Position numbers and translations under genes: made by a program. Under the pieces are notes generated by a model. It did no database searches, had not been told where the DNA came from, and saw nothing but the letters and a program-made list of their open reading frames with translations. Shown here in pieces: positions 1-45,880 of a DNA stretch of 45,880 nucleotides. The DNA lies in NCBI GenBank assembly GCA_018335795.1, contig JAGXRP010000020.1, positions 1 to 45,880 on the forward strand, given 5' to 3'. The first letter of the stretch is position 1. Every line of letters starts with the position of its first letter. This DNA comes from Desulfobulbaceae bacterium. Lineage in GTDB: Bacteria > Bacteroidota > Ignavibacteria > Kapaibacteriales > UBA2268.

Positions 1-1094
1 GGGATTAGCCCGAAATTAGTGAAGAAGTCCACCGAACCTTGCGATAGCGCCGATGGCAACCCGACGATGAATACAAATGCGGATACAAGCCACACAATTT
101 TGGAGCGTTTCAGGTTCTTTTGGTCAACAAAGTAGGAAACGGGCACTTCGAGTAATGATATTGTTGAGGTAAGGGCTGCAATCGATAGCAAAACGAAGAA
201 GAAGGCGCCAACGATCGCTCCGCCGGGCATTTGCATGAATAGCTGCGGAAACACGATGAAGACAAGCGCCGGACCCGATGCAGGGTTTTCGCCCATAGCA
301 AATAGTGCCGGAAAAATAATCAAACCTGCCATGATTGCTATGGTAGCATCAGTGAGGGCAATAATTATTGATGCTGTAAATATATCAGTGCTCTTCGGGA
401 TATAGCTGCCGAATGTAACCATAAGCCCCAACCCAAGACTTAAGGAGAAAAATGCCTGCCCGAGTGCTGCGAGCACAGTCTTAAAAGTGATTTTCGTAAA
501 GTCGGGGAGAAGGTAAAATTCCAATCCGGCGGATGAGCCCGGCAGCATATTGGCGTAAATGATTAGCCCGATGATAATCAGCAAAAGCACGGGCATCAGT
601 ATTTTCGACCACTTCTCTATGCCACCTTCGACGCCCTTGTAAACAATTAGTGTTGTAATCATAATGAAAAAAGCATATAGCCCGATTTCGATTAGTGGGT
701 TGGCGATGAAAGCTGCAAAATCGCCGGAATCGGAAGCAAGTGATTTGAATATAAACCCAAAAGTCCAGCCTGCAATTACACCATAAAAGGATAAAATCCC
801 GATACTTGTGATGATGCCCATAAATCCGGCGATTCGCCATTTGGTGCCGGGTTTGACTTTGTTTATTGCACCGACGGCGTTGAGTTGAGTGGCTCTGCCG
901 AGCGAAAATTCCGCCAGCATGTAGGGCAAACCAATGAGCAGGACGAAGATGAGGTATAGCACTACGAATGCGGCGCCACCATTCTCACCGACGATATACG
1001 GATAGCGCCAGATATTGCCCAAGCCTATTGCAGAGCCTGCCGCCGCCATTATAAATCCAAATTTCGAACTCCACTGTCCACGTTCATTTTGCAT
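1..1094 (-). CDS. Sodium-dependent symporter, NSS/SNF family (3' end outside window)
   Basis: The frame stays open from ATG 1094 down to the window edge, giving the first 364 residues of an inner-membrane sodium:solute (amino acid type) symporter. The N-terminus has the family signature: a WSSKFGF start, then GSAIGLGNIWRYPY in TM1, the unwound sodium/substrate-binding segment. Many hydrophobic helices follow, including a GQAFFSLSLGLG stretch typical of TM6. Bacterial members are about 440-500 residues, so about 80-130 residues lie beyond position 1. The start is preceded 47 bases upstream by one copy of an 84-bp repeat (1141-1224). A C-terminal fragment of a second NSS gene lies at 7112-7240, which suggests that two such genes once stood in tandem. 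The substrate cannot be read from sequence; family membership is near certain. Confidence 0.93.
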   Translation of the reverse strand, partial: MQNERGQWSSKFGFIMAAAGSAIGLGNIWRYPYIVGENGGAAFVVLYLIFVLLIGLPYMLAEFSLGRATQLNAVGAINKVKPGTKWRIAGFMGIITSIGILSFYGVIAGWTFGFIFKSLASDSGDFAAFIANPLIEIGLYAFFIMITTLIVYKGVEGGIEKWSKILMPVLLLIIIGLIIYANMLPGSSAGLEFYLLPDFTKITFKTVLAALGQAFFSLSLGLGLMVTFGSYIPKSTDIFTASIIIALTDATIAIMAGLIIFPALFAMGENPASGPALVFIVFPQLFMQMPGGAIVGAFFFVLLSIAALTSTISLLEVPVSYFVDQKNLKRSKIVWLVSAFVFIVGLPSALSQGSVDFFTNFGLI

Positions 1095-1140
1095 AATTTA
1101 ATCCGAATTAGCGAAAAATAATTCACTAAAATAAAGATTA

Positions 1141-1224
1141 TTGAATAAGCACACAAACTAATTGCTGATTGCGGCTTTCTGAAGTGTAGCCCATTTGTTG
1201 GAGAGCCAAATGATTCGCTGGAAT
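1141..1224 (-). repeat. 84-bp direct repeat, copy 1, upstream of NSS transporter
   Basis: This aligns without gaps to 7224-7307 with 10 mismatches (about 88% identity). Read on the minus strand, 1158-1223 is open for 21 codons ending in TAG. All six differences inside that stretch fall on third codon positions and are synonymous, while four differences cluster in the 17 bases after the stop. Both copies can also form a hairpin (CATTTG/CAAATG arms; one arm pairs by wobble in copy 2). It is either the 3' end of a lost gene or a leader element; I cannot name the protein. Confidence 0.85.
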
Positions 1225-1277
1225 AGTAGCTCAGGCCGCGCGCTGGCGAGGGTTTATACAGACGGAAAAAGCTGGCG

Positions 1278-1362
1278 CAACTTTTGCCACCGCTTTTCTT
1301 TTTTCAAGGCTTAATTTACAAATACTTTTTCTAGAATCCTTAAAGCCTGGTCGCAAAAGTTG
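1278..1362. repeat. Nested palindrome downstream of the HNH gene
   Basis: A perfect 10-bp outer inverted repeat (CAACTTTTGC 1278-1287 with GCAAAAGTTG 1353-1362) encloses an inner one (AGGCTTAA 1307-1314 with TTAAAGCCT 1340-1348). The HNH stop codon lies 28 bases beyond and sits inside a GTTAGC (1389-1394). The two-stem layout resembles an integron attC site or an unusual terminator; no T-run follows it directly on the minus strand. The 1095-1389 stretch holds only this and the 84-bp repeat. Confidence 0.7.
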
Positions 1363-1389
1363 TGACAAAGCAATTACATATACCGCATG

Positions 1390-2082
1390 TTAGCTGTTGA
1401 TTGCCTGCATTATAGTCTCAATATTTGGAACAAGTTCACCATTCGTTAATTTTCCCAATTTCATTTTAACCTCATTGAATTCAGAAAGTGATATAATTTC
1501 ATCACGGTACATCTCTCTTAAGAATTCTATTGCATCTTTCTCCCGTTTTGCAGAATTAGCATCATAACAAGTAGCGACAATATTCCTATAGGTATTATTT
1601 CCTCCTTTACTTTGAGGGATGACATGATCAAGGTAACAATTACTTTCGTTTATAGATCTTCCAGTATAGAAACATTTATTATTCTCTCGTTCAAGAATGC
1701 TTCCTATCAACTTCTTATTTGTATAGAAATCTAAAGTCTCAATATTAATATCTGAGCTAATTTCTTCTTTTATTAGACCTGACATTTCTGAGGGAAGAAA
1801 AATCTTCACTTTTATTCCCTTATTGCTTCTTTCAACTATTCGTATTGCACCTTTTGATTCAAGACTTCGCAGTTTTGCAGATCTTTGCTTGCCAGATGGA
1901 TTTGTATTTTTTGTTCCTTGTCCATAACCAATTTCAGCACTTCTTGTTGAGAAATACATTTCTCTTTTTCCTACAAGAATAGTATGCCTCAATATGTAAT
2001 GGTAAATAGCTTGCTCATATGTATCCAATTGAGGAACAAGATAGTCTTGAATTTCAATTAATATTTCTGCGATGTTGTTCAT
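1390..2082 (-). CDS. HNH endonuclease-domain protein
   Basis: A 230-residue protein. Residues 130-180 form an HNH nuclease domain: CFYTG near 137, the catalytic DH pair at 152-153 (LDHVIPQSKGG), RN at 166-167 and N176. The metal site would bind Mg or Zn and the domain cuts DNA. The first 100 residues look like a winged-helix DNA-binding part (basic, with KQRSAKLRSLESKGAI as a likely recognition helix). The gene ends in a TAA embedded in GCTAAC and begins 12 bases from another GCTAAC (2094-2099), so it occupies a discrete cassette-like module next to the R-M genes. The role is probably defence or mobile-element related; no target is evident. There is only one Cys in the position where many HNH proteins have a CxxC pair. 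Confidence 0.85.
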   Translation of the reverse strand: MNNIAEILIEIQDYLVPQLDTYEQAIYHYILRHTILVGKREMYFSTRSAEIGYGQGTKNTNPSGKQRSAKLRSLESKGAIRIVERSNKGIKVKIFLPSEMSGLIKEEISSDINIETLDFYTNKKLIGSILERENNKCFYTGRSINESNCYLDHVIPQSKGGNNTYRNIVATCYDANSAKREKDAIEFLREMYRDEIISLSEFNEVKMKLGKLTNGELVPNIETIMQAINS

Positions 2083-2093
2083 AACAATTTACA

Positions 2094-2222
2094 GCTAACG
2101 GTTGCGTGTATGAAACGTTTGGCATTTCGAAGCGATTTCCTATCAAGTTACAACTATTTTTGATACGAGCTGTACCGCTTGATAAACCACTGACTGCCAA
2201 ATGTTTTATACACGTTGTTAGC
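2094..2222. repeat. 129-bp attC-like imperfect palindrome
   Basis: The ends are GCTAAC (2094-2099) and GTTAGC (2217-2222). Arms of about 30 bases pair with a few mismatches and a small offset: the left arm has CGTGTAT..AAAC..TTTGGCA ending at 2124 and the right arm mirrors it from 2195. Inner arms AAGCG (2130-2134) and CGCTT (2176-2180) also pair. The size and nested-arm design fit integron attC sites (57-141 bp), but the core is GTTAGC rather than the strict GTTRRRY. It lies between the HNH and R-M modules. The 2083-2382 gap contains this element plus the hairpin at 2299-2357, with no gene. Confidence 0.7.
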
Positions 2223-2298
2223 CGTTCGGTGTTTATTTTTTCTGTCATTTTTCTTTCAATTTGCTACTTCGTTTCTGTCTGCCGTGCGTTTGGAACAG

Positions 2299-2357
2299 AC
2301 ACACTCTTTGACAAGTTTTGGCTTGCGTGTCGGCTTGTGCGACTTGGCAATGTGTGT
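2299..2357. repeat. Structured hairpin at the 3' side of hsdS
   Basis: The arms are ACACAC-tct-TTG-a-CAAGT (2299-2316) and ACTTG-g-CAA-t-GTGTGT (2342-2357), with a 25-base GT/CG-rich loop. It is followed by GGGCTGTCATT. The hairpin at 6016-6079 has the same plan (outer stem, tct-type bulge, inner stem, similar loop wording) and is followed by GGGCTGTTCATT, so the two belong to one family flanking the R-M genes. Confidence 0.6.
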
Positions 2358-2382
2358 GGCTGTTAGCATGGGCTGTCATTGC

Positions 2383-3660
2383 TTATCTCTTAAATATTTT
2401 TGCTTCAAAGTCTTTTATTGCTGATACTTTTAGAGACTTTACTTCATTTTTAATTTCTTCTATTTGCTTTCTTTTTTCTTGTACGATTTCAACAATTTCA
2501 TTTTGCTCTTGAAATGACGGAACAGGAATTTCTAATTCTAAAATATTGGATTGTGAAATTGACGGCTGTGCTGATATAACCCTAAATTTGTTTAAATCTA
2601 ATCCTGTCAATACGACTTCAAGATATTCCCAAGTAAAAATTTCCTTTTTGCGTTCGCTCCAAAAAGCATTATCAGTTACCCAATATTTGCCATCAACTAA
2701 ATGAACATTCCCACAATATTCACCAACTCTACCAATAATTATTCTTTTGCCTTCAAAGCAATATTCGCTGTGAGTGCCATTAATTCCATTGCCACCGTAA
2801 ACAAAATATTCATCTCCTTCTTGTTTGTTTGCAGGTAAAAACTTTCCGCTGCTTATGGATATTAGCTGTTCTAAAGTGTATTTTGGAAAACCTTTTTTTA
2901 ATGAATAATTATTAACATTCCAAACTGCCCACCTTTTTATATCTTTTAATGAAGTGAAATGTAAGCCTTGTTTTTTCTCCCAAAGTAAAAACTCAATACC
3001 AAGATAACTTCTTATTAATGGTAAAATACTTTCTTGAATTTCATTTGCCTTAAAGGACAAGTTATTAGCTGCTTGAATTTTTATGTAATACTCATTTAAT
3101 AGTTCTTCCTGCTCAGCAGGTTTTGGCAAAGGAATTTCTAAGGTTTTTAAAATGTCAATAGTTAGGTTTTGTCTTACCGAACCTGTTGTATTATCCCGAA
3201 TTACTTTATTAAACCTGTCGGTTTTGAAAAGTTTGTATAAAAAATCAGGGGATAAACCACTCTTACAAGAAAAAACTACGTAAGCTGGACTTATTAGGTC
3301 GTTATTATGTTCTTTGGTTTTGAGACCAATTGAGCCAACATTTATACGGTAAGGGTTATAAGCTAAAAAGCCTTCTTTCATTATTTTATAAGGCTGTTTT
3401 ATTTCTTTACCTAATTGAGTGTAAGCGTCAAAAATCCCATCAATGTTGTTAACGCCCAAAATCTTATGTTCCTTTTCAGGTTCTAATGCAGGTCTGATTT
3501 TAGTGTTTTCTTCCTTTATGTAATCACCCAATGAAACTATTGGGAATACAGAAGCGATACGTTCCGCAACTAATCGTTTTACGTCCCACAATGCAAAATC
3601 CTTAAAACTTACGAGTTTTAAGAAATTGAAATTATCTATTGCTTTAATTACTGATTCCAT
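2383..3660 (-). CDS. hsdS: Type I-like specificity subunit (HsdS)
   Basis: A 425-residue specificity subunit with the usual two target-recognition domains: residues about 20-190 and about 240-400. Each ends in a helical conserved spacer (PLPKPAEQEELLNEYY near 175-190 and IPVPSFQEQNEIVEIV near 380-395) that forms the paired coiled coils. TRD hallmarks are visible, for example NITG-like SVRQNLTIDILK and QPSISQSNILELEIP. It would fix the bipartite DNA target read by the partner methylase. Its ATG overlaps the stop of the upstream methylase by one base (TAATG), so the two are translationally coupled. There is no HsdR gene nearby. The recognition sequence cannot be deduced. Confidence 0.93.
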   Translation of the reverse strand: MESVIKAIDNFNFLKLVSFKDFALWDVKRLVAERIASVFPIVSLGDYIKEENTKIRPALEPEKEHKILGVNNIDGIFDAYTQLGKEIKQPYKIMKEGFLAYNPYRINVGSIGLKTKEHNNDLISPAYVVFSCKSGLSPDFLYKLFKTDRFNKVIRDNTTGSVRQNLTIDILKTLEIPLPKPAEQEELLNEYYIKIQAANNLSFKANEIQESILPLIRSYLGIEFLLWEKKQGLHFTSLKDIKRWAVWNVNNYSLKKGFPKYTLEQLISISSGKFLPANKQEGDEYFVYGGNGINGTHSEYCFEGKRIIIGRVGEYCGNVHLVDGKYWVTDNAFWSERKKEIFTWEYLEVVLTGLDLNKFRVISAQPSISQSNILELEIPVPSFQEQNEIVEIVQEKRKQIEEIKNEVKSLKVSAIKDFEAKIFKR

Positions 3661-5960
3661 TAACTGTAAAACATTTCAGGTTCTCCAACAATAGGCATAC
3701 GCATCAAATTGTCATCAATGATTTCATAAGTATTTTGCCTTTTAATTTCTTCCCAAAGATTATTTGCTTTGCGGTAGTTGTTGTATTCATCACGCAAGGG
3801 TTCAAGGTGGTTTTCACATTTTGCCCCTTTGGTATCAATACCCGCTTTTTCAACTTCTGCAATAGGAATTTGATAATCAAACCTTTGTTTTACTTCAGAT
3901 TTTATGGCAGTTTCTTTTTCTTGGTCAAGTTGTTTGAGTTCAGCTTTTACTTCTGTTTTGAGTTCTTTCAATTCTTCTTTTAGCACCTTAACTTTTTCTT
4001 TGTCGATTTCTTCTTTTATTGACTTTTCTTTATCTTTTAGTTTTTTTGCAATGGCATCATATCTCGGCTTAAACTCTTTTTCTTTTGCTTCGGTTACTTC
4101 TTTAACGATTTTTTGATAGCCCGCTTCTTCCTGTTCGGTAAAGCGCTTCAGAAAAACAAGACTTGGTTTTACGGTTGCACCCGAAGCAATAAATACATCT
4201 TGAGGAATTGAAACAATAAGCAAAATTTTGGTTCTTCCTTCAAAATATTCTCTTACTTTCTGCATTGCTTGTGCATTATTTAGCACGCCTTCGGGCAAAA
4301 CAATTCCCAAACGTCCACCCGGTTTGAGCAAGTTGATACAACGCTCCATAAAAAGCGTTTCTGTCAAACTGCTGAAAGCACCAGTTTCATAAAGTCCTAA
4401 AAGCGGTTTGTTTACGTTGCCAGTAACTTGTTTTAATGCTTGTTTGTATTCTTCTCCGTAACGTTCGGTGTAATATTTAATTTTACCTGTATCGGTGTAT
4501 TTGTCTTCTTCGGTTATTTTTTGGTCTTTGGCAACTCGTGCCCCAAAAGGTGGATTTGTCAGTATTACATCAAAACGGTTTTCAAATATTCCGTTGATAT
4601 TCAAAAGCCCGTCATTATGGTGAACGCCACCGTGTCCATCACCGTGCATAATCATATTCATTTTGGCGGTTCGTGCCATACGTGGGTTAGCATCTGTGCC
4701 GTAAATACTCCAATAACTAAGATTATAAAGTCTTGATTTTGTGTTTGACGGATTTAGTTCTTCATTAAGTTTTGCCAAAAGGTCGTTTACTCTTTTTGTA
4801 GTTTCTTCTTTATTTTTTTCACTGGCTTTTTCAAAATTTTCATCAAAATATTGTGCTTTGATTTTTTCCTTTTGGGCTTGTATGTCTTTTTCAATGCAAT
4901 CCCTTACATACTCAAATGCTTTGATTAAGAAACCGCCCGAACCACAACAAGGGTCACAAATCGTTTCTCCTTCTTTGGGTTCAAGCACTTCAACCATAAA
5001 ATCTACAACCGTTCTCGGGGTAAAAAATTGTCCTAATTCGCCCCTGAAAGTTTTACCCAAAAACTCTTCAAAAGCAATTCCTTTCACATCATCAGAAGTG
5101 TCGGAAAGGTTGTATTTCTCTAACTTTTGTATTATAGACTCAATGCTGTTTTCACGTAGTTTGATAACATCATTTTTATCAAATAAGTCCTGTGAAGCAT
5201 AATCACTTTTTACATTGTCAAAAAGACTTTGGTAAAATGGCTTGGAATCCTTAGACGCAAATTCGTCATAAGATTTTTTTGCTGCCTTGAAACGCTCTAA
5301 TGAAAAAATTCTACCTTTTTCTTTTCGTCTTTCATACCAAATTTTAATAAAGAGAATTTTTGAAATCTCGTCAAATGCCATTTCTGGCGAATACTTATCA
5401 TTATTACGAATAATATTGTGGCAGGCAAAAAGCAGTTTAGCAAATTCATCTCTTTCAAACGCCTTTGTAGCATTTAAAAGCTTTTCAATTTTCTTGTCAT
5501 TTTTTAAATCTTCGGCTTTGGGAATTGCAATAATTTCATTACCAAGTCTTTTTGGCACAATGCCGTGTATAACTTGAAAATATTTTGTTTCTTTTTCATT
5601 TGTGGTCACAAAAAATTTAGCACCTGAAAAGTAGGCATAATTCTGTCCTTGAAAATAATCTTCTTCTTTGATTGTAATATTTTGAGCTTTGCACTCAATG
5701 ACAATAACAGGTGATTTTTCGTCATTTTTATCTTGAGAGCTTGCCCAAATAACTATGTCTGCTCTTGCACTTCCAGTTCCACGGCTTGAACTTGTCAATT
5801 TAAGTTCTTGTGTCATTTGGTCAAGTGAGTAGCCGTATTCATTTACTAATTTGCAAATATAATCTTGTCTTACTAGTTCTTCGGGCGTTTCAATATGCCA
5901 CTTACCAGTCAGCGGTGCAAATATTTTTCCGTCCTTTTGTTGTATTTTTAACTCTTCCAT
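3660..5960 (-). CDS. Nuclease-methylase fusion (HsdM with N-terminal HSDR_N-like domain), BcgI-like
   Basis: A 766-residue fusion. Residues about 20-135 look like the type I HsdR N-terminal PD-(D/E)xK nuclease domain: ADIVIW with D68, then VIECKAQ with E89 and K91. Residues about 170-620 are an N6-adenine methylase of HsdM type: QFFTPRTVVDFM (311-322), SAM-binding DPCCGSGG (336-343) and catalytic NPPF (469-472). A highly charged coiled coil follows (about 640-720). A normal HsdM is about 500 residues and carries no nuclease. With an HsdS partner and no translocase, the pair resembles the BcgI-type (type IIB) systems, in which one subunit cuts and methylates and the other supplies specificity. 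That it is an active restriction enzyme is inference. It sits in a module bounded by GTTAGC/GCTAAC ends (2217 and 6171). Confidence 0.88.
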   Translation of the reverse strand: MEELKIQQKDGKIFAPLTGKWHIETPEELVRQDYICKLVNEYGYSLDQMTQELKLTSSSRGTGSARADIVIWASSQDKNDEKSPVIVIECKAQNITIKEEDYFQGQNYAYFSGAKFFVTTNEKETKYFQVIHGIVPKRLGNEIIAIPKAEDLKNDKKIEKLLNATKAFERDEFAKLLFACHNIIRNNDKYSPEMAFDEISKILFIKIWYERRKEKGRIFSLERFKAAKKSYDEFASKDSKPFYQSLFDNVKSDYASQDLFDKNDVIKLRENSIESIIQKLEKYNLSDTSDDVKGIAFEEFLGKTFRGELGQFFTPRTVVDFMVEVLEPKEGETICDPCCGSGGFLIKAFEYVRDCIEKDIQAQKEKIKAQYFDENFEKASEKNKEETTKRVNDLLAKLNEELNPSNTKSRLYNLSYWSIYGTDANPRMARTAKMNMIMHGDGHGGVHHNDGLLNINGIFENRFDVILTNPPFGARVAKDQKITEEDKYTDTGKIKYYTERYGEEYKQALKQVTGNVNKPLLGLYETGAFSSLTETLFMERCINLLKPGGRLGIVLPEGVLNNAQAMQKVREYFEGRTKILLIVSIPQDVFIASGATVKPSLVFLKRFTEQEEAGYQKIVKEVTEAKEKEFKPRYDAIAKKLKDKEKSIKEEIDKEKVKVLKEELKELKTEVKAELKQLDQEKETAIKSEVKQRFDYQIPIAEVEKAGIDTKGAKCENHLEPLRDEYNNYRKANNLWEEIKRQNTYEIIDDNLMRMPIVGEPEMFYS

Positions 5961-6015
5961 TAATTTCTCAATTTAAAATCACAAATGTATCAATTTCCTG
6001 TGGTGCGTTGGCAAG

Positions 6016-6079
6016 AAAACTGCTCTTTTGCAAGCTGAATCATCGGCTTGTGTGTCGGGGCTTGCAAATGTGCAGTTTT
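6016..6079. repeat. Strong attC-like hairpin between hsdM and recombinase
   Basis: Perfect nested arms: AAAACTGC (6016-6023) with GCAGTTTT (6072-6079), and TTGCAAGC (6028-6035) with GCTTGCAA (6060-6067). The stems are separated by 4-base unpaired tctt/atgt and enclose a 24-base loop. Paired outer and inner boxes with a bulge between them are the architecture of integron attC sites. It lies in the 5961-6196 gap upstream of the methylase (minus) and the recombinase (plus). A GCTAAC at 6166-6171 and an AAGTAGCAAATTG shared in inverted orientation with 2257-2269 mark the module edge. Confidence 0.7.
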
Positions 6080-6196
6080 GTGCGTGGGCTGTTCATTATT
6101 TCGTTTTTCTTTTTCTGTCTTTAAGTAGCAAATTGTCTGTTCGTTTCGGTCTTTTTACACTGACGGCTAACTCATTTATTTACGAACTCTCGATAA

Positions 6197-7111
6197 ATGA
6201 TATGCAAATCTAACAAAAACTACGATGTCAAACTAAATAAAAATATCGTTTATTCGTTTAACCCTCAAAATTATGGAGTATTAAGCATGAATGATGAACA
6301 ATTATTACTATTTCGCAAAATCCTCAATATTCGAAATTATAGCGAAAGTACTATCAGCAACTACAACAATAATCTGATTCAGTTCAAAAAATGGAACTAT
6401 CGAGAATCGCATCTTGATAAAGATATGCTCTTTAAATATGTAGAGCACTTGAGAGCATTCGATAAGTCCTATAGCTATATCAAAAATTCAATTATGGCTC
6501 TTATGCTTTATTCCGAGTTGGTGCTTGGCAAAAAACTCAAAAATGACTATCTTAGAGGAATCAAACGCAAATCAACACTACCTGACGTTCTAAGTATTGA
6601 AGAGGTAAAGCAAGTCCTTGATTCCATTGAAAATCTCAAGCATAAAGCGATTATTTCGCTGATTTATTCCTGCGGGCTTCGAATAAGCGAGTGCATTAAT
6701 CTAAAAATTACTGAAATTGATTCGAAACGTATGCTGATTAAAATAGTACAAGGAAAAGGGAAAAAGGACAGATTTGTACAGCTTTCTCCAAAACTATTGG
6801 AATTATTAAGAGTTTATTACAAACAATACAAACCAAATGAACATTTATTTAAAGGGCAGTTCAAAGATGAATACTCAGCTAAAAGCATACAAAATGTTTT
6901 GAAAAGGGCTTTGCAGAAGTGCGGTGTTACAAAGAAAATCACGGTCCACTCTTTACGTCACAGTTTTGCAACACACTTGATTGAACAAGGTACCGATAAA
7001 AGAATTGTTCAAGAGATACTTGGACATAAAGATATTCGAACAACACAGATTTACACACACATATCTTCAGCTAATATTTCCAAAATCAAAAATCCATTTG
7101 ATTCTTTTTAG
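6197..7111 (+). CDS. Solitary tyrosine recombinase (Xer/integrase family)
   Basis: A DNA strand-exchange enzyme of the phage integrase family. An N-terminal SAM-like core-binding domain (about residues 31-115) is followed by a catalytic domain with R162 (CGLRISE), K188 (QGKGKKDR), H251-x-x-R254 (HSLRHSFATH), H277 (LGHKD) and nucleophile Y286 (TTQIYTH). The tail IKNPFDSF matches XerC/D-like and solitary Bacteroidota recombinases. It lacks the extra insertion between the K and HxxR patches that defines integron IntI. The coordinates give the longest frame; ATG 6287, with GGAG ten bases upstream, is the likelier start (275 residues). The stop TAG overlaps a GCTAAC at 7111-7116 that also forms the end of the truncated NSS frame on the other strand, marking the island edge. 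It is the obvious candidate mover of the adjacent modules. Confidence 0.9.
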   Translation: MICKSNKNYDVKLNKNIVYSFNPQNYGVLSMNDEQLLLFRKILNIRNYSESTISNYNNNLIQFKKWNYRESHLDKDMLFKYVEHLRAFDKSYSYIKNSIMALMLYSELVLGKKLKNDYLRGIKRKSTLPDVLSIEEVKQVLDSIENLKHKAIISLIYSCGLRISECINLKITEIDSKRMLIKIVQGKGKKDRFVQLSPKLLELLRVYYKQYKPNEHLFKGQFKDEYSAKSIQNVLKRALQKCGVTKKITVHSLRHSFATHLIEQGTDKRIVQEILGHKDIRTTQIYTHISSANISKIKNPFDSF

Positions 7112-7240
7112 CTAACTTAGAATATCACTGTGAGTATTCACTGGTTTCTTTCCCCCCACATACACCCCCGAGATTTTGAAGATGCCGAGCAGGATGACGA
7201 AGACTACGATTGGGATTACGAATTTGAATAATCGTGCAAA
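7112..7240 (-). pseudogene. C-terminal remnant of a second NSS symporter
   Basis: On the minus strand 42 codons are open from 7240 to a TAG at 7112-7114. They read LFKFVIPIVVFVILLGIFK, the last membrane helix of an NSS/SNF transporter, followed by a short polar tail. There is no start codon, and an in-frame TAG (7241-7243) closes the preceding 84-bp repeat. The stop codon is made by the GTTAGC/GCTAAC island boundary. The rest of this transporter is missing, so it is a deletion remnant. The complete 5' part of a related gene lies at 1-1094 in the same orientation. Confidence 0.7.
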
Positions 7241-7307
7241 CTAATTGCTAATTGCGGCTTTTTGGAGAGTAGCCCATTTGTTGGAGAGCCAAATAATTCG
7301 TTGGAAT
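7224..7307 (-). repeat. 84-bp direct repeat, copy 2
   Basis: Partner of 1141-1224, same orientation, ungapped. On the minus strand the conserved 21-codon stretch (7241-7306) ends in TAG and is followed directly, in the same frame, by the NSS C-terminal remnant. Copy 2 begins 10 bases after the stop codon of the PepSY-type gene. The two copies bracket the whole island (1225-7223). Confidence 0.85.
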
Positions 7308-7316
7308 TATATCAAT

Positions 7317-7868
7317 TTAAATGTAAATTAATAATAATAATATTGGAAGAATTATCCCCACAGAAACGAACCATTTCCCACGACCTGTGATACCTTTTTT
7401 CCCCTGTAAAATGAACATCCCCGTAATTGCTAATAAAATCAATCCCAAACAGTATAAATCCGAAAATAAAGTCCAAACAATTCCGGGATTATAATGCAAG
7501 AAATTCATTTCCCATAAAAGCGGCTTTTTCGTGAGCCATTCAATTCTTGCGTCGCCTGTTCGGATGTCAATTTCCATATTATTAAATCCGAAAAAAACGA
7601 GCACTTTAGTCGTGTCCTCGAAAAAGAAACTTTTATAATGATTTTCTTGGTCAAATTTGGAAAGCACTTTCAAAATGTCGTCTTTGAAAATATCTACGTG
7701 ATGAGATGGAATTTCCACTTTAGTATTTTCGATTCTGAGATTGAAACTCGGATTCCAATCGCTACGATGATTAATAGCAATACCGGAAATTGCATAAATC
7801 AATGTCATACCAACAAAAAAATATCCAATATCCCGATGCAAAAGATTATTCAGCTTTCTCCAACGCAT
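7317..7868 (-). CDS. PepSY-associated TM-domain membrane protein
   Basis: A 183-residue inner-membrane protein. It begins WRKLNNLLHRDIGYF, the usual first helix of PepSY-associated transmembrane proteins (the H of LHRDIG is conserved in the family), with TM segments near residues 13-35, 134-153 and 162-182 and an extracytoplasmic PepSY-like domain between. Such proteins often accompany iron/haem uptake or reductase functions, but nothing here fixes a substrate. I chose ATG 7868 because it overlaps the stop of the upstream aminotransferase by one base (TGATG). A longer frame to 7904 would overlap that gene by 37 bases and adds a non-hydrophobic, Cys-rich leader. Confidence 0.8.
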   Translation of the reverse strand: MRWRKLNNLLHRDIGYFFVGMTLIYAISGIAINHRSDWNPSFNLRIENTKVEIPSHHVDIFKDDILKVLSKFDQENHYKSFFFEDTTKVLVFFGFNNMEIDIRTGDARIEWLTKKPLLWEMNFLHYNPGIVWTLFSDLYCLGLILLAITGMFILQGKKGITGRGKWFVSVGIILPILLLLIYI

Positions 7869-8992
7869 CAGTTTTGCCCCGCAAATTCGAGCACAGCATC
7901 GCAAACTTTGGCAACCTCGTCGCTATTCAAGTGGTCGCCCATGGGCAAACTCAGTAGCTGCGAGTCCCATTTTACGGCATTCATGTAGCTTGTGTCTTGC
8001 TTGATATAACTATAAGCCTTCAATCGCGGCAAGGCGACGGGATAGTGATAGCCTGTTTGGATTTCTTTTTTGTTCAAAAAATCTGCTAATTCCTTGTTTT
8101 TTTGGCTTCGGATAACGAATAAATGCCAAACATGATATTTGCCGTTGGTGTTTTTGGGCAAAGTGATTCCCTCAATGCCGCCAAGGCGCTCGAAATAATA
8201 TTCTGCGGCGGCATTGCGAATGGCATTCCATTTATCAAGATGATATAATTTGAAATACAAAATTGCAGCATTTATGCCGTCAAGCCGAGAGTTTCGACCT
8301 TCAAAATCGTGATGATATTTTACGGCGCTCCCGTGATTAGCAATCATTCTACATTTTTGGGCATAATCGAAATTTTTCATCACAATAGCTCCGCCGTCGC
8401 CATAAGCACCCAAGTTTTTGCCCGGATAGAAGCTGAATGAAGCTATATCGCCGAAATTGCCGACCTTGATTCCTTTATATGTGGCACCGTGCGCTTGGGC
8501 ACAATCTTCGATTAATTTCAGTTTGTGCTTATTTGCGATTTCAATCAATCCATCCATATCGCATGGATTTCCATAAAGATGAACAGCCATTATTGCCGAA
8601 GTGTTTGGGTTGATTTGCTTTTCTAAGTCAGCGAGGTCAATGTTGTAATCATCGCCAACGTCGCAAAATCGCACTTTGCAGCCCGAACGCGTGACAGCTT
8701 CCGAAGACGCGATGAAAGAATTTGCCGGAACGATTATCTCGCTCCCTTTGGGTAAATCAAGTGCTTCGATAGCTATTTCGAGAGCATCAGTTCCATTGGC
8801 AACGCCAATGCAATGATTGATTTTGAGATATTCTGCAAAGGATTCTTCAAATTGCTTTACATATTTACCGCCTACGAAGGCAGTGTCCTTAATTACCGCT
8901 GAGATTGCGTGGTCTATTTCGCCTTTGATAGACAAATATTGCTTGTGTAAGTCTAAGAATTTTACCATTTCATTTTCTTTTGTTAAAATCAA
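7868..8992 (-). CDS. DegT/DnrJ/EryC1/StrS-family sugar aminotransferase
   Basis: A PLP-dependent aminotransferase of 374 residues, the full family length. It carries GVANGTDAL (about 63-71) for the phosphate cup, EDCAQAHGA with D163 and Q166, and FSFYPGKNLGAYGDGGAI with the Schiff-base lysine K192. The family converts keto-deoxy-sugar nucleotides to amino sugars for LPS, capsule or glycan synthesis. The wording KFLDLHKQY at the start is typical of members making dTDP-3-amino sugars. ATG 8968 (before VKFLDL) is a likelier start than 8992. It is unusual that it is coupled to a PepSY membrane protein rather than to other sugar genes, so the pathway is unknown. Confidence 0.92.
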   Translation of the reverse strand: MILTKENEMVKFLDLHKQYLSIKGEIDHAISAVIKDTAFVGGKYVKQFEESFAEYLKINHCIGVANGTDALEIAIEALDLPKGSEIIVPANSFIASSEAVTRSGCKVRFCDVGDDYNIDLADLEKQINPNTSAIMAVHLYGNPCDMDGLIEIANKHKLKLIEDCAQAHGATYKGIKVGNFGDIASFSFYPGKNLGAYGDGGAIVMKNFDYAQKCRMIANHGSAVKYHHDFEGRNSRLDGINAAILYFKLYHLDKWNAIRNAAAEYYFERLGGIEGITLPKNTNGKYHVWHLFVIRSQKNKELADFLNKKEIQTGYHYPVALPRLKAYSYIKQDTSYMNAVKWDSQLLSLPMGDHLNSDEVAKVCDAVLEFAGQN

Positions 8993-9048
8993 AATGTAAA
9001 AATAAGTCTTTTTGAGTAACTAAAACAAAGTATGACGCTACATTTAAT

Positions 9049-9056
9049 TATCTTTG
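9049..9056 (+). promoter_or_regulatory. Possible Bacteroidota -7 element
   Basis: TATCTTTG fits the TAnnTTTG -7 consensus of Bacteroidota sigma-A promoters. I see no convincing TTG at the right distance upstream. If it is used, transcription would start near 9062 and the PLP enzyme must start at 9066 or later. Confidence 0.3.
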
Positions 9057-9065
9057 GAAATATTT

Positions 9066-10184
9066 ATGTTGCAGATTTTAAAGAAAATGGAAATGATTGA
9101 GCGACCTTTCATTGCGATTGACCGAAATAAAATGATGAAGAATTTGGAAATGATGTACCGCAAAGCTATTTCGAGCGGTTGCAAATTCGTTCCGCACCTC
9201 AAGACGCACCACTCAGCATCACTTTTGTCATATTATTACGAGCTAGGAATAACGGAGTTTACAGTATCGTCAGTTCAGATGGCTGAATATTTTGTGGACA
9301 ATGGTGTGCAAAAACTTACGATTGCATTTCCGTCAGATGTGAGCAAAATTGAGAATCTCAATCAAATAGCATCAAAAGCCGAAATCAGCATATTTATCGA
9401 TAGTGTTGAAGCAGTTCAAATATTAGCCGAAAGCATTTTCAATCCAATCGGAATTTATATCGAAATTGATAACGGTTACAAAAGGTCGGGTGTGGATTCT
9501 AGCGATATTGAATTAATATTTGAAATTATAAGAATAATCAAAAATTCTGAAAGATTAACTTTTATTGGACTTGCCATTCATGACGGATTGACATATACAG
9601 CAAAAAATGCGGATGAAATCAGGGCAATTCATGAGGAATCGCACAAAAAAATTACAACGTTGAAAAAGTCTATTCAAATAGAATTTGGCATTAATTCTGT
9701 GATTTCAATGGGAGATTCGCCTACGATGTCGCTAATTAATAATTTCGAGGGAATTGATGAGATTCGTCCGGGAGTATTTATTTTCAATGATTTGCAACAG
9801 TATTTTCTAGGAGTTTGCAAAATGGAGGAAATCGCTGCATATTTGATTTCTACCGTAATATCGAAATATCCGCAACGTGGCGAAATATTGCTACACTCAG
9901 GTGCTATTCATTTATCAAAAGATTATGCAAAGGATTCTTCAGGCAAAGTAATTTATGGAATCCCGGCAAGAGTTAACTCGAAATTTGAAATTGAAAAAAT
10001 TCATGAGCAATCTTACATCAGGCAACTTTCCCAAGAGCATGGAGTATTAGTAGCCGAAAAAGAGTTGTTTGATGCGGTCGAAATTGGTGATACGATTGCT
10101 ATACTTCCGGCACATATTTGCTTGACTTGTGCTTTGGCGGCGGAATATTATTGTGATGGAGAGATATTGTGTAAATTGCGCTGA
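9066..10184 (+). CDS. D-serine dehydratase / D-threonine aldolase-like PLP enzyme
   Basis: A fold-type III (alanine racemase-like) PLP enzyme of about 370 residues. The PLP lysine lies in VPHLKTHHS (K46 counted from 9066). The C-terminus has SQEHG and LPAHICLT, the His and Cys that bind the catalytic metal in eukaryotic-type D-serine dehydratases and D-threonine aldolases. It probably cleaves or dehydrates a D-hydroxy-amino acid in the cytoplasm; the exact substrate is not visible. An ATG at 9054 is possible but falls on a promoter-like TATCTTTG, while 9087 and 9093 are further candidates, so the first few residues are uncertain. It is divergent from the aminotransferase and convergent with the small membrane-protein gene (two bases apart). 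Confidence 0.85.
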   Translation: MLQILKKMEMIERPFIAIDRNKMMKNLEMMYRKAISSGCKFVPHLKTHHSASLLSYYYELGITEFTVSSVQMAEYFVDNGVQKLTIAFPSDVSKIENLNQIASKAEISIFIDSVEAVQILAESIFNPIGIYIEIDNGYKRSGVDSSDIELIFEIIRIIKNSERLTFIGLAIHDGLTYTAKNADEIRAIHEESHKKITTLKKSIQIEFGINSVISMGDSPTMSLINNFEGIDEIRPGVFIFNDLQQYFLGVCKMEEIAAYLISTVISKYPQRGEILLHSGAIHLSKDYAKDSSGKVIYGIPARVNSKFEIEKIHEQSYIRQLSQEHGVLVAEKELFDAVEIGDTIAILPAHICLTCALAAEYYCDGEILCKLR

Positions 10185-10186
10185 GA

Positions 10187-10363
10187 TTAGATATTCAAAA
10201 TTTTGAAAAGCAGCGATACCAAAATCGCTAATATGACTAACATAATAGCCAATTTCACAAGATTTTTCAATAACGAAAATCCGCTTCCAACAAGAATCAG
10301 AATTATTATAACTTTGCCAAATAGAGGCAGTTGCGTATAAAACATTACGATATCGTCGATCAT
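10187..10363 (-). CDS. 58-residue membrane protein at the end of the TonB operon
   Basis: This short gene starts with an ATG that overlaps the TonB-like stop by four bases (ATGA) and ends at TAA 10187. The product has a short acidic start (MIDDIVMFYTQLP) and then two hydrophobic stretches, about residues 18-31 and 36-57, separated by LLKNLVKL. It has no recognisable domain. The coupling and the length of the apolar segments support a real gene. It may be an accessory subunit of the TPR/barrel/SPOR/TonB system. Confidence 0.65.
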   Translation of the reverse strand: MIDDIVMFYTQLPLFGKVIIILILVGSGFSLLKNLVKLAIMLVILAILVSLLFKILNI

Positions 10364-11136
10364 CTCAGTATAAAAGTTAGAGGAATAATACCTTCCATAA
10401 TAATATCACTATTTAGACGGTTAAATCGCCATTGTCTCAAAGCATCCATAGCTGCAGCTTCGAGTCTTGGGTCAGCTTTTTGTAAGGGAATAATTCGTCC
10501 GACAGAACCATCGGGCAAAACAGTAAACTTGAATTTCAACTCGGCATTAGTATTAACGCCAACAGGAAATTTCGGAAGAGGCTTTTGGAGTACAATCCGA
10601 TTACCACCACCGCCCCATTCAATATCGCCGAAGCCAAGCCCTTTACCTTTACCCGAACCTCTCGAACCCAATCCTGAGCCGTCAGTTGAGCCGTCTTTGA
10701 CACCAATATCAAGTCTGCCTTCGCCCTTGTCCGTGCCTTTGGTCTTCGCATCGGAACTTAATTCCGAAACAGGAACTGGGTTAGCCATCATTGGGTCTTT
10801 AATATCAACATTTTTATCAAAGCGTGTAATTGAAGGAGATTCGGCATCTTGCAAAATAGAAGATGCTTCGCCGCCTTTGCGTTGCATACCTTCGGCAGTT
10901 AAATTCCCTTTGCTCAAACCTGTGCCGTCGCCGTCGCCAAAATTTAATAGCGTAAGCGGAACGGAATTAATTTGGATATTACGATAGCTCGGATTTTTAT
11001 AGTGAAGAGATGGAGCTATTAACAAAAACAAAAAGGTAATAGCGAGTGCAATACCAAATCCCTTGGCTGTATTTTCATCCCAAGGTAATTTAATCTGAAC
11101 AGCGTTATCTTGCTCGTATGTTGCCTTTCGTGGCAT
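10360..11136 (-). CDS. TonB-like energy transducer
   Basis: A 258-residue protein: a short cytoplasmic N-terminus, one TM segment (about residues 26-43, GFGIALAITFLFLLIAP), a long Gly/Ser/Asp-rich periplasmic linker, and a C-terminal TonB domain (about 170-258). The domain has PLPKFPVGVNTNAELKF and the family ending in which ADPRLEAAAMDALRQWRF precedes the final strand. TonB links the proton motive force to outer-membrane receptors. Start ATG 11136 is chosen because a G-run (GGGGGGGA) lies seven bases upstream; a GTG at 11160 would also be open. No ExbB/ExbD genes are present here, so it would borrow them from elsewhere or act as a structural link. It follows the SPOR gene by 29 bases. Confidence 0.85.
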   Translation of the reverse strand: MPRKATYEQDNAVQIKLPWDENTAKGFGIALAITFLFLLIAPSLHYKNPSYRNIQINSVPLTLLNFGDGDGTGLSKGNLTAEGMQRKGGEASSILQDAESPSITRFDKNVDIKDPMMANPVPVSELSSDAKTKGTDKGEGRLDIGVKDGSTDGSGLGSRGSGKGKGLGFGDIEWGGGGNRIVLQKPLPKFPVGVNTNAELKFKFTVLPDGSVGRIIPLQKADPRLEAAAMDALRQWRFNRLNSDIIMEGIIPLTFILR

Positions 11137-11165
11137 TTCAAAATCCCCCCCAAAAATCACTTTTT

Positions 11166-12509
11166 TTATTTTACTCTATCAATCCATGTCTGTGCGAATC
11201 CATACCTCAAAGCTGCGGCTCTTGCCTCTTCTCTTGTGTTATATTTCCCAAATCGAACTCTATACCACTTTACGTCACGTATCATTTGTTCGCTTATAAA
11301 AGCATCAATTACGTCTTTAGCTCTTAATTTTTCTAACCATCTATTTGCATCTTCCTTTGAGGGAGAAGCATAAATTTGCACAGAAAATTCTTCTTTAACA
11401 TTATCACGTATCAAAGGCTGTTTAGTTTCAGGTTTTCTTTCCGGAATTATCGAAACTAAGTCTTCATCCTTCTTAGGTGCCTCTTTTACTTTTGGTACTT
11501 CCGTCTTGACGGCAGGTTCCTTGGCTCCCAAATCACTTTCCGATTTCACTTTAGGCTTTTGAACCTTTGCAGTACTTGTCTTGGGTTTAACTTCTTTAAC
11601 TTGTTTAATCGGTTCTTCAGACTTGCTCGGAGGTGGTTCTACTTTTTTCTCAACCATAACTTCAGCAACTGCTTCGGGTTCAGTCTTGGTTAGTTCAACT
11701 GTATCTGCACTATCTTTAACAATTTCCGCCATTGGCTCAACCTGTTTTTCAATTGCTTGAGTTGGTGCTTCTTGATTCGTTTTTGTAGTATCAGAAGCAA
11801 TTTCATTTTTTTCTTCAGATTGAGACAAATACATAAAATATATAACTGAGAGAGAAATTAACAAAATAGCAGCTGCAATGCCGGCAATCAATAAAATTGG
11901 GAATGCTTTTCGCTTCTTTTCATCTTCTTCGTCACCTTTAGTCTCTTCTTCGACCTTGTCTTTGGCGTCTTCAGCTTTTGTGGATTCCGTTACTAAAGGA
12001 ACTGCTTCTATGGTAGCTCCCGAATTATCCGTTTCAGCCGTTTTGCTGTCAGTTGCCAAATCGTCGAGATAAACTTTTTCAACTCCTGCTAATTCCTTTT
12101 CATGGTCAAAATTGTCAACAAGAGGTGTATCATCAACGGGCAAACTTGGTTTAACTGTCTGAACTTTGTCTTTATCTAATAAATCTTTTACAAAATCCTT
12201 GAAATCGTCATCCATCACTAAGACTTCTTCTTCCGGTGGCAAAATATTCGGAACTTCAACTACCGGCACTTCCGGTGTCGGCAGTTCAGGCTTATCGGTT
12301 TGGTCAACTACATTTTTCAATACAAGGTAATCAGGCTCAGGTTCAATTTCGGGAATCTGTTCAGGTTCTTTCGGAATATCAAAAATTTCTTCGATATCTT
12401 CGAAATAATCCGAATTGCCAAGCGCAAAAATATCGTCGTCGGGTTCGCCAACTTCGAATCCGCTTAACCTTTCCTCTTCGCTCAATATGTCCTTTTGCAA
12501 TTTCGCCAT
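11166..12509 (-). CDS. SPOR-domain membrane protein
   Basis: A 447-residue bitopic protein. The N-terminal 200 residues are acidic and cytoplasmic, a single TM helix lies near 205-228 (after KKRKAFPILLIAG), a Lys/Glu/Pro-rich periplasmic linker follows, and a C-terminal SPOR domain starts near residue 372 (EFSVQIYASPSKEDANRW ... WYRVRFGKY). SPOR domains bind glycan strands stripped of stem peptides at division sites. ATG 12509 lies one base after the stop of the barrel gene, so coupling decides this start. A longer frame from 12533 would run back into the barrel gene. In context it could anchor an envelope-spanning complex to peptidoglycan. Confidence 0.85.
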   Translation of the reverse strand: MAKLQKDILSEEERLSGFEVGEPDDDIFALGNSDYFEDIEEIFDIPKEPEQIPEIEPEPDYLVLKNVVDQTDKPELPTPEVPVVEVPNILPPEEEVLVMDDDFKDFVKDLLDKDKVQTVKPSLPVDDTPLVDNFDHEKELAGVEKVYLDDLATDSKTAETDNSGATIEAVPLVTESTKAEDAKDKVEEETKGDEEDEKKRKAFPILLIAGIAAAILLISLSVIYFMYLSQSEEKNEIASDTTKTNQEAPTQAIEKQVEPMAEIVKDSADTVELTKTEPEAVAEVMVEKKVEPPPSKSEEPIKQVKEVKPKTSTAKVQKPKVKSESDLGAKEPAVKTEVPKVKEAPKKDEDLVSIIPERKPETKQPLIRDNVKEEFSVQIYASPSKEDANRWLEKLRAKDVIDAFISEQMIRDVKWYRVRFGKYNTREEARAAALRYGFAQTWIDRVK

Positions 12510-12510
12510 A

Positions 12511-14118
12511 TTAGAATTGCCACATAATTCCAAAATTGAAGAAAATCCCTCTTTCCTTATAACCGTTATATATCACGATGTCACTGTTAGTCAAATTCTC
12601 TAAAGAAGCAAAAATCAACAAGGCTTCAGCGACATTGTAATCAAATTCAGCTTTCAAATTTATAAATGAACTTATTTTTAAAGTATTTTCCATATCTGCA
12701 AATCTTTCACCAAAATAATCAATTCCAATTTTAGTGCCAAACTTTTCTGACCATTTTCTTGAATAATTTCCCGAAATTTTCAATTCAGGGTAATAAGGAA
12801 CCAAATTCCCATCATAATCAGAAAGTGTCGCCTTCGTTGCAGTCAAGTTTCCGATTACTTTATCGTTTTCGGTTAAGTTCCAATAAAATTCAAAATCCGA
12901 GATAATAATTGTAGCTTTTTCGTAATATAATTCAAAAGCACCGGGAACAAAAATCAAATCATTCAAATAGACAGGCAATCTATCCACGTGACGGAAGTTA
13001 AATCCTGCATTGACGCCGACTTTATGAGTAGGATGAAAATTCAGAATCCCTTTGGCATTGATTATATCGTAAGAATAATCGAATGAAGCATATTGCGAAG
13101 TATAAGGATTGCCATAAACAAGGCTTCTGAAATTATTATTTTGCAGCCCACTCCTCGCATTACCACGAATGGTAAACAATTCATTCATCCTATATTCAAT
13201 TTCACCAAAAATCAGCAATCCTCCGCGACTTATGTCATTATCATTGCTTGCAATTTGCAATCCTGCATTTCCTGTCATAGTCAATTTATCTGTTAGCAAG
13301 GAAATTTCGCCATCTAATTGAATAAATTGAGCAGAATTACTCCTCATACTATGCATATCTAATAATAAGTTGGCTGCTACAAAGAAGTTATTCCAAAGTC
13401 TATCTAATCTCAAATAACCGAAGTAATTATTATCAGCAGTATTCAAGTTGTCAGTTTTCATCCCAAATCCATTGAATCCAACGCCTGCATTAAAATTCAC
13501 TTCGCTGAAAGTGCCGTCCACGTCAACATTTACACCAATATTCTTGATGTCTCGCTTCAAAGCCAACGAACTGCCGTATAGTATATAATCACGACTTATG
13601 AAATTTACTTCTGTGCGAGTGCGGCTACCACCAAAAATGAAGAACTTTTCGGGTGCAATGAAGTCGCTTGTAAGTTTGAAATCCAATTTGGAATACTCTG
13701 AATTTTTGACGTGCCCGGTTGAATTCTCGAAATTGGCTGTGGCATACAAATCATAACCACCCACTTTGACACCTAAACCTGCTCCGATAGCAGCCGTTCC
13801 ATATCTCCCGAATTGCCCTTTGACAAAAGCATCAGCCGGCTTTGCAATACCGACATCTATAGGTAATGAAGGTGGGTTAAGTGGTTTAATTGGCATCTTA
13901 TCCAATGAATTTAAGGAATCCAATTCACCTACGGTAAGTGGAATCGGGTTACTTGGGTCTTGCTTAATTCCGGCATTTACATCAAGTTGCAAATCGCCAC
14001 GAATAATGAAGGTAGGCAAATCAATCGGTTCAGTCGTTGTCGGCTTTCCCGATTCTTGAGCCACAAGTCCCAAAGTAGAAATTACAAATATTAAAATGTA
14101 CTTTTTCATATTCATCAT
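12511..14118 (-). CDS. Outer-membrane beta-barrel protein (TonB-receptor-like)
   Basis: A 535-residue protein with a signal peptide (MKKYILIFVISTLGLVAQ). A proline-rich periplasmic segment follows (about 25-110, including DLPTFIIRGD, a phrase that resembles the start of secretin- or TonB-receptor-associated proteins). Then come alternating amphipathic strands rich in aromatic and Asn residues, ending in a terminal aromatic residue (GIMWQF), the usual outer-membrane insertion signal. There is no clear plug domain, so it is not a classical TonB-dependent receptor. It overlaps the TPR gene by one base (TAATG) and is followed directly by the SPOR gene. The function of the pore is unknown. Confidence 0.8.
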   Translation of the reverse strand: MMNMKKYILIFVISTLGLVAQESGKPTTTEPIDLPTFIIRGDLQLDVNAGIKQDPSNPIPLTVGELDSLNSLDKMPIKPLNPPSLPIDVGIAKPADAFVKGQFGRYGTAAIGAGLGVKVGGYDLYATANFENSTGHVKNSEYSKLDFKLTSDFIAPEKFFIFGGSRTRTEVNFISRDYILYGSSLALKRDIKNIGVNVDVDGTFSEVNFNAGVGFNGFGMKTDNLNTADNNYFGYLRLDRLWNNFFVAANLLLDMHSMRSNSAQFIQLDGEISLLTDKLTMTGNAGLQIASNDNDISRGGLLIFGEIEYRMNELFTIRGNARSGLQNNNFRSLVYGNPYTSQYASFDYSYDIINAKGILNFHPTHKVGVNAGFNFRHVDRLPVYLNDLIFVPGAFELYYEKATIIISDFEFYWNLTENDKVIGNLTATKATLSDYDGNLVPYYPELKISGNYSRKWSEKFGTKIGIDYFGERFADMENTLKISSFINLKAEFDYNVAEALLIFASLENLTNSDIVIYNGYKERGIFFNFGIMWQF

Positions 14119-17100
14119 TATTTATTTTTTATTCTATTTAGTCTGCTTTTGGCAGTCTTGCCGTAATCATCATCAGGTCTGATTATTTCCAGAACGCGAT
14201 ATATTTCGCGAGCGGAATCGAATTGTTCGAGATTTTCGTAACATTCGCCCAAATTGAGCAATGATTGCGAATACCAGTCTTCATATCCTTCAAATTTGTC
14301 CTTAACAATCAAAAATGATTCGATTGCCATATTGTAGTTCTTATCACGCATCCATAATTCGCCAATTCGATAACGTGATTCCGAAGATATTTTTGGGTTT
14401 TCTTCAATATCGGCAATGAATTGGAAATGATGTCTTGCCGAATCATATTTCCCAATAGTACGGTAGTGCATTGCGATACGATATCTTGATTGGTCGCCCC
14501 AATCATTATCCTTGTATCTAGTGGCGACTTGCTCAAATATAGTGAGAGAAGAAGTAGTATCACCAATTCGATACTTTATTACAGCGCGTTCAAATCCTGC
14601 TTGTCCGGCATAATCACTTTCCGGGTAAGCATTTTGCAAATGCCTGAGCAATGAATCAGCTTTTTGGATATTGGCAAGTTCGATTTGCAATAAGCCACCT
14701 TCAAGTAGTGCCATTGGAGCGTAATCGCTCTTTGGATGTTCGCGAATTATTTTGTTGAACATTCGCTCTGCTTGGTCGGTTTCGTTCAAGCTCGAGTAGC
14801 TTTTCGCCATCATGTATAGCACTTCAGGCACATTTTCATTGTTCGGATTTTTGGCAACAAATCTTTCATATTCCGAAATCGCATCTCTAAACTTGCCACC
14901 TTGGTAAAACATTTCGCCTATTTTCTTTTGGAATACAGGCGCAAAGGGTGATTCAGGATTGGTTTCGACATATTTGTTAGCAATTTCAATAGCTTCGGAT
15001 TCGCGACCGAGCGCCATCAGACTGTACTGTACGCTTCTGATTGCTTCCGGAGCAAGTTGATTACCCGGATATGATTCAATTACTATTTTATAATTTTCGA
15101 TTGATTTTTCAAATTCTCCCATATTATAATATGCGTCTCCGATAGCGTAATATGCTCTTGGTACAAGAGTGCTTTGAGCATACGCGGTGATTAAGAAATT
15201 GAAATTATCTATTGCTTCTGTATATTTTTTTTGTTGGAAACGAATCCAACCGATAAGATAAAGAGAATTCGGAGCATAAGATGAACGCCCGTAAAGACGA
15301 ACAAAGTCCAATAACGAAGTTATTGATTGTTCCCAACTATTGTTTCGATACAGAGCATGGGCAAGTTGGTATGAAGCATATTGACCTTCTTCTGTGCCCG
15401 GTGACAATTTAGCGGCTCGTCTGTACGAATCCGCTGCTTTTCCGAAATTTTTATCCAAATAGTAACCGTCGCCTTGTCTTGTAAGTACTTCTACTGCATA
15501 TTTTGACTTTGGAAATTCTTTAATCATATTATCGAAGACTCTCGAAGAATTGTTGAAGTCGCGAAGTCTGAAGTGAGACCACCCCAAACCGTACATCGCC
15601 TCTTCTTTTCGTATAGTCATCGGGTATCTATTCAACAAATTATCATAAGTTTCGATTGAATTTCTGAGTAAATCATTTCGGAAATAGGCTTCACCGAGCC
15701 AAAAGAGGGCTTCATCTGTGCGTGCACCGTTTTTGTTTTCGGCAATATAAGCCTGCAAATATGGTATAGCTTCTGTGGCTCTCCTGCCTTTCACTAAGGT
15801 GATACCTTGATTTAATTTAGTCAGAGCAAGGTAGTAATTCTTATTCGGCATATTGATTTCTGTTGCATTTTCAGCCAATAATTCAGCCTTTTTGAATTCG
15901 TTTGTGGCACGTTCCCAAAACTTCATTTCTATATAGGTTGCCCCTAACAACAAGCTTATTCTTACGGAAGTGCGTGCATCTTGGGTTTCGCGGGCGGCAC
16001 GTTCGAGTGTTTTCATCGCTTGTTCAAATTCGCCGGCTTCGTATTGCATTTGACCTACTTCAAGCAGTACAAGCCCCAAAAAGGGGTATGCGGGTTGCAT
16101 GCCGAGAGCTGAAAACTCGCGCCGTGCTTGTTCCTTCTTTCCTGAACGCTTTAACGAAACGGCTCTATATAGAGATGCAACCGGATTTGCACGTGATGAG
16201 AGTTCAGAATCGGAATTGATTACCGAATCAAACCTCGTAATGGCTTCGTCGTATCGTTCCATATTCATCAATGCCCAGCCGAGACTATTCAGTGCATCAA
16301 AACGATATTCTGAGTTTGGATATCTCTCAAGCAATGAATTGAATTCTTTTTCTGCTTCACCAAAATTTTTGGCAAGATTGTATGATTCGCCTTTGAGAAA
16401 TGAAATTTGCTCCTTCAAATCCTCAACTAAATAATTTTGCTTATCTGCGAAGGTAATTTCCTCGTTTTCCAATTTGCTATGCAAACTTTCCGCTCTTTCC
16501 AGAGCGACCAAAGCCGTTGTTGGTTTGCGAAGTGCAATATTGCAATTAGCTGTTCGGACAAGAGCCACAAGCATGACCGGCGTGTTCGGATATTTATTTT
16601 CGATGATTCGATAGTAAACTAATGCCGAATCGTAGTTACGGTTGATTTCGTGAATTCTCCCCAAAAGGAAGTACGAATCATCTGTAAAATCGCCTTGAGC
16701 CAAATTATTTACACCATCAAATAGCACGGGTATCGCATCAAGATGTTTCCCTTGTTGAGATAGTGACAATGCCAACAAATAATTAGATATGTGTGCATTA
16801 TAATAATAATCACTGTCGTTGCGAGTGCTAAAAGCTGCAAGCGATGAAATTTTTGCTGATGTGAAATGTACTTCTGCTTTGTCGAATTTTTTTGCTTTGA
16901 ATGCAATAAATCCGCGTTGGATGAGAGCAAAGGGTACAAACGGCGAATTAGTACGCGTTTTAGCAAATTCAGCCAATCGAGAATCTGCCACAGAAAGGTT
17001 TCCGGCTACCAAATCAAGTTCAGCTCGGAGTAATTCTGCCTTATCACCCGTTGGTTCATCAGGGAAATTCTTGATTTTATCAAGTATCTTATATTCGCTG

Positions 17101-17237
17101 AGATGCATCAAACCCCGCTCGAAGTATTCTTCGCTCTCGAAGGTCAGATGCGTGCCATAAGATATGGGCATTTCGACTACAGTCGCATTTGCTACTGTAC
17201 AAAATGCTACAAAAAACAACATTATTCGTGTTATCAT
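14118..17237 (-). CDS. Large periplasmic TPR-repeat protein
   Basis: A 1039-residue protein with a signal peptide (MITRIMLFFVAFCTVANA), then about two dozen tetratricopeptide/Sel1-like helical hairpins running nearly to the C-terminus. Typical units read ALFWLGEAYFRNDLL, AYYAIGDAYYNMGEF and LLNLGECYENLEQF. The repeat style matches the CpoB/YbgF and BamD type of periplasmic TPR scaffolds. It is first in the five-gene operon, with a 1-base overlap to the barrel gene. Likely role: a scaffold that ties the barrel, SPOR and TonB proteins together. A TAGTTTTG at 17344-17337 on the minus strand could be its promoter -7 element. Confidence 0.88.
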   Translation of the reverse strand: MITRIMLFFVAFCTVANATVVEMPISYGTHLTFESEEYFERGLMHLSEYKILDKIKNFPDEPTGDKAELLRAELDLVAGNLSVADSRLAEFAKTRTNSPFVPFALIQRGFIAFKAKKFDKAEVHFTSAKISSLAAFSTRNDSDYYYNAHISNYLLALSLSQQGKHLDAIPVLFDGVNNLAQGDFTDDSYFLLGRIHEINRNYDSALVYYRIIENKYPNTPVMLVALVRTANCNIALRKPTTALVALERAESLHSKLENEEITFADKQNYLVEDLKEQISFLKGESYNLAKNFGEAEKEFNSLLERYPNSEYRFDALNSLGWALMNMERYDEAITRFDSVINSDSELSSRANPVASLYRAVSLKRSGKKEQARREFSALGMQPAYPFLGLVLLEVGQMQYEAGEFEQAMKTLERAARETQDARTSVRISLLLGATYIEMKFWERATNEFKKAELLAENATEINMPNKNYYLALTKLNQGITLVKGRRATEAIPYLQAYIAENKNGARTDEALFWLGEAYFRNDLLRNSIETYDNLLNRYPMTIRKEEAMYGLGWSHFRLRDFNNSSRVFDNMIKEFPKSKYAVEVLTRQGDGYYLDKNFGKAADSYRRAAKLSPGTEEGQYASYQLAHALYRNNSWEQSITSLLDFVRLYGRSSYAPNSLYLIGWIRFQQKKYTEAIDNFNFLITAYAQSTLVPRAYYAIGDAYYNMGEFEKSIENYKIVIESYPGNQLAPEAIRSVQYSLMALGRESEAIEIANKYVETNPESPFAPVFQKKIGEMFYQGGKFRDAISEYERFVAKNPNNENVPEVLYMMAKSYSSLNETDQAERMFNKIIREHPKSDYAPMALLEGGLLQIELANIQKADSLLRHLQNAYPESDYAGQAGFERAVIKYRIGDTTSSLTIFEQVATRYKDNDWGDQSRYRIAMHYRTIGKYDSARHHFQFIADIEENPKISSESRYRIGELWMRDKNYNMAIESFLIVKDKFEGYEDWYSQSLLNLGECYENLEQFDSAREIYRVLEIIRPDDDYGKTAKSRLNRIKNK

Positions 17238-17336
17238 ATTTCTTGAGACACCCTATTTTCAATAATGTGTATCAATTTCGATAGGAAATAGGACTTCCTT
17301 ATCAATCCTTCCGAAAAGATACTATATGCTGCATTA

Positions 17337-17344
17337 CAAAACTA
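17337..17344 (-). promoter_or_regulatory. Possible -7 element for the TPR operon
   Basis: TAGTTTTG on the minus strand fits TAnnTTTG and lies about 95 bases upstream of the TPR start. No clear -33 TTG is seen. Between 17238 and 17388 I see nothing else. Confidence 0.3.
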
Positions 17345-17388
17345 CAAAAAAAAGACGTAATTTCGATGAAAAAGTAAATTTATAAAAT

Positions 17389-17871
17389 TTAAAATTCGTT
17401 TTCTCTAAGTTGAGATTTTTGATATGGGATATTAGAGGTAGTATGTGAGCTGTTATTAAGTGTCTTATGGTTAATTCCGCAATATTTTGCAATTGTCTCT
17501 TTGAGCTTTTCTTGGTCTTCACGAGCGAAACTACGAATCTTCAATACAGTAGCAGATTCATTCGCTTTTGCACATTCTTTACAATTCGGGATATCATCGG
17601 AAACAAGTAAATCAATTTTCTTTTGAGAAAGCTCATATTGGTTGAATCCGAATCTGATGCCCGCAAAAACTAAATAACCGAAAGCTACGATACCGACGGC
17701 TTCGAGAAAGCTGATTGGCTCTAAATCGCTATGTCTAATCAAATAACTGTTCCATAACCACGTAACAAGTATGGCACTTAGTTTGAGCAAGACCGCAAAA
17801 AAAAGCATATGTAAAATAGCTTTTACCGCACAATTTTTCAAAAAAATCATATTTGAGTGTAGCTTCCTCAT
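17389..17871 (-). CDS. Small membrane protein with C-terminal CxxC, unknown function
   Basis: A 160-residue protein with two predicted membrane helices (about residues 17-39 and 54-74). A soluble tail follows, containing CKECAK (a CxxC pair) and then an amphipathic ARED-QEKLKETIAKYCG segment. No family is recognised. It lies upstream of the TPR operon on the same strand but 150 bases away, and divergently from the dioxygenase gene. ATG at residue 8 (17850) is an alternative start. Confidence 0.6.
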   Translation of the reverse strand: MRKLHSNMIFLKNCAVKAILHMLFFAVLLKLSAILVTWLWNSYLIRHSDLEPISFLEAVGIVAFGYLVFAGIRFGFNQYELSQKKIDLLVSDDIPNCKECAKANESATVLKIRSFAREDQEKLKETIAKYCGINHKTLNNSSHTTSNIPYQKSQLRENEF

Positions 17872-18064
17872 TACGAAATATTAAATTTGGTTTAATATAG
17901 AAACGAAGTGAACAAATAAATATTTCAACTTCTGACCATACACCACTTTTATTTACTTCAATTAGATAATGATTCTTTTTTAACAATATTGAAATGTGGG
18001 TTTCGTGTTTTTCTTATAGTAATTGCTGATTCTTACAGTATTAGATAACTCATATTTATATAAC

Positions 18065-18955
18065 ATGAATAGAAAAGATTTTTTAAAACTTTTAGCTTTA
18101 TCACCTTTAGCGATAGCAAGTATGAAATTAAATGAATTGAGCCTGATAGCCCAAGAAATGAGCTTAACTGAAAAAATGCCTCTCTTATTTTTAGGGCATG
18201 GTAGTCCGATGAATGCGATTGAGGAAAATGAGTTTGTGACCGGCTTTAGGAATATTGCTAAGACAATCCAAAAACCCAAAGCGATTTTATGCATATCCGC
18301 TCACTGGGAAACTAATGGCACATATGTTACAGCTATGGATAATCCGAGAACTATTCATGATTTCGGCGGATTCCCTAAGGAACTCTATCAGGTGCAATAC
18401 GCTGCTTCGGGGGACCCCACATTGGCAAAGGACACGCAATCTTTGATTAGCAAAACAGAAGTTGGACTCGATGACAAATGGGGGCTTGACCATGGCGCTT
18501 GGAGTGTTATTAAACACCTTTATCCAAAAGCTGATGTACCTGTCATTCAACTAAGTATGGACCGTACTCAAAGCGCACAATATCATTACGAATTGGCAAA
18601 AGAAATCTCGTCTTTACGTGATAAGGGAATATTGATTATTGGTAGCGGCAATATGGTTCATAATTTGAGACTTGTTGCGTGGAATCGGATGAATGATGAC
18701 GATTACGCATATGATTGGGCAAAGGAAGCCGGGCAAAAAATGAAAGATTTTATTTTAGATGGCGACCACAAACGACTAATTAACTATCGTAACGAAGGCA
18801 AAGCTTTCGACCTCGCTATACCCACTCCGGAACATTATCTTCCTCTTATATACATTTTGGGTTTGAAAGAGGCTAAGGAGCAAGTTCAGTTATTTAATGA
18901 TAAAGCCGTAGCAGGCTCTTTGACTATGACTTCTGTCAAGATTGATAAAGCGTAG
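18065..18955 (+). CDS. LigB-type extradiol dioxygenase (4,5-DOPA dioxygenase family) with exported leader
   Basis: A 296-residue protein; from about residue 38 it is a full-length LigB/YgiD family enzyme. Candidate metal and catalytic histidines are H45 (FLGHGSPMNAI), H80 (CISAHWE), H141 (LDHGAWSV), H197 (GNMVHNL) and the late PTPEHYLP. Family members open catechol-type rings (DOPA) with a non-haem metal. The start MNRKDFLKLLALSPLAIAS is a Tat-like or Sec-like leader, which cytosolic E. coli YgiD does not have, so the enzyme may be exported. ATG 18065 is preferred over 18023 because it puts this leader at the very N-terminus. A strong hairpin terminator follows. Confidence 0.88.
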   Translation: MNRKDFLKLLALSPLAIASMKLNELSLIAQEMSLTEKMPLLFLGHGSPMNAIEENEFVTGFRNIAKTIQKPKAILCISAHWETNGTYVTAMDNPRTIHDFGGFPKELYQVQYAASGDPTLAKDTQSLISKTEVGLDDKWGLDHGAWSVIKHLYPKADVPVIQLSMDRTQSAQYHYELAKEISSLRDKGILIIGSGNMVHNLRLVAWNRMNDDDYAYDWAKEAGQKMKDFILDGDHKRLINYRNEGKAFDLAIPTPEHYLPLIYILGLKEAKEQVQLFNDKAVAGSLTMTSVKIDKA

Positions 18956-19004
18956 TTTTTTATTTTATTTTTTTTCCATCCAGTTAATCTTTCCCCAAAA
19001 AAAA

Positions 19005-19033
19005 AGAGACCGACTCATTACGAGCCGGTCTCT
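19005..19033. terminator. Bidirectional hairpin terminator
   Basis: AGAGACCGaCTC and GAGcCGGTCTCT pair around a short ATTAC loop. It has an A-run on the left and an AT-rich flank on the right, between the converging dioxygenase and giant adhesin-like genes. It can serve both strands. Confidence 0.8.
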
Positions 19034-19056
19034 ATTATTAGAATCAGACCTGAGGC

Positions 19057-22000
19057 TTATTTTACGTACATGAAAGGTACATAAATAGCTTCGTAATCTG
19101 TGCTGATAAGGATGCTATAGCTTCCTTGTGCACGGTTTGTAAGGTCTATGTTGAAGTTATGAACGCCTGCGCCACGAATTTGGTCAGATAGTACGGATAC
19201 TAATTGACCTGCTGCGTTGCGGACTTCAATTTTCAAGTTTTGCTCTGTAGTCATTTCGACTGTTAATTTACCGAAATCTGTAACAGGGTTCGGAGTAACT
19301 TGCGAAACATAGATGCTCTGCATTGAGTTAGGCATAGTTAGGATTGGTACGCTGATTTCCGAAAGGTCTTCGATTGTACCGTCTTTTGCTATGTATGATA
19401 AGCGATAGATATAAGTCTTGCCTACTTCGAGACGTGAGTCATCGTCGAGCAACTTATAAGTGCTACCGTTTACATTGCCGGCTACGTTTGCAATCTTAAC
19501 AAATTCGAATGTTTCTGCGTCTGCACGGTAGATTTCAAAGCCTAAGCTTCCACCTTCTGAGGCAGTAGCCCAAACTAGTTCTACTTTGCGTTCGAATGAA
19601 CGTCCGTCAAAGTCTATTAACTCAAGTCCTGCAAACATTCCTTCCATACCTGATGTTTTCTTGCTACGTGGGTTACCTGTACCGGTCGTTGTTCTGTATT
19701 TTACTACATTTTCTTGCTCTTGGAATCGGAGTGCAAGGTTTTCACATCCTTCTCCTTGGCCTTCTTGATCACTGGGCTCTTGGCAAAAACTACCATAATT
19801 AACAAAATCAACATCATAACGTAATTCAAATACTCTTGCATAGTAAGTTGTACCTGCATTCAAGCCTGTTACTTCAACTGCACGTGGCCTGAAAGTTTCG
19901 TCACAAGCACAATCTAATTGATACAACAATGCTCGGTTGCCCGAACCAATGTTTTGTCCGGCAGTTGCGAAGTTAAGTGTAGAAACTCCCATTTCGGCAC
20001 CATAAACGACACCGTCTGATGGGAATACATTCACTGCACTTCCTTGTTTGATGACAAGCAAACTACCTTCGCCTGTGGCGGTAGTAGCAGCTGATTTCAA
20101 CCAACTGACATTGAATTTGCTGTTCGTTGTTCCTGAGAATGTTATACCGTATGCTTGTTGACCCGGTTCGGCGCCTCTGAAGCTCAAAGGACCGTCATCA
20201 TACAGCCATCCATCATAATCCATGTAAGCAAACAATGCATCACAACAAGCATCAAAGTATGAATCTCTAGCGGGGTTACCAATATTAGAGCATTCATTGT
20301 CTATACCAAATTGTATATTAGTAAATGTTTTAGAAGTTTGGCTTATGGGCCAAGTTTCATCAACTAAAGAAATCCAATTTGCCTGATGTTCGAGAAATAT
20401 GTTATCTTCCCAAGCTAAGTAAGCAGGGACGAGTTCTTCTCCACTATCACAATCGTATGCAAATAACCCAACTGTTACGCTGAATACTGATGCTGATGGT
20501 AATTGGAAATCACAATCTTTTTCGTATGGAACGCCATTAATATGCGTAATAATCAACTCTGTAGCAACAGGTTTTGTTTCAAATTCAAATTCATGACCCG
20601 GAGTCAAGTAATTTGGATTATTACAATCGCCGTCTATTACTTCGTAAACTACTGCACGATAGTTAGTGCATCCTGACAAATAGTCAACCGTTACTTGTGT
20701 GCCGGTACCGTAATAAACTACGTAACCGCCACTTGAAGAAGCACATGATAGGTAACTACCCCAACCAAAAGTATTGTCATCATAATAATTAACGCCATTT
20801 ACAGGGTCAACATCGCAATCATTATCTTCGAATAGAATGACAATTACTGCATCGCCATCGCCGCGTGTCCAATTCAAGCGAGCTTGCGATGCATACACGT
20901 TGTCGGCAAAACCGTTGCTTGCTTGGACAGTTGGGAAGCTAGTGTTAACCAAGTTGATAGAAATCATATCAGTAACGGATTGAGCATTAGCTGCTAAGTC
21001 GAATACCGAAGAACCTGTAGCAGGTCTGATTTCTATTACTTCGCAACCGTTAGGTGTGCCTGTAACTGAAATTGTCAATTCAGCCCAATCGTTGCCTTCT
21101 GTATGGTCAACTGCTGTGAGAGTTACTCCTGTAGCTGTACCACCATTTTGCACGAATGTCAAAGCCAAATCTGCCAATTCGACAGGGCTGCTACCCATTA
21201 CATCTTCATCCCAATATAATAACAATTCGACATTATCATCACTCCAAGTCAATTCATCAAATTCCGGAGGTGTAATGTCGTAGATTGTTTCATCTTCATC
21301 ATTACATTCTGAATTTTCACCATCGAATGGATTGCCTGCTAAGTCAGTGATTCCGTGACCTGATGATAAGATACTTATCAATACAAGACCTTCTGAAGTT
21401 GGAGCAATTCCTACTGTATAATCAGCACCTGAACCTGCGAAATCGTAAATTGAGCCGTTTGTTACAACGATATCTGAATCGTCAAAGCCCATTACATCTT
21501 CAGTCCAAGTAAATGTTACATCATAGTCATCATTTGTGTATTCCGGAGCGTCAATTGTAACGCAAGGAGGAGTAACGTCAAGAATAACTTCGTCAGTTGC
21601 ATCTTCGCCTGTATTACCTACACAATCACTTAAATTAACTGTTAAGTCAACACCGCCTTCTTCGTCTTCGCAAAGTGAGAGTCCTTCGATATAGAACGTT
21701 TCGGGGCTTGTTGTAATAATTACTGAACCTTCGTAAATCTTTTCACCAACTTCTATTTTCCAATCTGCAACTTCACCAATTACGCCACCTGTGATAGTGA
21801 TATAAACATCGTCACAAGTTTCGCCATTGATGTATTCAATTGGGTTGCCTTCTTCATCTGTAAATGATGCTGTGTAGCCACTTGGTGCATCGTAATCGTA
21901 TCCGGCAGTGATGTCATAAGCTGTATATTCGTTGCCTGCACAGTCATATACTTCCGATACATACATAAATAATGTACCTGTACCCGAGCCTGAAAGTGCA

Positions 22001-25000
22001 CTAACGCATACTGTCCAGCTATTGCCTTCGCCTTCTACGCTTGATACTTCAAATCCATAGCTTACATAAATATCTGAAGCTGTGAAATCGAATACTTCGC
22101 GGTCGAATTCAAAATCAACGCAAATTGGATTAGCATTTGTCACATCGCATGGTTCAGTGTATTCAACAGTCCACTCTGCCAGTACAGGTGCGTGAACTAC
22201 TTGGAACGCATCATTTAAAGTTTCTTCGGTTTCGTTACCTGCTTCATCTATAGCTGTTACCGAAACAGCATAATATCCTGATGGATGAGTTTCGCTGCCA
22301 CTTATTGCAAATGTATAGCAATAATTATCGCCTGTGCTACTTTGGAAAGTTGCGGAGGTGGTAACTTCATTCGGTGCGAAAACAAAAACTGCTAAGTTAG
22401 CATTGTTAAAGTCTCCGCAACCAAGGTCGCTTGCATCGAAGCAAATTGTTACAACATCTTCTTCAGTTACACAAGTTTCATCAGTAGTAATATTTTCTAC
22501 TACTGGAGCAGTGTTGTCAATTGTAACTGCATTATTAAGTTGTTGTGAGCCGATATTGCCTGCTCCATCAACTACAAATACTGTAACAGTAACAGGACCT
22601 GATGGGTCGTTTTCTCCAACTGTGTAATAAGTATTATAATCGGTAGCTCCATCAATATCAGCTTCACAATTGCCACCCTCATCTTCAACGAAGTCAACCA
22701 TGACTGTTGTAGAGTTCGAGAATGTCAATACAGCCCAAGCCGCATCGCAATCAAGAATACCGCAACCGCCAATGTCTTCAGCAGTAAAAGTCATGTTAAT
22801 ATCAACTCCGGGAGCGACACAATCATTCGGGTTAACTTGAAGAGCTGATACTACAGGTGCTGTGCGGTCTATTTGGAATGTTGCATCCAGCCAGCCTTCG
22901 TTCTCTGCACAATCTACTGCATAAGCTTCAACCAAAACTGTGCCTTCAGGGTTAGCCGGAAGTACTGTATAAGTAAATGTATAATCCCAACCGCCGCTGC
23001 TTCCTGATACAACGCTAACGAATGTAGCACTTGCAGTAGAGGAATTTGAGAAAGTAAGGTCAACAAATACATCGAAGAATGAATCCACACAACATGTAAA
23101 TGCATCATCTGCATTGAAAGTGATTGTTACTACATCTGTAGTTGTAACGCAGTCGTCATCAACTTCTAAATTTGTAACAACAGGGTCAGTATTATCAATT
23201 GAGAATGCATCTTCAATGTCTATTAGGAAACCATTACCTCCAAAGTCAGATATTTCATACCAGAAATCATATGAGCCGCTTTCTTGAGTAGTGATATCTA
23301 AACATACTGTAATTTCCCAAGAACCACCTTCTGAACTTTCGTTAGCTGTTATTGCATAACTGCTCCAATTAACGGATTCTGTTCCGAAATCAAGTCCGCA
23401 GCCAAGGTCTTCTACTGTAAATGTTACACAGAATTGTTGACCATCACTCAAACAATCATCTTCAGGCAATAATGGTTCGCCTACTAATGATGGTGAAGTG
23501 AAGTCGAATGTTGTATTTTGTATGTCTTGTGTTTCGTTTCCTGCTCCATCAGTGGCAGTAATTGTAAGTGTAGCTTCGCCTTCAGGTGTTGTTCCTGACA
23601 TAACATCATAAACAAATGTATAGAAACCATCGCTTTCTTCTAAACTCATTGCAAGAGTTGTTTCATCAGCAAATGTCCATACAGCTGTAACTGTCAATGG
23701 AGCGCAACCTGCAAGGTCAGAAGCTTCAAATGTAAAATTAATTTCGTCTTCACCAACATCGCCATAACAAGATTCTAAATCATCAGCATCAACAATCGGG
23801 TCAGTCAAGTCAACAAAGAATTTATCAGTGTCAACTGTAACAGAGAAGTTACCGGCTTCGTCAGTTCCCCAAACGCCGATATCATATCCACCTTCTGTCC
23901 AATCAGTTGTAACGTTAAATGTTACACATACTATATATGGGTCTTCTACTGTACCTGAACCGCTAACGGCTGATACGTCACCAGGGCTAAAATTAACCGG
24001 AATCGGATCCATAAATAATCCCAAACCGTTTTCACCCGGGTCAGCAAATGACGAAATATTAAATTCGCCACAACCTTCTTCTATAATTGCTGAGCATAAT
24101 GTAAGAGTTTCACCGGCGCCTAAGCATGGTGCATCCCATTCTGTTACTTCTGTGCAAACTGTTTCTTCTTCTACAGTCACACATTCGACTTGATAGCCAT
24201 CAGGAGGAGTTTGGTCAACCGAGAATTCAAGACCTGTCCAGCTTTCTTCATTGCCATGGCAATCATTTAAAATTACTTCAAATTGGTAATCTCCGTCCGG
24301 AGTCGCTGATGTTACGGTATATGTAGCAATATAGTCGTATCCATTTGAACCTGTAGTCAATTCCGCAACGAAATCCCACTCTGATGTTTCATTGTTCCAG
24401 ACTTGAACGTTTACTGTAGGTAAAACATCGCCGCAACAACCAATGTCGCTCGCATTGAAACCGATTTCGATAGGAACATCGGCTGGTGTGTTAATTGCAC
24501 CAAGTGGTGAAGGAGAATTAGGGAAAGTCCAATTTGCAGTTGTAATACAAGTTTCTTGTCCAAAATTTGTAAACATAGGTCCGGCAGTAAATTCCGGTGC
24601 TGCATTATCAACGTCAAATGTGAATGGGTCTGAACCGGGACCGAAATTTCCGACACAATCAGTTGCCAAATCATCATTTGCATCAATAGAAACAGTAGCA
24701 GTTGATGCTTCGATTTCATAATCAAATTGGAAATCTTCATTGTTTTCGCTTGCTATCCATGAGCCTTCTACAATAGTACCACCGGAATGACTCAAATCGT
24801 CGTCTTCAAATTCAACAACCGGTTCGTCAAAGCTGATAAATACGCGGAATCTATCGCCTGCGACGCAAAATGGCTCACTGACTTCAACGCCAAGTTCCCA
24901 TTCTTCAGTTTCATCATTCCAAATTAATTGATTAACTGTAATAGTGGCAACCGGACCGTCGCAATCTAAAACCGGTGCGAAATCCTCTTCAGTAGAAGTG

Positions 25001-25770
25001 GAGCTGATATTTGCAACTGTTCCGTTATATCCCCACATTTCTACGCGGTGGTCATGGTTAAAGTTTTCAATTGGGAAGCCATAAATTTCATCCAAATCAC
25101 CGAGGTCAATCTCAATCCAATCGGTAGGTGTTGCTAAACCTGTAAATGTTCCAAGTTCACCAGAAGGTTCGGGATCGCAAACATCGTCATCGTCAGCATC
25201 GTAATAAAGAGACATGATTGTACCGTTTGCATTTTCGCCCGGTGTCCATTCAATGTCAAAGAAACAATTCCCTGCATCAACAGTTATAAGTGATGGCGGC
25301 TGAGGAATAGCATTCAGCGTAGTAAAGCTATGCGGGTTGTTGAATCCGCCGTTTGAAGTGAGATAGTCGTAATCGCCATCTACATCCCACTCAAAGATTC
25401 GAATCGAGTACATCGTACCGGCTGCAAGATTGGTCAAGGCAATTTGCTTTGTGCTGCCTGTATGGACATCCACAACATATGAGCCTGTGGCACCAATTTG
25501 AGTAGCCGTACTAAGGTCACCTGCTGCGTCAGCGAACGCAGTGGTAGTTGTACCAAGTGCTGTCTCGGTAGCACCCCAACTGTTGTCTGTTCTCAAGACA
25601 ACAATTCTTCCTGCTCCATCGCCATTGTAAAGCCATTTTGCAGTAGCGGAGTTGCTTGTTATATTTTGCATGAAAATATAACGCGCTTGCTGGCTTGCGG
25701 CAAACATGTCGGAGCACGAAAGTAAGACTCCCAATAGGACGAGAGCCAAACCTAGTGTAAGTTTTTTCAT
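19057..25770 (-). CDS. Giant secreted Fn3/Ig-repeat protein with T9SS sorting domain
   Basis: A 2237-residue secreted protein. The leader is MKKLTLGLALVLLGVLLSC (cleavage probably after MFAA; the LLSC also looks like a lipobox). Fn3-type domains occupy about 28-260. Ig-like repeats of about 100 residues follow to about 1550; many end in D-x-T-x-P (IDNTDPVV, IDRTAPVV, IDNTAPVV). The repeats between about 390 and 1190 also share a Cys near the start and a Cys pair or single Cys after a DLGCG-like motif. Further Fn3 domains follow, and the last 85 residues form a T9SS type A sorting domain (VSQVTPNPVTD ... GSYSILISTDYEAIYVPFMYVK). It is very acidic, fitting calcium binding and a surface or matrix role. 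It probably pairs with the Fn3 protein upstream. Confidence 0.9.
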   Translation of the reverse strand: MKKLTLGLALVLLGVLLSCSDMFAASQQARYIFMQNITSNSATAKWLYNGDGAGRIVVLRTDNSWGATETALGTTTTAFADAAGDLSTATQIGATGSYVVDVHTGSTKQIALTNLAAGTMYSIRIFEWDVDGDYDYLTSNGGFNNPHSFTTLNAIPQPPSLITVDAGNCFFDIEWTPGENANGTIMSLYYDADDDDVCDPEPSGELGTFTGLATPTDWIEIDLGDLDEIYGFPIENFNHDHRVEMWGYNGTVANISSTSTEEDFAPVLDCDGPVATITVNQLIWNDETEEWELGVEVSEPFCVAGDRFRVFISFDEPVVEFEDDDLSHSGGTIVEGSWIASENNEDFQFDYEIEASTATVSIDANDDLATDCVGNFGPGSDPFTFDVDNAAPEFTAGPMFTNFGQETCITTANWTFPNSPSPLGAINTPADVPIEIGFNASDIGCCGDVLPTVNVQVWNNETSEWDFVAELTTGSNGYDYIATYTVTSATPDGDYQFEVILNDCHGNEESWTGLEFSVDQTPPDGYQVECVTVEEETVCTEVTEWDAPCLGAGETLTLCSAIIEEGCGEFNISSFADPGENGLGLFMDPIPVNFSPGDVSAVSGSGTVEDPYIVCVTFNVTTDWTEGGYDIGVWGTDEAGNFSVTVDTDKFFVDLTDPIVDADDLESCYGDVGEDEINFTFEASDLAGCAPLTVTAVWTFADETTLAMSLEESDGFYTFVYDVMSGTTPEGEATLTITATDGAGNETQDIQNTTFDFTSPSLVGEPLLPEDDCLSDGQQFCVTFTVEDLGCGLDFGTESVNWSSYAITANESSEGGSWEITVCLDITTQESGSYDFWYEISDFGGNGFLIDIEDAFSIDNTDPVVTNLEVDDDCVTTTDVVTITFNADDAFTCCVDSFFDVFVDLTFSNSSTASATFVSVVSGSSGGWDYTFTYTVLPANPEGTVLVEAYAVDCAENEGWLDATFQIDRTAPVVSALQVNPNDCVAPGVDINMTFTAEDIGGCGILDCDAAWAVLTFSNSTTVMVDFVEDEGGNCEADIDGATDYNTYYTVGENDPSGPVTVTVFVVDGAGNIGSQQLNNAVTIDNTAPVVENITTDETCVTEEDVVTICFDASDLGCGDFNNANLAVFVFAPNEVTTSATFQSSTGDNYCYTFAISGSETHPSGYYAVSVTAIDEAGNETEETLNDAFQVVHAPVLAEWTVEYTEPCDVTNANPICVDFEFDREVFDFTASDIYVSYGFEVSSVEGEGNSWTVCVSALSGSGTGTLFMYVSEVYDCAGNEYTAYDITAGYDYDAPSGYTASFTDEEGNPIEYINGETCDDVYITITGGVIGEVADWKIEVGEKIYEGSVIITTSPETFYIEGLSLCEDEEGGVDLTVNLSDCVGNTGEDATDEVILDVTPPCVTIDAPEYTNDDYDVTFTWTEDVMGFDDSDIVVTNGSIYDFAGSGADYTVGIAPTSEGLVLISILSSGHGITDLAGNPFDGENSECNDEDETIYDITPPEFDELTWSDDNVELLLYWDEDVMGSSPVELADLALTFVQNGGTATGVTLTAVDHTEGNDWAELTISVTGTPNGCEVIEIRPATGSSVFDLAANAQSVTDMISINLVNTSFPTVQASNGFADNVYASQARLNWTRGDGDAVIVILFEDNDCDVDPVNGVNYYDDNTFGWGSYLSCASSSGGYVVYYGTGTQVTVDYLSGCTNYRAVVYEVIDGDCNNPNYLTPGHEFEFETKPVATELIITHINGVPYEKDCDFQLPSASVFSVTVGLFAYDCDSGEELVPAYLAWEDNIFLEHQANWISLVDETWPISQTSKTFTNIQFGIDNECSNIGNPARDSYFDACCDALFAYMDYDGWLYDDGPLSFRGAEPGQQAYGITFSGTTNSKFNVSWLKSAATTATGEGSLLVIKQGSAVNVFPSDGVVYGAEMGVSTLNFATAGQNIGSGNRALLYQLDCACDETFRPRAVEVTGLNAGTTYYARVFELRYDVDFVNYGSFCQEPSDQEGQGEGCENLALRFQEQENVVKYRTTTGTGNPRSKKTSGMEGMFAGLELIDFDGRSFERKVELVWATASEGGSLGFEIYRADAETFEFVKIANVAGNVNGSTYKLLDDDSRLEVGKTYIYRLSYIAKDGTIEDLSEISVPILTMPNSMQSIYVSQVTPNPVTDFGKLTVEMTTEQNLKIEVRNAAGQLVSVLSDQIRGAGVHNFNIDLTNRAQGSYSILISTDYEAIYVPFMYVK

Positions 25771-25922
25771 AAAAAACTTCCTTTAATAAATGAAACAAAA
25801 TAAATAAAAAGTGAATGATTATCGAAAAATTAACGAATTATCATAAAAAATGCAAATCACAGAACAAAAATCAGACTTTGGGACTGATTCTATACATAAA
25901 ATAAATATTTTTAGAATAATAG

Positions 25923-25952
25923 CAAAATTAATTTTTCGCTAAGACTACAAAT
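25923..25952 (-). promoter_or_regulatory. Bacteroidota-type promoter for the giant T9SS gene
   Basis: On the minus strand TTTG is followed after 17 bases by TAATTTTG, a good match to the TTTG / TAnnTTTG pair of Bacteroidota. It lies about 150 bases upstream of ATG 25770, just after the stop of the Fn3 gene, and so would give the giant gene its own transcript. The remainder of 25771-25963 is AT-rich with no other signal. Confidence 0.45.
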
Positions 25953-25963
25953 TTTTCTTAGTG

Positions 25964-27010
25964 TTACTGCTTCATTTCAACGACGAGCACCTCAGAATAT
26001 GGACTAACAGAGGCTTTGCCCACAGATTTGATGCGGCAAAACAATCTCAAGGGACCTTTTTCATCCGAAACCACAATCGGAATTTCAGAGATGCTCCCAA
26101 TATTAGCCTCAGCATAAGGCTCAACTTTTTGAATAAAGCTTTCGTCTAATGCGATGTCTATAACGTAAGATTCCGCACCGTCAACTCCATCCCAATGCAA
26201 TACACTTTCGCCGTCAGTGCCGATTGACGCCCTTAAATTCGTAGGAGGCGGAATCAGCGTAGTCGTAGAGCGTGGATTGTTTTGGGAAGTATTAATTAGA
26301 TAGTTTGTAAATTTTCCTTCGCCGTTATATTCGAAAATTCTAAAATGATACTCGGCATATTTCAATCCCGTCACCTGTACGTCCAACTTTCCTGTATTCG
26401 GACCGCTGTATAGCACGTGTGTATTAGTGCCAGGGATTAGAGATTGGGGATTGCCAAAAGTAGCATCAGCAAAATATTCGGCTCCGTCGGTAGGCGTGGC
26501 ACCCGGAGCGTTTTCGGAGACTGTAACGAGTACATTGGAGCCGTTTCCGGCTATCCAAAGCAATCCTACATTGTTGTAGCTTTTGTTTTTGAATGCGATA
26601 GCGCGAGCCGGTTGAATAGGCTCTGTATCAAAGGTATTGATTATAATAGAATCAATCTTGGTGATTTTTTTTGATTTTTTGTCGTAAACAATATAATCAA
26701 CGACATATTCAGTAGCGGGTTTAAGATTTTCGATAGCGATATCGTGGGCTTTAGTGCCGGAAAAAGCAATTTTGCCGAAATCGGCTGCTTCAATTTTTGG
26801 CATAGCCACATGCTTAGTCGAATCATAAGTCATCAAAATTTTTGGAGAGTCAAGGTTGCGGAAAGCAAGTGAAATAGCTGTATTAGCCACAGGAGCGACT
26901 GTGACATAAATTTCTTTATCAGTCTGAGCATTAACTATTAGCTGAGCATAGCCAAGACTAAAGTTAAGGCTAAATACAAGGATTATTATACAAAATATTT
27001 TCATTAGCAC
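25964..27010 (-). CDS. Secreted fibronectin type III protein
   Basis: A 348-residue exported protein. The signal peptide is KIFCIIILVFSLNFSLGYAQ (start ATG 27004 is equally good). Three beta-sandwich modules follow: about 25-130 with the Fn3-like phrase IENLKPATEYVVDYIVYD, about 135-250 with VTGLKYAEYHFRIFEYNGEG, and about 255-345. The phrase NNPRSTTTLIPPP near residue 245 mirrors NNPHSFTTLNAIPQPP in the first Fn3 region of the giant protein downstream, so the two share ancestry. It has no T9SS C-terminal domain and would remain periplasmic or be surface-bound by a partner. Function unknown. Confidence 0.8.
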   Translation of the reverse strand: MLMKIFCIIILVFSLNFSLGYAQLIVNAQTDKEIYVTVAPVANTAISLAFRNLDSPKILMTYDSTKHVAMPKIEAADFGKIAFSGTKAHDIAIENLKPATEYVVDYIVYDKKSKKITKIDSIIINTFDTEPIQPARAIAFKNKSYNNVGLLWIAGNGSNVLVTVSENAPGATPTDGAEYFADATFGNPQSLIPGTNTHVLYSGPNTGKLDVQVTGLKYAEYHFRIFEYNGEGKFTNYLINTSQNNPRSTTTLIPPPTNLRASIGTDGESVLHWDGVDGAESYVIDIALDESFIQKVEPYAEANIGSISEIPIVVSDEKGPLRLFCRIKSVGKASVSPYSEVLVVEMKQ

Positions 27011-27246
27011 TTGAATTTGTTTTTAAACGGACAACAAAGATACTAAAAAGAAGTAAACTACCAAATAATATTTTAAATAATTATCCACATTATCGAATTA
27101 TTATTTATACAAGTATCACATAAAAGTTGCAAGCTCAACAACAATTTCCCAAAATAGCAAATATCGGGAAATTGCACTTAAGTAAATTTACTTAGAGAAT
27201 CGTTGGTTTTTCTGACATTTTTTTTAGGAAGAGGCAAAGAAAACTC

Positions 27247-27280
27247 AACACCCCCTAACCCCCTCTTACAAGAGGGGGAA
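27247..27280. repeat. 34-bp palindromic repeat element (intergenic copy)
   Basis: This contains the hairpin CCCCCTCTT / AAGAGGGGG (27259-27278) preceded by ACACCCCCTA. The same 34-bp element, with two mismatches and in reverse orientation, lies inside the coding sequence of the T9SS gene at 41824-41857. A second GC-rich hairpin (CCCTCTCC / GGAGAGGG, 27311-27329) follows. The 27011-27502 gap has no gene; besides these hairpins and the L25 terminator it is AT-rich. Confidence 0.85.
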
Positions 27281-27310
27281 CGGCTTTTGGGGCATTTTTA
27301 TTGTCTTTCT

Positions 27311-27329
27311 CCCTCTCCTTTGGAGAGGG
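27311..27329. repeat. GC-rich hairpin repeat
   Basis: CCCTCTCC, a TTT loop, GGAGAGGG, followed by TCGGGGTGAGG. The context is a purine/pyrimidine-rich dispersed repeat of the same style as the neighbouring 34-bp element. No copy was seen elsewhere in the window. Confidence 0.6.
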
Positions 27330-27443
27330 TCGGGGTGAGGTGATTTGTCTTAAAATTAAGATATTACACTTTTGAAACAACCCCAAAGCGAGCTTGCGAG
27401 CAGCTCATGAAATTTGTAATATTTTTACGATGCAAAATAAAAA

Positions 27444-27469
27444 GCCCCTACTTGAAGAAAAGCAGGGGC
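27444..27469 (-). terminator. Rho-independent terminator after rplY
   Basis: GCCCCTaCTT pairs with AAGcAGGGGC around a short loop. On the minus strand a TTTTATTTTG run follows, 34 bases past the L25 stop codon. Confidence 0.8.
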
Positions 27470-27502
27470 AAAGGGTGTAAATTCTATGAACAGAAATGTA
27501 AC

Positions 27503-28072
27503 TTAGGCAGTAGCTACGCCGCCTCTTGGTTTAGTAACTTGAACGATATTTGTTTCGAGCGGAAGGTCAGTTTCCATATTGCCCAAATCAATATCAGCCA
27601 ATGTAATACTATCGCCCATATTAAGTTTGCTTACGTCAACTTCGAAGGCTTCAATAAGGTCTGAAGGCAAAGAAACGACTTTGACTTTGTGCAAAGTGTG
27701 CATCAACTTGCCACCGAGACGAACACCGATTGCTTGACCAACCAACTTAATCGGTAATTCAACAGTGATTTTTTGACCTTTTTTCAAGCCCAATAAATCA
27801 AAATGTACAATAGCTTCAGTAACAGGGTCGAAAGAAATATCCTTCAAAAGACATTGATAAGGCTCTGCATGTCCTTCGACGTTCAATTGAACAATTTTTG
27901 TGATAGAAGTATAAACAATCGGGCGTAAGTCAATAGGTTTGACTTTAATGCTAATGTTTTCTTCGCCTTTGATGTAATAAACGCCGGTTACATAGCCATC
28001 GTTACGAGCGGCTTTGGCACCTTTCTTCCCTGTATCGCGGGTTTTAGCGTTTAAAGTAATTTCTTGCATCAT
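27503..28072 (-). CDS. rplY: 50S ribosomal protein L25 (Ctc form)
   Basis: A 189-residue two-domain L25/Ctc protein that binds 5S rRNA in the large subunit. The N-terminal L25 domain (about 1-92) starts with EITLNAKTRDTGKKGAKAARNDGYVTGVYY, and the C-terminal TL5/Ctc beta domain (about 95-180) contains GVRLGGKLMHTLHKVKV. Length and order match the long form found in Bacteroidota. It lies 28 bases downstream of prs on the same strand, the frequent prs-rplY pairing. Start 28069 (second Met) is equally possible. A terminator follows. Confidence 0.95.
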   Translation of the reverse strand: MMQEITLNAKTRDTGKKGAKAARNDGYVTGVYYIKGEENISIKVKPIDLRPIVYTSITKIVQLNVEGHAEPYQCLLKDISFDPVTEAIVHFDLLGLKKGQKITVELPIKLVGQAIGVRLGGKLMHTLHKVKVVSLPSDLIEAFEVDVSKLNMGDSITLADIDLGNMETDLPLETNIVQVTKPRGGVATA

Positions 28073-28100
28073 AATATTAAATCCTTTATTATCTTAATTC

Positions 28101-29039
28101 TTATCTTTCAATCTCGAAAAGTGATGAGATAGACCTGTTGTCATGAGTACGAATAATCGCTTCAGCAAGCAATTCGCCGACTGTGACAACTTGAATCTTT
28201 TCCGATTCTCTCCACAAAGGTATGGAATCTGTGACGAAAACTTTTTTGACAGCTTCGCTGGATTCGATTAAATCAATCGCATTGCCCGAAAAGACGGGAT
28301 GAACAGTAATACCGTATATATCGAGAGCCCCTTTGTTTTTCAATGCTTCCGCACATTTCACAAAAGTCGAACCGGTGTCAATCATATCGTCCACAATTAT
28401 TGCATTTTTGCCTTCAACGTCACCGATAATATTGATAATTTCGGATACATTATGAGCAGGACGACGTTTATCGAGCAAAACCAAATCCGTATTCAATCTT
28501 TTCGCATAAGAGCGAGCAGTTTTTGCTCCGCCAACGTCCGGCGCTACAACAATCAAATTATCAAGGTTCATTTTGCGAAAAGCCCTGATTAGCACAGGCG
28601 AAGCGTACAAGTGGTCGAGCGGAATGTCGAAGAATCCTTGTATTTGCGACGAATGTAAATCAATCGTAATGACCCTATCGGCACCAGCACGAGTAATCAA
28701 ATTAGCCAACAATTTGGCAGTGACTGAAACACGCGGCTGGTCTTTGCGGTCTTGTCTGGCATAACCGAAATACGGAATAACAGCCGTAACACGCTTAGCG
28801 GAAGCTCTTTTCGCAGCATCAATCATAATTAGCAACTCCCAGATATTATCTGCGGGTGCGAAAGTAGATTGAATCAAGAATAAGTCAACTCCGCGGACAT
28901 TTTCCTCGAATTTGACCCATATTTCCCCATCGGAGAAATTGCGGATTGTAGTTTCGGATAAATCAATGCCAAGGTGCCCTGCAACTTTGTTGGAGAGCCC
29001 AATGTTCGACCTGCCGGACGCTACTTTGAAATCATGCAT
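28101..29039 (-). CDS. prs: Ribose-phosphate pyrophosphokinase (PRPP synthetase)
   Basis: A 312-residue enzyme that makes PRPP from ribose 5-phosphate and ATP for nucleotide, His, Trp and NAD synthesis. The class I signatures are complete: FSDGEIWVKFEENVRG near 35-50, YFGYARQDRK with the ATP-binding region near 94-103, DLHSSQIQGFFDIP near 127-140, and the PRPP loop VDDMIDTGST near 217-226. The length equals the family norm. It is followed by rplY in a short operon and preceded by tRNA-Gln. Confidence 0.97.
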   Translation of the reverse strand: MHDFKVASGRSNIGLSNKVAGHLGIDLSETTIRNFSDGEIWVKFEENVRGVDLFLIQSTFAPADNIWELLIMIDAAKRASAKRVTAVIPYFGYARQDRKDQPRVSVTAKLLANLITRAGADRVITIDLHSSQIQGFFDIPLDHLYASPVLIRAFRKMNLDNLIVVAPDVGGAKTARSYAKRLNTDLVLLDKRRPAHNVSEIINIIGDVEGKNAIIVDDMIDTGSTFVKCAEALKNKGALDIYGITVHPVFSGNAIDLIESSEAVKKVFVTDSIPLWRESEKIQVVTVGELLAEAIIRTHDNRSISSLFEIER

Positions 29040-29066
29040 CTTAAAATAGACCTTACGATAAAAAAG

Positions 29067-29138
29067 CTGGGACGGCAGGATTCGAACCTGCGAATGGCGG
29101 ACCCAAAACCCGCTGCCTTACCACTTGGCGACGTCCCA
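29067..29138 (-). tRNA. tRNA-Gln (UUG)
   Basis: The 72-nt cloverleaf on the minus strand has acceptor stem TGGGACG/CGTCCCA with discriminator G, D-loop CCAAGTGGTAAGGC, anticodon loop TTTTGGG giving anticodon TTG, and T-arm GGTTCGAATCC. The CCA end is not encoded. It lies 27 bases upstream of prs. Confidence 0.96.
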
Positions 29139-29188
29139 GTATCCTATTACATTTAATAGGAATACAAAAATAATAGGTTTTTCGGAAT

Positions 29189-29854
29189 CTACAAAATATT
29201 TTCTTTAATATTTTGAAAATTTTTCGGTGGTAATGACCGAATCATAGACAAAATGAAATTGGCAGATTGGCTCAAATCCTTGATTGTGCCGTTGTTTTCG
29301 ATAGTGAAATCAGCCATTGAAATTAAATGTTCTTTAGAAGTTTGGGAGCTCATTCTTTTTCGGATTTCACTCTCATTCATTCCACGACTTTCAATTAATC
29401 GCTTGATACGAAGCTCGTCATCAGCCACCACCGCGATTATATAGTCAAATCCCTCGTCAATTCCGGCAGAATAAATCAAGGCACTTTCGACAAAAATAAC
29501 GCTTGCACCCGATTCGTGCAGCTCTTCGATTTTGGTAATCATCTCATCTATCACGGGCGGATGGACGATTCTGTTCAGTCGTTCGAGCTTTTCGTTGTCA
29601 TCTCCAAACACGATAGCGCCAATAAATTGAGCATTGAGTTTGCCGTCTATGAATGATTCATCGCCAAATTCATCTCTTATAGCAATGCTAACTTCGGGGC
29701 GCTCAGCCATGACAGTTTTAGCCAAATCATCCGTATTTAGCACAACAAAACCGTGTTCGGCAAATATTGATGCTACTGCAGACTTGCCAGAACCTATTCC
29801 TCCTGTCAGTCCGATAACAAGCAAATTGTTATTTTCGACGCTATTATCTTCCAT
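29189..29854 (-). CDS. coaE: Dephospho-CoA kinase
   Basis: A 221-residue kinase for the last step of coenzyme A synthesis. The P-loop GLTGGIGSGKS lies at about 15-25, the substrate motif LNTDDLAK at about 39-46, the lid/CoA region RLNRIVHPPV at about 91-100, and VESALIYSAG at about 120-129. The extra acidic N-terminal dozen residues and the short Lys-rich tail are variable in the family. It lies seven bases downstream of the DUF4412-like gene, so it is probably co-transcribed. Confidence 0.95.
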   Translation of the reverse strand: MEDNSVENNNLLVIGLTGGIGSGKSAVASIFAEHGFVVLNTDDLAKTVMAERPEVSIAIRDEFGDESFIDGKLNAQFIGAIVFGDDNEKLERLNRIVHPPVIDEMITKIEELHESGASVIFVESALIYSAGIDEGFDYIIAVVADDELRIKRLIESRGMNESEIRKRMSSQTSKEHLISMADFTIENNGTIKDLSQSANFILSMIRSLPPKNFQNIKENIL

Positions 29855-29861
29855 TTTTGGC

Positions 29862-30785
29862 TTATCTGCCCATATTTCCGAGATTCATAACTGTATATCC
29901 TTTGGTAGATATACTTGATTTTTTGTTGAGATTCAATTCTGTAACTCTCATTATAGATTTGGTTTTTTCGCCTTTCAAAGTTGTTTCAGCTTCTAACACA
30001 AATCCGTCCTTGATAGCACTGTATGTTGCATTTTTCTTCTTTTGCTGAGCTTGCATAAAGCTGAAAGCTTTGAATGTACTCATCTTAATTTCATGGCTTA
30101 TCCATGCGTCAGTAGTGCCGTCTTCGGTTTCGATGATATAATTATCGCAAATGTAGCCCAAAATTGACTTTGTTTTACCGGTCTTATTAATTATTAAATT
30201 ATCCATCTTATCATCAACAAGCGAATCTGCCAATCCATCAATTCCATCAAGGCTCATAACCAACGCCATTCCTGAATTGCCGCTTTGGGTAAGAGTAATC
30301 ATTGATTTCAATTCACTATCGAAAACAATGAATGTTTTGTCTTCTTCGTCAACTTTCTTGCCGTCGGCTTCCAACATTTGCATACCAATATTGTCGCCGG
30401 ATTTGTCAAGGTGCATAATCATTTTGGCTTCAATTTTACTCTTATCACCACTCACAGTTGCAGTTTCCATAGAGAAGGAGCCGTCAAAATTGTAATTTTC
30501 GGGCAATTTGACATCCCCACCTCCACCAAACATTTTGCTCATCATACGGGCAGTTGCGGCATCGGGGTCTTCGTCTTGCTTTTTGGATTCTTCTTTGTTT
30601 TCCATCGAATCTTCAGCCTCGTCTAATCCTTCGTCAATCTTTTCATCCATCTTTTTTTCGATTCGTTCTTCGGTTTTCTTCGTAGCACTTTCAACCGCCT
30701 TTTCCTTCAACTTGTTAAGAAATCCTTGAGCACATGCATCAGTCGTGATAAGTGCAAAAGCACATAGTAGAATTAGTAGTTTCAT
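29862..30785 (-). CDS. Exported DUF4412-like protein
   Basis: A 307-residue protein with a signal peptide (MKLLILLCAFALITTDACAQG; the DAC could also be a weak lipobox). A charged helical stretch follows (KLKEKAVESATKKTEERIEKK, about 25-65). Then comes a beta-rich domain (about 90-300) of the kind annotated DUF4412 in Bacteroidota: repeated MxxDKSG/MTLTQSG strands, KTGKTKSILGYICDNYIIE and DAWISHEIK. ATG 30785 is chosen because it places the signal peptide at the start; ATG 30821 would add 12 polar residues. Function unknown, probably periplasmic. Confidence 0.75.
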   Translation of the reverse strand: MKLLILLCAFALITTDACAQGFLNKLKEKAVESATKKTEERIEKKMDEKIDEGLDEAEDSMENKEESKKQDEDPDAATARMMSKMFGGGGDVKLPENYNFDGSFSMETATVSGDKSKIEAKMIMHLDKSGDNIGMQMLEADGKKVDEEDKTFIVFDSELKSMITLTQSGNSGMALVMSLDGIDGLADSLVDDKMDNLIINKTGKTKSILGYICDNYIIETEDGTTDAWISHEIKMSTFKAFSFMQAQQKKKNATYSAIKDGFVLEAETTLKGEKTKSIMRVTELNLNKKSSISTKGYTVMNLGNMGR

Positions 30786-30930
30786 TGCATTACCTTTGAT
30801 ATTATGTTCAGAAAATGTCATGTAAAAGATGTTTTCTGAAACGATAATAACGTTTATTATTGTAAATATGAAAAATGGAAATAATTTAAGAAAAATAAAA
30901 GAAAATACATTCTATTTCTAAAATTTTTAT

Positions 30931-30938
30931 TATTTTTG
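30931..30938 (+). promoter_or_regulatory. Possible -7 element for the HRDC gene
   Basis: TATTTTTG matches TAnnTTTG and lies 80 bases upstream of the ATG at 31019. The upstream -33 part is not clear. Confidence 0.3.
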
Positions 30939-31018
30939 TACTTTTTTAATTAAAATTGAAAAAGAATACTAAAAGTTTTTTGAAGATAATACAAAAGTAA
31001 AGGCAATAGGCTCAAGTT

Positions 31019-31582
31019 ATGGAAGCACCAGATGCAGAATTCGTATTTTCACGATTAGTAATACTGAGAAGAGATATAGCTGAAATTGCCGGTGTAGTAC
31101 CGCGCGGAATCATTAGCGATACAGCGCTCCGAAAAATTGCCACAGCTATGCCGAATTCGGAAATTGATTTGAAAAAAGTAACCGGCTTGAGTCAAATTTT
31201 TGTCCAAAAATATGCAAAAGTTTTTTTGCAGGAATTAAAGAAAATTCGAACCCAACCCAAAGAGCACAAAGTGTCCAAATTGGCACAAGACACTTTGACC
31301 ATGATACAACAGGGATACACATTTGACGATTTGCAAAAGCGCCTTTTTGGCGGCAATAAGACTATGGCGGCTAATTGTATAGTCGAATTGCTCGAAGCTG
31401 ACCATTATATTAGCAGAAAATTAATTTTAGATGAAAAGATTTATACAAAAGTTAAAGCCGCATACAAAAAGAATGCTGCGATTACGACTAAGGAAATTCA
31501 AGCTAAGTTTGAAGAAGAGATAGATAAGTCTATTATCAAGATGTCTGTTTCATTTGTCCGTTTCGAACTCCGCCACTCCTAA
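31019..31582 (+). CDS. HRDC domain plus RecQ C-terminal helical (HTH_40-like) protein
   Basis: A 187-residue protein without a helicase core. Residues about 10-75 match an HRDC nucleic-acid-binding domain (RRDIAEIAGVVPRGIISD, then ALRKIATAMPNSEIDLKKV, then FVQKYAKVFLQEL). Residues about 85-180 resemble the helix-turn-helix module at the far C-terminus of some RecQ helicases (TLTMIQQGYTFDDLQKRL, ADHYISRKLILDEKIY). It looks like the tail of RecQ standing alone, so it may be a DNA-binding adaptor. The start is clean and the upstream region is non-coding, so it is not obviously a truncated recQ. It overlaps its convergent neighbour by four bases. Confidence 0.75.
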   Translation: MEAPDAEFVFSRLVILRRDIAEIAGVVPRGIISDTALRKIATAMPNSEIDLKKVTGLSQIFVQKYAKVFLQELKKIRTQPKEHKVSKLAQDTLTMIQQGYTFDDLQKRLFGGNKTMAANCIVELLEADHYISRKLILDEKIYTKVKAAYKKNAAITTKEIQAKFEEEIDKSIIKMSVSFVRFELRHS

Positions 31583-31836
31583 GATTTTGATAATAGTATT
31601 CTTATCAACTTTGCTAATTCCTCAATAGATTTTGATTTTGTAACTTTCGAGAAATGATTCACTGTGCTTTTTAGCTTAGTGTTGTTCTGCATTTCGCTCA
31701 GGAAAGTACGCCTTAATGCAATCAGAGCCTTGTTGGTGAGTTCTTCGTGACGCAAGTGGTCTGCAGAAGTCTCATGCCTGTAGCGTTCAATTTCTTGATA
31801 AGTAAATGGATAATATGTAGTCTTCTTTTTTGACAT
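31579..31836 (-). CDS. 85-residue basic protein, unknown
   Basis: A short lysine-rich protein beginning MSKKKTTYYPFTYQEIERY and likely all helical (HLRHEELTNKALIALRRTFLSEM, then EELAKLIRILLSKS). No family is recognised. It is convergent with the HRDC gene with a 4-base overlap of the stops. The 380-base region upstream (31837-32218) is AT-rich, contains no other gene, and must hold this gene's promoter and that of the aminopeptidase. Confidence 0.5.
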   Translation of the reverse strand: MSKKKTTYYPFTYQEIERYRHETSADHLRHEELTNKALIALRRTFLSEMQNNTKLKSTVNHFSKVTKSKSIEELAKLIRILLSKS

Positions 31837-32218
31837 TTCTGAGAAATTAAGATTTAACCGGTTTCATATTGCTAAAATAATCATTCTTGTTCAATAATCT
31901 CGTTTAGTATTATTTGCAATTCAAAACATTATGTAAAAAAGGATAATATCAAGGACAAAGTCAAAAGCTACATATATTTTAACCATAACGAAAACTTCTA
32001 ATTAATTGTTAAATCTTAACATTTCTAAAGTATATATTTTTTTTAATTTTCCCAAAAAGCACACAGACTTGATACAAATTTTGCTCTGCTATTTTTTCAA
32101 AAAGATGTACTACGTCAAACAAATTTATTGAAATTCAAGTCGGCGATGATTCTTAATTTGAAATCTATGATTAAATTGCATACACACATTTTGTAATTTT
32201 ATAAAATTCAAATAAATC

Positions 32219-34609
32219 ATGAAAATCATATTCGTTACAGTTGTATTCTTAGCTTTTTGCACCGAAATCATTGGTCAAACAAATCCCAAAAGCGAGTCCT
32301 ATCCGTTCGACGCTTATAAACAGCCTGTGGATATGACCGTTGACATAATTCACCTCAAAGGCGAGCTCAAAATCGAACCTGTCAGTCAAGTTGTTGATGG
32401 TATTGCGACTATGTCATTCCGCACATTACGCCCTCGTGTTGATTCTCTGATATTCCATAGTCCCGAAATCGAGATTAAATCGATCAAAATCCAAAATGAA
32501 AGCATAGATTTCAAAATCGTGGGCACTCAAACAATTGCATACCCAAAGGATAATTTGGATTATCAAGGCATATATGAAATGGTAATAGATTATCGTGCTA
32601 CACCAACTGAAGGGCTTTATTTCACAGGTTGGAAAGACCCGAGCGACCGAATGAGAAAGCAAATTTGGGCACATAGCCCCGGAAATTGGATGCCATTTAT
32701 TAATCAAAAGCATGACATATTGACAAGTGAATTCATCGTCACATTCGATTCGAAATACAAAGTCTTTTCAAACGGTGATAGATTGATGGAGCGTGATAAC
32801 GGCAATGGCACCAAAACATGGCATTATAAATTGGATAAACCGCACGTTGTTTATTTGATTTGCCTTGTGATTGGCGAATACGACTATCGCACATTGCATT
32901 CTAAAAGCGGAGTTCCCCTCGAATTATGGTATTACCCCGACTTGGAAGACCGTTTTGAAACTACCTATATGCACATGGAAGCAATGGTTGATTATTTTGA
33001 AGAGGAAATCGGAATCAAATATCCTTGGAACATATACAGGCAAGCACCTCTGAACAATTATCTTTATGGTGGTATGGAAACCACCACGGCAACCGTATTT
33101 GGCGATTACATGTACATTGACCCACAAGCTTGGTGGATGAGGAATTACGTAAATGTCAACGTGCACGAGCTAAATCATCAGTGGTTCGGCAATTTAATAT
33201 CGCATCTGAACAATAAGCACGTTTGGCTCACTGAGAGCTTTGCAACATACTATGCTAAAATTTTTGAGCGTGAAATTTTCGGCGAAGATTACTACCAATG
33301 GGAGCGAGTTAAAGAATACGAACGAACAATGAATGCCGCGAAAGTGAACGATTTGCCCGTCGGACATTCTCAGGGCGGCACAGACAGATGGTATCCCAAA
33401 GGCTCGCTTGTATTGGATATGATGCGAAATTTCATGAGTGATACTTTGTTCCGAACTGCATTCAAATATTACGCCGAGCAACATTCGCACAAAGTTACGG
33501 AGACATATGATTTGCTCAAAGCTATTCGCGAATCCACCGGGATGGCATTGGATTGGTTCTTCGACCAATGGATTTTGCGTGGGGGAGAGCCACATTTTCA
33601 ATTCAAATGGGATTATACAAAATCAAGCGATGGAGCGAATGTCATTCGTTGCGATATTGCTCAAATCCACCCGAGAAGCGAACTAATCGGTTATTTCAAA
33701 GTGCCTTTGCAACTCGATGTTTACTACAAAGACGGCAAATTTGAGTCGTTCAATACTTGGGTTGATTCCAATTTAGTGAGTGATTTCCCCGTCCGAGAAA
33801 AGCCCCTTTTCGTTGTGTTTGACCCGGAGCGGAAAATATTGAAAAAGCTCACCAACATTCGTGATATTGAGCAAATTAAATTGCAAGCGCTAATGGCGAA
33901 AAACATGATTGACCGCTATGATGCAGTGCTGGAATTGGATAAATTCCCGATTGAAGATAAGCGAACAACATTGCACAAAGCATTCAAACAGGAGAAATAT
34001 CATTTGGTAAAGAGTGAAATCATTCGCCAAATCGCAAATGACGACAAATCGTATGATATTTTTGTTCAAGCGATTAATTCCGGAGATGAGTGGGTAGTTC
34101 GGTCAGTTGTTACAAACATAACCCAAGTACCGCAAAAACTCGAAAAAGAGTATCGGAAAATACTCAAAGATTCTTGCTATATCAATGTCGAAAAATCTTT
34201 GGAAAATCTGACAAAATCATTCCCGGACAATGATTATCTGACACAGACAAAAGAAGAAATCGGGTGGCGAGGCAAAAATATTCGTATCAAATGGATTGAA
34301 TTGGCAATTTCAAAAGGGCAACAAGAATATACGGCAGAATTGGTGGATTATACAAGCATCAGCTTCGATTTTGAAACTCGCATAAACGCATTCAATGCCT
34401 TGCTAAATTTGAATTATTACGACCGTCACGTAGTCTCAAACCTTATTTCCGCCTATTTAGATTGGCAATTCAAATTGAGCAATGCCGCAAAGGAAGTAAT
34501 GCAAAAATTCGCAGAAAACGAAAAATTCAAAACAGCAATCTCCAACTTCTTAAAACAACAAAACTTCACGGAGAAGGAGCGGGCGAAGGTAGAGAAGTTA
34601 GGCTTATAG
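32219..34609 (+). CDS. M1-family zinc aminopeptidase, exported
   Basis: A 796-residue peptidase with a signal peptide (MKIIFVTVVFLAFCTEIIGQ). An N-terminal beta-saddle follows (about 35-230), then the catalytic thermolysin-like domain with GGMET near residue 286 (the GxMEN exopeptidase motif) and the zinc site HELNH (316-320) with E339 (WLTES). The C-terminal 300 residues are helical HEAT-like. It removes N-terminal residues from peptides, probably in the periplasm or at the outer membrane. T in place of N in the GGMET motif is a minor change. It runs convergently with the type II R-M pair. Confidence 0.95.
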   Translation: MKIIFVTVVFLAFCTEIIGQTNPKSESYPFDAYKQPVDMTVDIIHLKGELKIEPVSQVVDGIATMSFRTLRPRVDSLIFHSPEIEIKSIKIQNESIDFKIVGTQTIAYPKDNLDYQGIYEMVIDYRATPTEGLYFTGWKDPSDRMRKQIWAHSPGNWMPFINQKHDILTSEFIVTFDSKYKVFSNGDRLMERDNGNGTKTWHYKLDKPHVVYLICLVIGEYDYRTLHSKSGVPLELWYYPDLEDRFETTYMHMEAMVDYFEEEIGIKYPWNIYRQAPLNNYLYGGMETTTATVFGDYMYIDPQAWWMRNYVNVNVHELNHQWFGNLISHLNNKHVWLTESFATYYAKIFEREIFGEDYYQWERVKEYERTMNAAKVNDLPVGHSQGGTDRWYPKGSLVLDMMRNFMSDTLFRTAFKYYAEQHSHKVTETYDLLKAIRESTGMALDWFFDQWILRGGEPHFQFKWDYTKSSDGANVIRCDIAQIHPRSELIGYFKVPLQLDVYYKDGKFESFNTWVDSNLVSDFPVREKPLFVVFDPERKILKKLTNIRDIEQIKLQALMAKNMIDRYDAVLELDKFPIEDKRTTLHKAFKQEKYHLVKSEIIRQIANDDKSYDIFVQAINSGDEWVVRSVVTNITQVPQKLEKEYRKILKDSCYINVEKSLENLTKSFPDNDYLTQTKEEIGWRGKNIRIKWIELAISKGQQEYTAELVDYTSISFDFETRINAFNALLNLNYYDRHVVSNLISAYLDWQFKLSNAAKEVMQKFAENEKFKTAISNFLKQQNFTEKERAKVEKLGL

Positions 34610-34619
34610 TTAATTAAAG

Positions 34620-35375
34620 CTATTCAACATCGAATAATTCAGCGGGATTAATTTTAAACTGAAGCATATTCGCTGTGTTTCTTCCGCCATCACCACCTTT
34701 CCTTTGCATCGTGATTCTACCAATTCTAAAATTATTTCTACTAGAAATACAAATTTCTCCATTCCCGAAATAATTCATACAAAAATTCATAGGTTTGAGT
34801 ACCCAACGAGCATTGGTATCAACTTTTTGTGCTACAAGCATCCATTCAGCAGCAAATTTACCTTGTCCTTTCAATATGTCAGCAACAATAAGAGCTTGAT
34901 TTTTCTTAATCCACTTTATTAATAAGTCTTGTTCTTTTGTAGAAAATTCATTCGCAAACATTCTTCGTTTATCAATCGGATCCTTAATGTTTGGTTTTAT
35001 TTCACCGGAATATCTTTTGAGAATATCAACTACTCTATCCGGTATTTTCCACATCTCTTTATATTTATCAATCCAGCGTTTATCAATTTGATTAAATCCT
35101 TTTGGGTTACTGACTAATTTTACTTGAAGATTTTGAACATCCAACACTTTTATCATCTTAATTGTAACCTGCACCTGAACATCAGTTTTGGAACCACTGA
35201 TTTTAACAGCTTCCACATACTCAATTTCCGATAATTCATATTTCATAAGAACTAACCATTTCTGCGCATCTTTGTCCTTTTTCCAATCGTTAAATTTACG
35301 GACAATATCGTCTTCGTTTTTGAATCCTTCTTTAGCAGTTAGAGAGCCTTTGTCAGCAGGGGTCATATTAAACAT
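34620..35375 (-). CDS. Type II restriction endonuclease (inferred)
   Basis: A 251-residue protein overlapping the methyltransferase gene by eight bases and downstream of it. That position and size suggest the cognate endonuclease. A PD-(D/E)xK-like pattern is visible: D65 in GSKTDVQVQV and Q84-V-K86 in NLQVKLVSN. The C-terminal half has a conserved-looking block (AAEWMLVAQKVDTNARWVLK, then GRITMQRKGGDGGR) that probably contacts DNA. The family cannot be named from sequence alone and the target is unknown. Confidence 0.7.
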   Translation of the reverse strand: MFNMTPADKGSLTAKEGFKNEDDIVRKFNDWKKDKDAQKWLVLMKYELSEIEYVEAVKISGSKTDVQVQVTIKMIKVLDVQNLQVKLVSNPKGFNQIDKRWIDKYKEMWKIPDRVVDILKRYSGEIKPNIKDPIDKRRMFANEFSTKEQDLLIKWIKKNQALIVADILKGQGKFAAEWMLVAQKVDTNARWVLKPMNFCMNYFGNGEICISSRNNFRIGRITMQRKGGDGGRNTANMLQFKINPAELFDVE

Positions 35376-36156
35376 TTATAAATAAATTATTATCAACATG
35401 TAGCTTTAACCTTTCCTCAGCAATATTTACATATTCTGTAGATATTTCTGAACCTATCCATCTTCTCTTCAGTATATGTGCCATTTTAGCAGTAGTTCCG
35501 CTGCCCATAAACGGGTCATAAATCAAATCATTTTCATTTGTCCATGTAGTAATTTGGTCTGCGACTAGTTTTTCAGGGAAAATAGCTGGATGACTATATG
35601 CAATTTTATCTTTAGTTGATATACCCCCGCCTATCGAATAAAAAAATACGTTTCCAATTTTTTTCTCCTGTGTCCTTTCAACTTTTTCATAGTCTAAACT
35701 TCCGTTTTGACCTCTATTCTTCATATTTGCCAAACCCTTATATTTCGTAGGTTCTGTTATTGGATTGAAGGTTTTGGGGCTTCCTTTTGAGAGAGCAAAC
35801 ATATATTCGAAATGTTGGTGGTAACGATTACCTGTTTGAGGCATGGGGTTCATTTTGTAATAAATCATAGTATCGTGAAGCCTAAATCCGATTTCCTTAA
35901 AAAAAAGGGCTTGTTTAAATGACGTTCCCGTTTCACTACCATCTATTGTTGAATCTGCAACAACCCAAATAACTACACCACCGAACTTCAATACTCTGAA
36001 TAATTCTTTAGCAATTTCCTCAAATTCAAATTGATAACCATTGTAATTTCTTATATCATCATATGGAGGTGATGTTATTACAAAATCCACCAATTCATTT
36101 GGCATATTACCCATTGTGATTAGACAATTCTCGTTATATATTTTTCCCATTTCCAT
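35368..36156 (-). CDS. Type II DNA methyltransferase, N6/N4 beta-class
   Basis: A 262-residue amino-methyltransferase with motif IV TSPPYDD at 28-34 near the N-terminus and SAM motif I DPFMGSGTT at 214-222 near the C-terminus. This is the beta-class order (IV before I). SPPY fits N4-cytosine or N6-adenine methylation. It protects host DNA from the partner nuclease, whose gene it overlaps. Start ATG 36156 or 36150. It lies 55 bases downstream of the M16-like gene on the same strand. Confidence 0.92.
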   Translation of the reverse strand: MEMGKIYNENCLITMGNMPNELVDFVITSPPYDDIRNYNGYQFEFEEIAKELFRVLKFGGVVIWVVADSTIDGSETGTSFKQALFFKEIGFRLHDTMIYYKMNPMPQTGNRYHQHFEYMFALSKGSPKTFNPITEPTKYKGLANMKNRGQNGSLDYEKVERTQEKKIGNVFFYSIGGGISTKDKIAYSHPAIFPEKLVADQITTWTNENDLIYDPFMGSGTTAKMAHILKRRWIGSEISTEYVNIAEERLKLHVDNNLFINV

Positions 36157-36211
36157 TCTGCAAATTTAACCATTTTTTCTATACACGAAGTTTTCTAACA
36201 CAAAAATCCCT

Positions 36212-37552
36212 CTATAACATCTCTTTTGTTATATCATAATAAATCACATTTTCCATACCTGCAAATTTCGTTAGCAAAGTCTTTTCGTCGGAGCAAACTG
36301 CAATTGTGTAGTTTGGCAATGAAAGATGCTCGATAGCTTTGGCGGTGACTTCCTGAGCGGTGAGACTTATGATTTTCTCGTAGAAACGATTGTAATAATC
36401 AAGTCCCAAATCGTCCGACAAGAGCGATTGTACCATATTGGCGATTAGCCCGGGCGTTTCGGTGCCACGAACAAATGAGCCATACATAAATTTGACACAT
36501 CTGTCTAATTCTACATCAGTAAAAGGATTCTCCGCGAAAGAATTCAACTCTTTGTTCAAAAAATCTATCGAATCGTTAATGCCGTCGCTATTCAAGGATG
36601 AAAATGCCGTGAATACCGAAAAATGTTTGAGCGAATCAATTGTGCTGCCGGCGCCATAAGTCAGCCCCTTTTCTTCTCGCAAGTAAGCATTGATTCGCGA
36701 CATGAAAAATCCGCCAAGAATTGTATTCGCTACTTGCAATGTAGGGAAATCCTCATGCTTTTTCGGAATTGTAGTTCTGCCCAATCTCAAAACAGTTTGC
36801 GAAGCATTTTGCTTTGGTGCCAATATGATTGATTTGACAGAGTTTGCTTCGATATGCTCATCATCGAATTTGATTTTGTGAATTGCCTTCATTATGCCGG
36901 CTGATGAAGCGTTCAACTCCGCATCGCCGAAATTGCCCGTAACAATGATTACCTTCAGAGATGGCAAAATATTATTTACCAAAATATTCTTGCAATCTTC
37001 CAAAGTTACGGACATTATTTCCGATTTATTGCCCGAACGTGGACGCGAATAAATAGTACCGTTCAAAAGGTATTTATTAAAAGCCAATTGACATACAAAT
37101 CCCGAATCGGAGAGGTTGTAGTCAATATTTGCTGTAAGTCGTTTTTTGATGCTATCGAGCTCATTTTGCTTCAAATCCAAATCCGTCACACAACGCAAAA
37201 GCAAATCCAAACATTTCAAATAATGGTCTGATGGGGACGAAAAAGTCAATGCGGCATCATTCCAATACGCCAAAGCATTCAAGGATGCACCGAAAAACTC
37301 ATATTTGTCGGCAACATCATTTTCGCTCATGCCTTTTATTGCAGACAGTAGCAATTGCATAGCTATCTGTGTGCTTCCCGGAATTTTTTCAGCCGAACTA
37401 CCGCGACCAAACACCACTTTGAGATGAATCAAGGGTTGCGTCTCGTCGCGATATGACGCTACCGTCACACCATTACTCACGTGTGAGTTAATCGTTGGGA
37501 ATGCAAAAATGTTCGGTTCGTTGTTAAAAGGCGGTTTTGTACGGTCAATCAT
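36212..37552 (-). CDS. M16-family peptidase-like protein without HxxEH
   Basis: A 446-residue protein with the two-lobed M16 (insulinase/processing peptidase) fold: the N-terminal phrase VTVASYRDETQPLIHLKVVFGRGSSAEK, and a C-terminal lobe with FFMSRINAYLREEKGLTYGAGS (about 283-305), which is highly typical. The zinc motif HxxEH expected near residues 62-70 is replaced by STQIAMQLLLSAI, so it cannot bind zinc in the normal way. In the family such members pair with an active M16 partner or have lost activity; no active partner is in the window. No signal peptide. It overlaps the Nudix gene by four bases (ATGA). Confidence 0.85.
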   Translation of the reverse strand: MIDRTKPPFNNEPNIFAFPTINSHVSNGVTVASYRDETQPLIHLKVVFGRGSSAEKIPGSTQIAMQLLLSAIKGMSENDVADKYEFFGASLNALAYWNDAALTFSSPSDHYLKCLDLLLRCVTDLDLKQNELDSIKKRLTANIDYNLSDSGFVCQLAFNKYLLNGTIYSRPRSGNKSEIMSVTLEDCKNILVNNILPSLKVIIVTGNFGDAELNASSAGIMKAIHKIKFDDEHIEANSVKSIILAPKQNASQTVLRLGRTTIPKKHEDFPTLQVANTILGGFFMSRINAYLREEKGLTYGAGSTIDSLKHFSVFTAFSSLNSDGINDSIDFLNKELNSFAENPFTDVELDRCVKFMYGSFVRGTETPGLIANMVQSLLSDDLGLDYYNRFYEKIISLTAQEVTAKAIEHLSLPNYTIAVCSDEKTLLTKFAGMENVIYYDITKEML

Positions 37553-38214
37553 GACTCATCCTGCGTAATTACTTCGTAAATATCCAAAAATTCTCTTAAA
37601 ATCATCGAAGTCGCACCCCAGAGTTTCGATTTCGGGTGCACATCCCAAAATGGTATTGTGACGAGTTTATCTTCAAATTTTGATTCTTCGTGTTTGAGCA
37701 AATTAATATCAAGCAAGGTATCAACGCTCACCCAAAAGTAATCTTCAACCTCGTCAGGGTTAATCACTATGTTCGGAGGCGAATCGACATATGCTACAAT
37801 CGGAGTGATGAGCGATTTAGAAGGCGGCACAAATAATGGAGAAAGCTCGCAAACCACGTTCACGAGCGACGGTTCGATTCCCGTTTCTTCGTGAGTTTCG
37901 CGTAAAGCAGTCATCACAGCCGTTTCTCCTTCTTCCATTCGTCCACCGGGAAAACTAATTTGCCCTTTGTGATTATTCAATTTTTCACTTCGCAAGGTAA
38001 AAAGGATTTGAACGTCATTATTTTGTTGTGAAAGCAAAATCAACACAGAACTTTTTTTATACTCGCCCGAAGGAGCAAAATTTCTAAAGCTGACACCCCG
38101 AATCGTAGGCGCCATCTTGATATGCGAATCAAAACCGCTAAGATTTGACCCCGCCAATCGCTTAAATCTATCAATAATTTCAAAAAAAGTATGCATTTGA
38201 ATTGTTTGTTTCAT
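37549..38214 (-). CDS. Nudix hydrolase, CoA pyrophosphatase type
   Basis: A 221-residue Nudix enzyme with a perfect box from G91 to I113 (GRMEEGETAVM..ALRETHEETGI). The upstream phrase FTLRSEKLNNHKGQISFPGG is the UPF0035/CoA-pyrophosphatase signature (NUDT7/8, E. coli NudL). It hydrolyses CoA or acyl-CoA to phosphopantetheine and 3',5'-ADP. It is first of the Nudix-M16 pair with an ATGA overlap. The leading residues to about 30 are unusual but open. Confidence 0.92.
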   Translation of the reverse strand: MKQTIQMHTFFEIIDRFKRLAGSNLSGFDSHIKMAPTIRGVSFRNFAPSGEYKKSSVLILLSQQNNDVQILFTLRSEKLNNHKGQISFPGGRMEEGETAVMTALRETHEETGIEPSLVNVVCELSPLFVPPSKSLITPIVAYVDSPPNIVINPDEVEDYFWVSVDTLLDINLLKHEESKFEDKLVTIPFWDVHPKSKLWGATSMILREFLDIYEVITQDES

Positions 38215-38295
38215 TTAAAAAATTTGGAGCATCAAGATAAATATTATATATTTCAGTTTGGTAAATGTTGAATTTTTAAAAATATTTTTTTATTT

Positions 38296-38634
38296 ATGAA
38301 TGTTGGCGAAAATATATTCGAAAAAGTGTACGATATCGTAAAAAAGATACCTGTAGGTAAAGTTACGACTTATGGTGCAATCGCTCAAGCGATAGGTATC
38401 AAATCTTCGGCACGAATGGTTGGTTGGGCTTTAAACTCCGACCGCGGAAATATTACTATGCCTTATCACAGAGTAGTAAACAGAAACGGACAGCTAACCG
38501 GCAAAAACTATTTCCATACTCCCAACATGATGAGAGAACTATTGGAATCGGAAGGAATCAGCTTCGTAAACGAGTCAGTTGATATGACTAAGCATTACTG
38601 GGCACCTTTCGGCATGGATAATTTGGACGATTAG
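38296..38634 (+). CDS. Alkyltransferase-like protein (ATL)
   Basis: A 112-residue protein with the O6-alkylguanine-DNA alkyltransferase DNA-binding fold: KIPVGKVTTYGAIAQAIG (17-34), arginine finger R40 in SSARMVG, and the active-site segment MPYHRVVNRNG at 55-65. The acceptor cysteine of PCHR is replaced by tyrosine (Y57), so it cannot take up the alkyl group. ATL proteins instead bind alkylated guanine and hand it to nucleotide excision repair. Tail length matches ATLs. It is divergent from the Nudix gene and 38 bases upstream of the PLP synthase. Confidence 0.92.
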   Translation: MNVGENIFEKVYDIVKKIPVGKVTTYGAIAQAIGIKSSARMVGWALNSDRGNITMPYHRVVNRNGQLTGKNYFHTPNMMRELLESEGISFVNESVDMTKHYWAPFGMDNLDD

Positions 38635-38672
38635 CAAAATTTATATTATAATTATAGAAAATGGAGTAAACA

Positions 38673-39866
38673 GTGGATTTATTCGAGAGATGTTACAATT
38701 TTACAAGGGTCGAGGAAGTAAAAGCCGCAGGATTGTACCCGTATTTTCATCCGATTGAGGAAAATGAAGGTCCGGTTGTAAGAGTTGAAGGCAAGGATAT
38801 GGTGATGGCGGGTTCTAACAATTACTTAGGGCTTACAGCACATCCCGAAGTTAAAAACGCCGCAATTAATGCAATTGAAAAATATGGCACAGGTTGTTCG
38901 GGTTCAAGATATTTGACCGGAACACTTGATTTGCACATCGAACTCGAGGAGCGGCTCGCAAAGTTTTTGGGATTTGAATCCGTGTTGCTCTTCAGTACAG
39001 GCTACCAAACAGCATTGGGCGTTATTTCGACCCTTGTCCTTAAAGGTGATTACATAATAAGTGACAAAGAAAATCACGCTTGTATTATGAACGGTTGTAT
39101 GCTTGCCAAAGGTGGATTCGCAGAATTCAAACGCTACAAACACAATGACATGGAAGACCTCGAGAGCTTGCTCAAAACTATTCCCGAGAAAGCCGGTAAA
39201 TTAATCGTCACCGATGGCGTATTTTCCGTTACAGGCGAAATCGTCAACTTGCCCGACATGATAAAAGTAGCACATAAATACGGTGCAAGAGTGCTTGTGG
39301 ACGATGCTCACTCGGTCGGAGTAATAGGCAAAGGCGGCAGAGGGACAGCAAGCCACTACGATTGCACAGAACAAACCGACATGATAATGGGAACTTTTTC
39401 AAAGACATTTGCATCGCTTGGCGGATTCGTAGCCGGACCCGAACGCGTAATCAACTATCTGAAGCACAATTCCCCTGCGATAATTTTCAGCGCCAGCCCA
39501 ACACCCGCTTCATGTGCATCGGCACTTGCAGCACTTACAATCTTAGAGCGCGAACCCCAACTCGTTGACAAACTCCTTGCAAACGCCGATTATATGCGTA
39601 AAGCATTCGGCAAAATGGGATTCAACGTCATAGATAGCGAAACGGCAATTGTGCCAGTCGTAGTCGGCGAAATCGAAACTGCCCTCTACACCTGGCGAAA
39701 ACTGTTCGACCGCGGAGTATTCGTGAACGCATTCATACCGCCCGGAGTACCACCAAACATGAGCATGATGCGAACATCGTACATGTCATCCCACGAGAAG
39801 GAACATCTCGACCGAATACTCGAAGTATTCGAAATCTCCGGCAAAGAACTTGGCTTAATAAAGTAG
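38673..39866 (+). CDS. Serine palmitoyltransferase-like alpha-oxoamine synthase
   Basis: A 397-residue PLP enzyme of the AONS/KBL/SPT family. It has NNYLGL (49-54), [13 protein letters not shown] (72-84), His stacking on PLP in NHA (H135), VDDAHSVG with D210 and H213, and the PLP lysine K244 in [12 protein letters not shown]. The phrases [11 protein letters not shown] and [14 protein letters not shown] point to serine palmitoyltransferase, the first step of sphingolipid synthesis, rather than to biotin synthesis. 2-amino-3-ketobutyrate CoA ligase remains possible. The start is GTG (38673), with GGAG eight bases upstream. A hairpin terminator follows. Confidence 0.9.
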
Positions 39867-39871
39867 AATAG

Positions 39872-39899
39872 AAGCTGTCCCACAAGGGCAGCTTTTTTT
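39872..39899 (+). terminator. Rho-independent terminator after the SPT-like gene
   Basis: AAGCTG-t-CC pairs with GG-g-CAGCTT around CACAA, followed by a T-run to 39899. It starts six bases after the stop codon. Confidence 0.85.
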
Positions 39900-39920
39900 G
39901 TGTGTGTCTGAAATGTAGGG

Positions 39921-39937
39921 ACAGAACAGCGTTCTGT
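39921..39937. repeat. Short palindrome ACAGAAC/GTTCTGT
   Basis: ACAGAAC-agc-GTTCTGT, preceded by GTAGGG. It is the same kind of GTAG-framed palindrome as the 28-bp one at 44337-44364 and sits between the terminator and the MITE-like repeat. Confidence 0.5.
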
Positions 39938-39948
39938 GCGAACACCTG

Positions 39949-40021
39949 GTCATTCTGAAGCCGCAGGCGAAGAATCAAGATTTCATAAAGACATGGATTC
40001 CTCACTTCGCTTCAGAATGAC
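39949..40021. repeat. 73-bp MITE-like inverted-repeat element
   Basis: Perfect 13-bp terminal inverted repeats: GTCATTCTGAAGC at 39949-39961 and GCTTCAGAATGAC at 40009-40021. Partly paired inner arms follow (GAAGAATC on the left, GATTCCTCACTTC on the right). It has no coding capacity. It looks like a dispersed non-autonomous palindromic repeat in the 39867-40123 gap; I see no other copy in this window. Confidence 0.75.
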
Positions 40022-40123
40022 AAGACACTCTTCAACAAAAAAATATTCACACTATTTGAGATAAATTACCCTTTCATGTGTATATTATATATATGGTTTT
40101 GTTAAAATTTGAAAAATGTTGAA

Positions 40124-42019
40124 ATGAAAGCACTAATTCCAATTTTTTTAATGTTTGTAGCTCTTGAAGGGTATTCCCAAAACGTATGGGAAAATGTATA
40201 TACAACATTTGGGACACCTATAAAGATAGAATGTGTCAATAGTGAAACATGTTTTATTTTAACGAAAGCTTTACCCACTAGAATATACAAAACAACAGAT
40301 GTAGGGAAATCTTGGGAGTTGTTGAATTCTATCAATAATAATACGGTTGAGGATATGAGTTGCCCTGATAGTGCAAATATTTTTCTAACATTTTTTGATG
40401 GTACAATTTATAAATCAAAAAATAAAGGTGAAAATTTCGAATCATTCAAATTAGAAGGAATCAATCATTCTAAGAATATCACTATGTACGATACTAATAT
40501 TGGTGTATTGCACAATGGATGGTATATTACTCATGACGGATGGAAAACCTTTCAGCTATTTAAAATTGCAACTGATGTAATTACGTATGATTATTTGTAC
40601 CCCCATTTCTTAAACGATTCGATGCTCTACGCAATAGTTAGGATATTCGACCAAAGAGAACCGCAGTATCAGGTACCTCCAATTGACAAGCCACGTATAA
40701 CAGATCATGTCAATCATTCTTTGATGAAATTAAATATAAATACTCTCGAATATGAGTTATTTTATATAGACCATCTGAGCGGAATTAGAGACTTTTTTGT
40801 TTTAGATGAACAAAATGTGTTTGTATGTGGTAAGAGCCACGAAATCAGTGGAGGCTCAGGTAATGATGCAATTTACAAAAGTACTGACGCAGGGAAAACC
40901 TGGAGAAGAGTGCTGGATTTATATACGGATAAAACAAAATATCAAGGACATTTTTATTCTCCATTTGGTTTGCAAAGCATAGCTTTCAAGGATAGTTTGA
41001 CAGGAATAGCTGTCGGGCAGTTCGGTAAAATTATTTATACTTACGATGGTGGCGAATCTTGGACTTATGAATCTAAATTACCTCCAAAATTGGGAGGCGG
41101 AGAAAGTAAACCTGCAACAATGCTTATCAGATATGCTGGTACGAATCCAATAATAGCTGCATTTAATGGCTCTATTCACCGATTACAAGAAGATAATCTC
41201 GCTCCCGGACCCGAGCATAAATACAGCATTACTGGTCGTGTTTGGGAAGGTGACAAAGGGCAGTCGGGTATTCCGATTTCATTAGATACATTTCGTGTTA
41301 CAATGACTGACAATGACGGCTATTATAGGTTTGAAAATCTAAAAGTGGGAACTTATCAAGTCAGGGCATTAAACAAATACTATGATGGTGGCAACCCAAC
41401 TTACTATTACAAGCCATTTGACTATACACCACTTGAATACACCATTGAACTCACCAGCGACACGACCGGATTTGACTTCAATGCCGAAGATTTGCGTACT
41501 TTTTACAAAGCCGAAGGCTACATATTTGACGACAAAGGACTGGGAGTTCCTGATATATTCCTAAGAACAGGCAGCAGCACAACCACGACTGATGAAAGTG
41601 GTCGCTTTGAATTCCCCAAAATCGAATCAAGACTTACTTTCGACGTTATTCCCTATTCGGAGGAGCTTGCATTTTCGCCTTCAAGTCACAGAATAAACCT
41701 AATCACAGGCGACACAACAGATTTGCTCTTCACTGCCACCCCTACCACCAGCGTTTGGGAAATTGCAAATAGTTCAAGTTTAATTCTGCATCCAAATCCG
41801 GCAAGCGAATATATTGAAATTATTTCCCCCTCTTTTAAGAGGGGGTCAGGGGGTGTTAAAATTTACAACACGCTTGGTGAATGTGTGATTGAATTGCCAG
41901 ATATCCAACATCTTGAAGATGTTGGACATCTACAACGCATTGATGTGTCGCATCTACCCACTGGTTTGTATTTTGTTAGTGTTGGGCAAGTTTTTGATAA
42001 ATTTATGGTTATAAGATGA
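40124..42019 (+). CDS. T9SS-secreted Asp-box (BNR) protein, unit 1
   Basis: A 631-residue secreted protein. The signal peptide is MKALIPIFLMFVALEGYSQ (ATG 40124 chosen; a TTG at 40109 would precede it). A beta-propeller with Asp-box-like blades follows: IYKTTDVGKSWELL, IYKSKNKGENFESF, IYKSTDAGKTWRRV and IYTYDGGESWTYES. Two carboxypeptidase-regulatory-like domains come next (about 360-430 ISGRVWEGDKG type, and 445-530 AEGYIFDDKGLG type), then a T9SS type A sorting domain (about 555-631: LILHPNPASEYIEI ... GLYFVSVGQVFDKFMVIR). The sorting domain contains two translated palindromic DNA elements. The stop overlaps the next gene by four bases. Confidence 0.9.
   Translation: MKALIPIFLMFVALEGYSQNVWENVYTTFGTPIKIECVNSETCFILTKALPTRIYKTTDVGKSWELLNSINNNTVEDMSCPDSANIFLTFFDGTIYKSKNKGENFESFKLEGINHSKNITMYDTNIGVLHNGWYITHDGWKTFQLFKIATDVITYDYLYPHFLNDSMLYAIVRIFDQREPQYQVPPIDKPRITDHVNHSLMKLNINTLEYELFYIDHLSGIRDFFVLDEQNVFVCGKSHEISGGSGNDAIYKSTDAGKTWRRVLDLYTDKTKYQGHFYSPFGLQSIAFKDSLTGIAVGQFGKIIYTYDGGESWTYESKLPPKLGGGESKPATMLIRYAGTNPIIAAFNGSIHRLQEDNLAPGPEHKYSITGRVWEGDKGQSGIPISLDTFRVTMTDNDGYYRFENLKVGTYQVRALNKYYDGGNPTYYYKPFDYTPLEYTIELTSDTTGFDFNAEDLRTFYKAEGYIFDDKGLGVPDIFLRTGSSTTTTDESGRFEFPKIESRLTFDVIPYSEELAFSPSSHRINLITGDTTDLLFTATPTTSVWEIANSSSLILHPNPASEYIEIISPSFKRGSGGVKIYNTLGECVIELPDIQHLEDVGHLQRIDVSHLPTGLYFVSVGQVFDKFMVIR
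41824..41857. repeat. 34-bp palindromic element inside the T9SS sorting domain
   Basis: Reverse-complement copy of 27247-27280 with two mismatches. In this frame it encodes most of the loop SPSFKRGSGGV between the first two strands of the sorting domain. The paralogue at 44256 has a different palindrome at the same place. Confidence 0.85.
41904..41926. repeat. 23-bp perfect palindrome inside the T9SS sorting domain
   Basis: TCCAACATCTT, a central G, AAGATGTTGGA. It encodes QHLEDVG in the second variable loop of the sorting domain. The paralogue has a different palindrome (44337-44364) in the equivalent loop. Confidence 0.85.
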
Positions 42020-42528
42020 TGAATCTGACTTCGCAAATTGGCGGTCTTGAAGGTGACGAAAATTGTACAGGTTTTACACAATCTGTTATAAATTGGGCAA
42101 CTTTCGGAATACCAATTTTACAGCCTGATAGCTCTGTTTCTTATTACCAATTTAATATATTGCCATGCCAAGATAAATGTAATTGGTTATATGGATTGGA
42201 GGAAGAAGGATATGCAGGTAAAAGAGCACTTCAAGATTATGACATCAAGTACGTTGATTATTATGGGTTAGATGAAATACAAGTAAATGTAAAATTTTTA
42301 GAAAATACATGAGAATGTAACATTGTGTCAACGATAGAAACTGATAATATGAGTATTTCGATTTCTTCAATCGAAGGGAGCCAACAAAAAAGTATCAAAA
42401 ATAATATACTCAAAGGAGAAAACTTATTTTATGTTGACATCAAAGAATTGCATACAGGCTTATATTTCATAAATGTTATTGTTAACGATGTAGTACTCAG
42501 AACAGAAAAGTTTATTTTAATTAGGTGA
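42016..42528 (+). pseudogene. Small T9SS-tailed protein, unit 1, broken by in-frame TGA
   Basis: Equivalent of the intact 169-residue gene at 44447-44956. The frame is the same throughout but a TGA (42310-42312) interrupts it after ...VKFLENT; the rest resumes in the same frame and ends GLYFINVIVNDVVLRTEKFILIR, a T9SS-type tail. The first part contains CQDKCNWLYGLEEEGY. The ATG overlaps the stop of the large gene by four bases and there is no signal peptide. It is either a nonsense pseudogene or two truncated peptides (a GTG at 42325 could restart). Confidence 0.75.
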
Positions 42529-42533
42529 TTGTC

Positions 42534-44450
42534 ATGAACAAAATTATTTTGTTTGCTTTATTTTTGGTGCTTATTACGAGTAATACTCATTCTCAGAATG
42601 TCTGGGAGTTGAATCTAAATATACCTGGAAACCACGCTACAACTATTGTAAGTTTGGATGAAAATAATTGTTATGTACTTGCCGGGACAGGCACTAATTA
42701 TCTCAACATATTTCATTCAGTTAACAAAGGTGAAAATTGGGATGTGTTGTATTCGAAGAAATATGATTTGACATTGTATCAGTTAAGCATCCCTGATTCA
42801 TTGCATCATTTTATTGCTTGTAATAATAGTACAATTCTCAAGTCAACTGATGGTGGAAAGAATTTCACAGAGCTTATTATTGACGGCATTAATCAAATAC
42901 GTGGCATTTCAATGTTAACTCAAGATGTTGGAGCTATTGCAAATCTTTCAATTTTAATAACAAAAGATGGATGGAATACTAATGATACTTTTAAAATTGA
43001 GAATGAAAACATTCATTATTCATATCGTCACCCAACTTTTATAAATGATTCTATACTATACTTAACATTAAGGATAGAAGACCTAAGAGACCTACAGTAT
43101 CATGAACCACCTGTTGACAAGCCCCTTATATCGGGGCATGTCAATAACTCATTTATGAAATTAAATATTAACACATTTGATTACGAGATATTTTATATAG
43201 ACCATTTCGATCATTTAGCTGATTTCTTTATTTTCAATGAACAAATCTTATTTGCATGTGGTTCAAGTAATTCAATCAGCGGTGGCACATGCCACGATGC
43301 AATTTATAAAAGTACAGATAGTGGCAAGACATGGCGAAGAGTGTTGGAATTGTACTCACATAGAAATAAATTTTATGACCATGATATTCCGCCTTTTGGA
43401 CTGCAAAGCATAGCATTCAAAGACAGTTTGACAGGTATAGCTGTTGGTCAGTTCGGTAAGATTGTCTATACTCATGACGGTGGCGAATCTTGGACTTATG
43501 AAAGCAAACTTCACGATTCAATAAGCAAGACAACACCGCCTACAATGCTCGTAAGATATGCTGATACAATTCCTATAGTTGCTACATTTACAGGATACAT
43601 TTATAGAATGATTGAAGATAATCTCGTTCCCGGACTCGAACACAAATACAGCATTAGCGGACGAGTTTGGGAAGGCGACAAAGGGCATGCCGGTATTCCG
43701 ATTTCATTAGACACATTCCGTGTAACAATGACCGATAAAGACGGCTATTACAGATTCGGAAATCTCAAAGAGGGAACTTATCAAGTCAGAGCATTGAATA
43801 AATACTATGATGGTGGCAACCCAACCTACTACTACAAGCCATTCGATTATACACCTCTTGAATATAACATTGAACTCACAAGCGACACGACAGGATTTGA
43901 TTTTAATGCTGAAGATTTACGTACTTTTTACAAAGTTGAGGGTTATATAGTTGACGACAAAGGACAAGGAATTCCTGACATCTTCCTCAGAACAGGCAGC
44001 AGTACAACCACGACTGATGAAAGTGGTCGCTTTGAATTCCCCAAAATCGAATCAAGACTTACTTTTGACGTTATTCCCTATTCGGATGTACTTACCTTTT
44101 CGCCTTCAAGTCACAGAATCAACCTAATCACAGGCGACACAACAGACTTGCTCTTTACAGCCACCCCTGCCACCAGCGTTTGGGAAAGTGCAAATAGCTC
44201 AAGCCTAATTCTGCATCCCAATCCGGCAAGCGAATATATTGAAATAGCTGTAGATATCAACCCTACGGTTAACCGTAGGGTTGATGAAGGTTCAGAAATC
44301 AAAATCTTCAATACTTTAGGCGAATGTTTATTGACCGTAGAGACAATTCATGAATTGTCTCTACAAAAAATTGATGTGTCGCATCTGCCCACGGGTTTGT
44401 ATTTTGTTAGTGTTGGGCAAGTTTTTGATAAATTTATGGTTATAAGATGA
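42534..44450 (+). CDS. T9SS-secreted Asp-box (BNR) protein, unit 2
   Basis: A 638-residue paralogue of the unit 1 protein, same order: signal peptide (MNKIILFALFLVLITSNTHSQ), Asp-box blades (IFHSVNKGENWDVL, ILKSTDGGKNFTEL, IYKSTDSGKTWRRV, VYTHDGGESWTYES), two regulatory-like domains, and a T9SS sorting domain. The N-terminal propeller has diverged from unit 1, whereas the last 280 residues are nearly identical except at two loops that hold different palindromes (44256-44285 and 44337-44364). ATG 42534 is chosen because it starts the signal peptide. The stop overlaps the next gene by four bases. Ligand unknown; a surface or matrix location is expected. Confidence 0.9.
   Translation: MNKIILFALFLVLITSNTHSQNVWELNLNIPGNHATTIVSLDENNCYVLAGTGTNYLNIFHSVNKGENWDVLYSKKYDLTLYQLSIPDSLHHFIACNNSTILKSTDGGKNFTELIIDGINQIRGISMLTQDVGAIANLSILITKDGWNTNDTFKIENENIHYSYRHPTFINDSILYLTLRIEDLRDLQYHEPPVDKPLISGHVNNSFMKLNINTFDYEIFYIDHFDHLADFFIFNEQILFACGSSNSISGGTCHDAIYKSTDSGKTWRRVLELYSHRNKFYDHDIPPFGLQSIAFKDSLTGIAVGQFGKIVYTHDGGESWTYESKLHDSISKTTPPTMLVRYADTIPIVATFTGYIYRMIEDNLVPGLEHKYSISGRVWEGDKGHAGIPISLDTFRVTMTDKDGYYRFGNLKEGTYQVRALNKYYDGGNPTYYYKPFDYTPLEYNIELTSDTTGFDFNAEDLRTFYKVEGYIVDDKGQGIPDIFLRTGSSTTTTDESGRFEFPKIESRLTFDVIPYSDVLTFSPSSHRINLITGDTTDLLFTATPATSVWESANSSSLILHPNPASEYIEIAVDINPTVNRRVDEGSEIKIFNTLGECLLTVETIHELSLQKIDVSHLPTGLYFVSVGQVFDKFMVIR
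44256..44285. repeat. 30-bp perfect palindrome inside the T9SS sorting domain
   Basis: ATCAACCCTACGGTT is followed at once by its exact reverse complement. In frame it reads INPTVNRRVD, filling the loop after EYIEIAVD. It occupies the site of the 34-bp element in unit 1. Confidence 0.9.
44337..44364. repeat. 28-bp perfect palindrome inside the T9SS sorting domain
   Basis: GTAGAGACAATTCA is followed by its exact reverse complement. In frame it gives VETIHELSL in the second variable loop, at the place where unit 1 has the 23-bp palindrome. Confidence 0.9.
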
Positions 44451-44956
44451 TGAATCTGACTTCGCAAATTGGCGGTCTTGAAGGTGATGAAAATTGTACA
44501 AGTTTTACACAATCAGTTATAAATTGGGCAACTTTTGGTATTCCAATTATAAGTGACAGTGGTGCCGTGTCATATTACCGATTTATCGAATTGGAATGTG
44601 AAGACAAATGTAGTTGGTTATATGGACTTAATAACGAAGGATTTTATGGTAGGCATAGAGTTGAATTCAATTATGAAAGCAGAAACTATTACGGAAATGA
44701 TGAAATAATTATGAAAACAGCAGTTCTGGAAAATGAAATCGCAATAGAAATAGATTCTGAAATTGCAAGCGATGATTTAGCCATATCGGTCTCTTCACTT
44801 CATGGAATTGAATTGGTCAACAAGAAGTTCAAATTATCTAAAGGAATTAATTTCTATCAGATTGAATCAAGTAAGCTGAATACAGGCTTTTATATTTTAA
44901 ATTTAAGATTAAATGGCTTAAATTTAAAGTCTGAAAAATTAATTATTATAAAATAG
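44447..44956 (+). CDS. Small T9SS-tailed protein without signal peptide, unit 2
   Basis: A 169-residue protein beginning MMNLTSQIGGLEGDENC. It has an internal block SVINWATFGIPI and CEDKCSWLYGLNNEGFYG (a CxxxC pair), and ends in a sorting-domain-like tail (about 105-169: DDLAISVSSLHGIELVNKK ... GFYILNLRLNGLNLKSEKLIIIK). The start overlaps the large gene's stop by four bases (ATGA). It has no leader peptide although its tail suggests T9SS export, so it may be an N-truncated gene, be produced as an extension of the upstream protein, or stay inside the cell. The domain is not recognised. Confidence 0.7.
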   Translation: MMNLTSQIGGLEGDENCTSFTQSVINWATFGIPIISDSGAVSYYRFIELECEDKCSWLYGLNNEGFYGRHRVEFNYESRNYYGNDEIIMKTAVLENEIAIEIDSEIASDDLAISVSSLHGIELVNKKFKLSKGINFYQIESSKLNTGFYILNLRLNGLNLKSEKLIIIK

Positions 44957-44965
44957 GTGGATGTT

Positions 44966-45655
44966 ATGAAAATGATAATAATTCTCTTGTTCTTATTGAT
45001 GAACTATAGCCATTTAAATTCAAATATTTGGGAAGAAACTTTCTTTAGTAGTCCTGACCTTCCTAAAGACATTGAATGTTATGACAATAATAATTGCTAT
45101 ATATTGACCGACTATGCATCTGGAGGAAGTGAAACCAGAATCTACAAAACAACTGATGCCGGTGCATCTTGGGAGTTGTTGAATTCAATAAAAGAATTAG
45201 AAGTGCAAGATATGAGTGTTCCGGATAGTAACAACATCTATATAGCCTTTAACAATGGTAAAACTTACCACTCTATTGATGCAGGTAAATCATTTACAGA
45301 TTTTAGATTGGATAGTGTCCATTCATTTCCTTATATGATTATGTCTAATGAATTGATTGGAGCAATTACAAATGCTTATATCATTCCAAATATTTTTTAT
45401 ATATTAATTACTAAAGATGGATGGAAAACCTATAATAAATTAACATTAGATAGAGATAAAATACGTTTTTCTTTTCATTACCCACGCTTTATAAACGATT
45501 CGATGCTCTACGCAATAGTTAGGGTATTCGACCAAAGAGAACCCCAGTATCAGGAACCACCCGTTGATAAGCCCCGTATCTCGGGGCATATCAATAATTC
45601 ATTTATGAAATTAAATATAAATACACTCGATTATGAGTTATTTTATATAGACTGA
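44966..45655 (+). pseudogene. T9SS Asp-box protein, unit 3, truncated by an IS3-type insertion
   Basis: The N-terminal 229 codons of a third paralogue: signal peptide (MKMIIILLFLLMNYSHLNS) and the first Asp-box blades (IYKTTDAGASWELL, TYHSIDAGKSFTDF). Identity to unit 1 runs to TATATAGAC at 45652. From 45653 the sequence becomes the IS end, whose first bases TGA act as the stop codon. The rest of the gene is not in the window, so it is a recent insertional knockout. GTG 44957 is an alternative start. Confidence 0.85.
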
Positions 45656-45880
45656 TCTTCCCCCAGTTTTGTGTACACAAATATAAGAGATTATTTGTTA
45701 CTAAAAAATTGTTGTTCAAATTCTAGCGGAGATAAATAATTCAAACTGGAATGCATCCTATGTCTGTTATAGAACACTTCAATATACTCGAATATCATCA
45801 TCTCAGCTTCACTCCTTGTTTTAAATCGTGTTTGGTAAACTAATTCCATTTTTAATGTATGGAAAAATGTTTCTGTTATT
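45653..45880. mobile_element. IS3-family insertion sequence (right part outside window)
   Basis: The element begins at TGATCTTCCCCC, a typical IS3-family end, exactly where homology of the third T9SS paralogue to its siblings stops. It contains the 3' end of the transposase on the minus strand. The other end is beyond the window, so the target duplication cannot be checked. Confidence 0.8.
45691..45880 (-). CDS. IS3-family transposase OrfB, C-terminal part
   Basis: The last 62 codons of an rve-type (DDE) integrase domain, open to the window edge. TETFFHTLKMELVY contains the catalytic glutamate region, followed by the family signature EAEMMIFEYIEVFYNRHRMHS and SLNYLSPLEFEQQ, ending ...FFSNK at TAA 45691. 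It moves the IS by cut-and-circularise transposition. The N-terminal part and OrfA lie outside. Confidence 0.9.
   Translation of the reverse strand, partial: ITETFFHTLKMELVYQTRFKTRSEAEMMIFEYIEVFYNRHRMHSSLNYLSPLEFEQQFFSNK

Follow-up and report, generated by a model that had tools for sequence, protein, structure and literature searches.

Palindromic repeat elements read in frame at two loops of predicted type A T9SS sorting domains

Paralogous genes with predicted T9SS sorting domains

The window (the whole stretch of 45,880 nucleotides that was analyzed) harbors two large paralogous genes on its forward strand, as identified from open reading frames, translations, and Pfam/NCBIfam profiles, namely unit 1 (40109-42019, starting with TTG at 40109 or ATG at 40124) and unit 2 (42525-44450, starting with GTG at 42525 or ATG at 42534), the bodies of which share 64% amino acid identity. 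Profile analysis (Pfam/NCBIfam) revealed BNR/Ycf48-like repeats, a CarboxypepD_reg-like domain, and a T9SS type A sorting domain (CTD) in the unit 1 protein. The CTDs of unit 1 (41789-42016, forward strand) and unit 2 (44214-44447, forward strand) both exceeded the curated cut-offs of TIGR04183 (26.6 and 28.2 bits, respectively; cut-off 23) and PF18962 (40.3 and 39.5 bits; cut-off 27), and were sisters in a quick tree with the loops excluded (SH-aLRT 99). The AF2 model of the unit 2 CTD displayed a sandwich of seven strands (mean pLDDT 79, falling below 50 at residues 26-35 in loop 1), and its best PDB matches were T9SS substrate CTDs (8glk_D and 8qb1_A, E ~0.002), with no match at E <=0.001 in that search. 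The tails of both proteins qualify as T9SS type A CTDs, a predicted export signal.

A seven-stranded sandwich has been described for type A CTDs in the parts of the reports on RgpB (PMC4804311) and mirolase (PMC11285876) drawn on here, and the same fold is predicted for CTDs of the unit 1/2 type, whereas the known domains differ from the present ones in that the beta2-beta3 and beta4-beta5 loops of the latter hold repeat elements. For P. gingivalis CTDs, the consulted part of the mirolase report (PMC11285876) points out the importance of the C-terminus and of L-beta3-beta4, and a variable length of the other loops.

Four palindromes within the reading frames

All four palindromes listed in the first-pass annotation were found, within the open frames of the two large genes and, as had been claimed, at the same two sorting-domain loops, identified here as beta2-beta3 (loop 1) and beta4-beta5 (loop 2). 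In loop 1 of unit 1, element E1 (41824-41857, forward strand) spans 34 bp, including an asymmetric tail, and is translated as SPSFKRGSGG, with a hairpin core at 41826-41845 (arms of 9+9, 2-nt loop); a second copy in the window lies on the reverse strand (27247-27280) in no open frame of at least 60 aa. Loop 2 of unit 1 is occupied by E2 (41899-41931, forward strand; read as DIQHLEDVGHL), with 16-nt arms that are 94% complementary and separated by 1 nt; the span previously given for it, 41904-41926, is palindromic but represents the core of this longer element. The elements of unit 2, E3 in loop 1 (44256-44285, forward strand; read as INPTVNRRVD) and E4 in loop 2 (44337-44364, forward strand; read as VETIHELSL), are perfect palindromes of 30 bp (15+15) and 28 bp (14+14), respectively, as had been described.

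The patterns of E1, E2, and E3 were recovered in 0/100 dinucleotide-preserving shuffles of the window, and an E4-like match, under a loose setting, in 4/100. RNA folding yielded z scores of -6.0 for E2, -6.1 for E3, and -5.1 for E4, and of just -1.1 for E1.

Concentration of hairpins and element families in two loops

Across 527 kb of scanned genome, 20 hairpins with a net score of at least 11 were detected in 33.4 kb of CTD DNA (the CTDs being the best 150 of 215 candidates), compared with eight in 435.5 kb of other coding DNA, of which one is the element copy inside a REP-associated tyrosine transposase (RAYT) gene and another belongs to a disrupted CTD gene. Non-coding DNA (58.0 kb) contained 47, three of them in CTD copies that are broken or lie at a contig edge. 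Eleven arbitrarily picked 20-kb stretches contained two hairpins in 204.6 kb of coding and seven in 15.4 kb of non-coding DNA. The proportion of coding hairpins that fall in CTDs gave a binomial p of 1.5e-19, which is not a true probability because the CTD copies are related.

Placement was analyzed in 94 CTDs, from this and other genera, that could be segmented; related loci were the best 80 of 196 relatives, and 14 distinct, non-segmentable CTDs (one from the same genus and 13 from others) were set aside. All 95 strong hairpins (net score of at least 10) were centered in the beta2-beta3 or beta4-beta5 loops, which account for 35% of the CTD sequence, and 30/94 CTDs carried no strong loop hairpin. 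Among weaker hairpins (scores of 8-9), read by eye in 80 named loci, six were located outside the two loops.

Within the genus, 13 element families were distinguished using author-defined labels and loop regex (5/94 labels rest on scores of 12-15), seven in loop 1 and six in loop 2, forming 18 loop-1/loop-2 combinations, and none of the 13 was present in both loops. Three of the families (E10, E11, and E12) are each represented by one case in the genus set; for E11 and E12 the CTD copies themselves serve as consensus, and the E13 consensus was assembled by hand. A nameable element was absent from loop 1 in three of the 50 genus CTDs and from loop 2 in 3/50; degenerate elements occurred in C32, C10, and C44, C21:70628 was element-free, and L245 lacked a loop 2 element. 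Reassortment was evident in 13/100 family quartets, which contained all four combinations, and the CTD tree was poorly resolved (29/47 inner branches open). E4 was read in one and the same frame at all 27 of its CTD sites, though its variant E4b has two open frames, and E9 occupied one loop in two different reading frames (C44 versus L180). In other genera, different GTAG elements were found in both loops, and the ten top pairs across genera shared identical loop runs of 24-27 nt with flank third positions agreeing at 0.30-0.54 (all-pairs median 0.41).

Copies of the elements outside the sorting domains

A genome-wide search for each palindrome, as the first-pass annotation had proposed, located E1 and E4, as well as E5, E7, and E8 from paralogous CTDs, outside genes and CTDs, but placed the scored copies of E2 and E3 in CTDs or their remnants. 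The E1 core was present at 16 genomic sites, three in CTD genes, six in no frame of at least 60 aa, six in frames of 62-88 aa, and one in a 181-aa frame, and the whole 34-bp unit, tail included, recurred at several sites outside genes. Among the best 40 of 56 candidates in this genome, E2 had no copy outside CTDs or CTD remnants, its other copies lying on C8 (two), C9, C21, C6, C39, and C62. All six genomic sites of E3 (up to 3 mismatches) were in CTDs, and E6 had no copy outside CTDs or remnants among the best 40 of 80 candidates.

For E5 and E7 (best 40 of 44 candidates in the own-genome DNA search), eight non-CTD places were examined, with C59:11145, C21:63291, C59:35377, and C77:91736 left out. 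Three of the five E5 copies ended exactly at the palindrome and two had four more bases in common with CTD copies, and one of the three E7 copies ended exactly at the palindrome and two carried part of the bases that follow E7 in CTDs; either the units exceed the palindromes, or these copies derive from CTDs. Comparison of ends and flanks revealed no GTAG foot as part of E1-E3 or E5-E9; directly after E7, two CTD copies had GTAG and 2/3 non-CTD copies had GTA, and E2 adjoined GTAG in a subset of CTDs that does not include L209, L214, and L226.

The E4 family and RAYT genes

Judged by its GTAG...CTAC sequence, E4 is a double-foot REP. Its 28-bp pattern was detected at 38 sites in four genomes (6, 11, 15, and 6), of which 27 are CTD loops, one is a RAYT gene, and ten are intergenic (three in no open frame and seven in frames of 71-85 aa, counted as intergenic), with none of the 38 in any other gene; the usual REP trait of being mostly extragenic, often with >100 copies, does not apply to it. 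Two RAYT genes were found in this genome (NF047646 match, E 3e-20, below the curated cut-off), and a PF01797 profile search of the genome gave no match. Both genes hold an internal GTAG palindrome, in different frames, and the presence of such in-frame palindromes of the E4 family suggests RAYT as the likely mobilizer of E4. Genomes G001 and G002 each had nine E4 sites in CTDs and one NF047646 match of another kind, and RAYT of the relevant kind was not seen in either by this search.

A phylum-wide search, limited to a single loop and a single type of element (GTAG palindrome with an I-D/N-V/I codon pattern after it), produced matches in 19/395 genomes, nine of the 395, the present one included, belonging to the window's family. 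None of the 25 loci from 18 other genomes had a CTD context, and CTD hosting of the E4 family was therefore not seen far from the window's family. These loci comprised seven RAYT genes (two seen twice), a 977-aa ORF, a site just upstream of a RAYT gene, frames of 99 and 117 aa, and sites without a 90-aa frame, with a single coding site beyond RAYT (L425).

Turnover of loops between ortholog-like genes

Loops were compared by eye in 13 ortholog-like pairs with bodies 70-95% identical, orthology being taken from body similarity and members overlapping among pairs (C14, L301, and L219 form a trio). Loop 1 differed in 11/13 and loop 2 in 10/13; the loops were replaced and did not show the ordinary slow divergence that the first-pass annotation had set as a test. 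In C82/L236, L217/L231, and L295/L208, a loop was replaced while the other CTD segments matched as well as the bodies: in L295/L208, segments A and C were kept (0.90 and 0.95) and loop 1 differed (0.68), and in L217/L231 the loop 1 change may be an expansion instead of a swap. L301 and L219, with bodies 95.2% identical, shared loop 1 but not loop 2, and their CTD segments A and C agreed at 0.80 and 0.77 versus 0.95 over the final 300 nt of the body, a drop that exchange of CTDs would predict. Likewise, the CTD flanks of C1/L227 were more different than the bodies.

Whole-CTD duplication was rejected as the sole cause, since a difference confined to one loop exists between sister CTDs with good support (L295/L208 and C82/L236). 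Visual comparison of CTDs that carry elements with those that do not revealed neither a clean empty site nor a target duplication. Ordinary terminators were also considered and, for the CTD copies, rejected because these sit inside the reading frame.

Origin and reshuffling of the loop elements

The explanation that we regard as probable is that two tolerant loops in a single CTD lineage were entered by REP-like elements, which have since been reshuffled mainly by CTD-CTD recombination, and the sequence comparisons suggest that repeat DNA keeps rewriting parts of the predicted T9SS secretion signal. The slots would be the beta2-beta3 and beta4-beta5 loops flanking the beta3-beta4 hairpin of one T9SS type A CTD lineage, where elements of ~24-46 bp would enter in open frame, E4 probably through RAYT, and would be tolerated because the two loops are presumably not needed for recognition. 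The filled CTD would then be passed on to dozens of secreted proteins, and exchange among paralogs would involve loops, halves of CTDs, and entire CTDs in the pattern seen here, recombination leaving orthologs with different elements in similar flanks. The first-pass proposal of insertion or exchange at fixed loops is borne out by E1 and E4 copies, and those of E5, E7, and E8, outside CTDs and by the replaced loops of ortholog-like genes, and withstands both refuting conditions set there. Its wording of repeated insertion holds in part: E9, read in two frames, is counted here as independent entry, but since no family occupies both loops within the genus, the turnover mostly looks like paralog exchange after founding insertions.

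Repeated independent transposition into the two loops with little recombination appears unlikely as the main source of turnover. It would accommodate the loop-only replacements in L295/L208, C82/L236, and L217/L231, the different GTAG elements in both loops of other genera, and the two frames of E9, yet it sits poorly with the absence of shared families between loops within the genus (0/13), the single E4 frame at 27 CTD sites despite the two open frames of E4b, and the flanks of L301/L219 and C1/L227, which differ beyond the bodies as module exchange would give. A distinctly more doubtful reading extends the favored one to a standing diversification system, in which REP-like elements supply in-frame peptides, CTD recombination shuffles them, and selection maintains the palindromes as coding cassettes; varied sorting-signal surfaces would then be selected, e.g., for escape from phage, predators, or crosstalk.

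It is very improbable that the palindromes are selected at the nucleic-acid level (as mRNA hairpins or sites in the DNA) with an incidental peptide, as the element sequences differ, some are degenerate, C21:70628 and loop 2 of L245 lack an element, 30/94 CTDs have no strong loop hairpin, and placement tracks protein loops, against which stand the strong hairpins of 3/4 window elements and element sequences kept across genera beside flank third positions near the all-pairs background. Hardly any credence is left for chance palindromes in ordinary, slowly diverging loops: the loops without a nameable element (3/50 in each) and the E1 hairpin, which alone is unremarkable for its base composition, would fit, but the shuffles, the hairpin density, and the swaps between ortholog-like genes speak against it, and it is refuted because exact elements are shared by genic and non-genic sites.

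Relation to known palindromic repeats

Rickettsia palindromic elements are protein-coding palindromes inserted in frame in many unrelated genes. The resemblance to them drawn in the first-pass annotation applies to in-frame palindromes within genes, by description and not by sequence, but among known elements E4 comes closest to the GTAG double-foot REP, and the present elements occur almost exclusively in CTD loops and RAYT instead of being spread over unrelated genes. Intragenic GTAG/CGTC REPs (Di Nocera et al. 2013, PMC3733652) are likewise short palindromes translated in frame; the portion of that study considered here describes different REPs at about one recB site in two Xanthomonas species and hosts that are scattered genes, many for DNA repair, whereas in the present case nearly all of the coding copies seen fall in a single domain family, in two fixed loops with swapped contents. 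The REPs of TnpAREP/RAYT subclass 2.4 include a 'double foot' type (PMC6006769), and E4 likewise ends in GTAG and its reverse complement; in-frame palindromes in RAYT genes are also common to that subclass, this genome, and other Bacteroidota genomes. In the sections consulted, PMC6006769 stresses the transposase gene as the in-frame host, in contrast to the secretion signal as the main host here, and, unlike subclass 2.4 REPs, most of the present families have no GTAG foot.

In-frame REPs are already known, and a literature search covering sources other than subscription papers and preprints did not turn up any description of palindromic repeats in the loops of T9SS CTDs. Repeats usually called extragenic would here constitute a regular, replaceable part of a predicted protein sorting signal, and, since one genome offers many replicate loci, both the entry of REPs into coding DNA and the free-to-vary parts of the T9SS signal become testable. 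Repeat DNA shapes both the profile scores and the alignments of CTDs in this group, which calls for caution in reading them.

Palindromic elements at two loops of paralogous sorting domains

The two large paralogous genes of the window, unit 1 (40109-42019, + strand) and unit 2 (42525-44450, + strand), each end in a T9SS type A sorting domain (CTD). A palindrome search recovered all four palindromes that the first-pass annotation had placed in these domains, namely E1 (41824-41857) and E2 (41904-41926) in loops 1 and 2 of unit 1, and E3 (44256-44285) and E4 (44337-44364) in the same loops of unit 2. Translation bore out the claim that they are read in frame, as SPSFKRGSGG (E1), DIQHLEDVGHL (E2), INPTVNRRVD (E3), and VETIHELSL (E4). 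For the unit 2 CTD, an AlphaFold2 model built on an alignment with 48 other sequences had seven strands, and its top PDB matches were T9SS substrate CTDs (E about 0.002). E3 occupies the beta2-beta3 loop (loop 1; residues 24-37, with pLDDT <50 at 26-35), and E4 spans about residues 52-61, comprising the beta4-beta5 loop (loop 2; 54-59) and strand ends. The element-bearing loops flank beta3-beta4 on both sides; for P. gingivalis CTDs, passages of PMC11285876 place the conserved functional motifs at the C-terminus and the beta3-beta4 loop and describe the remaining loops as differing in length. Any function of the loop palindromes is putative.

Downstream of unit 1, a small ORF (42016-42522) carries an in-frame TGA at about 42311, and its unit 2 counterpart is a single open ORF (44447-44956). 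A third unit starts at 44957; it seems to resemble the other two units as far as about 45655, beyond which the DNA may be an insertion sequence.

Distribution of hairpins and element families

Scoring of 150 of the 215 candidate CTDs in the source genome yielded 24 hairpins with a net score (hairpin strength) >=9 in 14 CTDs. All 21 scoring >=10 were at loop 1 or loop 2 places, in 12 CTDs of a single lineage; of the three scoring 9, one was E1 in loop 1 and two lay in other CTDs. Nucleotide similarity linked 19 of the 150 scored CTDs. Such hairpins were scarce in other coding DNA of this genome (8 in 435.5 kb), and a second sample was likewise near-empty (2 in 204.6 kb). Across 94 segmented CTDs, every strong hairpin lay in one of the two loops, 52 of them in loop 1 and 43 in loop 2. 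At least one loop hairpin of this strength was carried by 12/20 CTDs of the source genome, 9/9 of the related genome G001, 19/21 of HGW-Ignavibacteriae-1, and 24/44 of other genera; some weaker hairpins (scores 8-9) fell outside the two loops.

The CTDs of the first three genomes (20, 9, and 21) formed a genus set of 50, in which a nameable element was present at loop 1 in 47 and at loop 2 in 47 (5/94 labels weak). Loop 1 held families E1, E3, E5, E6, E10, E12, and E13, and loop 2 held E2, E4, E7, E8, E9, and E11, with no family common to both loops in these 50 CTDs. Other genera had different palindromes at the same two loops, often GTAG types in either loop.

On contig C14 of the source genome (12376-12417), E3 sits within a longer palindrome (ACCTT...AAGGT) that looks like the outer arms of E5 and hints at nesting of one element in another. 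After E7 (C38:1687-1719, C1:59401-59433, C22:49301-49344), GTAGAACAT-like bases occur in CTDs and partly also at non-CTD copies, and CTDs with E7 read MNVE where others read IDVS; the E7 unit may include this tail.

Copies outside sorting domains and RAYT genes

The E1 core occurs at 16 sites in the source genome: 3 belong to CTD genes, 6 have no open frame reaching 60 aa, 6 fall within 62-88 aa frames, and 1 falls within a 181-aa frame. The full 34-bp unit was found again at several of them. The non-CTD copies of E5 and E7 that were examined, eight in all, lay outside any ORF of 90 aa; 3/5 E5 and 1/3 E7 copies had no flank in common with CTD copies, and the others (2/5 and 2/3) shared a few flank bases. 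For E8, with at least eight non-CTD sites, 6/8 were in no ORF and 2/8 fell within possibly spurious ORFs (126 and 137 aa). All six E3 sites in the source genome are in CTDs; elsewhere, one copy lies about 14 nt past a CTD stop (G006) and another within a 70-aa frame (G020).

E4 has the GTAG...CTAC form of a double-foot REP, and its superfamily pattern matched 38 sites in four genomes, comprising 27 CTD loops (26 loop 2, 1 loop 1), 10 intergenic sites, and 1 gene for a REP-associated tyrosine transposase (RAYT). This E4-bearing RAYT (C60, L028) matched NF047646 at E 3e-20, under the curated cut-off, and a PF01797 profile search of the source genome gave no match. A second RAYT of the same genome (C48, L336) has a related GTAG palindrome read in the other open frame; in-frame GTAG palindromes in either of the two open frames were observed in these two genes and in L339 of G012. 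No RAYT of the E4-bearing kind was seen in G001 or HGW-Ignavibacteriae-1, and therefore the E4 copies there arrived without one or the RAYT was lost. In the phylum sample, GTAG palindromes recur within and adjacent to RAYT genes, and none of the 25 loci inspected in genomes beyond the family placed one in a CTD; at these loci the only long coding host besides RAYT was a 977-aa ORF with an in-frame palindrome (L425, G052). PMC6006769 describes REPs with a double foot as well as REPs inserted in frame in tnpAREP of subclass 2.4, and PMC3733652 describes intragenic REPs and mentions the Rickettsia elements. The elements are of known kinds; what is new is the recurrent host.

Turnover between related genes

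Loop 1 differed in 11 and loop 2 in 10 of 13 gene pairs whose bodies, the protein outside the CTD, are 70-95% identical across at least 200 aa. Apparent whole- or half-CTD exchange is shown by some pairs (L301/L219 and C1/L227), in which CTD segments A and C, outside the loops, are less similar than the body; in L295/L208, C82/L236, and L217/L231, the CTD is retained and one loop is different. Loop-1 and loop-2 families pair in 18 combinations in the genus set, where all four combinations are present in 13/100 family quartets. Between genera, loops share identical runs of up to 27 bases; for the ten top pairs, agreement at third positions of the flanks is 0.30-0.54 (median over all pairs, 0.41). 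Judged from sequence comparison, a T9SS secretion signal appears to undergo turnover of REP-like palindromes at two fixed loops, and from these patterns we infer a founding insertion followed by exchange, either of which may dominate.

Unit homologues with a CTD broken in loop 1 were observed in the source genome (C62:264-378 and 2042-2104) and in G001 (L175, L176), and the interrupting sequence has AGACAGCCTCT/GAGGCTGTCTCA-like ends. In C62 the break point falls within E1, which would fit an insertion sequence that targets this palindrome.
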